A DNA stretch of 64,000 bases from Nakaseomyces glabratus (Eukaryota; Ascomycota; Saccharomycetes; Saccharomycetales; Saccharomycetaceae): NCBI RefSeq assembly GCF_010111755.1, contig NC_088962.1:744001-808000 (forward strand), given 5' to 3'. Position 1 is the first letter of the stretch. Every line of letters begins with the position of its first letter. This document shows positions 1 through 64,000 of this stretch, in pieces. Both the position numbers and the translations under genes were made by a program. The notes under the pieces were generated by a model that worked only from the letters and a program-made list of their open reading frames with translations, was not told where the DNA came from and ran no database searches.

Positions 1-162
1 AGTCTTTTTTGCAGCATACACTTTAGACCTGTACAAGTTCAACCGCTTTGAGCAAGGCGACAGCATGGCATCTGTCGGCGAGACAAATCTCTGTTTCAAG
101 ATGCTCCTGAGTCTCTTCTGAACTGTCACATCCACACGTCTCTTGCTCTCATTATCCATCAT
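1..162 (-). CDS. BNS1: Bns1/Spo12 family mitotic-exit protein, 5' part only
   Basis: Reading the minus strand from an ATG at 162 (a second ATG follows directly) gives 54 codons open to the window edge, so the C-terminal part is missing. The segment around residues 24-35 (RFVSPTDAMLSPC) followed by K-R-L-N matches the conserved core of Spo12/Bns1, nucleolar proteins of the FEAR network that promote Cdc14 release at mitotic exit and in meiosis I. The protein is basic, as in the family. Position supports the call: S. cerevisiae BNS1 lies head-to-head with SMI1, as here. An overlapping plus-strand frame (2-121) is also open but has no recognisable content. SPO12 and BNS1 are duplicates, so the symbol could be either. 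Confidence 0.82.
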   Translation of the reverse strand, partial: MMDNESKRRVDVTVQKRLRSILKQRFVSPTDAMLSPCSKRLNLYRSKVYAAKKT

Positions 163-1430
163 ATCTGCTATATATGTACTTTCTTATTTAGGATATAATG
201 CATATAAAGAAAAGAGCTATTTGTGTATTGATATATATACCTATATATATTCCCGATCCCAACCTCGATCATGGACAGTAGCAGGTACCAATAGCCTTCC
301 TGCTCCCACCGTGGTACCCACGATCAACCAATATAAGTGCTTGTTAGATGGTATGTTTTGTGTCCATCAATCCTCTTCCCCCATTGTATATTGTATGCTA
401 TTATGATGTACAGCCCTGAAACCCTAACCCCCCCATTGTTGACACTTTGCCCTATTAAGGGTTTTGGAAGGTTGTTCCGCCCCTTCTGGCTTCCCCAAAT
501 CTACCACCCCCCACACCTTCCTTTCTGAGTGAAATGGGGTGGGGGGATATGCGAGCAAGAATTCTGGTAATCTTAGGGTTTTGACTAGGGCTTGAACAGA
601 GAGAGGCGGAAAAGGAGAACAACCCTAAAAGGTGCTTTTCCACCCCCACACCACCACGATTCATGTGACACACCCGTACAACACATACACTACCCAACTA
701 ACAATTAACGAGTAACATGTGAACACCAACGTACACAGGCACAACACAAACGCGTAAAATTGTATCATGATATACGGGTCCTTTACGCGTATTCTCTCTC
801 TCCCGCTCTTCCCCCCGTCCCCCCCACCGATTCTCGAAAAAACACACACAATTGCACACAATTGTACACAAACACCCGCAGGAAGACCGTACAAGAGAAA
901 AAGGAAGGAAGTGCGTAGAAGTCTGTGTGCTCTGAAGAAAAGCCGCGAGCCGATGGATTCCACCCCCCCTCCCCCCCGCCATCTTTAGAGAAACCACGCA
1001 CAAATTCCTTTTCTTTGTGAATTGCATTCCCGTACCGATTAATCCCGTGGATTTCACCCTTCTCCTCAGAAATACCCCTACGGTAGTGGGATTCATTGTG
1101 GGTTCGTGGTGGATGGGGATTCGTGCGGGTCCGTCTCTGTCCTCTGCATTGGGCTTTCTACACATTTTGTGGTCGAGAACGAAGGACGAAAAAAAAATTT
1201 GAATCGCAAATTGGGAAGCGCAGCGTGAGCGCCCACTATAAAATGGAGGCCTTCCACCTGCCCCACTCCCTCGGCCCATAAACACCCACAAGACCCATAA
1301 AACGCATAAAACCACTACCTAGCCGCCGATACTTGCCGCTGATACTTACACAAACTCATCCAGAGCAAAGCTATCAATAGTGGGGACAAGAATAAAAGAA
1401 AAATAACGCGTGTCTCGCACAAAGGAAAGA
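163..1430. other. Divergent BNS1-SMI1 intergenic region
   Basis: No gene recognised in 1.27 kb. It contains several AACCCTAA/TTAGGGTT motifs (420-427, 573-580, 621-628, and a TAGGGCTT at 586), C-rich runs, and a TATA-like TATAAAAT at 1237-1244, about 190 bp before the SMI1 ATG. Open frames here start at non-ATG codons or lack any family signature. Confidence 0.5.
1237..1244 (+). promoter_or_regulatory. TATA box of SMI1 (probable)
   Basis: TATAAAAT lies 187-194 bp upstream of the SMI1 start codon, within the usual 40-200 bp window for yeast TATA elements plus leader. The call rests on motif and position only. Confidence 0.45.
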
Positions 1431-3185
1431 ATGAATCTGTTCAGGAAGAAAGTGAAGGAGTGGGTGTACTCATTTTCCACCGAGGACCACTATGCCGAGT
1501 ACAACAGCAACGACCAGTTCAACATGGGTATGAGGTCGCAAGGTGCCTCTCACCACGATGTGGAGGCGCACGCGCAATCCGCTAACGACAACATCTTGTC
1601 GATGGAAGATGACATCGATCTGGATAGCATGGACGGCACTCCCAGCGAGGGTGTCTCTGAAGTGCTGCTGGCCTGGAGACACATTGATACGTGGACCAGC
1701 GAATATAACCCTGACTTAAACGCGACTCTGAGCGATCCTTGCACCGCAAACGACATAAAACACGCCGAGGAAGACCTGGAAGTTGTCTTGCCAAAGGCTC
1801 TGAAGGCATCCTATAGAATACACGATGGGCAAGAAGATCTGGAATCGATGACCGGGACTTCAGGTCTGATCTACGGGTTGCAACTAATGACCCTGGATGA
1901 AATAGTAGCAATGACCCAAAGGTGGAGAAGCGTCGCCGATAAACTAAACAAGCAGGCAACTATGTCAAAGCACTCCAGCGTTGGTGTATCCAACGGCTCT
2001 TCGATGGGCTCGACCGCCTCTATTGGATCAAGCAGCCAACAGCAGAGAGAAAAACCAAGAAACAAGTTTAAACTACCATACATCCCAGAACAGAAATCTA
2101 TCCCACCAGAGACTGTTCTTCCGTTGTACGCACACGCTATGTGGATTCCAGTGCTTACTGATAACGCCGGTAACCACATCGGTATCGACCTGTCTCCAGC
2201 CCGTCTGGGTAAGCACGGCCAAGTGATCATGTTCGGCAGAGACTTCGATACTAAGTACGTTGTAGCAGAGAACTGGGGTGATTTCCTACTGTCTTTTGCT
2301 AATGACTTGGAAGCTGGGAATTGGTTGCTTGTGGATGACAGTGATGATTACCTTGCAGGTGAAGGTGAACTTGTCTTTAGAGACAAGAAATCCAACGGCC
2401 CTATCCAGGATTATTTGGAAGTCTTGAAGAAAAGATCATGGAACAAATACCAAGAACAACTAAGGACTAACCAGGAAACTATGCAAAGTGGTGAACCTAC
2501 TTTGACCTCCACTAGAACTCACAAGAAGACATCCTCTTTTGAATTAGATGACGACTTTGATCACACAACCACCACCACAGAACATAACGGTAATGAATTC
2601 ATTGAATCTTCTGTGCCGGAGACCAATAGCGATATCCCTCAAATTGTGAAGAAGGAAGAATTAGATGAAACTGCCGAGGAGACCAAGGAGGAATCCAACG
2701 AGTTAGATGTTAAGACAGAAGAAATCGCTCCAGAATCCACTCAAATTATTGAAGAGACTCCAGAAACCAAAGAAGAAGAGGTATCAGAACAACCTGAAGA
2801 AGCTGTTGCAGAAGTAACGGTTGACGCTAACATCGAAGAACCAGAACAGCAGGTCGAAGAACAAGAAGTACTTTTGGAGAATGAAGTTACTGATAGCGTA
2901 AATAACGCTGATGCCAATACGGAAGCTGTTCCTGAAGTTGAAGAGAAGAAGACAGAGATAGAAACGGAGACCCCTGCTGAACCGATAGAAGAGGAAGAAG
3001 AATCCACAAATGTTGAAGCTCCCCAAGTCGAAGAAGAGGAGGATTCCACTACAGCAGAACCAGCTGAAACAGTTTCTAAAAGTAAGAAGAAAAAGAATAA
3101 GAAGAAAAATAAGAAGAAAAACAAAGCTAATCAAGACGATAACGTTAACGAATTAAGTCATGATTTCGAAACTGTTCAACTATAA
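1431..3185 (+). CDS. SMI1: Smi1/Knr4 cell-wall synthesis regulator
   Basis: 584 residues from the ATG at 1431; the open frame extends upstream only through non-ATG codons. The N-terminus ([24 protein letters not shown]) and the central SMI1/KNR4 domain (about residues 75-340, with [33 protein letters not shown]) match S. cerevisiae Smi1. Smi1 coordinates beta-glucan synthesis and the Slt2 cell-integrity pathway and localises to bud sites. The C-terminal part is disordered and very acidic (Glu-rich from about residue 400), ending in a Lys/Asn-rich tract near residue 555. That tail makes the protein about 80 residues longer than the S. cerevisiae form (505). Its partner gene on the left is BNS1, as in S. 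cerevisiae. Confidence 0.93.
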
Positions 3186-3436
3186 TAAGCATTGCATCGC
3201 CCTTTTATTCCACATTTATTTATCCCATAATTGAGAGCCATTCCTTTACTACTACTCATTGTTCTATAATTGTTTCCCATACTTTTCGCAAGAAGAGATT
3301 TAATAGGTACGCAAAACCTTCCACGAAGTTTCCATATTTTTACGTTTTTCATATAATATAGACTATGAAAATATAATATTATATTCTAATATATGCTGTA
3401 TTTACACATTATGCCGTATTTCTATAAAACAAATAA

Positions 3437-5005
3437 CTACCATATTATACGTTGCATGAAGGCTTCAGAAGCCCAAGGGAAGGAATATCTAACAAAAATA
3501 ATAAGTGTCACAATGTCTATAAGAATAAACCAGACAAATTCCAAAAATAATCTCGACGTGGAACTTATTGTTACAGGTTCTTCGTTAGATTTCCCTGGTA
3601 CAATTTCACCCCATATGGGCTCAGCAGAACATGTAATAAAGAGTCTCCAAAAAAAGTAAGGTAAGATGTAATACCTTGGTTCAAATAAAGGCGATGGAAC
3701 AACAGTAGCAAAAGTGCATAGGATGAGTGCTGTCCATGATATATGTGTTAATTGCACAGGCAATAAATTTGGGTCCTTTATTGGTAATGGAGAGATTGGG
3801 TCAAATAAAAGTTCACTAGGCCTCAATATTTCCAAGTAAACAAATGTACAGAAATGATAAATTGGTGCCATCAAGCCATACTTGATTATCCTTCTGTTGT
3901 GATTGATTAATCTCTTAAATAAGTAAAATGTATAATGTCTGTTGTCAGCTAGTAAGAATGGGTGGACCTTTGTGAAATATCTGATGACCATCATAATCAA
4001 AAATATTTCGAAAAATACCTGAACTTGCTTTCTATTAGTTCTTTCTAAATACATTCTCAGAAAGTTTTTAGAGAACCACAGAGGTACACTAAAGACAGTA
4101 AGGAATGCAAAACAATAGAAAACCTGTACTAAATGAATACCTGCATTGTGATTGGATTTATCACCCAGCGTAATGGATCTATTCCAGATCAAGTATAGGA
4201 AAAAACCTACAAAATTCAAGGCATATGGTAGAACTAATGTCTGAAATTCTTCTACCGAGTGAATGAAGAGCTTCAAGTAGTTGTTTAATCCGTGGGTATT
4301 AAATTGCTTAGCTATAATGGCTTGACGCTCAACGACAATTAACATGATAAAACCACACCAAACAATATTTGTCTGTCTAAATAGACAGCTAATGCCTGCA
4401 AATAAAGCACTTAACCATATGCTCTTTGATAATCCAAAGGGCATTGTCAAACCAATAGATAATGACTGAATAATGAATATAGTGGACCACACATCTGTAT
4501 AGTATAGGTAGTAGTAAGTTGCCATTAATGGGAAGCTCATCAATGCTACTGGCCAAAAACTTATGGCATTGAAAAGGAATATTGGTCTTAGGACCACTAG
4601 TGGGAAATAGACTAGACCTCCAAACGCGTTCACTAACCGAAGAATAGTTAAAGTGCTCCAACTCTTGAGTAGTGGTTTTAGCACTTTATAATTTAACCAG
4701 CCCAATATATATAAACCAGGGGGAGTTGTTATCTTGGGGTCCCATGTAAACCAATGCCCTTTCAGATATGTTATTGTTTGTCCAATGTGAAATTGCTCAT
4801 CAATAAATTCATATGGAACAACATTCCTTGTGACGTACGCAAATGTGCCAAAGAAATATAACAGCAAAACTGGATATATAGCTATATTAGCGATAAACCC
4901 TCGTATTACCTCTGCTTCTAAATCTCGCTGCAATCCAGGTAGAAGCTCCTGCACTGATCCACCTGACAACTCATCCTGCTCTTCTGGGGCTGCTGCATCA
5001 CTCAT
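3437..5005 (-). CDS. DIE2: Alg10/Die2 dolichyl-phosphoglucose alpha-1,2-glucosyltransferase
   Basis: 522 residues, close to the 525 of S. cerevisiae Die2. The family adds the third, terminal glucose to the lipid-linked oligosaccharide in the ER lumen, the signal for efficient N-glycan transfer. The sequence shows the family's N-terminal region ([14 protein letters not shown], with the acidic residues after the first membrane segment; KITTPPGLY). It then has about ten to twelve hydrophobic segments, a conserved [14 protein letters not shown] block and a C-terminal [11 protein letters not shown] block. The ATG at 5005 is the first in frame. It lies next to SMI1 and AMA1 as in S. cerevisiae YGR225W-YGR229C, converging on SMI1. 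Confidence 0.95.
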
Positions 5006-5417
5006 TGTACGTGAACCATGTAGATGTATAACAACAATTGTGTAACAACTGTAAATTATAATAGTAGCATCAACAACTACTAATGAGAAACTTCAAGCAT
5101 TTGCTAATTAAATGTCATTATGACATATAATTGTAGTTTCAATGGGCCCTTTACAATTAGAGTAGCTACTTCCTCGATAATAACGACCGTCATTAGATAC
5201 GCAAATATGAGTGCGAACTATCGATAAACTGTTTAACATAGAATATATAATACTTTTTATTATATGATATATACAAAGTACATAAATAATATAAAAATCG
5301 TTTGTGTGGAAAGAGTTTATTATGCTATCAATATCAATTTTGCTTCATTTCGGTTGATCAATGGTAAAACGTAAATTGTTTGAAATTGTTGATAAAGTTA
5401 CCTTGGATTTAGTGATA
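5006..5417. other. DIE2-AMA1 intergenic region
   Basis: 412 bp upstream of DIE2 and downstream of AMA1. It is AT-rich. No gene or clear regulatory motif seen. Confidence 0.4.
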
Positions 5418-7392
5418 CTATCTTATGTATTCCTCTGAATGTGTTGAAATGCCCTCCACAAAGTCTATCAACTTCGAATTGTATATCCCTGCTTCCTGTA
5501 CTTCACTTATAGTGTTTTCATCCTCCCCCCAAATTTCATAGAACCGAATAGTCTCATCGTTGGTAGCAAGACAGATTGCATTTAGATTCGATGAAGGAAC
5601 CGCAGTTAATACTCTTAATGGTGTTGAAGACCTTACATGTATCAGTCTTTCAAGACTAGGATAACTATATACTGTTAGCAATATTGGATTATCAATGTCT
5701 CCAAAACCAAATGTGGCTACTAGTTGTTTATATCTAACGGACCAAATAAGGGAAGTTATTTGACCGGTCGTTTGAATTTCTTTAACTAAAGTTCCCGTTA
5801 GTGTGTGCCAAAATTTTATCTTTCTATCTTTACTGCCGCCTCCAGTAGCTAGTAAAGATTTTGACCATGGGCAATATGAAACTGCTTTAACTGCAGCATT
5901 ATGGGGAAGTGTGTGGACTAGTCGTGGCGATCTGATATCACTTATGTCCCATATCGTGCATGAATTGTCATTACCGCCAACTGCGAGGTTTTTCGAGTAT
6001 TGATTTAGGGATAGTCCTAATTATAAAATACTGTTATTCGAACGCCAGAAAAATATCGAATAATAGATGCTTATTGTTAGTATATTAGTCAAAAAAATTG
6101 AATGTTGAAACAAGTTTAATATTACACATACCACAAACCTGCTGCGATTGCGCTTGGAATTTTGATAAACATAAAATTTGTAAATCATCCAATCCCTTCT
6201 TCGAGTAATCATCTCTTACATTACAGTTGCTAATCTTTGAATTTATTTCTACATATGCCACCTCTCCTGTCTCCTCCCCAATAAATAATCTTGCTATTTG
6301 TGCAGAATTAGCACCATCACAGCATATTTTATCCTCAAGAAACCATTCAAAGCAACTGACTCCTTTACATGATAATGATTGATATTCATACAAAGGTTCT
6401 GATCGATTTGAACTACCTAATGACCTATAGGATTCAATACATCTATTTTGATCAAATAGCATCACTCTACCTTGTTTCGTACCGACAAGAAACAGTTCAT
6501 TAAACGGACAGAATGATAAGCAAGTTACCAAGTCATGCTTTAGTCCAAGAAAACTATGATTTAGAACAGGTATTGCCCCATCTCTCTCAGACCATATGTA
6601 TACAGAATATCCCAAACCAACAATGACATTACCTGTAGTTCTCGACCATGAAATAAGATTTGAGTAAAAATCATTTCTCAAACATGGAGCATCCAATACT
6701 CTGTATGGAATGAGTGACTTAGGCCGTTTGCTATCTCTAAATATGGCTAATCCATCATTCTGATCAGTAATCAGCAAATTAGAGAATAAGTATCTTGCTT
6801 CAAAAGGAGGCAAAGTTTGCAACAATGGATTTATCTTGGATAAGAAATCTTCACAAGGTACTGTATTCAAACATTTAGTTTCATCACTTGTAAGATTACA
6901 TTTTAATGATTTAATGTGGGTTTTATATTCAAATTTCAGGACTCTTTCAGGGGATTTAAAATCTAAGTATCGAGCAATATATTCTTTATGTTTTTGCACC
7001 TCTTTACTAATATTTTTTTCCTTTATTTTTCCTGCACGTCTCTTCTTTTTCTTTCGGCTTAGTCTATACCTCATAATAGGCGATCGATCATTAGCATGCA
7101 AATTAGATGACGATGAAGCTGATGAGGTCATTGTTGACACTGAGCTCCTGGTCGAATTTGAGGACTCGGCACTAGACAATTGCATGTCTTGCCCGGATAA
7201 GTTGTCACCTCGATAGTTTATGTGCTCATAATTTCCAGTGTATCTCAAATCAGTGAAAAACTCTGGGGAGGACAATCTTTCTGGCGATGACGAGGAGTCC
7301 ATAATTTCTACATCATTGAGATCAAAGTTCCTTTTGTAGTTTGAAGCTTTGTATGCTTTCTTACAAGTAAGCAGTGGGATGTACCTGTCCAT
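5418..7392 (-). CDS. AMA1: Ama1, meiosis-specific APC/C activator (two exons)
   Basis: Spliced gene: exon 1 is 7392-6132 and exon 2 is 6016-5418, giving 619 residues (S. cerevisiae 593). Joining the exons restores a G-GA glycine codon inside the Cdc20-family block QQVCGLSLNQ...LAVGGNDN, strong proof of the junction. Ama1 is a WD40 (Cdc20/Cdh1-like) activator that directs the anaphase-promoting complex in meiosis and spore formation. Visible features are a basic N-terminal region, WD repeats from about residue 250 onward (WSRTTGNVIVGLGYSVYIWS), and the C-terminal Ile-Arg tail that docks activators on the APC/C. The neighbour order DIE2-AMA1 matches S. cerevisiae. Either exon alone would look like a truncated gene. 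Confidence 0.93.
6017..6131 (-). other. AMA1 intron (115 nt)
   Basis: On the minus strand the donor is GTATGT (6131-6126), the branch site is an exact TACTAAC (6082-6076) and the acceptor is TTAG at 6018-6017. Exon 1 contributes one base of a split glycine codon. A second acceptor-like CAG ends at 6031, 14 nt before the chosen site. Using it would put a stop codon in frame within five codons, so the distal AG is the productive one. I see no Mer1-type AYACCCUY element. Confidence 0.9.
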
Positions 7393-8482
7393 TATATTTA
7401 CAGATATATGATAAATGAAGCACTTTGTGTTTGTGTTTTTGTTCCCACAATGGATTATTCCTTTTCAATATCAAAAACTCCGGAAATAAAATAAAATAAA
7501 ATATAACAGGCTTAGCTATCTTTTTTATGGAGGTTATGAGCCTTTGCTTTTCTCCTTTGTTGAGCAGTAATGAATTTCCTTTGTCTGAAAGTATTTTTAT
7601 ATTAAGTTTCTCTTTTTGTATTTTTATTTTAAAATAATCTGGGATTAAGCAAAAAAAACAAATAAAAAATATACTAGCAAATTCTTGGAACCTGTAAAAA
7701 AGCTTGCAATGAAGATATTATTGGTTTTCCTGAGAACCACTCAGAAATACCGAATTTTTGAAAAGATTGAGAAAACAAAAACTAACGCCAACCACAAAGT
7801 AAGTATTCTTTAATTTTTTCTCTCTCGTTTTTGCACTCGAAAGGCAAAAAAAATAAAAATTAGTGTTCCAAAAACAATTATGAAATGTAAATTATTATAT
7901 GCACTGGTGTATACACCTTTTCCACAATACAGCAGAACTATAAAAGTTCTGGGAAAGAAAGGCAAAGATCCAAACGATATTCTTTTTTTTTGCCGCCCTT
8001 TATATACTGTTCCTCCCGTCTCCCCCGTCGCCCCCAAGAAAAATATTTCTCGAGATCTGAGAATTATCGGGTCCACTTCCTGTTTGGGTAAACAGCGCAC
8101 CAGTTTCCTGAAAAGGATATAATAGGGACAAAAATAGCATTAGCCGCCCATCGATACGTATATAACGATTATAGTATACCATGTGATAGTTTCGTATATT
8201 ATGTTTGATTTCGAGTTTTTTAAGGGATACACAGCTATTGCCTGTTTCCTCAGTTGTGCTATGGAGAGCAAAAATGGCTCGATGAGCTGCGGAGGGGGGA
8301 TGGGATACATAATATATAATGAAACTGGTCAAAACGTCAAAAGTTAACACGATGCTGATACACTAAAATGAGTTAAAGAGTTTAAAAATAATTTGCCAGG
8401 TTTATATTAGATTATAGTTGATAATAAAGGCGCAAAACACAAGAATTTTTGAGAAGATTAGGACGAATAAGTTTCAGTAACT
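7393..8482. other. Divergent AMA1-NAS6 intergenic region
   Basis: 1.09 kb without a supportable gene. It is rich in A and T tracts. A TTTGCCGCC at 7989-7997 is one base from the proteasome-associated control element (reverse complement of GGTGGCAAA) but is about 490 bp from the NAS6 ATG. A TATA-like CTTTATATAC follows it. Confidence 0.4.
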
Positions 8483-9178
8483 ATGGAATTCCCATTACAC
8501 AAAGCTTGCTTGAATAACGAGCCCAGGAAAGTACAGGAGTTGCTAGAGAGCTCTGATCCGTTCAAGGCTGTGGTGCAGAGAGATGACGATGGCAGGGTCC
8601 CGCTGCACTGGGCTGTATCTATCCAGAGTGATGCCATAATAAAGCTGTTATTGCCATATATGAAGAGTGTCGATATTGACACACTGACCGATGAGGCTGG
8701 CTGGACGCCATTCCACATATCTTGCTCTATTGGTCACCTAGACATCGTGGACCAGTTGTACAATAACAACCCTGATGCTAGGCCTAATCTAGATCTTCAA
8801 ACGTCCCAAGGGGTGACCGCTCTACATCTAGCCGTAGCGAAGAAACACTTGGAAGTTTGCAAGTATTTGATTAAACTAGGAGCCTCCGTTAGAATAAAAG
8901 ATAAGAAAGGTCAAATTGCTCTTCACAGAGCAGCTGCTGTGGGATCTATTGGCGTTGTAGAGTTTTTGTGCTCGACCGCCAAAAGCCCTGTAAATTGGAA
9001 AGACGCCAGTGGGTGGACACCATTATTCCATGCTATTGCAGAGGGCCATGCTGATATAGCGGTGTTATTAGTAAACAAATTTTCTGCTGATTACGAAGTC
9101 GAAGATTCTGATGGAAAAAAACCAATCGATGTTGCTCCTAGTGAGTCCGTGAAGGAATATTTCTCAAAGAATATATAG
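8483..9178 (+). CDS. NAS6: Nas6 (gankyrin) proteasome assembly chaperone
   Basis: 231 residues (S. cerevisiae 228), made almost entirely of about six to seven ankyrin repeats (for example GRVPLHWAVSIQSDAIIKLLL, GWTPFHISCSIGHLDIVDQL, GVTALHLAVAKKHLEVCKYL, GQIALHRAAAVGSIGVVEFL). Nas6 binds the C-terminal domain of the Rpt3 ATPase and guides assembly of the 19S base of the proteasome. The start MEFPLHKACLNNEP resembles the family N-terminus. It converges on PHO81 with about 100 bp between the stop codons, the same pairing as YGR232W-YGR233C. Confidence 0.92.
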   Translation: MEFPLHKACLNNEPRKVQELLESSDPFKAVVQRDDDGRVPLHWAVSIQSDAIIKLLLPYMKSVDIDTLTDEAGWTPFHISCSIGHLDIVDQLYNNNPDARPNLDLQTSQGVTALHLAVAKKHLEVCKYLIKLGASVRIKDKKGQIALHRAAAVGSIGVVEFLCSTAKSPVNWKDASGWTPLFHAIAEGHADIAVLLVNKFSADYEVEDSDGKKPIDVAPSESVKEYFSKNI

Positions 9179-9281
9179 CAGTAGCGAAATAGGCGGGACT
9201 GAAGTGGTGAACAATTACGCCATTAACATGCCATGAATTAATTATTAATGTATAAATCGTCTATATCATACTTAAAATAGT

Positions 9282-12200
9282 CTAAAGCATCAGGTTTTTA
9301 TCGTCGCCACTTTTCAAGAATATTATTTCATCCTCATCACTTACTCCATTTGCATTAAGCTCTTTTTCAGCTTCATTGATGGGACTGTCAGAAAAACTGA
9401 TAACCAACAGTCCCTTTTTCCTTATCGAGTCAACAACAGTATCGCAGATATGGAGCAGTTTCTCTGGCAAAATTAAACCAAGTAGATGTGACTTTATAGC
9501 AAATTTAACCATACCGAATATATCAATCTTTTTAATGAGTTTCTTATATTCCTCTTGATTTTGGACAAGATCTAGAATATGATGCGCTGTATCATATTTA
9601 TAACACTCAGTAGACGACTCAGGATCCACATACGATACCAAATTATCAAATTTCAGGAATACCGGAAAAATTGGTTGCTTCCAATTCAACGTTGCACATA
9701 CTTCCCAACAACAAGAACTAAACACTAGCGATCTGGAGTGGTTAGTAGTCGATTTTAAATACCTTTCGTTGGAAAATATCATTTCCAACAGATTGTTTAT
9801 TAGTTTGTCTACAGCAATCAGTGGAGATGGTCTCACGGGAATAGATACAATCTCCTCCGCAGTTGGGAAACATATCTGAATATTAAGTTTTATCGACGAT
9901 GGAATTAAGTCGAGGAGAGTTTTGAAATCGAACACACCTTTACAAAGAAGTATTTTCAGATCATTACTGGTATTTATCATCTCGTTGTCGATAAACAAAG
10001 ACGATTGTAAAATAGCTTGAAGCTGTTCGGTTGTGAGATCCATCAATAATATCTTGGCTCCATTAACTGTGACAAACATTTCTTTCGATGCAACCAGCCT
10101 GCCATCATTTAAATAATAGATTTTGATTGTTTCAAAACTTCCACATAAAGAGGTTTCAGTAATATAGCCGTTATCAATTTTAGATGGTTCCGAATTCTGT
10201 GGCTCCTTCTCTTCATTAGTAGATTTCCAGTAAGGCTCACACTCAGTTACTTTTAGTGATGTACCGCTGAATGGTTGAATTACTTGATATTCAACAGAGA
10301 GCGTACCAATAACAGAGAGCTTCAAGTCGACTAATGGTATTTTCAATGAGTTTGTACCATTCATAGAAGAAGATAACAGAAATGATGGGGGTGTGACAGT
10401 TCTAGCTATAAGTCTATTACCAGTAGTTGGGAATACATCGAATTGAATTGAAAAGTTCTCTAATGTATCTGGGTAAAAAATTATCTCTCCTTCTTCATCT
10501 AAGTCATCATCTACAGCTGTTACAGAGGTCCCACCAACTGGGAAAAGTACATTTCTTGGTATTATATCTGAAGAACCAGAGGATAGCATTATTCTACCTG
10601 GTGCATTTATCAAAGAGTCATTGTCATTTTCTAGTGTTATAGATTCTGTGCCAGCTTTGAATATCACTTTCACATAAATCTTATCCTCCAAGAAGTTGTG
10701 ACCGTATTTCCTTAATGGAATGATGGGTGGAGGTAAGGAAAATGCTGGTATATTCTCAAACGAATCTGTTAAGTCATTTATGGAACTGGAATCTAAATCC
10801 AACAAGTCATTATTTGGTAATGTCAATTTCTTGGGTTGAAGAAGGTCGCTATGAATCTTTTTTTGCTTGATACTTTTTATACTCGGAAGCATAGCATTGA
10901 GAACTTTAACGTCACTTTCCCATATTGTATAGAATAATGGTGTGTACCCTTCATCATCCATGACATCTATTGAAGCATTACACCTCAGTAGAAGCGATAC
11001 AATATTATCCTTACCATTCATTACCGCATAGAATAATGGCGTTCTTCCAAGAAACTTATCTCCATAATTCACATTAGCACCTTTAGATATTAATAGTTCT
11101 GCCAAAGCACTGCTATTAGAGTTTTTCGATACTATATGAAGTAACTCCATTTTGTCTAGACTTGGCCCTTCAATTTTATCTCCCAAAAAATCCAAAATTA
11201 ATTTAACAGCTTCAAAATTGCCTTTCTTACATGCAACACTGAGTGGATCTAGTACCTTATCTTGAGCGTTTGGATATGCATTAGAGCCATGTTGAAGAAG
11301 TAGCTTAACTGCTTTTATGTCATTACTTTCTAATGCAAGTATCAAGGGAGTCTTACGGTCTTGATCTGGAATATCCAACATATCAACTAAGTTCGATTCT
11401 AGTATTAGTTCCACAAATTCCGTTTTCCCTTGTTCAGCAGCATGGTGTAATGGGATTCTTCCATGTATATCTTTCATATTCATTAAATTCTTCAAATCTG
11501 CAGAAGTTATATTTTTGAATTTCAATGCTTCATAAAGTAGAAATGAACGTGGTGCAGTAGAACATGCACATGCCTCATGAAATAGATTTACGTTAGAAAA
11601 AATTTCGGCATCTTCGTCTATATGATTAAAATCAATATATTGTTCACATGCCAAATATACCACTGATAAACACTCGTCCACCAAGTTAGAGTCTATCAAT
11701 AAGGAAAATAGTTTCGTAATACATTCCTTTTCGATTTGCTCTTTTTGTTCGTTATTCTGTAATAATTCCTCCAGTCTCGGCAGTACTTTTGTTGGGACAA
11801 AATTAGATATTGTAGCTAACCTTCGTTGATCATCCTTTAACGTGGAAATATTGATGATGTCCTGTATCCAATATTCTATCTCCAGGTCGAGATCCGTAGA
11901 TGAAAAACCTAACACTTTGAAAAAGCCCTTCTCTGACCCAGTAGATGAAGATGACCTTCTGGCTTTTGTATTATTAGAGTTGTTCTTGCCGCCATCCATG
12001 CTGATGGCAACAGCATTGGATGAAGAGCCTGGACCGAGAGCTGTACTAGGTGAATTAACTCCATTTCCGACAGAATACTCCACGAGATCATTCAAATCAA
12101 CCAACAAATTCAAAGCCTCATCAGATAAACGTGCTACTTCTGTTCTAGTAAAAATGGGTTGTACTGATACCACCGTAGCCAGGTAGAATTCTTTCTCATT

Positions 12201-12695
12201 CGAATGTGATCTTTTATCCCATTTTTTCAATACTTTGGCAAAACCGGTCCTATTCAATTCGACATACTGCTCTAGGTTTCGTACATCTTTGAGGAATTTT
12301 TTTATGACTGCACTAATATTTTTATATACCACTGCTTGTTTCGAATTCAACCTTCCGCTACTTCTATAATCATTCATCTTTGAGACGATCACATCAAGCT
12401 TAACTTTCAACTCGGATTCCTTATCGACGTAATATAGGTTGACTTTCTCCAATTCACGTTCCAATTTGAAGAAAAAGGATGCCTTATTAGCCTGGAGACT
12501 TCTATAAACCGAGGCCTCATTGAAATCAATATCAACATTGATTAAGTTCTTACTAGCGTTCAAATCGTCGTCATTAATCATGGGAACAGTTGCCAATTGC
12601 TTCATAAGCTTCTTCAAAGCCTTGTAGTCTATAAAATGTGTATTATACTCCGCCAATTCAACCTGGCGAGCCTCCAGATATTTACCAAACTTCAT
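9282..12695 (-). CDS. PHO81: Pho81, CDK inhibitor of the phosphate-starvation (PHO) pathway
   Basis: 1137 residues (S. cerevisiae 1178). Domains in order: an SPX domain from the start (MKFGKYLEARQVELAEYN...DYKALKKLMKQL) to about residue 200, which senses inositol pyrophosphates. Then come ankyrin repeats at about 380-620 (IHGRIPLHHAAEQGKTEFVELIL, FLGRTPLFYAVMNGKDNIVSLLL). Last is a degenerate glycerophosphodiester-phosphodiesterase-like region at about 830-1120. Pho81 inhibits the Pho80-Pho85 kinase when phosphate is scarce, letting Pho4 enter the nucleus. It lies between NAS6 and the RTT107-YHB1 pair. A strong Pho4-type site about 800 bp upstream fits the known feedback on PHO81. Confidence 0.95.
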   Translation of the reverse strand: MKFGKYLEARQVELAEYNTHFIDYKALKKLMKQLATVPMINDDDLNASKNLINVDIDFNEASVYRSLQANKASFFFKLERELEKVNLYYVDKESELKVKLDVIVSKMNDYRSSGRLNSKQAVVYKNISAVIKKFLKDVRNLEQYVELNRTGFAKVLKKWDKRSHSNEKEFYLATVVSVQPIFTRTEVARLSDEALNLLVDLNDLVEYSVGNGVNSPSTALGPGSSSNAVAISMDGGKNNSNNTKARRSSSSTGSEKGFFKVLGFSSTDLDLEIEYWIQDIINISTLKDDQRRLATISNFVPTKVLPRLEELLQNNEQKEQIEKECITKLFSLLIDSNLVDECLSVVYLACEQYIDFNHIDEDAEIFSNVNLFHEACACSTAPRSFLLYEALKFKNITSADLKNLMNMKDIHGRIPLHHAAEQGKTEFVELILESNLVDMLDIPDQDRKTPLILALESNDIKAVKLLLQHGSNAYPNAQDKVLDPLSVACKKGNFEAVKLILDFLGDKIEGPSLDKMELLHIVSKNSNSSALAELLISKGANVNYGDKFLGRTPLFYAVMNGKDNIVSLLLRCNASIDVMDDEGYTPLFYTIWESDVKVLNAMLPSIKSIKQKKIHSDLLQPKKLTLPNNDLLDLDSSSINDLTDSFENIPAFSLPPPIIPLRKYGHNFLEDKIYVKVIFKAGTESITLENDNDSLINAPGRIMLSSGSSDIIPRNVLFPVGGTSVTAVDDDLDEEGEIIFYPDTLENFSIQFDVFPTTGNRLIARTVTPPSFLLSSSMNGTNSLKIPLVDLKLSVIGTLSVEYQVIQPFSGTSLKVTECEPYWKSTNEEKEPQNSEPSKIDNGYITETSLCGSFETIKIYYLNDGRLVASKEMFVTVNGAKILLMDLTTEQLQAILQSSLFIDNEMINTSNDLKILLCKGVFDFKTLLDLIPSSIKLNIQICFPTAEEIVSIPVRPSPLIAVDKLINNLLEMIFSNERYLKSTTNHSRSLVFSSCCWEVCATLNWKQPIFPVFLKFDNLVSYVDPESSTECYKYDTAHHILDLVQNQEEYKKLIKKIDIFGMVKFAIKSHLLGLILPEKLLHICDTVVDSIRKKGLLVISFSDSPINEAEKELNANGVSDEDEIIFLKSGDDKNLML

Positions 12696-13989
12696 TTCTT
12701 AGATGTATTTGTTCTAATTATTTCACCTTTTCTTGATGACCTTGTAATATATCTTAAAAAAAGACTTCTTTTCTCTTTCTCCAATAAAGAAAAGTATTAT
12801 AATACAACTATTCTTTGCGAATTAACCAAAAAATTTCTATTCCCACGAGCACAACAGTGTTATAAAGAACAAAATGCACCGCCTAAAAAAAAAAAGGGTA
12901 TTTATATGTCTGAAATATAACCAATAAAATGTCAAGCTTCTATGTTCTGTTAAAATCTGACACACTATTGGATAATAATGTAAAGATGCTGACAACTGTC
13001 AAAGCAAAAGATTATGCAAAAGAAAAAGTCCTGCGAGATCCTAGGATCTGTGTGTCCTGTATTTTGTTTTTTTTTCCCTTTACCACTTTGACTGTCTTGT
13101 CAATGTTTTGGTAATCGAAGAAACTAAAGACCAATTTTTGTAATTTTCTAAAAGCAATTGCCACACCAAGACCAGGACAGATAATATTTTCCCACCTAGC
13201 AGTAAGGTACCAGTATGAACTCTTTGCTACTTTCTATAGCTCAAATCAAACGCTGTTCGGAGGAAGTGGGACAACGAAAACGAGAAAAAGGAGCAGGATA
13301 GCAGTCTTTATTCCAGGTTTTCCAATCGATAAGAACTAGAATGGATTGTCCTACCCTTTCTCAAAATAATGCCATAGAACTAGCTATTATTCAAAGAAGA
13401 TGACCTTCCTAAAGACCCAGAAATCGTTCTATTTTTTTTTTCCCTTCTTAATGATCTCTTCTCTTCTCTATTAGGGACTTGGGAATGGTGAATCACCCAC
13501 GTGGTGATACCCTATAACTGCAGTGGTTAGTGACTGTGACTTCTTTGGTCTCTTATGGAGCCAATGCCAGTTCATATTGTTTAAGAAAAGAGACTTGTGA
13601 AAAGGTTGTTCGATTGTGAGCTTGTAGGATTATTAAAGATGTTTGCGACTCTTGCCCAACTGCTAAGATGCCCAAAACTAGGATAGCCGTCCCTACGAGC
13701 TATACTGGACTTATCTTATGTAGCAATTTGATAGCAATATGCGTAGATTAAACATAACAAGTATCCGATTTTCTTGTTCATTGCTCTAGCAAATATAAGG
13801 ATATCCTTCTTGCATTTCCTCTTGTGAAGTAGTGTATGTTAGAAGGGAAACGAGCAGATCAAAGAGTCAATTGTAAAAGTGAAAAAATAAAAAAAATCAA
13901 AAAAACAATAGAACAATAAAAAAACATCCTCTGGGTGTAGGGGTCGCTGTAGTGCAAATTATGTACCTGCTCGATGGCATCAGGGAAAG
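12696..13989. other. Divergent PHO81-RTT107 intergenic region
   Basis: 1.29 kb with no supportable gene. It holds several poly-T/poly-A tracts and one CACGTG E-box (13498-13503). Open frames here have no recognisable product. Confidence 0.45.
13496..13503 (-). promoter_or_regulatory. Candidate Pho4 site (CACGTGGG) of PHO81
   Basis: On the minus strand, the direction of PHO81, the sequence reads CACGTGGG, the high-affinity Pho4 UASp2 form. It lies about 800 bp before the PHO81 ATG, inside an imperfect palindrome (ATCACCCACGTGGTGAT). Cbf1 also binds CACGTG, so the identity of the factor is inferred. Confidence 0.45.
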
Positions 13990-16476
13990 ATGAGCTTATT
14001 TGGGTCATTGACGTTGCTCCTTGTATCCGAAGAGCAGCAAGTGAAACGATGGGCTCAAGTGATCAGAGATGACTCTCGGGATGCTACGATATTGTCCAAG
14101 AGACAGATAGACGATCCTGGGTTAGACGTTTTCCCTTTACAGCGAGATGACATTCACAACATAGGTGCAGATATCCTAACTTATCAAACCATTGATTTTG
14201 TCATCACGGACACAACTGATTTTGAGGAGTATTCTCAATTAGCCTTCTTGTATATGGTGCCCGTTGTCACCCCCGAATGGCTATACAAATGCATTGAGGA
14301 GAAACGTGTCATTCCACAGGTGCATAAGTATAGTCCCGATGCCAGACATATACTCCGATACTGCCAATTATATATATCGCCATTTACCATCGACAGTTCC
14401 GAACGACAGTTTTTAGAGGACATCACGCAGACGTTGGGCGGCATTACACAGAACTTCATTAGTGACAAGACTACACACATAGTCATCAAGACGTTCGATG
14501 ACCCCTTAGTAAAAGAGATGGATGACAATGTCATACTGAAAGAGGTCTTGAACCCCACCATGAAGATTGTCAGTTACCAATGGTTACTCGACTGTTTCAA
14601 GACTGTTAGTTGGGCCAATGAGATAAAATACTCTAGCCCAGGCCCATATATGTCAATAACCTGTAACAATAGTAATCCACTGTCTCCAGTGTTCCAGAAC
14701 ATATCGATTCATCTATCCGATAGCATACCTGGGGACATACGCCAGTTTCTATCCGAGTTCGTACGATCAAATGGCGGCAGTACCGTCACTGCGGAAGACA
14801 AGGAAAGTTATAGAATTATAGACTACCAGGACACCCCTACTGACGACCAAAACAGCTTCACCATTACATGGTTATTCTACCAATGGTCATTGGACAAATT
14901 CGATGATTGTCTGCGATTACAAAGAACCAATCGATTATTATATGGACACAATGGCGGCAACAACGATACCGACACATCCAAGACAAAGGTGAGTTATACA
15001 TGTTTCCTAGGCATGCGCAGGTGGTATATACATCGCATGCTAGAATGGTTGGGCTATACATGTTCATCCTGTGTCACGTCGGATACGTCATTGCTGATTG
15101 TAAACGAGCTGGCGGATAGACTCGGTCCGAACGGCTCGCTTATGCCGAAAGTACAATTATACGAGGGAGAGAAGCTCACTACTCAATTCGTTTTAGCAAG
15201 CCTTGAGCGAAACCCATTATTGTCCACATTGAACGGCAGCAGTGCCGAAACTGAAAATCCAAGTGACAGGTACACTGAATATCGATATGTGCATCGGAGT
15301 TTACTGCCCAGCCGTTCTTTACACAAACGAGCGAGCACAATGGGGTCTCTTGAAGTAGTGCCCACAGACAAGGCTGTGGTTTCATCGAATGCAGTTCCGG
15401 GCTCTGTTCCGGGCTCGGTTTTGGGTGCGACGGATGCTCAACAAGAAGGAACGCAGCTAGATACTCAGGTAGAGACAGCAGATGATGTAATAATCACTAA
15501 ACACAGGACCAAGAGAAGGATCATTCCTGATTCAAATGAAAGCCGCAGCGCAACTACAAGTGCTACTGCAAGTGCTACTGCAAGTGCTACTGCAAGTGCT
15601 ACTGCAAGTGCTACTGCAAGTGCTACTACGAGTACCATTCCAAGCACCATTGCAAGTGTCTCTACTAGTGGGCATGCCAGTCAAAACGGTAGTTCCGGCC
15701 CAGAAGATACCGAAGAATCTTATAGTTCTTTCAATTCCATTGATCAATTAGGGGACAGGGAGGACAATCGTCCGACTAAGAGATCTAAGAGATCTAAAAT
15801 GCCTGAGAGATCACTGAACAAAATGTATGACATACGTGCGGTGTGCACGAACTGTCTCAAGACACTAAGCGCTCGCGATAAGAAGGTGCTTAGTCAGCTT
15901 GGGATTGATATACGAGACACGTTGAGCGATGATATCAACACAATTGTAGCACCCCGTCGGGTTAAAACCGAAAAGTTTTTGAAAGCGCTTGCGCTGCCCA
16001 CACTGGCGCATGTCATCACCCCTGGTTTCGTTGAGCGAGTGTTGAAACTGCACAAAGCTGAAAAACTACACGAGGCACCCCAACTTAAACTTGGCCAGTA
16101 CCAATTGAGCGATATACCCATGGGTGTCAACAATAGAAACGGGCTGTTTCAGAAATTTGGGATATACACGATAAACCTAGTAAACGATATCCCCGTGGGG
16201 ACAAACCAGATCAGATCAATACTAGAGTACCACGGTCTCACCACCAATATCTTACCGTCTCGTTTTTCCCTCGAAGACCTGAAAGCTCAAGGAATGGACC
16301 ATAAGATCAGGTACATCCTGGTGGCCCATAGAGCCTCGCAAGTACACCGACTATCAAAACTAGTTGACAACCGACCCGTGCTTGCGGTACAATGGGACTG
16401 GCTTGTCAACTGTATGTTTACGGGACAAGTGTTGCTAACCGGTAATGCCGAGGGAATACTCCGGTACACTGCTTAG
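13990..16476 (+). CDS. RTT107: Rtt107, multi-BRCT DNA-damage scaffold
   Basis: 828 residues, shorter than the 1070 of S. cerevisiae. The N-terminal BRCT tandem (about residues 1-210) matches Rtt107 in its characteristic order: a VITDT motif, VPVVTPEWLYKCIEEKR, KYSPDARHILRYCQLYIS, LGGITQNFISDKTTHIV. Further BRCT units follow at about 230-330 and 340-410. After a low-complexity linker, two C-terminal BRCTs (about 625-825) end with VLAVQWDWLVNCMFTG. Rtt107 binds phosphorylated H2A and Slx4, and works with the Smc5/6 complex in replication-fork repair. Position next to SPO12/BNS1-region genes agrees with YHR152-154. The linker contains a 12-bp repeat encoding Ser-Ala-Thr-Ala units. Confidence 0.85.
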   Translation: MSLFGSLTLLLVSEEQQVKRWAQVIRDDSRDATILSKRQIDDPGLDVFPLQRDDIHNIGADILTYQTIDFVITDTTDFEEYSQLAFLYMVPVVTPEWLYKCIEEKRVIPQVHKYSPDARHILRYCQLYISPFTIDSSERQFLEDITQTLGGITQNFISDKTTHIVIKTFDDPLVKEMDDNVILKEVLNPTMKIVSYQWLLDCFKTVSWANEIKYSSPGPYMSITCNNSNPLSPVFQNISIHLSDSIPGDIRQFLSEFVRSNGGSTVTAEDKESYRIIDYQDTPTDDQNSFTITWLFYQWSLDKFDDCLRLQRTNRLLYGHNGGNNDTDTSKTKVSYTCFLGMRRWYIHRMLEWLGYTCSSCVTSDTSLLIVNELADRLGPNGSLMPKVQLYEGEKLTTQFVLASLERNPLLSTLNGSSAETENPSDRYTEYRYVHRSLLPSRSLHKRASTMGSLEVVPTDKAVVSSNAVPGSVPGSVLGATDAQQEGTQLDTQVETADDVIITKHRTKRRIIPDSNESRSATTSATASATASATASATASATASATTSTIPSTIASVSTSGHASQNGSSGPEDTEESYSSFNSIDQLGDREDNRPTKRSKRSKMPERSLNKMYDIRAVCTNCLKTLSARDKKVLSQLGIDIRDTLSDDINTIVAPRRVKTEKFLKALALPTLAHVITPGFVERVLKLHKAEKLHEAPQLKLGQYQLSDIPMGVNNRNGLFQKFGIYTINLVNDIPVGTNQIRSILEYHGLTTNILPSRFSLEDLKAQGMDHKIRYILVAHRASQVHRLSKLVDNRPVLAVQWDWLVNCMFTGQVLLTGNAEGILRYTA
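15559..15630 (+). repeat. 12-bp coding minisatellite in RTT107
   Basis: Five exact and one imperfect copy of agtgctactgca, in frame, encoding repeated Ser-Ala-Thr-Ala in the disordered linker before the C-terminal BRCT pair. Because the unit is a multiple of three, copy-number change would alter linker length without breaking the frame. Confidence 0.9.
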
Positions 16477-18015
16477 TCTAAGTACCCTTCCTCCGTCATA
16501 TAATCTCTATTAAGTCTTAGTTTGTTCTCTGTCTGTAGCTTTTCTATAGAAATAACCTTTCTCGATTGTCACAGACGGTCTGTGGCTATCAACTCTAAAA
16601 GCATACTGAAATGTACGTACACGGTCTGTAATAAAGTTAAACCCGGGTTTTCTTGGTATGTTTGCCCTACGATGTTAGAGAAAAAAATAGAAGTGCGGGA
16701 CTATCAACCTCCCCCTTTGTCATCACCAAAATTACCTTAACCGGTAATTCCTAGTATTACTAAAATCCTGGTGTAGGGGCTAACACCACCCATGGTACTA
16801 CCCCTTCCCCCACGGGAGCAATCATAAGTTTTGTGTAAGCACAAGAACAGAAGAGCGAAGAGCTAAGAGCGGTGGCCCCCAGAGGGTATAATAGCAAATC
16901 CCGTCGCGGTACTAAAAGCACGCACAACACCCTAACACCCCCACATTTAAAAAACGACAAGACGACTGACAAGAAGAAATGAGGAAGAAAAATACGAGGT
17001 CTCCTGAGACAAGAGCGTACAGATCCTCCCTGAAACCGGGCTAACAGAAACCAGAAAGGGCATTTCAGAAATTCCCCTTTCACGCTGTTTTCTGAGGGGA
17101 ACAAGGATATATCGGACACCCCCCTGCCATTGCCCGATAGAGACTAGGGAAAATTGCTCAACGACAAAAGACTGGTACCGTTAACTTGAAAGAGAACAAG
17201 CCCACGAAAGACATGTTGGGCCCACAAATAGCTTCCCTAAAAGAGCAATACCGCTGCTGACACATTCCAACTGACCTCGTTCCCAGCCAATGGGAAGGGC
17301 GATGTGGCAAATAACCAGGAGACAAGGAGACAATGAGGAAAGCAAATCTTCTACATTTAGTGCTGGTGTAGAGGTGTAGTTATTACTTGCTGAGGGGGAC
17401 ACAACAGTTAAAAATGTCTACTTTGCAAACGAACCTTTCCGATAAGTGCGCAAAAGCCAGTTTCATACACATTGTACCTCTCGGGACAATGAACATGAAC
17501 ATGTAAGTCCCAAGGTAGAATGGGCTTTTTAGTACTAACACCACTGATTAGTAATCATCTTCACTATGGCAAATAGTGCTGTACAACGCAAAAAGAAACA
17601 CAGACCATACAATACCATCGTAAAGTACCTAAAGTTAACAAATCATAACAAATACGTCTTTTCTTTGAAACAAAAGAAAAAAACAACTACAATTAGGATT
17701 GCAGGGGGGGTTTTCTCGAAGAGAACTTATCCCAAGCTGATTAAATAATGTTATCGGGTTTGATCTGTAAGCTATAACACACTAAAGGAATTAACCAAAT
17801 AAGAGATGCTTTTTCCTAGACCAACCAAAAAAAAAATTATATATAAAGGACTGGAATATCCAAATACTCAGTAGATATTTGTTCTCTTCTGTATAACTTA
17901 TTCTAAATTACAGGTATAACCAGTAAATTAAATAGAAGGATAACTTTCAGAGACTTAACATTTCCCTGAAAACTTTCAATAATTACTTAAACCAAGAAAC
18001 AACAAACAACAAAAG
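16477..18015. other. RTT107-YHB1 intergenic region (YHB1 promoter)
   Basis: 1.54 kb with no supportable gene. It includes C-rich patches, a CCAAT near 17288 and a strong TATA box at 17838-17847. A 60-codon ATG frame at 17566-17748 is Lys-rich and shows no family resemblance. Confidence 0.45.
17838..17847 (+). promoter_or_regulatory. TATA box of YHB1
   Basis: TATATATAAA lies about 170 bp before the YHB1 ATG, followed by an A-rich leader typical of highly expressed yeast genes. Confidence 0.6.
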
Positions 18016-19212
18016 ATGCTATCTGAACAAACCCGTACCATCATCAAGGCCACTGTTCCAGTGCTAGAGAAGCAAGGTACTCAAATTACCAAGTGTTTCT
18101 ACGGTCACATGTTGACTGAACACGAAGAGCTACTAAACATCTTCAACAGAACTAACCAAAAGATCGGTGCTCAGCCAACTGCTTTGGCTACCACCGTTCT
18201 AGCTGCTGCCAAGCACATTGACAACTTGGCCGCTTTGCTACCTCACGTTGAACAAATCGGTCACAAGCACAGAGCTTTGCAAATCTTGCCAGAACACTAC
18301 CCAATTGTCGGTAAGTACCTATTGATCGCCATCAAGGAAGTCCTAGGTGACGTTGCTACTCCAGAAATCATTACTGCCTGGGGTGAAGCCTACCAAGAAA
18401 TCGCCGATGTCTTCATCAGCGTTGAAGCTAAGATGTACAAAGAAGCTGCTTGGCCAGGTTGGAAGCAATTTGAAGTCGTTGGTAAGGACAAGGTTGCTGA
18501 AGACATCTACGAATTTACCGTCAAGCCAACTGGCGACTCTGGTGTCGATCTAGCTAAATTGCCAATCATCCCAGGTCAATACATTACCGTTAACTCACAC
18601 CCAGTTAGACAAGACAACAAGTACGATGCTTTGCGTCACTACTCTATCTGCTCCGCTGACACTACTAACGGTTTGAAGTTCGCTGTCAAGTTGCAAACCT
18701 CTACTAACAACCCAGACGGTTTGGTCTCCGAATTTTTGCATAAGGATGTCAAGGTCGGTGATGTCTTGAAGTTGAGTGCTCCAGCTGGTGACTTCGCTGT
18801 CAACAAGGACTTGATCAACCAAAACGACATCCCATTGGTCTTGTTGTCCTCTGGTGTTGGTGTCACTCCAATTGTATCTATGTTGGAAGCTCAAGTCAAG
18901 GAAAACCCAAGCAGACCAATTGTCTGGATCCAATCCGCTTACAACGAGCCACATGTGGCTTTCAAGAACCATGTCGACAACTTGTTGAAGCAAGCTAAGG
19001 ACGCAAAGAAGGTTGTTGTCTTGACTGACAGCCAACCACGTATCGACGACAAGTTCTTGAAGGAGAATGTCCCAGCACACGCTGACGTCTACATCTGTGG
19101 TTCTTTGAACTTCATGCAATCTATGATTGACCACTTCCAAGTCTTGGAACACAAAAACGATATGATTCACTACGAACCATTCGGTCCAAAGATGTCCACC
19201 GTTAAGGTTTAA
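18016..19212 (+). CDS. YHB1: Flavohemoglobin, nitric oxide dioxygenase
   Basis: 398 residues, the family length. It oxidises nitric oxide to nitrate using O2 and NAD(P)H. Domains: globin at about 1-145 (heme-ligand helix with the GHKHRALQILPEHY block); an FAD-binding ferredoxin-reductase barrel at about 150-260 with GQYITV and RHYSICS; and an NAD-binding domain at about 265-395 with SSGVGVTPIVSM and a C-terminal EPFGP. Codon use is strongly biased toward preferred yeast codons, indicating high expression. It follows PHO81 and RTT107, agreeing with YGR233C-YGR234W. Confidence 0.97.
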   Translation: MLSEQTRTIIKATVPVLEKQGTQITKCFYGHMLTEHEELLNIFNRTNQKIGAQPTALATTVLAAAKHIDNLAALLPHVEQIGHKHRALQILPEHYPIVGKYLLIAIKEVLGDVATPEIITAWGEAYQEIADVFISVEAKMYKEAAWPGWKQFEVVGKDKVAEDIYEFTVKPTGDSGVDLAKLPIIPGQYITVNSHPVRQDNKYDALRHYSICSADTTNGLKFAVKLQTSTNNPDGLVSEFLHKDVKVGDVLKLSAPAGDFAVNKDLINQNDIPLVLLSSGVGVTPIVSMLEAQVKENPSRPIVWIQSAYNEPHVAFKNHVDNLLKQAKDAKKVVVLTDSQPRIDDKFLKENVPAHADVYICGSLNFMQSMIDHFQVLEHKNDMIHYEPFGPKMSTVKV

Positions 19213-19698
19213 GAAAGATGGATCATGATATTCTGATTTTCATGATAGAGAAGATTCTGATTTATTCTTATTTGTGCCATAGTTTTATTGTTTTCTGATC
19301 GGTAATGATTGATTCATTATTTTTTGTTTCAGTAGACAATTTTTGAAATTACTAAGTAATTTTATTTATTTTCCGGGCTTAATCCGCCTGGATCATTTTT
19401 CATGATGTTTATGAAAGTAAATATGTGTTAATACGTTTTAATCATATATATATATATAAATGTTTTAAATCGTCATTGTAAACTACTAGAATTCAACTGT
19501 TCTTTCTTTGATTTACTATAATGGGTCGTATATTAGCTATTTTAGTCACGTAGTTAGTTGAAAAAGGTACTAACAAATTCGTAGTAATCTTTACAAATTT
19601 AAGGAACTACTTTACAGATTTATTTTTATATTTGCATTAGCATAAGTAAGATTAAAATTAGTCATTGAATTGATTGAATTGGCATCACTAGTTGTATT
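19213..19698. other. Convergent 3' region of YHB1 and the SPO21/YSW1-like gene
   Basis: 486 bp. It holds an (AT)n stretch near 19445-19459 and T-rich 3'-processing-type sequence. No gene seen. Confidence 0.4.
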
Positions 19699-21756
19699 TT
19701 AAGTTGTTATGCTTGACCTGGTTTGCTTTTTCTGCATCAGCCCGCCTCTCCTCTTTATTTTTTCATTTTCTAGACGTAGTTGATGCAATGCACTTGACAT
19801 AAAGGATACTGCATTCTCATTACCAGCATTTTGTCTTACCATAGCTTCAATCAAGTCTCTAAAGCTAGCTAGATAATAGTTGATTATGTAGGTCAGTCGT
19901 AAATTCCATGTTTCCATATTCAAATTTGTCGTATCCTTCAGGGAAACTACACTAAGTATTTCAGTTAAACTATTAGTAAGAAAGTTATAATTTGAAGACT
20001 GCAAATCAAAGCGAATTATATCAACTAGTTCTCCAAGCAATGAAATAAGATGTTCAGAAACAATACTTGTAACTTTCAATCTTTTGCTCATATTAATTAT
20101 TTGTAGGTTGCGTTCATGTATACCGGAGCGAGAAGATTTCAAATCATTTAGTTTAACCTTAAAGTCTTGCTTCTTTTCAAGATCTTCCAACTTGGTTTTT
20201 AAAGTCTCCAAATCAAAGTTAGCAGTTTTCAGTTTAGTTGATAACTGAAAGTTATCCTCTTTCAATTGTTGAATTTCATCTGATATACATTCACCTTTCC
20301 CGGTACTTGCTCCAGGTTGTTTGCCATCATTTATATTACCACTAACATTATCAAATTCATTAAAATTGATCTTAACCAGTTCAAGTATACGAATACTAAA
20401 CTCCTCAATCGACAAAGTGATTAGCGTTGGTAATGTTTTAGCTTGTAGGATCTCGAGGCATTCCTTAAAATTATGATAACATGCAGCTTCCATTGGTAAC
20501 TGAATGTTATCAATTTGCTCTCCATCCAGATTGTACTGATTAGGCGAGTTGAAAACAAATTTATATGGGTTCACATCAGTTTCATCCACTCTCTTGACAT
20601 TCTTAGACCGCAGCTTATATATATTTTTCGAATAGCTTTGTTTAGGATCTGATATGCGCATATCCTTTAAACGAATAGTTTTATATTTGGATATGTTATC
20701 ATCCTCCGACGAAATTACCGCATTTTGAGAACCAGTATCAATTCCATTATGCGAGTTCAATTGCTGATCACTAATTTCACCTTTCAAAGTTGCACAACCA
20801 GTTACACCAGCAGTGAGAGACCCATTTAATTTTCTTTTCATTAAATCTTTATCATAAGAATTTTGATTGTTGTCATTCCTCAAAATGCAAGAGCTAACCG
20901 ATACCCTTGACAAGCTAGTGCTATCCACTGGCTTATTAACACCAGTATTGTCAAATTCCTTCCTACTATCGGCTGACATTTTATGATTGCGTGCTTTTTC
21001 AATCAAAAGTTCATTGTTGGTACACAAAGGATGTAAAACTTTTGATAATGTACGCCTAATGGTGCTTACTTGCTCAGTTGAACTAGATTCACTGCTTGAA
21101 GTAAGTGAATCTTGTAAATTTGAAGCACTACTATTGTTTTGTACGTTCCAGTACCCTTCCAACTCGTCATTTAATCTTTTAACATTTACTCTGCCTTCAT
21201 TCTTAATCATCTTTAATTTATCTGATTTCGTACTCTGGTCATCAAAATTTTCATTAGTGTGATGATCTTCCATCTTGGAACCGAGTTTCCACCCAATACG
21301 TGACGTTCGAAGTAATTTCTGACTCTCTATAGAATCCTTTTCATAACCGACATCAACTATTCTCAAAAAGTTTTTAATTCCTCTCCTTATCGTATTTGGA
21401 TTATTAGTTTCATGAATTGTAGTAGAATCAGCACCGATATCCTTAACTTGTCTTGTATTTACTTCTGAATTATCGTTGCCCTTCCCTAGAAACCAATTCC
21501 TGAAAGAGTCAGTAAATAGAGTTGAGCTATTACTTTTATTATTATTCCTATTGGTATTATTATCATTCTCTATTCCGCCTAGCATCCCAGAACTTTCATT
21601 GCACGAATCTTCATTGGCGGTTACGAAACTATTCTCATCTGGTGTGTTAGTTCTTCCATAATAATTAGACTCATCATCATGCAACATGTTGTTTTTAGCT
21701 AATTCACAGCAGTCGTCATTTAATTTACTATAATCGTCTCCAGCTTTACGCGGCAT
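19699..21756 (-). CDS. SPO21: Probable Spo21/Ysw1-family sporulation protein
   Basis: 685 residues, poorly conserved. Residues 1-440 look disordered, rich in Asn, Ser and charged residues. A coiled coil is likely at about 495-560 (IQQLKEDNFQLSTKLKTANFDLETLKTKLEDLEKK), followed by a helical C-terminal domain (about 575-670) ending in Arg/Lys. I recognise no catalytic motif. The identity comes from gene order. YPQ1 and MRPS9 follow directly, and in S. cerevisiae SPO21 neighbours YPQ1 (YOL091W-YOL092W) while its duplicate YSW1 neighbours RTC2 and MRPS9 (YBR146W-YBR148W). Spo21 is a component of the meiotic spindle-pole outer plaque that starts the prospore membrane. Symbol is tentative. Confidence 0.6.
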   Translation of the reverse strand: MPRKAGDDYSKLNDDCCELAKNNMLHDDESNYYGRTNTPDENSFVTANEDSCNESSGMLGGIENDNNTNRNNNKSNSSTLFTDSFRNWFLGKGNDNSEVNTRQVKDIGADSTTIHETNNPNTIRRGIKNFLRIVDVGYEKDSIESQKLLRTSRIGWKLGSKMEDHHTNENFDDQSTKSDKLKMIKNEGRVNVKRLNDELEGYWNVQNNSSASNLQDSLTSSSESSSTEQVSTIRRTLSKVLHPLCTNNELLIEKARNHKMSADSRKEFDNTGVNKPVDSTSLSRVSVSSCILRNDNNQNSYDKDLMKRKLNGSLTAGVTGCATLKGEISDQQLNSHNGIDTGSQNAVISSEDDNISKYKTIRLKDMRISDPKQSYSKNIYKLRSKNVKRVDETDVNPYKFVFNSPNQYNLDGEQIDNIQLPMEAACYHNFKECLEILQAKTLPTLITLSIEEFSIRILELVKINFNEFDNVSGNINDGKQPGASTGKGECISDEIQQLKEDNFQLSTKLKTANFDLETLKTKLEDLEKKQDFKVKLNDLKSSRSGIHERNLQIINMSKRLKVTSIVSEHLISLLGELVDIIRFDLQSSNYNFLTNSLTEILSVVSLKDTTNLNMETWNLRLTYIINYYLASFRDLIEAMVRQNAGNENAVSFMSSALHQLRLENEKIKRRGGLMQKKQTRSSITT

Positions 21757-21976
21757 AATTCAGATGCGAATCATAATCCAATGGCAATAAACACTAATAA
21801 CCCTAACATAACATAATAATCTCATTCTAACCGATAATAACCACAAGACACCGCATTTATTTGGATTGGCAATGATACTGTTAGTTTTTGACACAAAAGC
21901 CTAGTATTGGCTTTCCATGTTGTAGCGGATAATTTTCTCTGACGAGCTGTATTTTGATCAAAACTTTTCACGATAA

Positions 21977-22966
21977 TCATGAATCTTTGCTATGAGTGTA
22001 GATAAAGAATTGGGCAAATATAGTCATATCAAGCAAAAGAGTACCTGCGCTTCCAATTAGCCATGAAGCATTAACCAAAAGATATTTTTTGCTTACCGAC
22101 ACCGCTAAAACGGACAAAATGAAATTTATGTTCCCCAAACATGCAAATAAGAAAAACAGTAGTGACACACCTTCACAAGACTTTCTTTTGAAGTTCAGTA
22201 ATATTTGAGGTATACGCGATCCTAGATAGAGAACCGCACTTAGGTACCCGAATATTTGGGCTAAGATATTCATCTTTTCTGAATCACCAAGAGAGGGTGG
22301 TGTCTTGGGCGACTTCCTGCTATCTGTATTGTTACAGTAGGATATATACCACGATAGAAACCCAGCAAACATGACGACAGTAACTATAAAAAGATCATTA
22401 ATATAGTTTTCTTTCTTCTTAGCCTTAGTAGTTCTACTCTCTATATCTTCCATTTCCGGTGTTTTTGTTGGAGTATCAGCATGCCTTCTCATAGCACTGG
22501 AATGATGTTCGATAGAATCTCCAGTTAACATAGGCTCACATTCAGTAGTATTCTCAACAATATCTCCATCGTTTGTGTCATTTTCCGAGTTTGAAGTAAT
22601 CTTGCTTTGAATGTTTGTAGAGTTTATATGTGTTGTGTTGTTAGTCCTATTCAGGGAGGGCTTTTTGTTGGCATTATTTTTGTTATACCATATGCACTGA
22701 AACCATAGTATGATATCAGCAACAGTATAGTATGCTGCAAGAATAATCATAGTGGGCAGCAAGTTTTGCATTATTGCACCCACGATATTAAAGATATCTC
22801 CAATCAGCCATAGAATTATAAACATCAGTGAAAGTCCATCACTTGATTTTCTTCGAAAATTCTCATATATCTGTGGCGCAAATACAACTACCCAACAGGC
22901 AATAGATATAGAACCTGCTATCTCGCTGACAGTCCTCCTATTCAATTCAATAGGCTCCAAGTGCAT
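21977..22966 (-). CDS. YPQ1: PQ-loop vacuolar cationic amino-acid transporter
   Basis: 329 residues from the ATG at 22966. The open frame runs 10 codons further upstream, but only from a TTG, and the family start is MxLxPIELNR. There are two PQ-loop repeats: CWVVVFAPQIYENFRRKSSDGLS near residue 25-50 and GSRIPQILLNFKRKSCEGVS near 240-260. Seven hydrophobic segments are visible, with an acidic/Asn-rich loop between about 115 and 190. In S. cerevisiae Ypq1 moves lysine and arginine across the vacuolar membrane. Its duplicate RTC2 (YPQ3) is an equally possible label, as both sit in this gene context. Confidence 0.9.
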   Translation of the reverse strand: MHLEPIELNRRTVSEIAGSISIACWVVVFAPQIYENFRRKSSDGLSLMFIILWLIGDIFNIVGAIMQNLLPTMIILAAYYTVADIILWFQCIWYNKNNANKKPSLNRTNNTTHINSTNIQSKITSNSENDTNDGDIVENTTECEPMLTGDSIEHHSSAMRRHADTPTKTPEMEDIESRTTKAKKKENYINDLFIVTVVMFAGFLSWYISYCNNTDSRKSPKTPPSLGDSEKMNILAQIFGYLSAVLYLGSRIPQILLNFKRKSCEGVSLLFFLFACLGNINFILSVLAVSVSKKYLLVNASWLIGSAGTLLLDMTIFAQFFIYTHSKDS

Positions 22967-23547
22967 GACGATCAATAATGATATAAGAAAAGACAAGCCC
23001 GCTTTTATTTCTGTTCAGTATCCAACGAGTTCAATAGCTGGCTTAACTTGAACTATTGACGAGGCAATAATAGATGAGTATAATTGTGTCAAACCCAATA
23101 CTCCTGTATAATCCTATTTAATTTTTTTATTTATGAAATGCTGAGGCTACTCATCGACTTCTGATAGGAAGTTCAGGAAAAGTTTTCGGTACTGAGAGGC
23201 CTTCCTGCGAACTCGTCTGAGCAAACCTTTTATTATTAATGACATGATTGATGATCTTTATAATTATAAAAGTACATCATAAAAGAAGTACTCATTAGAT
23301 GACCCAATAAGGTAATCATTGCTGCATAACTGATATTATGAAAGAGATATGTGTAGTTATCAGAATATGCTTAATTTTTGGATATTTAGGGTTTAGCTCT
23401 GGCGATTATGAGCTCGTTATAATTCTTGATTATTATATACATGTCTTTATACAGGTTAGGTTTTAACTTCAAATTGTTTTATGAAGTGGAGACGAACCAA
23501 GAAGTACAAGGATAGTCTTAAGGAATAAATATAATGAGTAGGGAGCT
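22967..23547. other. Upstream region of YPQ1, downstream of MRPS9
   Basis: 581 bp. One TTTAGGGTTT motif at 23386-23395 lies about 420 bp before the YPQ1 ATG. No gene seen. Confidence 0.4.
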
Positions 23548-24414
23548 TCATCTCTTGACCCAAGTAGGCATCTTTCTGGCCTTCTTCTTACCTGGTTTCT
23601 TTCTCTCAACGTGTCTGTAGTCTCTGGTAATAACTCCGGCTTTCCTCAGTCTGGGCTTCAACAAAGGATTGAATACAAGGAGGGCCTTGGCAATGGCATG
23701 CATTATGGCTTCAGCTTGTCCCGTAGGTCCACCTCCTCGGCATGTTGCAAACACATTATATTTCCCTAATGAGTCAACCACTTGTAAAGGATAAGCAATG
23801 GATTCTCTGTCTTTCATCTTGAGGAAATAGTCATTGAGTTGTCTACCGTTGACTAGAATCTTACCTTCTCCTCTAACAAGGTAGACTTTGGCCGTGGCTG
23901 CTTTCCTCTTACCGATGGCGACACTTCTACCAAACTCGTCTAACTCCTTTTGTTGCGTTTTCTGGGATTGAATACTCGACTTCTTAATATATTTAGAAAG
24001 TTCATTCTTGATCTCTGTGTTGACAAGTTGAGGGTCAATATTATTTAACTTGTTCAACAGTTGAATAAAATGTTCGTAATGACGCGGCTTCAGTCTAGTA
24101 CCACCACCAATCAGCGCATAATCCGAAAACGAAATCCACGAAGGTCTAGGGTTCTGCTTCAAATTCTCCTCGGCAGAAATATCAGCTCCGGGCAGTTTCT
24201 GACTGGAAGGTAAAGCATACTTCTTCAAAAGACTCTCAAGTCGCGATATCTTCTCCTCATGTAACGGGTTCGCAGAGTAGAAAGTCAGTGATTTGGGTAC
24301 AATTCTATTGCGAGCTTGCTGCACACGCATACTATACTCCTGAGCAACCAACCTGACATTGGAAAACTGCCTCACAGACACATTTCCCAGCATCCGGTTC
24401 ACTCTCATCCACAT
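23548..24414 (-). CDS. MRPS9: Mitochondrial small-subunit ribosomal protein uS9m
   Basis: 288 residues from the first in-frame ATG at 24414; others at 24408 and 24393 are possible, while upstream codons are not ATG. The N-terminus is basic and free of acidic residues, a plausible mitochondrial presequence. The C-terminal 130 residues are a bacterial-type S9 domain: [85 protein letters not shown]. The last segment contacts mRNA and tRNA in the decoding region. It is divergent from SUP45 with a shared 446-bp promoter region, the order seen for YBR143C-YBR146W. Confidence 0.93.
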
Positions 24415-24860
24415 CTTCCAACAAATAATAATCACCCTCGGGTTGTAATTCTTTATAACTAATATAAAAGGTGCAGTTGAAGATGCTCTCCCCAATTATA
24501 CATCATCACCACTCCAAAGAAATATGCTGTGGTCATATACACAGCGCTATAGATCGATTGCCTCCTCACCCCATAGTACTGCCCACTTCGCAAGCAATGT
24601 TTCGAGGTTTTGAGAACTGGGTGTCTACCAAATGACAATCACCACCAACGTTTCTGAAAAAGTTTTTGTTTTCTCGGCTCTCACTATCTCTTTTCGAGAA
24701 GAGATGCTGAAAAATTTTTGGAAAGCTCATCACCCATAATATACACTTTAAAAGTTGCTGTTATTCCCAGGTTTCTATTTTATCAATTGGGTTTATTTCT
24801 GTTTTACATTTAAGCAATATAGTACAGCTAGCAAGAGGATACAAGCAGTTTTTATAAATC
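24415..24860. other. Divergent MRPS9-SUP45 promoter region
   Basis: 446 bp between the two start codons. No specific element beyond T-rich tracts was recognised. Confidence 0.4.
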
Positions 24861-26177
24861 ATGGATACTGACGCTGAGAAGAATATTGAAATCTGGAAGG
24901 TGAAGAAGCTAGTTAGGTCTTTGGAGCAGGCCAGAGGTAATGGTACTTCTATGATTTCTTTGGTTATCCCACCAAAGGGTCAAATTCCGCTAGTGCAGAA
25001 AATGTTGACTGAAGAATATGGTACTGCTTCTAACATCAAGTCTCGTGTGAATCGTCTATCTGTGTTGTCTGCCATTACATCTACACAACAGAAGTTGAAG
25101 CTTTACAACAGTTTGCCACCAAATGGTCTTGTGTTGTACTGTGGTGACATTATTACAGAAGATGGTAAGGAAAAGAAGGTTACATTTGACATTGAGCCAT
25201 ACAAGCCTATCAACACATCTCTATACCTGTGTGACAACAAGTTCCACACTGAAGTGCTGTCTGAACTGTTAGAGGCTGATGACAAGTTTGGTTTCATTGT
25301 CATGGATGGTCAAGGTGCTCTGTTCGGTCTGCTGCAAGGTAACACTAGATCCGTTCTACATAAGTTTACTGTCGACTTGCCAAAGAAGCACGGTAGAGGT
25401 GGTCAATCTGCCGTCCGTTTCGCCCGTTTGAGAGAAGAAAAGAGACATAACTACGTTAGAAAAGTCGCTGAAGTCGCAGTACAGAACTTCATCACTAACG
25501 ATAAAGTTAACGTAAAGGGTTTAATCTTGGCAGGTTCCGCAGATTTCAAGACCGACTTGGCTAAATCTGAACTATTTGACCAAAGATTGGCCGCTAAAGT
25601 TGTTCAAATCGTGGATATCTCCTACGGTGGTGAAAACGGTTTCAACCAAGCCATTGAATTGTCCGCTGATGCTTTGGCCAACGTTAAGTTCGTGCAAGAA
25701 AAGAAACTGCTGGATGAATATTTCGACGAGATCTCCCAAGATACTGGTAAGTTCTGTTACGGTATTGACGACACCTTGAAAGCTCTTGACCTAGGTGCTG
25801 TGGAAAAGTTGATTGTTTTCGAAAACTTAGAGACTATTAGATACACTTTCAAGGATTCAGAGGACAATGAAGTTATTAGATTCGCTGAGCCAAAGGCCAA
25901 GGATAAGTCATACGCTGTGGACAAAGCGACCGGCCAAGAAATGGAAGTTGTTACTGAACAACCTCTAATTGAATGGTTAGCTGAAAATTACAAGAACTTC
26001 GGTGCTGCTCTAGAATTCATCACTGATAAGTCTCAAGAAGGTTCCCAATTCGTTACTGGTTTTGGTGGTATTGGTGCTCTTCTACGTTATAAGGTCAACT
26101 TCGAACAACTTGTCGATGAATCAGAAGACGAGTATTATGATGATGATGAAGTTGAGTCTGACTATGACTTTATCTAA
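24861..26177 (+). CDS. SUP45: Translation release factor eRF1
   Basis: 438 residues (S. cerevisiae 437). eRF1 reads all three stop codons and triggers peptide release with Sup35. All key motifs are present: TASNIKS near residue 55-61 and YLCDNKF near 122-128 for stop-codon recognition; [10 protein letters not shown] near 178-187, whose GGQ enters the peptidyl-transferase centre; and an acidic C-terminal tail ([20 protein letters not shown]) that helps bind eRF3. Codon use becomes strongly biased after the first third. Confidence 0.97.
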
Positions 26178-27262
26178 GGGGTTTTTAAGGCATTTTTAAA
26201 TTTTTTTGAAGCATTCGAGGTGAAATTACTACACATTATTTAACTTTTTTTTCAATAGAACAAATATGGTAGCAATCTTAAAACCTTCACTTGTAAGATA
26301 GGTACATTTTTAGTAATTTTTTTTTCATTTACTACATAATTCTTAATTTTATGTATATTATTGGTTTTTGTCAATGTACCACATTAATTCACGTAGGAAC
26401 TTATGTACTACAGAACAATATTACATTGTTTTACACTGGTGGAAATTTTGCAGAGGAACAGATAGTCAGTCTGTCCCGATATAAGACTTTGTAAAGTGTC
26501 TATTTAAATTCAGCAGAGGGTAGGACCTAATAGATTAGAATAAATACCATTACTAACTAATTTTTGTATTATCTTCAAAATTATATTTAAATTTAAGGCT
26601 GCAAGATCACGTCATTGCAGAGCCATAATAAAAATGAAAATAACGATAATAAGTCCAGGTTGGGAAAATTCACCTTAAAAAGATTTCTCGAGTAACTTAC
26701 CTATTAATGCTCCACTGTCATTTAGGTTGAGCTATTCTAATAAAGTATCTGTGGGCTGATCATTAGTTTAACCGTAGTAATCGTTGACTTTTCTGCTACC
26801 TACTTATTTCTCCTACTAAAGATTGTCGAGAGAGGAATGACAGATGGTAAATGATGAATATAAGATTTGAATGATCAAATTATTAAATCTGACAGTAAGA
26901 ATAAAATAAGTAATTGCACATTACTATCAAAACAGGAAAAATTCCCTTTTTTCCCTATTTTTAATGACTTCTTAAATTGAAATAGGATATTAAGTGTCAT
27001 AGATTTACCTTCAACCACATAAGTTATGTATGGGTGTGGAGGCTATCAAGTATTTTAAATTCCTGATTAAAAATATAATTGTACATAAATGGCTCTGTAA
27101 CTGTATCGGTCCAACCACTAATCTTTGTTTTTGTGGTGCTTTTTTTACATACCGAACATTGGCGCTAGTGTTGAAACATAGAGACCGGAATTTTTTTTTT
27201 TTACTGTAATCTCAAGTGTGGATTACAGTTTCTTAGAACACGCCTATCCTAATTTTTAAACA
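26178..27262. other. SUP45-GAT2 intergenic region
   Basis: 1.09 kb of AT-rich sequence. A TACTAAC occurs at 26551-26557, but no donor or exon could be tied to it. No gene recognised. Confidence 0.4.
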
Positions 27263-29749
27263 ATGAGAATTATTAATGAAGTAACGCATACACCGGTGCA
27301 AGAGCTTCGAGAGGAAATTGGTTTGCAAACAAATAAAATCAAAGTCAAATTGCAGAACCCCAGCGATATTCCTAGAGTCTTTATAAAAAAACGAATAGCG
27401 GGAAAGCTGAATCCTTCTGTATTGAACAACAATGAAAGAATTGTATTAGTTTCGGGACCACCAGATATGATGAACAGTGAGATTCAAGACAGGTCCTACT
27501 TAACCCAGAAATACAGTGAATATAAACCTCCTAATAACTCACGTGCAAACGTACCACAGTATTTCACTGGACAAAATAGAGCCGCAGAACAATTTCAACG
27601 TTCGGCGCCTATTGGAGCTGCCAGTGAAATTCCTTACCAACCACCCTCACATCCCTATGATCATGAAATTGATCTTAATAATACATTACCTGCTTATTAT
27701 GAATCATTTAGAGGGAATCAGCATGGTCCAAAACCATCTTGGGGTACAGATTCTTTATTGTCAAGTCCCACAGAGAAAAGTGATGAACAGTATTTCAATG
27801 ATGACATTTCTGAAACTAGAATCAATACATCAGACATTAAATCAGTAGGAGAGGATGTTAGTAATAGACTTAAGAGCTTAGTATCCAGATTGGAGAGGTA
27901 TGGTATTGAAAATAATTCTGGGAATATTTATGGGACCAATAACCAAAATTTAAGATATGAGACGATAAAAATAGAATTGATAGAAACAATAAGAAAGGTT
28001 AAAGAGCTGCAACAAGAACTGGTCAAAATTTTTGATAATAATACGAATTTGAAATATTCAACAACTGGTCATGAGGATAGCTATAAATCCACAAAAAGAA
28101 GGCGTTCAGGACTAGTTACGACCTTAAATGACACCGAAATTGATAGCGCACCAAATAAATTTGAACCAAATAATTTGGAAGGTAAAGGTCAATTTCATAG
28201 TAGTGGTGGAGCTTATAAAAATAGTTTGAATGACTATAAGTTTCCACCTGGAAATACAGCAAATAGTGGTGCTTTTTTCAGGGCTAACGGAGATGGATCA
28301 ATAAACACATATAAAGCCAGACCTTCTAATATACGTTCAATGTCATCATACCCACTAATACGATCTCCTTATGGAAAGATACTACAAAAAAATACAATGA
28401 TTCCTGCAATACACTCTAGACAAGATCCATATAACAGGAGGGTTTTACTACAACCTCCCTATTTTCACAGACCAAATTTATCGGACCCAAGTGGAATAAG
28501 ACCTCAGTCGATGCATCGCTCGACATTACCCACATTACCATTTCCTCGTAACCAATCCATCGATGAAACTTTTTATCAAAGCCGCAATTTACCTGAGCCA
28601 TCCGGTTTCATTCCACAAACATATCTCGGTAAGCCTTTGCCAAGGTGCACACATAATCAATATCAAGATAATGTTTATCAGCAAATAAATATTATTGAGA
28701 ATAGAAGTACTAGTAATGAAATTAAGAGTATGGGAGAAACTAAGATAGGAAGCTCTAGAGTTTCAAACGAAATAGGGCCTCTAGCACAAAGATACATGGC
28801 CAAGAATAATGATGACTCAGATTCTTATCAGCAACGAGCATTAGATTCTAAGCCGCCTCAACAAAACCAATCTAGAGATATCCTAAGCACAGAATATTCA
28901 AATTTTACTTATGAAGGAACTGACGTAGTTGACAATATCGATAAAGGAAATGGTCGAAAAGCTTATATTCAAAAGAGAAAGAAGTCCGTATACTCAAGAG
29001 ATCTAAATGCCAAGACTTTTAATTTACCAAGGCTTGGCTCACCCAATCTTACTCGAGACACATCCACTAAAATTAGCGTAGGATTGCAAGGTTCAGAGAC
29101 AGAAGGTGAAGATTCTCGTACAGATATATCTAAGGCAGAAAATCCGAACAGCAAAAAGCAAGAAAATCTAGTTTCTCACCAAGATCACATCTCGCATGTC
29201 GAACAATGTGCTGATAATGCGACTGATAAGCCATCCAAGAATGAACGATCCCAATACAAAAGTAAGGTAACCAGTAGAGAAAATCGGGTGACAAAGAAGG
29301 ACCAGAGCGCTGCTGATGCAAAAATCCAATCAAAATGCGATAAATCCTCTATAAGAACGACCGGAAAAGTAACAAAACCAAGTAAAGAAAATTTGACAAA
29401 AAGGAGGCAATATGAAGCCAAGTCAAACACAACATCTTCCTCCAGTGAAAAAGTTACAGTAGAAATCACTTTAAGATGCCATCACTGTGGAGAATCAGAC
29501 ACACCAGAGTGGAGAAGAGGACCCTATGGCAGTAGAACGCTGTGTAACGCTTGTGGCTTATTTTACAGAAAATTAACCAAGAAATTCACTGTCCCATACG
29601 GAAACCTGTACATGAGATACAGAAGGATCCAAGCACCCTTAGACCGCCGGGTACCACTTGTTCTAGATGTCCCCACAGATATAGTCAGAGAATTTGATTT
29701 GGACCAGAACATCGACTCCAACTATTTTACTATTGGATCAGATACCTAG
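27263..29749 (+). CDS. GAT2: GATA-type zinc-finger transcription factor, Gat2-like
   Basis: 828 residues. Apart from one domain the protein is low-complexity, rich in Asn, Ser, Arg and Gln, with a short coiled-coil-like helix near residue 230-260. The GATA finger lies near residues 735-760: CHHC, then 18 residues including [14 protein letters not shown], then CNAC, followed by [10 protein letters not shown]. The C-X2-C-X18-C-X2-C spacing and TPEWRRGP match the Gat2 class rather than the Gln3/Gat1 class (X17). Gene order supports it: GAT2 (YMR136W) is near RIM11 (YMR139W) and SIP5 (YMR140W). Longer than S. cerevisiae Gat2 (560). Targets cannot be inferred. Confidence 0.8.
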
Positions 29750-30451
29750 AGATAGCGTGTCGGAACATTAGCCTCCTCTCAGTACTCATTATAATGTATA
29801 TCTTTAGAAATCATATAAACCAGTTGTTCAAAAGAACATATCAGCTGACAACACCTCTTACGGAAAGAAGTCATACCTCTTTGTTCTGTGTGTACACCCC
29901 CCCCCCCCCCCCAATAATTAGGGTTTCCATTTAAAATTACCCTAAATGAAATTACCAACTGCAAAAGATTAGGGTTAGCTTCTCTGGAACCCCTCCCCTT
30001 CCCTTCTGATATCAAGTGAGATGAGGGCACACTGAAGACGGGAGGGTTGGACCCTTTGTCGGGTTTAGTTTCTCATAGGGATGTTAAAACCGCGCGCGGG
30101 CAGTATCGCACAGGGAAGGAAAGAGAGAAGAAGCGGGAGGAGCATGGAGGGGTGGATTGTGATGAGCTTAGCCCGGGTGGGGGGGGGAGTTGGGAAGAGT
30201 CCGTTTTTAGAGGAAAATGAGCAATCGCACTCTCTATTGATGAGGGGTGTGCGGGTTTTTCTGTGTTGTGTGCTAGAAGTAGGGCTACCATTTTACATTG
30301 ACACTGAAGCACTTGGAGCAAATTTCAGGCTTCTATATAAAGGACAAGTGGGTTCAGACTGGGCAATTGGTGGTGAGTTTCTTGCTCTGAATCTGTTGTG
30401 TTTGTATTGCGCAGAAGGTACAATAATATTGATACAGAAATAGGTTGGAAA
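29750..30451. other. GAT2-MDH3 intergenic region
   Basis: 702 bp. It contains a 16-C homopolymer (29897-29912), three AACCCTAA-type motifs within 60 bp (29919-29976), G-rich runs near 30179-30187, and a TATA box at 30334-30341 upstream of MDH3. No gene seen. Confidence 0.5.
30334..30341 (+). promoter_or_regulatory. TATA box of MDH3
   Basis: TATATAAA lies 111 bp before the MDH3 ATG. Confidence 0.55.
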
Positions 30452-31573
30452 ATGGTAAAAGTTGCAGTTCTGGGCGCATCTGGTGGTGTCGGGCAGCCAT
30501 TGTCGCTGTTGTTGAAGTTGAACACAATGATATCTGAGCTGGCTCTCTATGATATCAAGCTCGCTGAGGGTGTTGCTACTGATCTTTCGCATATCAACAC
30601 CAATGCTGATTGTGTTGGGTACAGTACGGATGACATAGGCCAGGCGTTGAAAGGTGCTGCCGTGGTGGTTATCCCAGCCGGTGTTCCTAGACGTCCAGGG
30701 ATCACTAGAGATGACCTGTTCAAGTTGAATGCTGGTATTGTGAAGAACCTTGTCTCCAATGTTGCCAAGCATTGTCCAAATGCCAGGTTACTGATCATCT
30801 CCAACCCAGTAAACAGTCTGATCCCTGTTGCCGTGGAGACCCTGAAGAGATGTGGGGTATTCCAAGCAGGCAACGTCATGGGTGTCACTACCCTGGACCT
30901 TGTACGTGCGGAGACGTTCCTTGCAGAGTACCTGAACACGCACGAGGCCAAGGAAATTGGCGGTATTGCAGGTGAGAGGACTTATGACAAGAGCAAGATG
31001 TACAAATATGTAGGTGTCATCGGTGGTCATTCTGGAGAGACCATTGTCCCCTTGGTTTTCAACCACATGATGACCAGGACACTGGAAAAGACCAACAAAT
31101 ACGACGAGTTCATCAACAGGGTCCAGTACGGTGGTGACGAAGTTGTGAAGGCCAAGGCCAAAGACGGCAGCGGATCCGCAACATTGAGCATGGCCCTTGC
31201 GGGTTCCAAGTTTGTCAATGAGGTCCTACAGAGCGTCCACCGCCGTGACGAGCACCGCAAGCGTGTGAACCGCACCAGCGACCGCAAGAACGTCACCATC
31301 TCGTCCACATACGTCTATCTACCGGGACTGTCCAACGGTAAGGAAGTACAGGAGAAACTGAAGAACTTGGCCGGCATAAGGGACGCCAGCGTGCGTTGTG
31401 AGTACTTTGCACTACCCGTAGTGCTAGAGGACGGCCGTGTGACGCGCGTGGACAAGAGCATCCTAGACAGCATCTCGCCAAAGGAGAAAGAGATGGTCAA
31501 GATCGCCATCCAAGAGCTAGAGAAGAACGTGAACAAAGGAAAGGACTTCGTGTCCGGGCAAACCAAGTTATGA
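30452..31573 (+). CDS. MDH3: Malate dehydrogenase, Mdh3-like
   Basis: 373 residues from the ATG at 30452 (MVKVAVLGASGGVGQPLSLLLK); upstream open codons lack an ATG in good context. It interconverts malate and oxaloacetate with NAD. Visible are the Rossmann GASGGVGQ loop, substrate-arginine segment PAGVPRRPGITRDDLF, ISNPVNSL, DLVRAE with catalytic Asp/Arg, and the catalytic-His segment GGHSGETI. The start lacks a mitochondrial presequence. The C-terminus is TKL rather than the peroxisomal SKL of S. cerevisiae Mdh3. An Arg/Lys-rich insertion near residue 265-285 (HRRDEHRKRVNRTSDRK) lengthens it by about 30 residues. Order with RIM11/MRK1 and THI3 matches YDL078C-YDL080C. Confidence 0.9.
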   Translation: MVKVAVLGASGGVGQPLSLLLKLNTMISELALYDIKLAEGVATDLSHINTNADCVGYSTDDIGQALKGAAVVVIPAGVPRRPGITRDDLFKLNAGIVKNLVSNVAKHCPNARLLIISNPVNSLIPVAVETLKRCGVFQAGNVMGVTTLDLVRAETFLAEYLNTHEAKEIGGIAGERTYDKSKMYKYVGVIGGHSGETIVPLVFNHMMTRTLEKTNKYDEFINRVQYGGDEVVKAKAKDGSGSATLSMALAGSKFVNEVLQSVHRRDEHRKRVNRTSDRKNVTISSTYVYLPGLSNGKEVQEKLKNLAGIRDASVRCEYFALPVVLEDGRVTRVDKSILDSISPKEKEMVKIAIQELEKNVNKGKDFVSGQTKL

Positions 31574-32717
31574 AGTTGTAGATCTGTAATTACTATATAT
31601 CTCCGTTATGTACATGTCTGTGTTCGTGTTTCACATTCTTTCTAGTCCTTTAACTTAACGTCAAAAAAATTATGTCATATATTCTATTCGCCTTCACTTC
31701 CACTAATAGTCTCAACAAGCTCACTTCGGAAACCGAGTCCCGAATTGCTACTTCGCCATGAGTATAGAGCAACGAGCCAATCACTATAGAGTCACACTGC
31801 GTGCTATAACGTACCACAGCACTTCCGTATGCCCCTCTAGCCCCCTTCTCCCCTGCCTCCCACCACCAGGCAACATACATCAGACCCCATACCTCATACT
31901 TACCCGGAACACACAGTAATACTGCAGTACGGAAAATGTGTGCCCTCCCGCCTGCCACCGTGTACACCGCATATCCCCATCCACGATCCCTATTTTCTCG
32001 TGTCTTCCCCCCCCCTTACTATTCTGACCCCCGCTATCTCGCCTTGACTTCCCACTGCACAATCTCTCTGGTGGGTGTCGATCTCTTTCCTCTTCAATTG
32101 TCTCTCGAACTTGTAAGTCAGCACAGATCCTTCGCCCAGCCCGACAAAAAAGGAGGATGATTTGTCCTTCCCACAGTCTGGGCCTCTACGTACTTATATT
32201 GGGCATTTTGAATTGTCCCGATTTAATATTCTTAGTTTCTCCTCCCCCGTATGTAAATGTCCTTGTTTTGCGTCGGCATTTGTCTCTCTGCCCCCCCTTC
32301 CTTCGCCTTTCATCCCCTTCCACTACTTCCACTACTGGCTCTGGCTCTACTACATCTGGCTAACTGCCCTTGCTCTAACGGCCCCTCCCCTTCCCTACTC
32401 TAAAGCTTAAGAAATCCATTGACATCCCTTCAGCATCCCTTCGTGGACCCGATCCTCCCCCCCCCACAGACTTTTCTGGTCCAAATAAGGTCCAAAGTAT
32501 TTAAACTGCAAGCATCCTTTTGTGGGAAAATTTCTTTCCCAACAGAACGGATCGAGTCGACTTAGCATTCGAATTGGAATTGAATTGGAATGGTCTGTGC
32601 CAGTACTTGAACGATAAAAGGATCAGGATCAGGATAAGGATAAGGATAAGGATAAGGAACTAGAGAGCATTACGCCGCCTGTACATTATTTGGAAAAAAG
32701 CTACGAGACATTAACAG
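31574..32717. other. MDH3-RIM11 intergenic region
   Basis: 1.14 kb, pyrimidine-rich on the plus strand with many C runs. It ends with a GGATCA/GGATAA hexamer repeat just before the RIM11 ATG. No gene recognised. Confidence 0.45.
32620..32658 (+). repeat. GGATCA/GGATAA hexanucleotide repeat
   Basis: Two GGATCA units then four GGATAA units and a partial GGA in tandem. It ends about 60 bp before the RIM11 start codon, so probably in its promoter or 5' leader. Confidence 0.9.
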
Positions 32718-33818
32718 ATGAATATCGAGAAGCTTACTGGGCCCGAGATTGTCAAGAAGCAGGTGTACTATGGGCACGAGGTTGTTAATGGTGCCGCCAA
32801 GAGCAGCGAGCCGATTACGATATCGTTTCCGGCAACCGAGGTGGTGGGCCACGGGTCGTTTGGTGTAGTGTTCACTACTGTGATACAGGAGACCAATGAG
32901 AAAGTTGCGATAAAGAAAGTTCTCCAGGACAAGCGGTTCAAGAACAGAGAACTGGAGATCATGAAGATGCTGCAGCACAGGAACATCATCGACCTCAAAT
33001 ACTACTTCTACGAAATAGACGAGAGAGAGGACGTTTTCCTCAACTTGATACTCGATTACATGCCCCAATCCCTCTACCAGAGGCTGCGCCACTTTGTGCA
33101 TCAGCGGACACCAATGCCCAGATTAGAGATAAAAATCTACATGTACCAGCTCTTTAAAGCACTAAACTACTTGCATCATACAGCTAACGTATGCCACAGA
33201 GATATAAAACCACAGAACCTGCTGGTAGACCCGAACTCCTGGTGTTTGCGACTATGTGATTTTGGTAGCGCCAAGCAGTTGAAACCTACAGAGCCGAACG
33301 TATCGTACATCTGCTCGAGATACTACAGAGCGCCAGAACTGATATTCGGAGCCACTAACTACACAAATCAAATAGATATATGGTCAAGCGGTTGCGTGAT
33401 GGCGGAATTGCTCTTGGGTCAACCGATGTTCCCAGGTGAGAGCGGCATTGACCAACTAGTAGAGATTATTAAAATCTTGGGTACCCCTACGAAACAAGAA
33501 ATTTGCGTGATGAACCCTAATTACATGGAACACAAGTTCCCTCAAATCAAACCAATCCCATTAGCTAAAGTCTTCAAGAAAGAAGACGAAGTAACGGTGG
33601 ATTTCCTATCGAATACTTTCAAGTATGACCCTACTCAAAGATACCACTCTTTACAATGTTTATGCACTCCGTACTTCGATGAAATTAGATTTGGCGACGG
33701 AAAGATAAGAGAAATAATAAAAGATCTGAAACTACTAGAGTTTGATGAACAGATGGAACTAGCACATCTTGGTCCCGACGAAAGAGGAGCGGTAAAGCAA
33801 AAGTTACATATACAGTAA
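32718..33818 (+). CDS. RIM11: GSK-3 family protein kinase, Rim11/Mrk1
   Basis: 366 residues (S. cerevisiae Rim11 370). Kinase domain about 35-325: glycine loop [14 protein letters not shown] lysine, [10 protein letters not shown] catalytic loop, DFGSAKQL, and activation-loop [16 protein letters not shown] with the GSK-3 tyrosine. The family recognises primed substrates; S. cerevisiae Rim11 phosphorylates Ume6 and Ime1 to start meiosis, while its duplicate Mrk1 acts in stress responses. The N-terminus MNIEK and overall length fit Rim11, while the neighbours MDH3 and THI3 are those of MRK1. This would be expected if a single copy of the pair survives at this locus. Confidence 0.92.
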
Positions 33819-35552
33819 TACGTCCTGTGGTTATCATATTATTTCATATTTTTTTTTTCGATTATACTCTTTCTTTTTCGAGAGAGAAGTGCATGTAATA
33901 TAATCAAATTGACCTGTCCTTCTGATACTTACTTATGTTAGTGCGAGCAAAAAATGGCTGATGTTGTGTACATATAGTATGCGGATAAACTTGATTGTTA
34001 GTTGAGGAGAGGCCGATGCGACGAAACTGGATAACTTGCAATTACGGGAAGTAGCATGGATGATATAGGTTGTGGCATATGAACGAAATGGGCGATGCGA
34101 AAAACCGCTTGGAGATGTATATATATAATACAAAGGCCACCATAATTGGATGATACACTTAGGATGTTATTGTCCATCTTGCAAATTGCCAGGCGGTTAT
34201 AAGGAACCGCTATGGATTGGATAATGTACCGATTTTTTCGGTAGCAGAGGGGAGAGTGCTATCGATCACAGAATATTTTTAAGATGTTAAATAATATAAA
34301 AATAGTCTTATGAGTTATGAATGCATATATATTCCTTCAATAATTTTTTCTTTCTTGTTCTCTTTCTATTAACTAAGAGGTATTCTTTGTAATTAACATG
34401 TGCATTAAAGCAATCCCTTTGAAATCCAATCGATAATATATCCCATTTATCAACGCTGTCTCTGTGACTATTTAGTAAGAAAGAATGCCAGGAATTTTTT
34501 CAGAGTTCATCCTACTTCAATAACTAAAAAGCCTCAACCATAATTATAAATAAGCATATAGTTATGATAGATGATTATCTAGATAGTTCCTTTGCCGTCA
34601 CAGTAAAAATATTATTTCTACGCTTCTAAATAGCTGCCATGTCATTCCCTATAAAAGATTACCAAGAAATGCATGAATTGATAGCTGAAATTAAAAATAA
34701 GTGAACATAGATGCTGTTATCTAACGATAGACTTGCTGTCATCATAATATAAGTTGGTAGAAGAGCATTGCCTTATAGCCTTAACATTGCATTAAGTTTC
34801 CCTGGTACCTCAATACAGCATAGCATGCACATAGTTAATCTCATTAACCTTTGAGACTTCATTTAAGGTTACATAGTCCTCACTCCATACTAATTCCGTG
34901 GTACCACTATCCGAGAAAAATCATCGAATTGGCACTGTCAGCTGCAAAAATTTTCTATCATCTGCCAAATGAGAAGAGCATCACATAGTTCAGGTACTAT
35001 TGCTCTCGATAATGCCCGAACTTCTCATCGCTGTCCCTGCCTTGTCTTCTCTGCAATATCTGGCCTTTGTTCTATGAGTCTTCTGTCTTCCAACAATCAG
35101 CCTGTGATCGTTTGACAGTTGAGCAAGTGATTACGTATTTTTAGATTAGAGTAACTGTACTACAATGAATGCCATGAGCTTTCTGCTCTATCTTTACTAT
35201 CACTCGAAAAATTTCAACTAGAATATATACATTTTCACACTACTCTATTTTATTCATCTGTTCTCTTACACTATACTATCATATTCTTCAAATCCATAGT
35301 TATTAAACTTGAGTGAAAAAGAACAGAGAGTATTATCCCAACTTTTTCTGTTCAGTTGCCAATTTATATTGTTTTTACCCAGGATTTCATAATATCTTTT
35401 GTTGGTTTACATCAAATCAGTCTTGTGTGATAAGATTAATATAATTTTTATCAGCATTGACAACTTAGGAAGTCAGGTCATTAGATATTGAGACTATCAA
35501 TTTAACTATCCGAACATAAACTCAAGCACTTAGCAAGACAATTGAGGAATTG
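33819..35552. other. RIM11-THI3 intergenic region
   Basis: 1.73 kb, AT-rich, the second longest gap in the window. No open frame with family resemblance, tRNA or recognisable RNA gene was found. Probably a long THI3 promoter, or home to an unrecognised non-coding RNA. Confidence 0.4.
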
Positions 35553-37469
35553 ATGAATTATACTGAAGAATATGGGCTTCCAAGTCAGATTTCCATATCG
35601 GAGTATCTATTTCATAGACTGAATCAGCTAAAAATATGGACCATATTCGGTCTGCCCGGTGATTTTAATATGCCTCTATTGGATAAGCTGTATTCGATTC
35701 CTACGATGAGATGGGCAGGTAACACCAACGAGCTTAACGCAGCCTATGCTGCAGATGGTTACTCAAGGCTAAAACATCTGGGCTGTCTCATAACTACCTT
35801 CGGTGTTGGTGAGCTCTCAGCTATCAATGGTGTTGCTGGGTCATACGCAGAGCATGTGGGAATTCTACACATAGTAGGGATGCCTCCAACAAGCGCACAA
35901 ACCAAGCAACTCTTGCTACATCATACATTGGGTAACGGAGATTACTCTGTATTTTACCGAATAGCAAATGATATAGCCTGTCACACAGCAATTATCAATG
36001 ATACTGACCTGTGTGCTGACGAAGTCGACAATTGTATTAGAGCAGCATGGGGCTACCAAAAGCCTGTATATCTAGGAGTTCCCGTAAACCAAGTCGATAT
36101 TCCAGTTGACTCGAGTAGACTTAATAACCCAATAGATCTAAGCATATTAAAGAAGACAAAAGAAACAGACGCACAGGTGATAGATCTCTTATTGAAACAA
36201 ATGTATAGCGCATCAAAACCTATAATAGTAGTGGATGCATGTGTTAGGCGGCATGATGCATTGAAAGAAACGCATGCGTTATGTGAACTGACTAACTTTC
36301 CTGTGTTCGTAACTCCTATGGGTAAAGGGACCATTGATGAAAGCTATAAGAATTTTGGTGGTGTCTATTCAGGATCTTTATCTTCTCCAGAGGTTCGAGA
36401 AGTAACAGACTTTGCCGATTTTGTATTATTTATTGGTGCTATATTGCCAGAATTCAGTACAAGTACATTTCATTTTGGCTTTAAGAAAAAGAATTGTTGT
36501 ATATTATTCCCAACATCTGTAAAGATAAAGAAGGCTACTTTTCCTGATATGCTTCTTAAGGGAACTTTACAGTCGTTAGTTGACACCATTGAGCCTTCCA
36601 AGATAACCTACAAGCATCAAGCCAAAGTAGATATTATTGCACCAAAGATGGAACCCTCAGATTCCAATCTGTTAAGACAAGAATGGGTCTGGAATGAAAT
36701 ATCACATTGGTTCAAAGAAAATGATATTATCATAACAGAGACTGGTTCATCAGCGTTTGGTATCAACCAAACAAGATTTCCCACTAACACTATAGGTATT
36801 AACCAGGCACTTTGGGGGTCCGTTGGGTTTGCTTTATGTTCATGTTTAGGAGCTTTATTTGCCGTGGAAGAGAAAACAGTAGTGAAGCACAATCTTGAAA
36901 TTAAACTTCGCAATTATAATAGAAATATCTTTACTGAAAACAGGACTATATTATTTGTTGGTGATGGTGCATTCCAGCTAACAGTACAAGAATTATCGAC
37001 GATAATAAGGTGGAAACTGAAACCTTATATTTTTATTATGAACAACAACGGTTACTCTGTAGATAGATTTTTGCATCATAGATCGGATGCATCTTATTAT
37101 GATGTGCAACCATGGAACTATTTATACCTGTTAGAATTATTTGGCTGTACATCTTTCGAAACCCGTAAGATTGTAACAGTAAGTGATTTTAAAGAACTGC
37201 TAGCCGATGAATCCTTCGCCAAGCCTGATAAGATACGGATGATAGAGATCATGTTACCTCAAAGCGATGTTCCAAAGACACTGATTGCCAGATGGCAAGC
37301 AGAGAAGGAGCTATCAAACAAGAGAGCTGGTGACTTCAGTGAAAACTCATCAGAGAATTCATCCCCTACCATAGATCCACACTGGGTCAAAAAGCAATAT
37401 TTGGGGCCTGTGACACCAACAAGCAGCTTGTCGACTGAACTGCATTCTAGGAGTCAAATGTATTTATGA
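35553..37469 (+). CDS. THI3: Thi3, pyruvate-decarboxylase-like thiamine sensor
   Basis: 638 residues from the ATG at 35553 (S. cerevisiae 609). It is a thiamine-diphosphate enzyme fold of the Pdc family. Visible features are AGNTNELNAAYAADGYSR with the cofactor glutamate, the HHTLGNGDY segment, and the TPP-binding motif GDGAFQ...MNNNGYSVDR. Unlike Pdc1, Thi3 acts with Thi2 and Pdc2 as a thiamine-pyrophosphate sensor that activates THI genes; it has also been linked to keto-acid decarboxylation. The stretches QTRFP and SDASYYDVQPWNY are shared with Thi3 rather than Pdc1. A short insertion near residue 450-462 and a Ser-rich tail add length. Position after RIM11/MRK1 matches YDL080C. Confidence 0.93.
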   Translation: MNYTEEYGLPSQISISEYLFHRLNQLKIWTIFGLPGDFNMPLLDKLYSIPTMRWAGNTNELNAAYAADGYSRLKHLGCLITTFGVGELSAINGVAGSYAEHVGILHIVGMPPTSAQTKQLLLHHTLGNGDYSVFYRIANDIACHTAIINDTDLCADEVDNCIRAAWGYQKPVYLGVPVNQVDIPVDSSRLNNPIDLSILKKTKETDAQVIDLLLKQMYSASKPIIVVDACVRRHDALKETHALCELTNFPVFVTPMGKGTIDESYKNFGGVYSGSLSSPEVREVTDFADFVLFIGAILPEFSTSTFHFGFKKKNCCILFPTSVKIKKATFPDMLLKGTLQSLVDTIEPSKITYKHQAKVDIIAPKMEPSDSNLLRQEWVWNEISHWFKENDIIITETGSSAFGINQTRFPTNTIGINQALWGSVGFALCSCLGALFAVEEKTVVKHNLEIKLRNYNRNIFTENRTILFVGDGAFQLTVQELSTIIRWKLKPYIFIMNNNGYSVDRFLHHRSDASYYDVQPWNYLYLLELFGCTSFETRKIVTVSDFKELLADESFAKPDKIRMIEIMLPQSDVPKTLIARWQAEKELSNKRAGDFSENSSENSSPTIDPHWVKKQYLGPVTPTSSLSTELHSRSQMYL

Positions 37470-38363
37470 ACCCAAAGCCATGACTGTAAAAAGACATGTA
37501 ACTCGCCATGGCATAGCTTGTACTAGATATGAGATTTACGTAGTACACATACTTCTGCACTCTATAATATTAATATCAAAATAACTGCATATACTTAATT
37601 TACATATTTTACTGATGTGCAAGCTATTGTAATTTTGGTTTTAACGAGCAATCAGAGTCTTAGTCAAGCAAGTGAGTGGCAGAAGAAGGAACATGCCCAT
37701 GTGCATATGTAAAATCTGTTTCTGGCAAACACTTCACGAGAGTCGTATGTGCCCAATTGCATATTTTCTCATAGTGCTTTAGAACAGACGGAGTTAAACT
37801 TCCTTTATGGTAAAGGCAAGCGACATGAGTCACTGCTAGTGCTTGAAGTCTAATCCCGGGTGTTCATCAACACCTCTTTTTTCTTATTCTTCTCATCAAA
37901 AATCACTCAGCTTTTCCCATTTTCGGAGTCTTTTTTTCATGGAAATAAGGTCATCGCATGTAAAAGTGTGATGATTCAACGGTGGAATGTGGGTAAGTAA
38001 GGGTCAGTCGTAAAGCATTTCGATAAACACAGACTTAGGCCCGATCAGCATAGATATACTAAACCTTTGGCTAGTTGGGCTTCAGAGTTCTTTGCCTTAA
38101 GCTTTATCTTTCCACTTCTTTTAAATACTGGTAGCTGTTTGCCGTTTTGTTGTAGTGGGAAATACACAATATTTGGCACAAAAACCTCTACATACTTGTA
38201 TATATAAATTATTTGGTTTCTTGCCAAATCACACTATCAATTTATTTCAGCGAAGTTCCAAGGTTGCATGTGTTGGACTTGGTTCCGAGATAGGTTAGCA
38301 GTGGTTAAGTCGACTAAGGGTGCATTACTTGAATTGATACCTAAATAGGAGGCCATAGAAAGT
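37470..38363. other. THI3-SIP5 intergenic region
   Basis: 894 bp; RPP1A, which follows THI3 in S. cerevisiae, is not here. No gene recognised. Confidence 0.45.
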
Positions 38364-40019
38364 ATGGTTCTGAGAGGTTTACGTGAGTCCCTATTCAAGA
38401 CTAATAGGAGTAGCCCTCCATTTCAGGCTCAAAACTCAGAGACAACTGATTCAGATCAAAATGTGCTACGAGAAAGGGTGAACATAGAGTCCCGTGTGGG
38501 GAATTTGCAAGATAATGATTTTACTAGTATGCGCTTACCAGCTAGATTGGATGATCGTAATGGCCTTGACGACAACCTGTTTAACTCTTCAGATAATGAG
38601 GATGAGGATGAGGATGATGATGACTATTTGTTTGTTGCACAAGATGCTAATGGCCAAGATCATATACAGGGAGCAGGTTCAGGAATATCGATAGGGTCAA
38701 GGTATGTATCTGGTATCAAAAATAGTTTAGTGTCGACATTTGCATTCAGGAAGGAATCGACAGCTTGGAAATCAGTTAGTGAATTAGAGAAAAAGAAAGA
38801 GCACGAGATGTTTTACCTACTTTCTAGATATAACGAATCTGTGGACGGCGGGTATTTGGCGCCATTTCATTACTTGCCCGTGAATAAGTATGATTATTCT
38901 GTGCATACTGTAAGATCTTTAATTATAGGTAGAAAACTAGCACCATTCTATGTGCCCTTAGATGAGTTTCAAGAAAATTGGTCTAGAGAGCAACTTTTAA
39001 GTGCTGTTACCAGACTTCCGCTTCATGAAAGAATGAGTTCTTTGCCAAAGGACCATCCTGTGCTCAAGGAACTGGAAGAGACCAGTAATTTACCTGTAGA
39101 AGACCTAGGTAGAGACACAATAATGAACCATATTGATAAATCATTACCATTCAAGAAGCAAAAGAAGTTAAGACAGAAGATATTTCATGCTAGGAATATA
39201 CGCCTAAGAATAAAATTACAAGAGGAAGAGACAGAAATTATTGCAGGGATACCTAAGAAGGGATCGAAAGTCGAATCAATAAAAGAAAAATATTATCCTA
39301 ATGATGATCTAAAAATTGATATTTATAGTAATGTGGAAGAATGCCCAATTTGTTTTTTCAATATGCCTGCGCCGCTGAATAAGACAAAGTGCTGTAAACA
39401 GAACTTATGTACAGAGTGTTTTATTTTGATGAAAAGACAAAGACCGCAATTAAACAGGATTAGCAGGACATTGACAACAACCGATAACACAGAAATTGAC
39501 ATTGCTAGAGGCATATTCAGCTATACAGAACTCGATAATAATGAAGGCTCTCGGTATAGGATAACAATAAAAGTGAACTCTACTCCTGCAAAATGTCCAT
39601 ATTGTACTCAGGAAGATTTTGCTGTTACTTACAATCCTCCAAGTAGCAGAAGAACAGGCATTGGTGGTGTACCACCTGCTACTTATGATCCTAATGTCAA
39701 ACCGTTTATCAATAGTAATAGGAAATCTCATATTATCAGTGAACTTGATAGAATTACCTGTGTTAAAAGTGATGATATTCGGCCGTACTGGCAATTAGCA
39801 TCTAAACAAACAAGAGTTCTTTATCGTACTCATTTAAATCAAAGAGACTTACTAGCACGACTAGCCAATCACGAGGATCAAAATAACCATTCTGTTTCAC
39901 AGTCGATGTCGGGATATGAATCAACGGGTCTGCGTCATGTAGAGGACAGCGCAGCCCATATTTTCTCCAATACAATACCGATTATAGCTCAAGAGTCTAA
40001 TATGTCTAGACCAAATTAA
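38364..40019 (+). CDS. SIP5: Sip5-like zinc-finger protein
   Basis: 551 residues (S. cerevisiae 489). It matches Sip5, which links the Snf1 kinase to the Glc7 phosphatase subunit Reg1. Conserved blocks are VDGGYLAPFHY, LIIGRKLAPFYVPLDEF, and a split cysteine cluster (CPICFFNMPAPLNKTKCC, CTECF, then CPYC about 70 residues later) likely to bind zinc. TGIGGVPPATYDP also matches. An acidic run (DNEDEDEDDDD) lies near residue 77. The N-terminus begins MVLRGL rather than the MGN of S. cerevisiae Sip5, so a myristoylation signal is absent here. Gene order agrees with YMR140W next to YMR139W and YMR142C. Confidence 0.9.
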   Translation: MVLRGLRESLFKTNRSSPPFQAQNSETTDSDQNVLRERVNIESRVGNLQDNDFTSMRLPARLDDRNGLDDNLFNSSDNEDEDEDDDDYLFVAQDANGQDHIQGAGSGISIGSRYVSGIKNSLVSTFAFRKESTAWKSVSELEKKKEHEMFYLLSRYNESVDGGYLAPFHYLPVNKYDYSVHTVRSLIIGRKLAPFYVPLDEFQENWSREQLLSAVTRLPLHERMSSLPKDHPVLKELEETSNLPVEDLGRDTIMNHIDKSLPFKKQKKLRQKIFHARNIRLRIKLQEEETEIIAGIPKKGSKVESIKEKYYPNDDLKIDIYSNVEECPICFFNMPAPLNKTKCCKQNLCTECFILMKRQRPQLNRISRTLTTTDNTEIDIARGIFSYTELDNNEGSRYRITIKVNSTPAKCPYCTQEDFAVTYNPPSSRRTGIGGVPPATYDPNVKPFINSNRKSHIISELDRITCVKSDDIRPYWQLASKQTRVLYRTHLNQRDLLARLANHEDQNNHSVSQSMSGYESTGLRHVEDSAAHIFSNTIPIIAQESNMSRPN

Positions 40020-40444
40020 ATATGCGAAAATTAAGTGCTCATGTAAATTAATTGATATGCTTTAAATTTATGTTGATAACGCTATCAAGAGTACTGCCAT
40101 TAATTGTTGCTTGTGAGGAGATTGTTAGTTTGTTTAAATCAAATATATATGAACCTAAGAAGATAGTGCATGCAACTATATATTGTTTGCGTCTTAGATA
40201 TATTTATGTGCATTCAGGTATATCTTAAAGTTCATTTTAGAAATAAAAATAGCCAGGGGTCTCTCTCAGACAAGGCAGCACTGTCAAGACAACTCTTTAA
40301 AGGGCAATTATTGGTGTTTTAGATGGTAATATATGTGAGATGATTATAAGTTATGGCTTCCCATTATACCTTGTACATAAAATATTTATAAAAAAGAAAC
40401 AAAATGTAGTATTATGATATGGATTCAGTTTATACTAATGCTGC
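40020..40444. other. Convergent SIP5-RPL13 3' region
   Basis: 425 bp, AT-rich, no gene seen. Confidence 0.4.
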
Positions 40445-41710
40445 TTATTTCTTCTTTTCAGCTTCAGCTTCAGCCTTCTCTCTGGCTCTCTTCTCTCTGA
40501 TACCCTTGAACTTCTTGTCAGATCTAGCCAATCTCAAGGTTCTGAAAGCAGATTCACCGTTGTCTTCAACAGCTCTGGTTTCAATTTCAGTAGAAGCTTG
40601 AGCAATTGGGAAGGTAGCGGCAACAGATAGAACTTGTTCAGTTTCTGGAGCCTTACCCTTTCTTGGGAAGACAATCAACTTAGATTGGTATTCCTTCAAT
40701 CTTTGGACGTTCAAGTCGAAAGTTTCTTGGTTTCTGTTTTGACGTCTGTGATCAACAGCGATACCGACGGTTCTAGCGTAAGCAGCAGTCAAACCAGCAG
40801 CCTTAATTTCAGCCAAGGAGAAACCTCTACCAGCTCTGACCTTTCTGTTGTACTTGACAGTTGGAGCTCTAACGACTGGTCTCAATAGGTCCAATGGTCT
40901 TGGAGCGATCTTGGCAGCCTTAGCAACTCTAGCAGAACGTCTGGATTCCTTCTTACCAGCTTGGTCGAAGTGCACCTTGACACGTTCTTGCCAGTGCTTT
41001 CTGAAGTGGTTCTTCAAAATTGGTAAATTCTTGGAGATAGCTGTTAAAATGTTGGGAATATACTGATGTATTGCTTAATCTCAGCTAGTTTCACTTTCAT
41101 ATGTCGATAATGGAATGTGTAAACTCGTCGAAATGTTAGATACATTAGAATAATATAATATGTTAGTAACAAAAACTCTTGAGATTATGTGATGGATCTT
41201 GTCAGAATATTAACTGAAGATCTGTAACCAATATAAAACGACTGTAATCGGACCATCCATATCAGATTCAACCAATATTTCATATAACTGCACATGACTT
41301 CAAATTGAACTACTTTCAGTACACGATAATGAATGTGCAACACACATCACACTCCCGACATCCAGTGTATGTTCAAATACGTAGTCAAATTCATTTGATG
41401 GCTCCATTATAATCCAATTTCTGAAGCTATTAATAATTTCATGATTAACCGACGCTGATGGATCCATAGTGTGTCTTGCTGTTTATGTCATTCCCAGTAC
41501 TTTCATTAGAATCGATCAAAGTAATGAGTTTCTTCCGGATTCATCAAATACTGTCTATTAACATCGCATCGTTCACATCATTTGTAATATGGAAATACTG
41601 GTAACTGATTCATGTCTCATGTAATTTGGTTCTAGCCGATATTGGTTTCTTCAGATGGTATTCAATTTTCTATATGCGCTCCATTATGGTTGATTATAAC
41701 ATACCCATTG
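40445..41710 (-). CDS. RPL13: 60S ribosomal protein eL13 (two exons)
   Basis: Exon 1 is the four bases ATGG at 41710-41707; exon 2 is 41040-40445. Spliced length is 199 residues, identical to S. cerevisiae Rpl13, beginning [10 protein letters not shown]. The split after ATGG is the same as in S. cerevisiae RPL13A/B. The body shows [13 protein letters not shown] and [17 protein letters not shown] blocks and a Lys/Ala/Glu tail ending EAEKKK. Codon use is extremely biased, as expected for a ribosomal protein. The next gene upstream is RPR1, transcribed divergently, within about 120 bp of the first structured bases of that transcript. Confidence 0.95.
41041..41706 (-). other. RPL13 intron (666 nt)
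   Basis: Donor GTATGT (41706-41701) directly after ATGG, acceptor TAACAG ending at 41041. The only exact TACTAAC is at 41168-41162, about 120 nt from the acceptor with several AGs between, so RNA folding may hide the nearer AGs. The intron is longer than the roughly 370-400 nt of the S. cerevisiae homologues. Confidence 0.9.
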
Positions 41711-41833
41711 TGTTTACCTGGTCTGTGCTTTAACGTGCTAACACCTTATTCAGCCAATACAGGAACAAGTTTTAAATATTGATATTTAAATACTAAGCAG
41801 TATTATTTTATGAATATCTAAAGAGAAGAGTAG

Positions 41834-42067
41834 TGCCCGAGCGGCATAGTTACGATGAAAAATTTCAGGCTGGTCACTGGTTGGAAGTGATGGAAGTTCC
41901 TTCCCACTGAGGAAAGTTCCGTTGTTTCTCTGTGGGAGTGAATGTTTAGTTTGCCGGGTGGAAAGAGGGAGAAGTTGTGACGCTAGCTAGTGACACAACA
42001 CTACACTGGGGAACGGAGAGACCAGCCTAGCATCCTAGTAGGAGGACCAGGCTGCCCACGCTAGGCA
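41834..42067 (+). ncRNA. Structured 5' region upstream of RNase P RNA (leader or extra domain)
   Basis: A GC-rich segment in AT-rich surroundings made of consecutive hairpins. The pair GGCTGGTC (41868-41875) with GACCAGCC (42020-42027) closes a domain. It encloses TCCCAC/GTGGGA (41902-41907/41932-41937) and GTTGTG/CACAAC (41974-41979/41994-41999). Two more hairpins follow before RPR1. TGCCCGAGCGG at 41834-41844 is one base from a Pol III A box; no good B box was found nearby. It has no coding signal. It may be an RPR1 leader (84 nt in S. cerevisiae), an added RNase P domain, or a separate RNA. Confidence 0.5.
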
Positions 42068-42460
42068 GTGGCTGGGAACAGAATATCCCGGCTGGTAGTG
42101 TGGGTTTCCTCCCAGTAGGAGACCCCTCAGCACTACAGTCGATGTGCCCGCTCCCACAGCCTTCCCTCCTCTACCATGGGTATCCAACGATGGGGGCGTA
42201 GCTCAGGCTGGGAGGACGGGGGTACAGGGAGGAAAGCCGAAAGCCCCCAGGCAGAGGAAGCCTAAACTCAGTCGCATCTGAGCGAGAATGTCGAGTAACC
42301 ATTGTCCACCCCATCCCGTAGCTGCTGAGGCTGTGTGCCATGGGCTAGGCAGAGCACTGGTGAGTAAAACACCCTGCCTTAACAGACTCGGCATTCACAT
42401 CGTCACCAGAAGGTTCGCTACAGTTGCGGTAGAATGACTGTGCTGCTGTTCCAGCTGGCA
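42068..42460 (+). ncRNA. RPR1: RNase P RNA
   Basis: The catalytic RNA of nuclear RNase P, which trims 5' leaders from pre-tRNAs. Core elements can be paired by eye. P1 is GCTGG-GAACAG near 42071-42081 with CTGTTCCAGC at 42446-42455. A P3-like helix is GTAGTG/CACTAC at 42095-42136. CR-I is GAGGAAAGCCGA at 42229-42240. CR-II/III-like GCGAGAAT...GAGTAACC is at 42282-42300. CR-V is ACAGACTCGGC at 42382-42392, with P4 formed by GCCGA and TCGGC. CR-I and CR-V resemble the bacterial GAGGAAAGTCC and ACAGAACCCGGC. A T-run terminator follows. Length about 390 nt (369 in S. cerevisiae). Ends are approximate. Confidence 0.85.
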
Positions 42461-42467
42461 GATCCTG

Positions 42468-42477
42468 TTTTCTTTTT
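42468..42477 (+). terminator. RNA polymerase III terminator of RPR1
   Basis: TTTTCTTTTT on the non-template strand, about 13 bp after the P1 3' strand, is a typical Pol III stop. Confidence 0.75.
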
Positions 42478-43236
42478 CTTATCTCCAAGTGGTCAGTAAA
42501 ATTGCGCAGAAACTGTGACGGCATGAATTTTTCGTCAGACGGTATAAAAAGAATGGTTCTGTATGGGTGTTACTGGATGGTGTGTGGGTTTTATAAACGT
42601 CACAACAAATGGCAGGCCTTGGGATTGGGATGCCCATGGCATTATGGTGTTTGTTATTGCGATGAGGAGCAGCTAGGTAAGACTCTTTATCATCATATGA
42701 TTCATATTACTGCTGGCATACCTAAATTGGAAGTTATTGAAAGTGTGATATGGTCACATCTGGTATATGTGTTGTTTGTAAATAAGACCACATTCTTGCT
42801 ATTATTTAGTATGCTATAGGAAATTCATTCAGTGATTTTATGAATACTTAAGTGATTACTGAGACATAGTGCGTTTATGTGAGAACCGGTCCAACGTAAG
42901 GAAAATTATTTAGCCATCTAGTTTAGATTCCTATCAGGTTACCATTGAATGTCTAAAAATCAGCTGTGATCAGCCTTGTGTTTCAAGTGTATTGTCTGTT
43001 TTTTTAAAAAATACATTATATTACAGATAATAACTATTACAGACACTATAGATAAATTGCTATGTTTACATCTGTTACTAATAAAAAAAATTCAGATAAT
43101 TCAAAACTCCGACCTCAGCGGTTGTGTTGATATCTGGCTAACAAAACTACGAATTAAAAGAGAAAAAGTAGCATTTGTTGTGGATTGTTTGGTGTGGTAT
43201 TAGGGTTTATTTACGTAAGCTAGAGTCCTTCCTTGC
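42478..43236. other. RPR1-SUB2 intergenic region
   Basis: 759 bp. A 98-codon ATG frame (42523-42819) is Cys/Trp/Tyr-rich but resembles nothing I know. A TTAGGGTTT motif lies at 43200-43208. No supportable gene. Confidence 0.4.
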
Positions 43237-44556
43237 TTAGTTGTTTAAGTAAGTGGATGGGTCAATACCTTCCTCTGGGAATTCAGCAATCTTGACGTCG
43301 AATCTTTCTTGAATCTTGGACAAGACTTCCTCGTCTTCCTTGTTAGAGACAAAAGAAATAGCCAAACCCTTGGTACCGAATCTACCGGCTCTACCAACAC
43401 GGTGTAAGTATTGGTCGGCTTCATTTAGTAAATCGTAGTTAATAGCCAAGTTGATACGTTCAATATCGATACCTCTACCGAAGACATCAGTGGAGACACA
43501 GATACGCTTTTCAAAGTCCTTGAAAGCCTTGTAACGGGCAATACGTTCTTCTTGTTTCATGTGGCCATGGACGGTAATGGCTGGGAAGTTTGAAGCGTTC
43601 AATAGTTTCGTTAGTTCGTTAGCTCTGGAGGTAGATTTGACAAAGATGATAACTTGGTTGAATTCTAAGTCATCTAGCAATTGTGCAAGTTTACGGTTCT
43701 TCTCACGCTCTTCTAATTTGATGTAGTATTGTTGTAGACCGTGTAGAGTCAACTTAGCCTCATCATCGACAAAGATTTCCAGTGGGTTTTGTAGGAATCT
43801 TCTGCAGATTGGTCTGATTTCTTGGGATAGGGTGGCGGAGAACATCATTACTTGCTTGTCTCTTGGAGTGGCTCTGAAAATTTCTTGGACGTCTCTTCTC
43901 ATGTCAAGTTCTTCAAGGACCTTGTCACATTCATCGATAACGAAGTTCTTGACGTGAGACAAGTCAATCATCTTGTCCCTAACAAGGGCCTTTAGACGAC
44001 CTGGAGTAGCGACAACAATGTGAGGAGCGGTGTCTTTGTTCTTTAGTAGTTCGGCATCCTTGGCGATTGGAGTACCACCGTAAAAGACAGCGGTTCTGAC
44101 GTCTGGCATGTATTTGGAAAATCTTAGGTATTCGTTACGGATTTGGTAAGCCAACTCTCTGGCGTTACATATAACAACAACGGACACTTCACCTGGAACT
44201 GGATCTAGCTGTTGCAATGTGGACAGGACGAAGACCGCGGTCTTACCCAAACCGGACTTGGCTTGACATAGCACATCTGTACCGTGAATGGATTGTGGGA
44301 TGGTGTGCTGTTGGACTTCAGAAGGGTGCTCGAAACCACAGTCGATAATAGCTCTGGACAACTCAGGCTTCAACAAGAAGTCCTTGAAACCGGTAGAGTG
44401 GATACCAACGTAGGAACCCTTCTTGTCAGCCTCACCATTCTCCTGGGTAGCTTCATTTTCGGTAGTACCTTCAACAGCAGTCTCCTTGTTGTCAACTTGG
44501 ATCTCTTGCTCGTTGTCAGAGTACTCCAATAAATCTTCTTCACCTTCGTGGGACAT
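43237..44556 (-). CDS. SUB2: Sub2, DECD-box RNA helicase (UAP56)
   Basis: 439 residues (S. cerevisiae 446). A spliceosome and mRNA-export (TREX) ATPase that helps displace Mud2/BBP and load Yra1. Motifs: Q motif region [14 protein letters not shown], Walker [13 protein letters not shown] in [10 protein letters not shown] (in place of DEAD), SAT in [16 protein letters not shown] near the C-terminus. The acidic N-terminus [19 protein letters not shown] matches Sub2. Codon use is highly biased. Position matches YDL084W near RPL13A (YDL082W). Confidence 0.97.
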
Positions 44557-44856
44557 ATTTGCGCTGCTTTCTATGTTTAGTACTTAGCTTATTCTCCTAA
44601 ATTGAATCAATTGAAGTATGTAATTTCAAATTTATAGCAATTTGGCAATTGTACTTCAAAGATGTTGTTATAGTTTGTTTGTCTTTTTCACTTAGGGAAG
44701 TAACGTAAAAATCCTCCTGATTGAAAAATACTACCAAGAAATAAACTCAATTGTGGTTAACTCCTCTGGGCAATGAACACGTTCAAAACACAGGCATACC
44801 AATATATATAACCCATTTCAAAGGTTTATCTTATACATTACACAAGGATTGCTGGT

Positions 44857-44886
44857 GTTTGCGTTTGCGTTTGTGTTTGTGTTTGT
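44857..44886 (+). repeat. GTTTGC/GTTTGT hexanucleotide repeat
   Basis: Five tandem hexamers, two GTTTGC and three GTTTGT, about 300 bp upstream of SUB2. Confidence 0.85.
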
Positions 44887-45173
44887 TTCCTTGGGATTGA
44901 CAAGCACCAAAGAATTTTTTGCAAAACTAGCAAAAACGAACGAAATGTGTGTGTTAAGAGATAAAGAGGGACAAAGATAGCACGTACAAGGGTATTGACT
45001 ACTGCACTCTCCGTGCATGGTGGCAATCAATGTCATCCCCCCCCTCCCATTGCTGTATAGTAAGTGGAACCCAAGTTGCTTTGGTCTTTGGTCTTTTATT
45101 GTAATGTGAAATGTAGCTTTTATCGAATCTCTGAGGGTATTGTCCCTGGTTTAGCCATGACTAGGTGGAACGC

Positions 45174-45220
45174 TAGGGTTTGCTATGTAGGGTTTGCTAT
45201 GTAGGGTTTCTCTTTAGGGC
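45174..45220 (+). promoter_or_regulatory. Cluster of TAGGGTT (Tbf1-like) motifs
   Basis: TAGGGTT occurs at 45174, 45188 and 45202, spaced exactly 14 bp, followed by TTAGGGC at 45214. Tbf1 in yeasts binds the ACCCTAA core and drives snoRNA and some other genes. Factor identity is inferred. Confidence 0.5.
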
Positions 45221-45530
45221 TTGATTTGGTGAGCTGAACGAAGTCAATATTTACCCGGCTTCCCTTCTCGCAAAAATCACATGCAGTATGTGTATAAGAT
45301 GATATGTTTTATTACTATATACGAATAGTGTTGATCATGTGATTGAGTATAGTCACATTCTACTAGTTGATAACGTGACTATTCCAACTACCCTTGCTTT
45401 TCACCGCTCCTTTCTTCTATTTGAGACTGCCTGTTACTGTACGCTTTTGTAAGACAAAGCCAGAGTTTCACCTTCTTATCAAATATAAGCCGTAACCCAA
45501 TATCCTGAGCGTAAGTAGTTTATGTATCTC

Positions 45531-45575
45531 CTGTATTCCATGTATACCCTGTATTCCATGTATACCCTGTATTCT
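45531..45575 (+). repeat. 18-bp tandem repeat, 2.4 copies
   Basis: ctgtattccatgtatacc occurs twice exactly and then begins a third copy, within the promoter region of the SERF-like gene. Confidence 0.88.
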
Positions 45576-45877
45576 ACTTATTATATTAGACATGCTCCAT
45601 GTGTCTTGGAAGGGCATTTTCTTTTGACCGCACTGGAACAAATGTAGAAAACAAAATTGCGTTGGTGCTGCTATTGTTCCTGACATTTTTGCAGTAGATC
45701 ATCTCTCGTATTCGTATGTTTCACAATGAAATGTGCTTTGAAAATTGATTCAGGTACAGAACTGATCAAAAAATAGGAACTCAGGTGGTTCTTAAGAGAC
45801 AAGATAAAGAAAAATATTTCTTCACTGTAGGTAATAAACTTAGAATTGTAGACCCATCGCAGATATACTTTGAAACA

Positions 45878-46075
45878 ATGGCTAGAGGTAACCAGAGAGA
45901 ATTGGCTCGCCAAAAGAACTTAAAGAAACAGCAAGAAGCTGCAAAGCATCAAAAGAAAGGTGATGCCAAGAAGAGAATGGAGTCTGATGCTGAAATCTTG
46001 AGACAGAAGCAAGCTGCTGCGGATGCCAGAAAAGAAGCCGAGAGATTAGAGAAGCTCAAAGCTGGCAAAAAATGA
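45878..46075 (+). CDS. SERF/4F5-family small protein (YDL085C-A homologue)
   Basis: 65 residues from the ATG at 45878; the longer open frame upstream has no ATG. MARGNQRELARQKNLKKQ is the conserved 4F5/SERF N-terminus, followed by KKRMESDAEILRQKQAAADARKEAERLEKLK. It is almost wholly helical and charged. SERF proteins modulate protein aggregation and bind RNA in animals; the yeast function is unclear. Position between SUB2 and YDL086W-type genes matches YDL085C-A. Confidence 0.92.
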   Translation: MARGNQRELARQKNLKKQQEAAKHQKKGDAKKRMESDAEILRQKQAAADARKEAERLEKLKAGKK

Positions 46076-46472
46076 GCTGCTCACGTTTCCACTTCAGCCA
46101 TACCATAGAAAACTTTTAGTTGTAATAACCTTGAATGCTTTTTTCTCGAAACAACTTGGCTCTGTGAAACAAAAATAATGAATTGAATGAATAAACAGAC
46201 TTTTTCCTTGATAAATAGGCAATTGCTCTAGTTATAACTTGATCTTTGATTGTACCCTTTTTATATATTTTTAGAGAGAAAAATATACTAATTATAAGAC
46301 GATTATAATGCCCATTGGTCTTTTCTCGTTTTTACATGCTCTATGTATATTTGTTTGTGATTGACGTACATGCACAATTCATTGTTTTTCACTTGTATTG
46401 CATTGGTTTACATTTTGTTGTATAATGATATATAACTTTTTTATATACATATGCTAGAGGTTACTGTTGTAC
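46076..46472. other. Convergent region between the SERF-like gene and TIF34
   Basis: 397 bp, AT-rich 3' flanks; no gene seen. Confidence 0.4.
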
Positions 46473-47516
46473 TTAGGCTTCGTGGCTAATATGTTCCTTA
46501 GCATCAGCGGCCTTTTCAACATCATACTTGAAATCGAAGTAGCTCTTCTCGAAGTGGTGCAAACGAACAAGACCTTCTTCACCACCGGATGTGTAGGATG
46601 TACCTTGTGGGGAAACGGCGATGGAGTTCAGAGGACCGAAATGGCCAACAACTCTACCGATCTCTTCTTCGAAAACTTTGTGGTAAATTCTGGCTTCAAA
46701 CTTACCTTCACTAGCACTGGTAGTTGTAACTTCACTGGCATCTTGACCACCACCTAGGATAACGAATTCCTTTAGAGGAGTGATGGCTGCACTATTTAGA
46801 GGACTGTCTGTTTCATATGTCTTCAACACTTTAAACGTTTCAATATCTATAATGTGAGCATTGGAGTCTCTTGAGCATGTGATAAAATAAGTACGGTCTG
46901 GGGAGAACTGTAGATCACTCACACTGTCCTTGTGTACTTGCTGGGACTCCACTAGTTTGTAGCCATCCTGAGTGTCATATTTACTGATCTTACCGTCCTT
47001 GTGACCAGCAATGATGTACTTGCCCTCACCGGACCAGCCTGCTACACTGGCAGCATCGAGACCCTCGTGTGTCACAATGGAGTGAATTGGTTCTTCTACG
47101 AACTCGGTAATTTCATTAGTTTCTGGATTTCTCTTAACTTCGTAAATTTCAATGGAACCTGGCTTCTTCATAACGTTGTCCAAGATCGCAAGGATATACT
47201 TACCACATGGGGAGAACTCGACTCTCTTCACTGGAACAGGACAGTTCCATGTCTGAACACATTGGCCGTTCATTAGAGTCCACACTTTGATGGTATAATC
47301 GGCACTACCGGTAACACAGTATAAGGAAGTGTGGTCGGAATCGATAGACCAGATAGAACCCATATGGCCATCCAACGTACCCAATCTCTCACCGTTGTTT
47401 GAGTACCAGACACTGGCAGAAATATCCTTAGAACATGTGAATAGTAGATCACCTTCTCTGTTGTACTTAACTTGCGTCAGTGGACGCTCGTGTCCCATTA
47501 AAACGATAGGTCTCAT
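46473..47516 (-). CDS. TIF34: eIF3i, translation initiation factor 3 subunit
   Basis: 347 residues from the ATG at 47516, exactly the S. cerevisiae length; the 25 upstream open codons have no ATG. It is a seven-bladed WD40 propeller (GHERPLTQVKYNREGDLLFTCSKD, GHMGSIWSIDSDHTSLYCVTGSADYTIKVW, VVGHFGPLNSIAVSPQGTSYTSGGEEGLVRLHHF). It binds eIF3g and eIF3b in the eIF3 complex on the 40S subunit. In S. cerevisiae it is YMR146C, in the segment paired with YDL082-086. Confidence 0.97.
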   Translation of the reverse strand: MRPIVLMGHERPLTQVKYNREGDLLFTCSKDISASVWYSNNGERLGTLDGHMGSIWSIDSDHTSLYCVTGSADYTIKVWTLMNGQCVQTWNCPVPVKRVEFSPCGKYILAILDNVMKKPGSIEIYEVKRNPETNEITEFVEEPIHSIVTHEGLDAASVAGWSGEGKYIIAGHKDGKISKYDTQDGYKLVESQQVHKDSVSDLQFSPDRTYFITCSRDSNAHIIDIETFKVLKTYETDSPLNSAAITPLKEFVILGGGQDASEVTTTSASEGKFEARIYHKVFEEEIGRVVGHFGPLNSIAVSPQGTSYTSGGEEGLVRLHHFEKSYFDFKYDVEKAADAKEHISHEA

Positions 47517-47978
47517 CTCAGTCTTGTTGTGTGCTGTACTTCTAGTAGCGGTTCGGCCTAGTCCACCTATAACTATCTTTAAAAGTACCACTTGCTATAG
47601 TAATGCTTCTTATTGCTATTGCTCCCATCTCTTCTCTGAATAGCTTTCCAGCACTATGTGAGTGGAAAATTTTTTTTTTTTCAATTTGTTAGTCGTGATG
47701 ATGGCAGTCACACTAGATACGTGTAACACTATCTTGAATTCTCCACAGTAATAAGACCAATTCTACTACCTGAACTGTTTGCTAGAGTCTCTCATGTTTT
47801 TGTATACAAGTCTCTATTTAGGGTGTGTATATATTCGCTTTAGATACAGGTATCTCAACAGAACTTGAAATGGAGAAGGATGGAAAAGTGAGACTATATC
47901 TGTTAATTATAGTTCTACTTGTAGGTTATGCGAGAATATAGGTTACTATTGTGCGATCGCTTGTGGGCGTGCCTAGAT
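47517..47978. other. TIF34 promoter and 3' flank of the hydrolase gene
   Basis: 462 bp. A poly-T tract lies near 47670. No gene seen. Confidence 0.4.
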
Positions 47979-48800
47979 TTAACACACATGTTCCAAAGGC
48001 TTATTGTCAGGGACATACTCACCTAGGTCTGTCTTCAACTTTCTGTTGAATTGCTCAAATAGGAAACCTAAACAGCTCTGAGTGATGGCAGCATCGTATC
48101 TACCCTTGCTGAACTCATCACGGATGAACGCATGCTGAGCATCCAGGATCTCCAAGAAGGTGAAATTAACACCTTGGTCTCTCAGGGTCTTTCTGATCAA
48201 ATCTCTGCCTTCTGGAGAGACATGTGTGTCAGCGGTACCGAAGATCAGCACCAATTCCTGGTCCTTCGAGGCTTCCTGGGAAACACGCTCCAAAGAGTCA
48301 TCGTTCTTGCCAAGACCAAGACTCTTCAAATGGATATCTGTTGGGAAGAAACATGTTGCACAGTTAACTCTCTTGTCCAACAGGGCTCTGAAGGCCAAAT
48401 GGCCACCTAGACACATACCAGTAGCCCCGATCCTCTTACCGTCAAACTGTGGTAAGCTGTACAACAGGTCACAACACAGCTTGTTGTCCTCATCATAGGA
48501 AGGAATTGGCTTCTTAATCTTGTACTCGTTACCAAGGTCAGTACCTTTCACATCATATGGCAAAGGCTCGGGCCCAATGAAGTTGTGGTAAATTGCAGGG
48601 GCAACAACAACATAGCCTTCCGAGGCAATCTTCTGAGCAAAACGAGCGACAGGGCCAGTGACTTGGTAGATTTCACTGTACACAATTACACCTGGGAACT
48701 TGGCATTTGGGTAACCCTTCACCTTTGGACTGAAGACAAAGATACGCAAGGTGTTACCTTCCTTTGTCTTGACGTCGTGGTAGCTTTCTGTGATTAGCAT
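47979..48800 (-). CDS. Dienelactone-hydrolase family protein (YDL086W homologue)
   Basis: 273 residues from the ATG at 48800, the exact S. cerevisiae YDL086W length; the open frame continues upstream only from a GTG. Alpha/beta-hydrolase fold with the dienelactone-hydrolase nucleophile elbow [10 protein letters not shown] (Cys near residue 129), acid in [12 protein letters not shown] and histidine in [15 protein letters not shown]. The family hydrolyses carboxymethylenebutenolides; the yeast substrate is unknown. Very strongly conserved with YDL086W through to the C-terminal PLEHVC. Confidence 0.94.
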
Positions 48801-49412
48801 GTTATCAGTACTTCTTAGGTCAATTGCCAGCTTTGTCTCAAGGGCATCAAAACAGCTTGTTTGAACTAACACCAAATTCCTCACTGCTTATATACTTTCT
48901 AACTTAGCAGGGTTGTGAACATCCCAGTGTCCTCCCTTGCCCCCCCCATTGTCGATCGCTCATTGCACATCATTGAGATGAGCGATCCCCTAATGTCCTA
49001 CGTATAGAATGTGTCTAGCTCTATGTACTTCATTGTGTGAGGGCTTGCCATATACTTCGAGTTGAAAGGATATCTAAAGTAAAGCAATGTCATCAGTGAG
49101 CTGTTAATATGTGCTATGTTATCAACGGCGTCTTACTAGGTATCGAATTCTATACAACCCAATTGGCTACCTTATATATTTAACGTTTAGGTCAAATTGG
49201 TCCAGAGCATTGCTTTGAGCACTGGGCATCGCCTAATTAGGAAAAAAATCGAATTTCTGAGTACTGGGATAAACACCAAAAAATATACTGAGTAGCGATG
49301 AGCTGATGTCAAACTGGCGTATTTCACATAGTCATACCAGTTATTCAATAGGAATTTGTTGTCCAGGAGTCAGTTTTTGGCGTGAATCTGGTGTGACAGT
49401 GTACTATTGCAG
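48801..49412. other. Divergent promoter region before the frameshifted gene
   Basis: 612 bp between the hydrolase ATG and the first ATG of the T5orf172 gene. A CCCCCCC run lies near 48940. No other gene seen. Confidence 0.4.
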
Positions 49413-50193
49413 ATGACTAATAAGACTATGGTGGTTCGATGCCTTAGGCATTACTAAGAAAGGTTTACCGTGTAAGATCAAGTTGAATGATCCCAATGAG
49501 AAGTACTGCCACTTCCACAAGTGGCAGTCGCCTAACCATCATACAGAGAAGCTGATGAGTGTTGGTAAGAAGGCCGGTTTCATATACATATATACATATA
49601 TGCATCTCTATGAATCATTCTTCAATAAGGACAAAAAGAAGAGCCAATTGGACTGGCTATATATTGACAAATCTATTATTTCGCAGAAGAAAGAGAACCA
49701 GAAGCGTCAACTGTGGAATGACAGAGAGAATATACTCTGCAAAATAGGGATGACCACTAAGCCAATGGTGTCTACTAGACTGTTGGAATGGCAGAATACT
49801 TGTAAAAACCCTGTGATAAACTTAACACCTGACAGAATCGAGCAATTGATATATGCGTATGATACAAAAACAAAGAAAATCAACAGTATATCGACGCTAC
49901 TGACAAAATTAGAATTGAAGAAGGAGAAGCCGCAGTCAAGGCAAGAATCCCCTTTGGATCTATTGACGTATAAAGATGGTGGGTTTTTTATAGATGGAAC
50001 AAGTAATCTGAATTTATCCGAAGTAGAGAATAGGATACATAGATTTCTGTGGGAAAAGTATGGAAAAGGATTCATTTACTGTTATGGATGTGACCCAATG
50101 GGACAAAAGAGGCACACTGAGTGGTTTCACTTACCAATCAGAGATTTAAGTTCAGTAATGCGTACCATAGACGCCTTTTGTTATTCAGGTTAA
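49413..50193 (+). CDS. T5orf172/Mug113-like (GIY-YIG-fold) protein read through a +1 frameshift
   Basis: The ATG at 49413 (another in frame at 49428) opens a 14-codon frame ending at TAA 49455-49457. Shifting +1 at CTT-AGG-C (49443-49449) joins residues MTNKTMVVRCL to GITKKGLPCK and continues to a stop at 50193, giving 259 residues. The joined motif RC-x-G-x-T-x-K-G-x-x-C...YCHFH is the Cys/His motif found before T5orf172 domains. The domain follows: GFIYIYTY (GIY-like), ILCKIGMTTKPMVSTRLLEW (YIG-like), then ENRIHRFLW and HTEWFHLP. Catalysis is unproven. The second frame has no ATG before its conserved start, so it cannot begin independently. Confidence 0.75.
49443..49449 (+). promoter_or_regulatory. 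Putative programmed +1 frameshift site CTT-AGG-C
   Basis: Exact match to the Ty1 and ABP140 heptamer. On that signal, tRNA-Leu(UAG) slips from CUU to UUA while the rare AGG codon waits in the A site, so GGC is read next. Here the shift gives Leu-Gly, which keeps the conserved motif. The zero frame ends two codons later. Confidence 0.75.
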
Positions 50194-50260
50194 AATTCGT
50201 TTATTGTGCATAGAGTAACCATTATTTTCATTGTATGACTGTAACCCCCTATTCAGAGTA

Positions 50261-51274
50261 CTAATATTGTAATTGGTCCAAAAACTGTCTGAAGTCTGCA
50301 AGGATATTAGTAAATATTGTTGCAGTAATATTATAAGTTCCAGCTCTTCCCAATTTCAGGTTCTTAATTAAAAGATCAGCAATTTGTTCAAAACGCTCCA
50401 TATGTAAATCAACATTTGCTGGAGTCTCTGGTATTCTTACCAGCAATGTTTTGATCTTCGAAGTTGTTTCGTATATGGATTTCTCCGAAGATAATCCATC
50501 GTGTAATTGCCGTATTGCCGCTTTTGTTGTGAAATAAGATGCTGGTAAGAGCAATTTTTGATTTCTAGGATCGACAGTGAAATTCACAATATAATAATCA
50601 TTCTCAGGCCCAAAGTTTGTATTTATAGTTGGAATAAATTCTGAGATAAAATATTTTGTTGCAATTATTGCATTTGTGACGTTAGTATTGGTACATTTCT
50701 CAAAGAACTCTAATGAGTCCACATAACCACCGTTTTCGAGGCATTTGCTATACAAGCCCTCTTGGAGGTTATTGATAAAGACGGTAATACGTTTTCCTGT
50801 TGCCAGTGCCATAAGCATAGCATCTATTACACATTTAGAATCTGCCAGGTCTCTACATTCAATAAATGTGTAATTACCACTGCTCCTGTACGGATGGAGT
50901 AACTTTGCTTCGTCAGCCTCCAAGTATAATTGTTCCAGTCCACCCTCAAGTACTAACTCTGCAAGTGAATCATCAACTTGGGCCTCCTCTTGGTTTGCCA
51001 AATCATTTTCGTTTATCATTTGTTCTTCCAGTAGGTCCATTGCTTCACATTGATCAGAATCAATAACTGAAAATTTTTTCAGTAGTGAATATGCACATTT
51101 TGAGTCAATGTTGATCACTTCGACATTATATCTTCTAACTAATAAATTGCACACATTCCATCCTGTTTTCGACATTGTACCTCCTACAATAAGCACAGCA
51201 TCTCGCCCAGGAACCAATTTCTTTCCTGTATCGATGTACTTGTAGAGGAAGCCGATGATACTGCGTAGGTGCAT
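50261..51274 (-). CDS. TDA5: Tda5-like SDR-fold protein
   Basis: 337 residues. After a short helical N-terminus (MHLRSIIGFLYKYIDTGKKL) comes a Rossmann-like segment PGRDAVLIVGGTMSKTGWNVCNLL with the nucleotide-binding glycines (GGxxxxxG), then RYNVEVINIDSK. The rest is weakly conserved, with FINNL near residue 169 and a C-terminal ANVDLHMERFEQIADLLIKNLKLGRAGTYNI. Length and layout fit S. cerevisiae Tda5 (YLR426W, 326 residues), a short-chain-dehydrogenase-like protein of unknown role. The name rests on general resemblance and is uncertain. It converges on the frameshifted gene with 67 bp between stop codons. Confidence 0.6.
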   Translation of the reverse strand: MHLRSIIGFLYKYIDTGKKLVPGRDAVLIVGGTMSKTGWNVCNLLVRRYNVEVINIDSKCAYSLLKKFSVIDSDQCEAMDLLEEQMINENDLANQEEAQVDDSLAELVLEGGLEQLYLEADEAKLLHPYRSSGNYTFIECRDLADSKCVIDAMLMALATGKRITVFINNLQEGLYSKCLENGGYVDSLEFFEKCTNTNVTNAIIATKYFISEFIPTINTNFGPENDYYIVNFTVDPRNQKLLLPASYFTTKAAIRQLHDGLSSEKSIYETTSKIKTLLVRIPETPANVDLHMERFEQIADLLIKNLKLGRAGTYNITATIFTNILADFRQFLDQLQY

Positions 51275-51749
51275 TATTGAAGGTGCGATATATATTTTAT
51301 TTCCGTACTAATATTACAAAAATTATCCGTAGTACATATTGCTATCACAGATTCAAATGGCAATGGTCTAAAACCATATTCCCAGTAATGCTAACTTTAT
51401 TATCAAAGCTTGTATAAATTTCATAGGATCTTGGCGTATGGCTAAGATAATTCACAACTACAGGATCACTACTCTTTCTACCCTACACAAAAACTATAAA
51501 ACCAATCTAATGATAGTATATCAATCAATGCTATAAATGTAATTGTATACGTTATGTGATTTCCTTCTTCAAATTGCTTTGGCACTTTGGTGCATGTTAG
51601 GGCGGTAGATAAATAGTCATCACTTCAAGCCTGTTACATAACCGATTATCCATCAGTTTAGTATAGTAGTAACAGTATTTTGTTGTGGTTTTCTAATTAT
51701 TTACACAAGAAACGCATATTCGCTTTATGCACAACTGAACTAACTAGCG
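51275..51749. other. Divergent TDA5-LUC7 promoter region
   Basis: 475 bp, AT-rich, no gene or specific element recognised. Confidence 0.4.
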
Positions 51750-52496
51750 ATGTCGGCAGCTGCAGAACAAAGGAAACAGATTCGGCAGCTCATGGGAGGC
51801 CATGAGGTGCATTACAGCCGTTACAATAGAGGGCAATTTGATAAAGATAGATATTTGAGGAATGAGCTGACGGATCCAAGGGTATGTAAATCGTACTTGG
51901 TTGGTGAATGTCCCTATGACTTATTTCAAGGTACTAAGCAAAGTTTAGGTCGCTGCCCCCAGATTCATCTTGCAAAACACAAGCTGAAATATGAAAGAGA
52001 AACCGAAATAGAAGGGAAAAGGTATCCAGAATTCGAACGAGAGTATTTTATGATATTATCAAAATTCGTAAGTGAATGTGACAATCAAATATCGGTGGCA
52101 ATTAGAAAACTAGAACACACACCTGAGGAAAAGAAACTTATACAGCAAGTGACAGCAGAACTTGACAATATAGATACTAAGATTGCTTTGATGACCGAGG
52201 AAATTGAGATTCTGGCCCATAATAATGAAACCACAAAGGCCCTTTTGCAATCAGTAAAACTACAAAAGCTTAAACAAGAGAGAAAAATAGTAGCCAAAAA
52301 GGTACGAAACATTACAGAAAATGTGGGCCAAAGTGCACAACAGAAATTACAGGTATGCGATGTGTGTGGTGCCTACCTTTCCAGACTAGACACTGATAGA
52401 AGACTTGCTGACCATTTCCTGGGCAAAGTGCATATTGGATACGCTAAGATGAGAGAACAATACATGTACTATAAACAAAAATTGAATCGTTCTTAA
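51750..52496 (+). CDS. LUC7: Luc7, U1 snRNP subunit
   Basis: 248 residues (S. cerevisiae 261). It stabilises U1 snRNA pairing with 5' splice sites. Conserved N-terminal AAEQRKQIRQLMGG, first zinc finger KSYLVGECPYDLFQGTKQSLGRCPQIHL (CCCH type), a helical middle, and second finger VCDVCGAYLSRLDTDRRLADHFLGKVHIGY (C2H2 type). The C-terminus is shorter than in S. cerevisiae. It starts a block in the same order and orientation as YDL087C-YDL093W. Confidence 0.96.
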   Translation: MSAAAEQRKQIRQLMGGHEVHYSRYNRGQFDKDRYLRNELTDPRVCKSYLVGECPYDLFQGTKQSLGRCPQIHLAKHKLKYERETEIEGKRYPEFEREYFMILSKFVSECDNQISVAIRKLEHTPEEKKLIQQVTAELDNIDTKIALMTEEIEILAHNNETTKALLQSVKLQKLKQERKIVAKKVRNITENVGQSAQQKLQVCDVCGAYLSRLDTDRRLADHFLGKVHIGYAKMREQYMYYKQKLNRS

Positions 52497-52971
52497 TAGG
52501 AACACAAAAATGATATCTGCGTCTAGCTAGATAAATTATAACCAGAATTATCGTTTTTACAGTTTGATTATATTTACATGTCATCGCATTTTTTTAGCTC
52601 ATCGCGAGATCACAAACAAAAATGAAAACTCAAAAAGTTATCATTAGATAAAAGTGGAAAACACATAGGCATTATATCAGAAAATAATATTCTTTTAGCT
52701 ACAAGTAGTTAAACCCTCTATCATAAAAATATATAAATTTTAACACCTTGGCTTTGAACTTTTGAAATATCATTTATTAGAGTTGTTTCACATTTACAGC
52801 AAGGATAATAGCTTCATTTTTATCAGACTAAAGAAATAACCTTAAACTTTTAGTCCCTAGATTTTATTAGAAAGACTTAGAGTTATTGGTCTATTTTAAA
52901 GAAGGAATCAGCATTCACTTATAAGGCAAAGTGTCAGACAGTTATTTATTTGTTTCTATTTTTCCTATAAC
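52497..52971. other. LUC7-ASM4 intergenic region
   Basis: 475 bp, strongly AT-rich; no gene seen. Confidence 0.4.
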
Positions 52972-54432
52972 ATGACAGCCTCGGTTAAACAGGATCGCTT
53001 CTCAAATGTTAATTTACTGTATTCAATCCAGGATAAATACCAGACCAATCAGGACCAATCATTTCATTCAAACCAATCAAATTTATCTACTACAGGAAAC
53101 TACAATGCATTGAAATCTTTATCTATGTTACCTCCTCCAAGTATGGGAATGGCCACAAACTCAGACGTTGGTACCAAAAATGATATGGGATCTGTTTCTT
53201 GGTATAATAACCCCAAAAAGAAGTCTAATCTACATAATAACTTGTCTAAGAGATCCCTATTGCTTAGATCTACTGGAAATGAGAATAAATCTGAAACTTC
53301 TTCCGGTATACACCTAAAGAACAATGGATTTAACTTGGCTGATTTTAGTAAGAAAGACTCAAGTGATCTATTACAGAAAAAAGATAATCTCGGTGCTACT
53401 GATATATATAATAGCACAACAGACTATCCTCCAACTACATCCTTGCATGACTGGCAAAGAGAAGACGAGTTTGGTATTGTTCAAACAGCTTCAAATACAT
53501 CGAATTATGGTGAGCCCAACAGTAAGTCTTATCATAACAACAGTTATGGTGGGTTAATCAAAACCCCTAATGTTTTTGACAAGAGTGGCCAAAGCAGTGG
53601 TTACAAATTATCATCCACCATTGGTAAAAACAATACGGATGTTAACAAGAATGACAATAATTCCGCGATATACAGTGAAAGTGCCGTTATTGTGTTCGGC
53701 TATCCAGAATATTTATCAAATCAAGTCATCACACATTTTTCTCACTTTGGTAATATTTTGGAAGATTTTGAAATTCTTAGGAGCTCAACAGGTATAAACA
53801 ATAATACTTTCAGATTACACGCCAACTTGAACGCATTACAAGAAGGCAGTATGAGTACAAAACTGCCTATCTTTACAGGTGAAGGATGGGTAAAAATAAC
53901 GTACGACTCTCCTACTTCTGCGTTGCGTGCATTGAAAGAAAACGGTACAGTATTTACTGGGCATTTGATCGGTTGTATCCCGTACAGTAAGAGTGCTGTC
54001 GAGCAGCTAGCCTTAATCTCAGTTGATAAGTCAGATGATATTGGCAGTATAGATTTAGGACAAATTAATAAGTCAGTTAACGAAGACAGTAGGAATAAAG
54101 GTAGCAATGGTAAGGTATATCCTTCGTTAGGTTCGGTTGACCATATTGAACCCATAAATGGAAGGCAAAAGGAAGCTAACATGAAAAGCTTTGGAACACC
54201 TATAATAAATAATAATCAGCAGTACTTGGATCATTCAATAATGGCTCATCCAAGACATAAGTTGGATATACAGGACGGTAAATCCTTATTTGTTCATAAC
54301 TCGAGTCACCATAAGACACAATTTCTTGATAACATTGAAAAGAAGATCAAGGAAAAAGAAGCTAATAAGAATGAGTCAGGTTCTTGGTCAGGCCGATTGA
54401 CTAATTGGGTATTTGGGTGGGACAATATATAG
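52972..54432 (+). CDS. ASM4: Nuclear-pore protein of the Nup53/Asm4 (Nup35) family
   Basis: 486 residues. The disordered N-terminal half has a conserved SWYNNPKKK segment near residue 80. An Nup35-type RRM (MPPN) domain lies at about 235-350: AVIVFGYPEYLSNQVITHFSHFGNILEDFEIL, then GEGWVKITYDS and GHLIGCIPYS. The last 20 residues (SGRLTNWVFGWDNI) form the amphipathic membrane-binding helix. These nucleoporins bind Nup170 and Nic96 and curve the pore membrane. Position between LUC7 and NUR1 gives ASM4 (YDL088C), but the C-terminal DGKSLF...LTNWVFGWD is close to Nup53. The symbol is positional. Confidence 0.9.
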   Translation: MTASVKQDRFSNVNLLYSIQDKYQTNQDQSFHSNQSNLSTTGNYNALKSLSMLPPPSMGMATNSDVGTKNDMGSVSWYNNPKKKSNLHNNLSKRSLLLRSTGNENKSETSSGIHLKNNGFNLADFSKKDSSDLLQKKDNLGATDIYNSTTDYPPTTSLHDWQREDEFGIVQTASNTSNYGEPNSKSYHNNSYGGLIKTPNVFDKSGQSSGYKLSSTIGKNNTDVNKNDNNSAIYSESAVIVFGYPEYLSNQVITHFSHFGNILEDFEILRSSTGINNNTFRLHANLNALQEGSMSTKLPIFTGEGWVKITYDSPTSALRALKENGTVFTGHLIGCIPYSKSAVEQLALISVDKSDDIGSIDLGQINKSVNEDSRNKGSNGKVYPSLGSVDHIEPINGRQKEANMKSFGTPIINNNQQYLDHSIMAHPRHKLDIQDGKSLFVHNSSHHKTQFLDNIEKKIKEKEANKNESGSWSGRLTNWVFGWDNI

Positions 54433-54553
54433 AACAGTAGTGTTATAGCATTCGTTTTGAACAACAATGGATACATAAATATATATCAATAATACAATTT
54501 CATCTTTCAAAATTCAATTGTATTAATATACTGGGATTATGGCTTGTATGCAG

Positions 54554-55870
54554 TTACTTCTTTCGTAACGGTGTTGCTGGAAAGAAAGTTTCGCGGGTAG
54601 GGCTTGAACGTACTTTAATACCACTGCAGTTGTCATCATTAGAACCTGATGGGTTGTTATTGAAAAATGACCTCGATGGAATTGCTGTTGTTAGGGCATT
54701 GATTATCTGCGGTTCATTACTATCTATATTGAACTTTCTGTCCTTGAGAATTGATTGTTGCCGGTGATCATATCTGTTGGTTTTATGATCCTTCCTAATA
54801 GTTGGTGGTAGTATCTTCACAGTATTATTGATATGGTGGTGTGGCTTTATAATGTCTGTTACGTTTTCAAATTCTCTAGATTTCTTATTATACCTTTCAA
54901 TAATAACATCCCCACTCATTTCATGGTGCTTAAAGAGCGTACTTTTTGATACAGGGAAGAACTTTGTAAATCCACCATCAGATATGGTCGCTGTATCAGT
55001 CATAACATCTTGGTACATTATTTGTTTCAGTGGCTTGACATATTTAGTATCATATTGGAGGTAATTTTCTCGCATAAGCAGGGCATCATCTTTGAATCTT
55101 TCTTCATATCTATTCCAAATCATAAAATAAAATATTCCCTGATGTATGATAATGGGTATCACTGTGAGAAATGTGACATTTGTATACATTAAGCATATAA
55201 TAATGGTGGGGGAAAATGATGTTGACAGAGATATAATTAACTTGGATGGATCCCATTTGTTTAAGGTATAATGCTCCGTAACCTTCGGTAATTCAGTTTC
55301 CACTTCGTCTTGTAGTTGTAGCAGTCTTATAAACCGGGACAATAATTTAGACTTTAAAGAAGTTTTCAATAGTTTCTCATCCACTTCGTAATCTGGCTCT
55401 ATCTTCTTGAGAGATGGGTGCTTATCTAGATTCAGATCCTTTAAGTAGTATATTCTGTAGACCTTGTAAGTGTTGAATAGTCGGTAGCATGTATAACAAC
55501 TTAGCAGTAGTAAAAAGTATGTTGACCAATAAACTGTAGATGTCACCTTCCTGACTCTTTTATTGTAAGAGCTGGCATTAGCTGTGCTATGATGTTTATT
55601 GAACAAAACATCATGATAAGATGAGAATGCGGGATCGCTGAGCAACGTTTCAGATTTACTCAGATCAAATAATTCATAATCTCTTATAAGTTTGCGAGAT
55701 ACACCAGCCAGCAGTGTATCTTGTGCCAGTCTTAGAATGTAAAAGATAGTCGTCAGTGTATTACCTATTATGAATCCCAATTTTGTATTATCTTCCCATC
55801 CTTGCAACCTAAACCAAACACTTATAGTAAGAAATAACTCTGGGATATCAGGGATTAACCAACTGAACAT
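54554..55870 (-). CDS. NUR1: Nur1, inner nuclear-membrane rDNA-silencing protein
   Basis: 438 residues (S. cerevisiae 484). Nur1 pairs with Heh1 to tether rDNA to the nuclear periphery. Visible: an N-terminal amphipathic stretch with LGFIIGNTLTTIFYILRLAQD, FDLSKS, a membrane segment near 112-128 (STYFLLLLSCYTCYRLF), LSTSFSPTIIICLMY near 210-235, and a hydrophobic IIIHQGIFYF segment. The C-terminus is Ser/Lys-rich, with PTRETFFPATPLRKK at the end. Converges on ASM4 and diverges from RAM1, as in S. cerevisiae. Confidence 0.88.
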   Translation of the reverse strand: MFSWLIPDIPELFLTISVWFRLQGWEDNTKLGFIIGNTLTTIFYILRLAQDTLLAGVSRKLIRDYELFDLSKSETLLSDPAFSSYHDVLFNKHHSTANASSYNKRVRKVTSTVYWSTYFLLLLSCYTCYRLFNTYKVYRIYYLKDLNLDKHPSLKKIEPDYEVDEKLLKTSLKSKLLSRFIRLLQLQDEVETELPKVTEHYTLNKWDPSKLIISLSTSFSPTIIICLMYTNVTFLTVIPIIIHQGIFYFMIWNRYEERFKDDALLMRENYLQYDTKYVKPLKQIMYQDVMTDTATISDGGFTKFFPVSKSTLFKHHEMSGDVIIERYNKKSREFENVTDIIKPHHHINNTVKILPPTIRKDHKTNRYDHRQQSILKDRKFNIDSNEPQIINALTTAIPSRSFFNNNPSGSNDDNCSGIKVRSSPTRETFFPATPLRKK

Positions 55871-57650
55871 TTGATGTAAGCTAGGTCTAACCTGGTTATT
55901 TAATTGAGAAGTAGAACGCCTGTGGGATTTATAGCAGTGATGGTTAGTGTCAATTCCTAATATTTAAATCAGTCTAAGTTTTGTGCAGTAATTTGAAGCT
56001 TTCGCTTAGTACCTTCAATTCTTTCCGTCAGTAAACAATTCACAACAAAAACATAAAATAAATTATCAACACATATAATATGAAATTGTAAGCAAATCAG
56101 ATAAGTTAAAAAGTCGATCCATAAAAGTACTATTGATTGTATTATCTTATATTTTATGTAATAGTTCACAAAGATAAGCCAGATGCTATTGGATCAACTC
56201 TGCCACAGATATGGCGGAGAAATATCAAATGAAATTTCATTCTTGAACATAATGTTGTTGGCTTGTAGAGATTCCATTTGCTCCCGTTCATACCATTCCG
56301 CCCTGTAACCCCTCAAACACGCAAAGTCACTATTTGCATCCACTACTGCTGAAATCAATCATAATTTTATTATAACGTATTACTAATCTTAAGGCACGAT
56401 AAATTTAAATTTAAATTGATTCATTTTGCACTGATTTACTTAGTTACCACTACAAGAATATCTGTTGTAGTTACTCCCAGAGATCATAATCTCAAAGAAT
56501 AGCCGCTACACTTTTTTATTCTACAAACCCCTACAGGTAGTTCTAAGCAATATATGCTCGCCAAGAAATAGATATATTAACCAACGCAAGAATACGTCGT
56601 AGAAACTGCAGTAAACTCTCAAACAATTGTGATTTACGCTTATTGGTTTTCAACAAATGTATGGAAGAGTTTCCCCAATCCTGTACTATTCACAACACTG
56701 AATCACACTACACAACTAATATAGAATTGTATAATGTTTGCCCGAAGTTGAAAGTACAGGTGACTTTTTGCAACTATGGTATTGTGATCTCTCTTGAACA
56801 GTATAGCTACTATTGCCTTAATTTTGCTTAGTTAGGTGACAGCAAGTTTGTAAATAGGTAAAATCATTTCGCACTGCATGAAACAAGCTGTAACCTACTT
56901 AGTCAATTTTAGTCAAGGGAAATGCTCTTTGGGCCATGACTCAGTAATAAGTACTCTCGCAATTGTCCGATATTGGACATCAATAGTCATTGAAGAGGGG
57001 TTATTGGTGTGGGGGAGGGGGGCGAATGGAGAGGGAGTAGATATTATTTTTTGCAGTAAGTCATAGGGGACTCATTCATCTGTAGTAAACCAAATGGCCA
57101 AGCTGGAGAACATAGAGAGCACTGACTCAGTGGCCCGTACCGATTAGGATTCTATAAACTCTATGATTGCCCCCCCCCTTCAATAGAAGAGTTCCCCCAC
57201 TCCATTGTCCTATTTACAGAACAATTTTGACCTCCGTTCACTGACAATTACGTATTCCAATTTTTGCCAATGTAAATTACTCTCTATTTAAAATCTGGGG
57301 GGAAAGAGCATAGAAAACTTGCAGTGATGAGGTTCTTCGACGTGGGAAGTGCAGGACTAAATTCAGGAACCAGACAGTTGGGGCACTTTTTTTTTTCAGT
57401 ACAAAGGGCATTGGCCAGAAAGTGTTTCATCAAATCTTAGCAATCACCACCCACTTTTATAGTCGTTCAGCAGTTGAATTTAGTGCAATATAATATAAGG
57501 GAGAAGGTAATATAGCGTTCTAAAGGAGTTTTTCATATACATCAATAAATTATCTTTTCCGATTTTAAACCCATTTCGCTATATATACTGAATACTTTTT
57601 AAGAAAAGCCTGAACAGTAATACGAGCAATTAAGTCCCGTTAACTTTTGA
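55871..57650. other. Divergent NUR1-RAM1 intergenic region
   Basis: 1.78 kb, the longest gap in the window. Short ATG frames (for example 56878-57066) have no family resemblance. C and G runs lie near 57013-57023 and 57170-57178, and a poly-T tract is near 57388. No gene, tRNA or RNA recognised. Confidence 0.4.
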
Positions 57651-58943
57651 ATGTCTACTGCTAGGAGAGCTAAGTATATATCAAAGTTACTAGGTAGGAA
57701 AAGAGCAATCATTGAAAGAGAAATCACAGATACAACCGTTAACATGGCAGAAGTAGCTCCATTAATGAAGGAGCTGGAAACAGACACAACTTTAGCAAGA
57801 AATGATGTCTTGCATTCGATAAATAAGCTTCTGGAGAATTTATGCCTCGAGCCGAACAACTCCACAAAGAATAATCTAGAGTTGGAACTGAACAAGGACT
57901 TTCATAAAGTTTATCTAGAAATGGCCTTTGATTCTGCTTTACCCCCACAAATGGCAGCACTGGATGCGTCGCAGCCATGGCTTTTATATTGGATTGCCAA
58001 CTCTCTCAAAGTTCTAGATGAAAGCTGGCTATCAGAAACAAACAAGCATTTGATTGTTGAGAAGTTATTTCACATATCACCAGATCATGGTCCATTTGGT
58101 GGTGGCGTGGGACAACTACCTCATTTAGCTGGTACATATGCTGCTATTAATGCATTATCGCTCTGCGACAATATTGATCAATGCTGGGAGAGTATAAACC
58201 GCGGGGCCATTTACAAATGGCTTTTATCTCTAAAACAACCTGATGGAGGATTTAAAACATGTCTAGACGTGGGAGAAGTTGACACCCGTGGTGTATATTG
58301 TGCACTATCAATCGCCTCAATGCTAGACATACTGACAGATGAGCTTACAGAAGGTGTAGTAGAGTATCTGATTGCTTGTCAGAATTATGAAGGTGGGTTT
58401 GGCAGTGGACCATTCTGTGATGAAGCCCATGGTGGGTACACATTTTGTGCAGTAGGTAGTCTTGCGATTCTCAATGCATTAGACAAGATGAACACAGAGA
58501 AGCTAATGGAATGGTGTAGTGCTCGTCAGTACAACGAGGAGCTAGGTCTATGTGGTAGAAGTAATAAACTAGTTGATGGCTGTTACAGCTTTTGGGTGGG
58601 TGCCACAGCTGCCATATTAGAATCATACAACTATGGTGAATGTATAAACAAGGATGCTTTGAGGAACTACATACTGGCCTGTTGTCAAACTGAAACACAC
58701 CCAGGTTTAAGAGATAAGCCAGGAAAACATTCCGATTTCTACCATACTAACTACGTGCTCTTGGGTTTAGCTGTCTCAGAATGCGCATTTTTCTCAACAA
58801 ACAGTAACGGTATTGAGATGATAGACTCACAGATAAACAATAACAACGTCAATTCTAATTTAAGCAAAATAAACCCAGTATATGGCTTACCGGAAGATAA
58901 TTTCAAGAACTTTATCACATATTTCAAAGCTAAGACAATATAA
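57651..58943 (+). CDS. RAM1: Protein farnesyltransferase beta subunit
   Basis: 430 residues (S. cerevisiae 431). With Ram2 it attaches farnesyl to CaaX proteins such as Ras and a-factor. Conserved blocks: LPPQMAALDASQPWLLYWIANSLK, GPFGGGVGQLPHLAGTYAAINAL, GGFKTCLDVGEVDTRGVYCAL, CQNYEGGFGSGP, DEAHGGYTFCAVGSLAIL. The zinc ligands lie in KLVDGCYSFWVG (Asp and Cys) and SDFYHTNYVLLGLA (His). ATG at 57651 fits the family start. Order RAM1-UBX3 matches YDL090C-YDL091C. Confidence 0.97.
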   Translation: MSTARRAKYISKLLGRKRAIIEREITDTTVNMAEVAPLMKELETDTTLARNDVLHSINKLLENLCLEPNNSTKNNLELELNKDFHKVYLEMAFDSALPPQMAALDASQPWLLYWIANSLKVLDESWLSETNKHLIVEKLFHISPDHGPFGGGVGQLPHLAGTYAAINALSLCDNIDQCWESINRGAIYKWLLSLKQPDGGFKTCLDVGEVDTRGVYCALSIASMLDILTDELTEGVVEYLIACQNYEGGFGSGPFCDEAHGGYTFCAVGSLAILNALDKMNTEKLMEWCSARQYNEELGLCGRSNKLVDGCYSFWVGATAAILESYNYGECINKDALRNYILACCQTETHPGLRDKPGKHSDFYHTNYVLLGLAVSECAFFSTNSNGIEMIDSQINNNNVNSNLSKINPVYGLPEDNFKNFITYFKAKTI

Positions 58944-59469
58944 TCAGATCAATTCTTCCATCACTGCAATGGAGGACACTTATTCAACAGAAACTATATT
59001 TACTACTGTGGACTGCTCAAAATTTTATTATTGCAGACACTCGCTAGAGTTACAGTACATTTTAAAAGGTTTGCGGATGCATTTCGATCGGCGAGGCAGT
59101 AAAAGCCCATCTGTCTCAAGCCGAACACTAACACACTAAAATTCCGAGAATAAGGGCTGTATTTAATCTACATTGCATTTTTAATGAATTAAATGTATAA
59201 TTATATGCATATAGCATATCTATAAATGAAGTTATGATGATAGGTATCTTTGACTTTAAACTTCTTACTCGGTATATACTGACGTTAAACCTAAATCACT
59301 ATGGCCGACATGTATCAATTAAGGGTTTCTCTTAGCCATGTTTAGATGAACTTCAATGGGAAACTTAGAAATCATACTAAAATGTATAATTGTAGGCGTA
59401 TTCAAGGGATCAACCAGTAGTCAAAATAAGCTACTGTGCATTAAAGCTAGCGTCCGATAGTCTATATAA
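58944..59469. other. RAM1-UBX3 intergenic region
   Basis: 526 bp. A 56-codon ATG frame (58969-59139) has no recognisable product. Nothing else seen. Confidence 0.4.
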
Positions 59470-60756
59470 ATGAGTGGATCAAGTGGTGGCAATTATGACC
59501 ACATTCCGGGCCATTTCCCAATTGAAACCAATGTCAACCCAATTTCTGCTTCCCCGGAGGAAACAGTGGAGGACTCACAGGCTTCTAGGTATATCAAACG
59601 AATTTTGGCTTATATATTCCAATTTCCTTTGATGATTTTATTTTATAGTTTGACGGTTTTACTCCAGGCATTGAAGGTTATAAAACCTCTTAAGAATCTT
59701 CTTCGATTTTATGATAAAAAACATATTAACCAAATGAATCACAGGGACGTTCTAGCAAGACTGATAGAATACTTAGAAAAGGAAACAGAAAAGATAGAAC
59801 TGAATAGAGATCATGATTCTTCCAATTACAGTTTTGGGTCACTATATGGGACAGATTCGGGGTCGTTAAGCAAGGAAATAATGCAAGGCAGCTATACACA
59901 GTTACTGGACACATGCACAGATCAACTAAAATTTGGCATGATTTATTTACATGATCCTCTGCTCGATGACAGTCTCAACTATTTAGACAAAATTCTGTGC
60001 TCGGAAGATTTCGTTAAACTGCTAAAGAGATATCAAATACTCCTATGGTTCGGAGATGTGACGAATTCAGAAGGTATGCAAGTCAGTAATGCGCTGAAGG
60101 TAAGATCATTTCCCTTTCTAGGTGTCCTCACTGTAAAAAATAACAAAAAGATAGAACTCTTTGGTAAATTTGAAGGACCTGTCCACAATTTCACAGCAGC
60201 AAGTCTAGAAAATATTTTATCAAAGGAATACCCGTCTTTACTACAACTAAGACAACAGAAACAACATATCGAAGTGGAACGGTTTATACGAGAACAACAA
60301 GACGCTAGATTTAACGATTCATTGAGAAGAGATCAGGAAAGGGAACGCGCAAGATTGGAAGAACAAAATAGGGCAGCGTATGAGGCAGAACAAACTGTAT
60401 TACGAAAGCAATGGTTGTTATGGAGAAAAAAATCATTGAAGAGTGAGCCCAATTCCAGTCAGGATAGCAGTAGAATAGCAATCAGGATGGAAGATGGCTC
60501 TCGAATAGTACGCAAATTTGATGCAGGATTGCCAATAGAGGAGATATATGCTTTTGTTGAGCTATATTCCACTAATCTGCTGCAATCAGAAGAGCAGTAT
60601 GATGCTGAAGATCCCCCCTCTAATTATCACCACTCATATAACTTTACACTAATAGTACCTGTTCCAAGAAAGGAACTAAACCCAGCAATTACTATTAGTG
60701 ATGAAAGCTCAATTTATCCATCTGGTACCATTATAATCGAAATAGATAATAATTAA
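59470..60756 (+). CDS. UBX3: Ubx3, UBX-domain adaptor of Cdc48
   Basis: 428 residues (S. cerevisiae 455). A hydrophobic hairpin near residues 45-75 (ILAYIFQFPLMILFYSLTVLLQALKVI) inserts into membrane. A thioredoxin-like UAS domain spans about 125-260 (YTQLLDTCTDQLKFGMIYLHDPLLDD; LRSFPFLGVL-type block). A charged coiled coil covers about 260-325, and the C-terminal UBX domain is at about 335-428 (RIAIRMEDGSRIVRKFDAGLPIEEIYAFVE). Ubx3 belongs to the Faf/Ubxd8 group and forms part of the Golgi/endosomal Dsc ubiquitin-ligase complex and acts in endocytosis. Gene order supports it. Confidence 0.93.
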   Translation: MSGSSGGNYDHIPGHFPIETNVNPISASPEETVEDSQASRYIKRILAYIFQFPLMILFYSLTVLLQALKVIKPLKNLLRFYDKKHINQMNHRDVLARLIEYLEKETEKIELNRDHDSSNYSFGSLYGTDSGSLSKEIMQGSYTQLLDTCTDQLKFGMIYLHDPLLDDSLNYLDKILCSEDFVKLLKRYQILLWFGDVTNSEGMQVSNALKVRSFPFLGVLTVKNNKKIELFGKFEGPVHNFTAASLENILSKEYPSLLQLRQQKQHIEVERFIREQQDARFNDSLRRDQERERARLEEQNRAAYEAEQTVLRKQWLLWRKKSLKSEPNSSQDSSRIAIRMEDGSRIVRKFDAGLPIEEIYAFVELYSTNLLQSEEQYDAEDPPSNYHHSYNFTLIVPVPRKELNPAITISDESSIYPSGTIIIEIDNN

Positions 60757-61000
60757 AACTTCGAAATATTCAATAAATCTTAATTACCGTCAAAAGTATT
60801 GTATAACGATTATAGAATTATTACTAACAATGGTCTAGTCGGTTTGTAAAGTCGCAAGCCTAGTTTTGCATTTTAAAGGAAAAATATAGTACTTGATGCT
60901 ATTTCATTATTATACAACTTTCATTGGCCTTTATATAATGGAGTAGAAATCTCAAATTGAGCCTACAAACTTATTCATTAACTATCCAGTTTAGTCTAGA
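60757..61000. other. Convergent UBX3-SRP14 3' region
   Basis: 244 bp, AT-rich; nothing recognised. Confidence 0.35.
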
Positions 61001-61423
61001 TCAATTTTTCTTTTTGTCTTTATTACTAGCAGCCGTCTTTCTCTTTTTCTTCTTCTTTATCAAACCATTCATCCCGCTTTTTACCACAGAGCTATAATCT
61101 TGCCAAAATTGGTCAAGTTCAAGTGTAGGCACAATTGTTGAATATTTTGTCTTCTTGGCGTTTGACCCGCACCATATCCTGACAACCATCGGGTAAGATT
61201 TATCGGAACTTTCTTTCGTAGCTATATTTCTAGCCATTTTGGAGACATCATACTCTGGTGCTTTGGTAGCATCCTTTTCCAAGTTCCCTTCAACCTGGTC
61301 ATCCTTGATATACCTTTTTATCGAGATGTGAACTGTCACCTTCTTTTCATTAGCAGTCTTGAAAAGCTCACCAGCCTTTTGCAAAAATTCTGTAGGACTT
61401 ATCACAGCCTTGGACTCACTCAT
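61001..61423 (-). CDS. SRP14: Signal recognition particle subunit Srp14
   Basis: 140 residues (S. cerevisiae 146). It binds the Alu domain of SRP RNA as a homodimer and pauses translation. The N-terminal MSESKAVISPTEFLQKAGELF, the middle YPMVVRIWCGSNAKKTKYSTIV and the Lys-rich tail (KKKKKRKTAASNKDKKKN) match the family. Position and direction beside PMT5 match YDL092W-YDL093W. Confidence 0.95.
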   Translation of the reverse strand: MSESKAVISPTEFLQKAGELFKTANEKKVTVHISIKRYIKDDQVEGNLEKDATKAPEYDVSKMARNIATKESSDKSYPMVVRIWCGSNAKKTKYSTIVPTLELDQFWQDYSSVVKSGMNGLIKKKKKRKTAASNKDKKKN

Positions 61424-62033
61424 CTCTTTACCTCGCAGGAACTGTAAGTTATATGCTTAGCTATCAAACCGTGTAAAACTAAAACAGAAAATCCTTTCCT
61501 TTAAGAAGTTTCACGCAGCAACAACACCCTAGATTAAAATCCTGTTTTATTGTTCTATCACAGATAATGCTCTATATGTGGTGCAAAAACCACCATTGGC
61601 ATCACAATCACTGATATATAAGCCATTCTGCGCTTTCAATGTCTTGTTCAGCTCTATTCAGCGTATTGAACTTCGAAAGTTTCCAAGGTAGCATATCGTC
61701 GAATACGACAAACAATTTTCAGTGTAATAGCAATTAGCGAAATTGAGATGATTAGTTCATTCAATGCTATTGTCCACTCCAGTGTCCCACGACGCATGAT
61801 GTTAGGTCCGATAAAAAGATAGAATAAAATCATTAATTATTCGTGTATACTATATAATAGAAATGTTAAAAACAGGGATACTATAATAACAAGGTGAATG
61901 AAATCGACCGAACTTTGTCTTATTAATGAGTCGTATTTGATAAATATTTGTCTTCTCCTACATTGAACATAAGCGAGATAACAGATCAGTCAATGTCTAT
62001 TACGCCAATGAATTCAAGATAACTCCAATCCAT
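61424..62033. other. SRP14-PMT5 intergenic region with small-ORF candidate
   Basis: 610 bp between two minus-strand genes. It contains the 59-codon membrane-protein candidate at 61654-61833; the remainder is AT-rich without clear features. Confidence 0.4.
61654..61833 (-). CDS. Possible small membrane protein (59 residues)
   Basis: An ATG at 61833 opens 59 codons, with a second in-frame ATG at 61797 leaving 47. It has a short hydrophobic start (MILFYLFIGPNIM), then Arg-Arg, a clear membrane-spanning stretch (LIISISLIAITLKIV) followed by a basic cluster (RIRR) and a polar tail ending VQYAE. That pattern of a hydrophobic helix with basic flank is typical of genuine small membrane proteins, but I do not recognise the family and the length alone could arise by chance. 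It lies in the same direction as SRP14 and PMT5. Confidence 0.35.
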   Translation of the reverse strand: MILFYLFIGPNIMRRGTLEWTIALNELIISISLIAITLKIVCRIRRYATLETFEVQYAE

Positions 62034-64000
62034 TTAATGTAGCACAACACCAATTTTATCTAGTTCCTTTGTACCAGCTTTAGTGTAGTTGGTTAAATCC
62101 ATCTTCTGGTAAATCCGGTAATTCTCTGGGTATATTTCGCAGCCATACTTCCAACTCGATAGCAATTTTGTTGCATTACATTCACTTACAGTCCAAGGGG
62201 TAGCATAAGTTAATGGGAGATATCTGAAGAATGCTACAACTACCACAACTAGGAAGAATGCAGCGACACTTAGACCAACTCTCTTGTTCTTGAATGCAAA
62301 AGAATATACAAGCTCAAATACATGAGCAAGGGCTAATAGACCAAAGTAGTATGCAGGCAAGTATTGATACAGATGGTGTCTGTCCGTAGTCAAGATATAT
62401 GGGACATAGTTTAGTGCAAAACCAATACCATATTGGAGGACTTGAATATGGAAATTAATAAACTGAGGATTTGAGGATATCTCGAAACCCATTTGCCAGA
62501 AAATCAACTCACCAACAAAGGCAACAACAAATAAAACAATAAATGCACTCACTGACCACCACATGGCAGGGTTACCAAGGAAATAAATCTGTCTTGCAAA
62601 TCCGTTCCAAAATGGAATACCTTTCTCCAATAAAGGCCATGTAGTTGGGAAAGTTATTAAAGAGCTCTTATCTGTTCTAACCTTCGCCTTCTCAATCATC
62701 TTAGCATGTAAATCCAAAATCTTATCCTTCAGGCTCATTGGCTTGTAACTGACACGCTTAGGATTCTTGGGCGAGTTAGGATGAGGTTGATCCTGTTCAA
62801 TGTTCCATAGAGTTAATTCATATTTACCCGAGTGAGCACATGCAATCTCATAGTCCATAACAAATTCCGGAGTTCTCATTCTGACGTCGTGAGTGAACAA
62901 GTAACAACCAGACATTGCATGTTTCAATCTAAACTTAGTATCAATTGCCTTGACGAACTCTCTAGCCTCTCCAGGTTCTGAAAGATCTTGATCAATTTCA
63001 ACAATCCAGTCATCATTTGGATCACCCATGAAACCTTCATAACCATAACAGGATACTTCCTTCTGCCAATCGACATGTTGAGAGATTGGTGCCTTATGGT
63101 CATGGGAATGTAATCTACATTTGTATTTTGGAGAGTAAAGTCTAATCTTTTCATGATTCTTCAAGTTTTCAAAGCTCTTTGGAGTTGAACCAGATCTATT
63201 ATAGTATTCCACAACCCAATCAGTTGTCACACTCTCATTTTTTCTTAGATCAATTTGACGTTGTTTAGAACCTGCTTCATAATACGCTGGAGCAGCTTCA
63301 ACAAAACCACCATCCATACCAATATTATTCAATCTGACAGTACCACCAACAACAACATCGGCAAAGGATTCTTTAATCACTGTATTGTTATATAATTCTG
63401 ATCTAAATTCAGGTTTCATCAAAATGCTGTCGTTGCCATCCACAGTTCTGCTGCCAATGTGCCAGCTGAAAATAGAGAAGTAAATTACAGCCGGAACCAA
63501 AGACAACACCAATAAATTAAAGATGAAAACTTTAACTGTTCTACAGATTGGGACAGACAAATCACCAGCCAGCAACCACAATCTCCATAGAGTCACAATA
63601 GCCACCCAGGCCAATACGAACAAACCGGCCCATTTAGTTGAAATTGCCAATCCAAGTAAACAAGCTGCATGAGTAAAAGTAAAGATGTACCTTCCAGAAC
63701 CAGCTCTTAAGTTATCAGATTTCTTTGTGAAATAAATAGCAGCTGCAACAAAAAATAAAAATGGTGCATCCAAGTGAACATAACGAGATGCTGTGATGAA
63801 TGAATTTTCTAGAGAAAGAGCCACACTAAATATACCAGCAATAGGACGAGAAACACCTGAAGCACGCAATGTCATGAAGAAGAACACGACAACACATGCA
63901 CCCAAACCAGCTGCAAGGTATCTTTCAGGTAGATAGACACTCGCATTCTCAAATTGGGTACCAACTGGATGGTATTTATATGATGTATCGAATCCCGTGT
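62034..64000 (-). CDS. PMT5: Protein O-mannosyltransferase, Pmt1/Pmt5 type, 5' end missing
   Basis: 654 residues are present; the frame stays open to the window edge (reading GFDTSYKYHPVGTQFENASVYLPERYLAAG just inside it), so the N-terminal part is outside. It transfers mannose from dolichyl-phosphate-mannose to Ser/Thr in the ER lumen. Visible: multiple membrane segments, MTLRASGVSRPIAGIF and SRYVHLDAPFLFF after the first lumenal loop, and MIR repeats in the central lumenal domain (KNHEKIRLYSPKYKCRLHSHDHKAP, GCYLFTHDVRMRTPEFVMDYEIAC). Four to five C-terminal membrane spans follow, with LTTDRHHLYQYLPAYYFG. Neighbours indicate PMT5 (YDL093W), but PMT1 lies close by in S. cerevisiae and cannot be excluded. 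Confidence 0.88.
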   Translation of the reverse strand, partial: TGFDTSYKYHPVGTQFENASVYLPERYLAAGLGACVVVFFFMTLRASGVSRPIAGIFSVALSLENSFITASRYVHLDAPFLFFVAAAIYFTKKSDNLRAGSGRYIFTFTHAACLLGLAISTKWAGLFVLAWVAIVTLWRLWLLAGDLSVPICRTVKVFIFNLLVLSLVPAVIYFSIFSWHIGSRTVDGNDSILMKPEFRSELYNNTVIKESFADVVVGGTVRLNNIGMDGGFVEAAPAYYEAGSKQRQIDLRKNESVTTDWVVEYYNRSGSTPKSFENLKNHEKIRLYSPKYKCRLHSHDHKAPISQHVDWQKEVSCYGYEGFMGDPNDDWIVEIDQDLSEPGEAREFVKAIDTKFRLKHAMSGCYLFTHDVRMRTPEFVMDYEIACAHSGKYELTLWNIEQDQPHPNSPKNPKRVSYKPMSLKDKILDLHAKMIEKAKVRTDKSSLITFPTTWPLLEKGIPFWNGFARQIYFLGNPAMWWSVSAFIVLFVVAFVGELIFWQMGFEISSNPQFINFHIQVLQYGIGFALNYVPYILTTDRHHLYQYLPAYYFGLLALAHVFELVYSFAFKNKRVGLSVAAFFLVVVVVAFFRYLPLTYATPWTVSECNATKLLSSWKYGCEIYPENYRIYQKMDLTNYTKAGTKELDKIGVVLH

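Follow-up and report, generated by a model that had tools for sequence, protein, structure and literature searches.

The closest described system is that of Saccharomyces cerevisiae. Ivanov et al. (J Biol Chem 2025, PMC12719033, November 2025) report that YPL034W as annotated is the 3' portion of a larger gene, YFS1, which is translated through a +1 shift at CUU-AGG-C, and that the shift is conserved in most sequenced Saccharomycetaceae. According to that account, ribosome profiling puts the shift in S. cerevisiae at an estimated 19.3%, while a reporter gives 48% shifting, and 1.5% with the site changed. The blot shows the fused product alone, with no short form detected from the native construct. 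Among 81 homologues, 52 require the shift and 29 do not. The Cys before the site is unchanged in all 81 sequences, three Kazachstania species carry CUU-CGG-C, and the motif ‘UNAC’ follows the heptamer in the shifting homologues. In 8 Saccharomyces species the +1 frame has a stop ‘just after the start codon’, and there is no conserved near-cognate start (PMC12719033). A further paper, PMC12661321, also tests YFS1 and adds LLP1. Neither glabrata nor Nakaseomyces is named in the main text of PMC12719033.

How does the corresponding locus of Nakaseomyces glabratus compare? We analysed a window of 64,000 nucleotides, the whole stretch of DNA in which a preliminary description, made from the letters alone, had proposed a T5orf172 gene expressed through a Ty1-type +1 programmed frameshift. 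The features of this gene are as follows.

49413-49457, + strand: ORF1, in the zero frame; 14 codons from ATG to the TAA at 49455-49457, with a second in-frame ATG at 49428
49414-49416, + strand: TGA bounding the +1 frame at its upstream end; it overlaps the start codon (ATGA) and is the last stop there
49440-49518, + strand: likely CCCH zinc finger, with Cys10 at 49440-49442, Cys20 at 49471-49473, Cys32 at 49507-49509 and His35 at 49516-49518
49443-49449, + strand: shift heptamer CTT-AGG-C, in which the A at 49446 is passed over; its CTT is in frame with ATG 49413
49447-50193, + strand: ORF2, in the +1 frame, from GIT... to the TAA at 50191-50193
49451-49454, + strand: TTAC, which fits the ‘UNAC’ motif of PMC12719033
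49555-49557, + strand: first ATG of the long frame (Met48), where the gene model P0002 begins, without the N-terminal finger
49711-50169, + strand: match to T5orf172 (residues 100-252); the match to MUG113 covers residues 109-250

Read without a shift, the zero frame gives MTNKTMVVRCLRHY and then TAA, ending after 14 codons as the preliminary description had stated. When CTTA is read as one step, the frames of the window sequence join: the residues MTNKTMVVRC-L supplied by ORF1 run on into the second frame, and the product is a protein of 259 residues that ends with the stop at 50191-50193. The claim that a one-base shift at this site opens a 259-residue protein is thus borne out. No ATG was found in the second frame between the TGA at 49414-49416 and the conserved N-terminus; the first is at 49555, again as described. 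The stretch TGC CTT AGG C A TTAC T at 49440-49455 contains the UGY codon for Cys, the heptamer, UNAC and the ACY codon for Thr. When set against the hallmarks of YFS1 published in PMC12719033, the window gene has each sequence feature that was checked. RNA folding of 49413-49530 gave a z-score of -1.92, with 7 of 200 shuffled sequences as stable.

How readily might such an arrangement arise by chance? CTTAGGC occurs 5 times on the two strands of the window against 4.81 expected, so that the heptamer count alone is unremarkable. At the 11 in-phase places of the overlap between the frames, on the other hand, base composition predicts it only about 0.00045 times. We also tested 26 joins of the two frames, +1 or -2 after each of 13 codons. 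Just two of them, +1 after TGC and +1 after CTT, restored the motif C-x-G-x-T-x2-G-x2-C...YCxxH, and these two yield the identical protein; both halves of the Cys motif are indeed kept only with the shift. Across the genome, the pattern TGYCTTAGGCNTNAC has a single match, the window gene itself, and its reversed control has two. Because the reversed control occurs twice, the pattern alone is no rarer than chance would have it, and it is the location that counts. Another copy of CTTAGGC, at 46472-46478 on the + strand, lies 7 codons past an ATG, is followed by 94 open codons in the +1 frame and touches the 3' end of the EIF3I gene on the opposite strand; its position there is probably due to chance.

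To what family does the protein belong? In Pfam, the 259-residue product matches T5orf172 with 32.9 bits (cut-off 20), which upholds the family assignment of the preliminary description, and MUG113 with 30.5 bits (cut-off 22.3). Two protein searches returned 62 homologues; all 20 found by the first recur in the second, which scored 7998 candidates, those sharing the most words. The named homologues are from budding yeasts: Vanderwaltozyma polyspora, Tetrapisispora phaffii, Lachancea nothofagi, S. mikatae, S. kudriavzevii and several Candida. That of Nakaseomyces bracarensis is 68% identical. Homology to the annotated part of YPL034W was measured through S. mikatae SMKI_16G1360, a ‘YPL034W-like protein’, which is 49% identical to the window protein over 160 residues. 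The source genome (12.73 Mb, 13 contigs) contains one match to the gene; a search of the same genome with PF10544 returned nothing although the gene is present, and is evidently too insensitive here. Four of the five neighbouring genes matched Pfam families (DLH, EIF3I, LUC7 and Nup35-type).

An alignment was made of 44 of the 63 proteins, and Arg122 and Glu205 are invariant in all 44 rows. We take these two to be the catalytic pair of the GIY-YIG-like family; a nuclease activity of the present protein is putative. Cys130, Cys223, Cys226 and His234 are likewise invariant in 44 of 44 rows and, from the sequence, could form a second metal site within the T5orf172 part.

What do the N-termini of the homologues say about the shift? 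In each of the 62 we located the second and third Cys of the motif and recorded the residue ten positions before the second. Twenty-nine were informative, having ten or more residues ahead of the second Cys. The other 33 were not: 25 have no YCxxH-type motif in their first 110 residues, and 8 lack the second Cys or are too short upstream of it. Cys occupies the recorded position in 22 of the 29, as it does in the shifted window protein. Relatives that are read straight through therefore own the very residue that the window protein gains only by a +1 shift. In the remaining 7 of the 29 the residue is Val, followed by Leu-Gly. This is what an intact site would leave in a model made without the shift: TGT-CTT-AGG-C read in the second frame is GTC-TTA-GGC, Val-Leu-Gly. 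At the window site the same reading is GCC-TTA-GGC, or Ala-Leu-Gly. For the other yeasts the heptamer is deduced from these 7 protein models and from PMC12719033, and Val-Leu-Gly has other codings too.

One homologue, P0044 (66 member sequences), is peculiar. It resembles S. cerevisiae Yfs1, starts with MRCL, its Cys being codon 3, reads C-L-R-H-N-K-K and keeps C-x9-C without a shift, and then departs from the family sequence further on. It also has MTTRKT at residue 101, a position that coincides with the annotated start of YPL034W, given in PMC12719033 as Met101 of Yfs1. The missing shift and the later departure look like two indels of that assembly. Without P0044 the count becomes 21 of 28.

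Is the N-terminal segment a folded module? Residues 10, 20, 32 and 35 of the window protein have the pattern of a CCCH finger, with Cys10 encoded before the shift and Cys20, Cys32 and His35 after it. The 44-row alignment has Cys at residue 10 in 22 rows, with Val in 6 and a gap in 16. At residue 20 there are 29 rows with Cys and 15 with a gap; the Cys at residue 32 and the His at residue 35 each occur in 32 rows, the other 12 being gapped. The residues C, G, T, C, C and H are invariant across 22 N-terminal segments, the uniform spacing of which is by construction, these having been picked by a pattern that fixes C-x9-C. Compared with the finger of Mcm10 and primase (zf-primase, PF09329), the window protein has the G..C...YC..H pattern in common, and its finger segment matches with E 0.00035 and 20.7 bits, under the Pfam cut-off of 28.8. 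The whole protein scores 14.8 bits against the same cut-off, and 11.2 bits without ORF1. Of the 22 segments, 17 match DUF5763 and 15 match zf-primase at E up to 0.1. A profile of the segments, when compared with solved structures, gave 8 matches with the Mcm10 chains 3h15 and 3ebe on top (E 0.15), followed by a designed peptide (0.44), Cas1 chains (0.97 to 2.1) and Mcm10 7y01 (1.6). A profile of whole proteins returned Mcm10 7y01 as its sole match (E 0.63, positions 6-39). None of these structure-profile matches is significant by itself. Because the score falls below the Pfam cut-off we do not file the finger under zf-primase; so weak a match (E 0.15) denotes likeness rather than membership. 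An AlphaFold2 model of the protein has a mean pLDDT of 88.5, with block means of 82 to 96 across residues 1-40.

From the sequence we consider it likely that residues 10, 20, 32 and 35 make up an Mcm10-like CCCH finger, with its first ligand encoded ahead of the shift. We also favour, with little more than even confidence, a stronger proposal: that the shift site lies inside a zinc-binding finger, between ligands 1 and 2, so that only ribosomes that slip would make the finger, and that the shift would gate a nucleic-acid-binding module of a GIY-YIG-like protein. Our confidence in this is lowered because, in the AlphaFold 3 model of PMC12719033, residues 1-47 of S. cerevisiae Yfs1 are unstructured, which speaks against the proposal unless zinc was omitted from that model. 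The words zinc, finger, metal and Mcm10 are absent from the main text of PMC12719033. A zinc finger here, if real, would account for the invariance of the Cys that precedes the shift site.

Could the two frames be joined, or the shift dispensed with, in some other way? A single base suffices to break a frame, and so an assembly error or a strain-specific insertion might have split a gene that is in truth one unbroken frame. Such a frame should give longer gene models. Instead, the models of the four closest homologues (P0002-P0005, 61-99% identity) all begin downstream of the site and none runs through it; P0002 differs from the window protein at 2 residues and hence is not the same sequence. 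The uninterrupted orthologues that the preliminary description had named as a refuting case are accordingly unsupported. The Val-Leu-Gly expected of an intact heptamer in 7 of the 29 informative homologues, and the need for the shift in 52 of 81 homologues (PMC12719033), also speak against an error, which we regard as very improbable. Just as improbable, in our estimation, is a start within the second frame, at ATG 49555 or at a near-cognate codon, with ORF1 a mere upstream ORF. The gene model P0002 does begin at 49555, and ATA 49420, ATT 49450, AAG 49456 and AAG 49474 are near-cognates in frame. But such a start would drop the conserved stretch (C, G, T, C, C, H), the first Cys of which is encoded by ORF1, and in S. 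cerevisiae neither the short form from the native construct nor a conserved near-cognate start is seen (PMC12719033).

The preliminary description had also named an intron that removes the site and joins the frames. TTAG at 49444-49447 might serve as its acceptor, and TACTAAG at 49452 and GACTAAT at 49415 are present. However, there is no GTATGT or GTANGT donor within 48851-49480; the sole occurrence of GTATG, GTAAG or GTACG, at 49472, is inside the finger; no [TC]ACTAA[CT] branch site was found; and splicing would also have to provide the conserved Cys. We give this refuting case, which is unsupported, still less credence than the other two.

Does the source genome offer a suitable setting for slippage at CUU-A? 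A gene resembling ABP140 (C10 near 381833-382147) is split at CTT-AGG-C; MGVADLIKKFEQISQE lies upstream of the split, close to the start of the gene, and a methyltransferase is encoded on the downstream side. We take MGVADLIKKFEQISQE to be the start motif of ABP140. An EST3 gene (C3:410907-411372) is split at CTT-AGT-T, with the Pfam family TPP1 matched in two frames. Pattern searches, by which divergent genes could be missed, counted 4 tRNA genes for Leu(UAG), none for Leu(AAG) and 1 for Arg(CCU). When one mismatch was allowed, the Leu pattern picked up 8 Leu(CAA) and 3 Leu(UAA) genes as well, and the reversed control matched once. None of the 4 Leu(UAG) loci was recognised as a tRNA by ARAGORN; in the two read on the correct strand (L033 and L036), the sequence shows a Leu tRNA with a probable intron after the anticodon. 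An Rfam search for tRNAs, in which 63 of 810 candidates were scored, is no census; ARAGORN, run on 30 of the loci from that search, returned 1 Arg(CCU) and 9 Arg(UCU) among them. The pattern for tRNA-Gly(GCC) had 0 matches in the genome, and we judge that pattern to be wrong. A tRNA setting of this kind is tied to CUU-A shifting by PMC12719033, which cites Farabaugh et al. 2006. As a separate observation, an antizyme-like match (ODC_AZ) at C13:757912-758184 lies in an open stretch of 216 codons.

We conclude, with a probability of about 0.95, that the window gene is the orthologue of S. cerevisiae YFS1 (YPL034W) and is made by a +1 shift at CUU-AGG-C. Ribosomes would initiate at AUG 49413 (or 49428) and proceed until CUU occupies the P site and the slowly decoded AGG the A site. 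A forward slip of one base would let the Leu-tRNA re-pair on UUA and GGC (Gly) be taken in. The second frame would then be read on to 50193, producing the 259-residue protein with its likely N-terminal CCCH finger and its GIY-YIG-like (T5orf172/MUG113) domain, while ribosomes that fail to slip would stop after 14 codons. The Ty1-type +1 shift of the preliminary description agrees with the sequence, with the homologues and with the pattern-matched tRNA genes, and has been shown experimentally in the S. cerevisiae member of the family (PMC12719033). That description knew of no report for this family; the shift of YPL034W/YFS1 is reported by Ivanov et al. The observation is therefore correct and the mechanism very probably so. 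Neither is new, since the same shift in the family is already published.

What might the protein do? As cited in PMC12719033, the genetic interactions of YPL034W resemble those of YEN1, and strong synthetic growth defects occur with POL12, the B subunit of polymerase alpha-primase. We would speculate that an Mcm10-like finger fits a role near DNA in replication or repair. Shifting in N. glabratus, zinc binding and a DNA-related function are things we infer. The mechanism itself is already established. What the N. glabratus gene provides is one more genome for a chromosomal gene reliant on +1 frameshifting, and placing the shift within a CCCH finger seems a small addition to the published work. 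It also appears that gene models of the YFS1 family often lose the conserved N-terminus, for 33 of the 62 do not show it.

How, finally, does the window gene stand beside the known systems? It is homologous to S. cerevisiae YFS1/YPL034W and has the same heptamer, identically placed with respect to the conserved Cys and Thr, as well as the same layout of frames. The two differ in that the Cys codon is number 10 from ATG 49413 (5 from ATG 49428) in the window gene and number 3 in YFS1, and in the length of ORF1, which is 14 codons here and 20 in S. cerevisiae (PMC12719033). S. pombe mug113 and other T5orf172/GIY-YIG proteins are related through the domain, the matches to MUG113 and T5orf172 being over the cut-off here too; mug113 is the closest BLAST homologue according to PMC12719033, the text of which names no frameshift in it. 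Other genes resemble the window gene in their slip sites while their proteins are unrelated. ABP140 and EST3 have CUU-A sites, that of EST3 being CTT-AGT-T; and +1 shifts have been reported or proposed for LLP1/YJR112W-A, at CUU-A-GGC, for BIR1 of Z. parabailii, at CTT-A-GTT, and for BIR1 of C. glabrata, at a 7-bp signal (PMC12661321, PMC5433688, PMC7534453). The preliminary description had equated the heptamer with the Ty1 and ABP140 signal. The letters are the same in both, and in the published sites of YFS1 and LLP1 as well.
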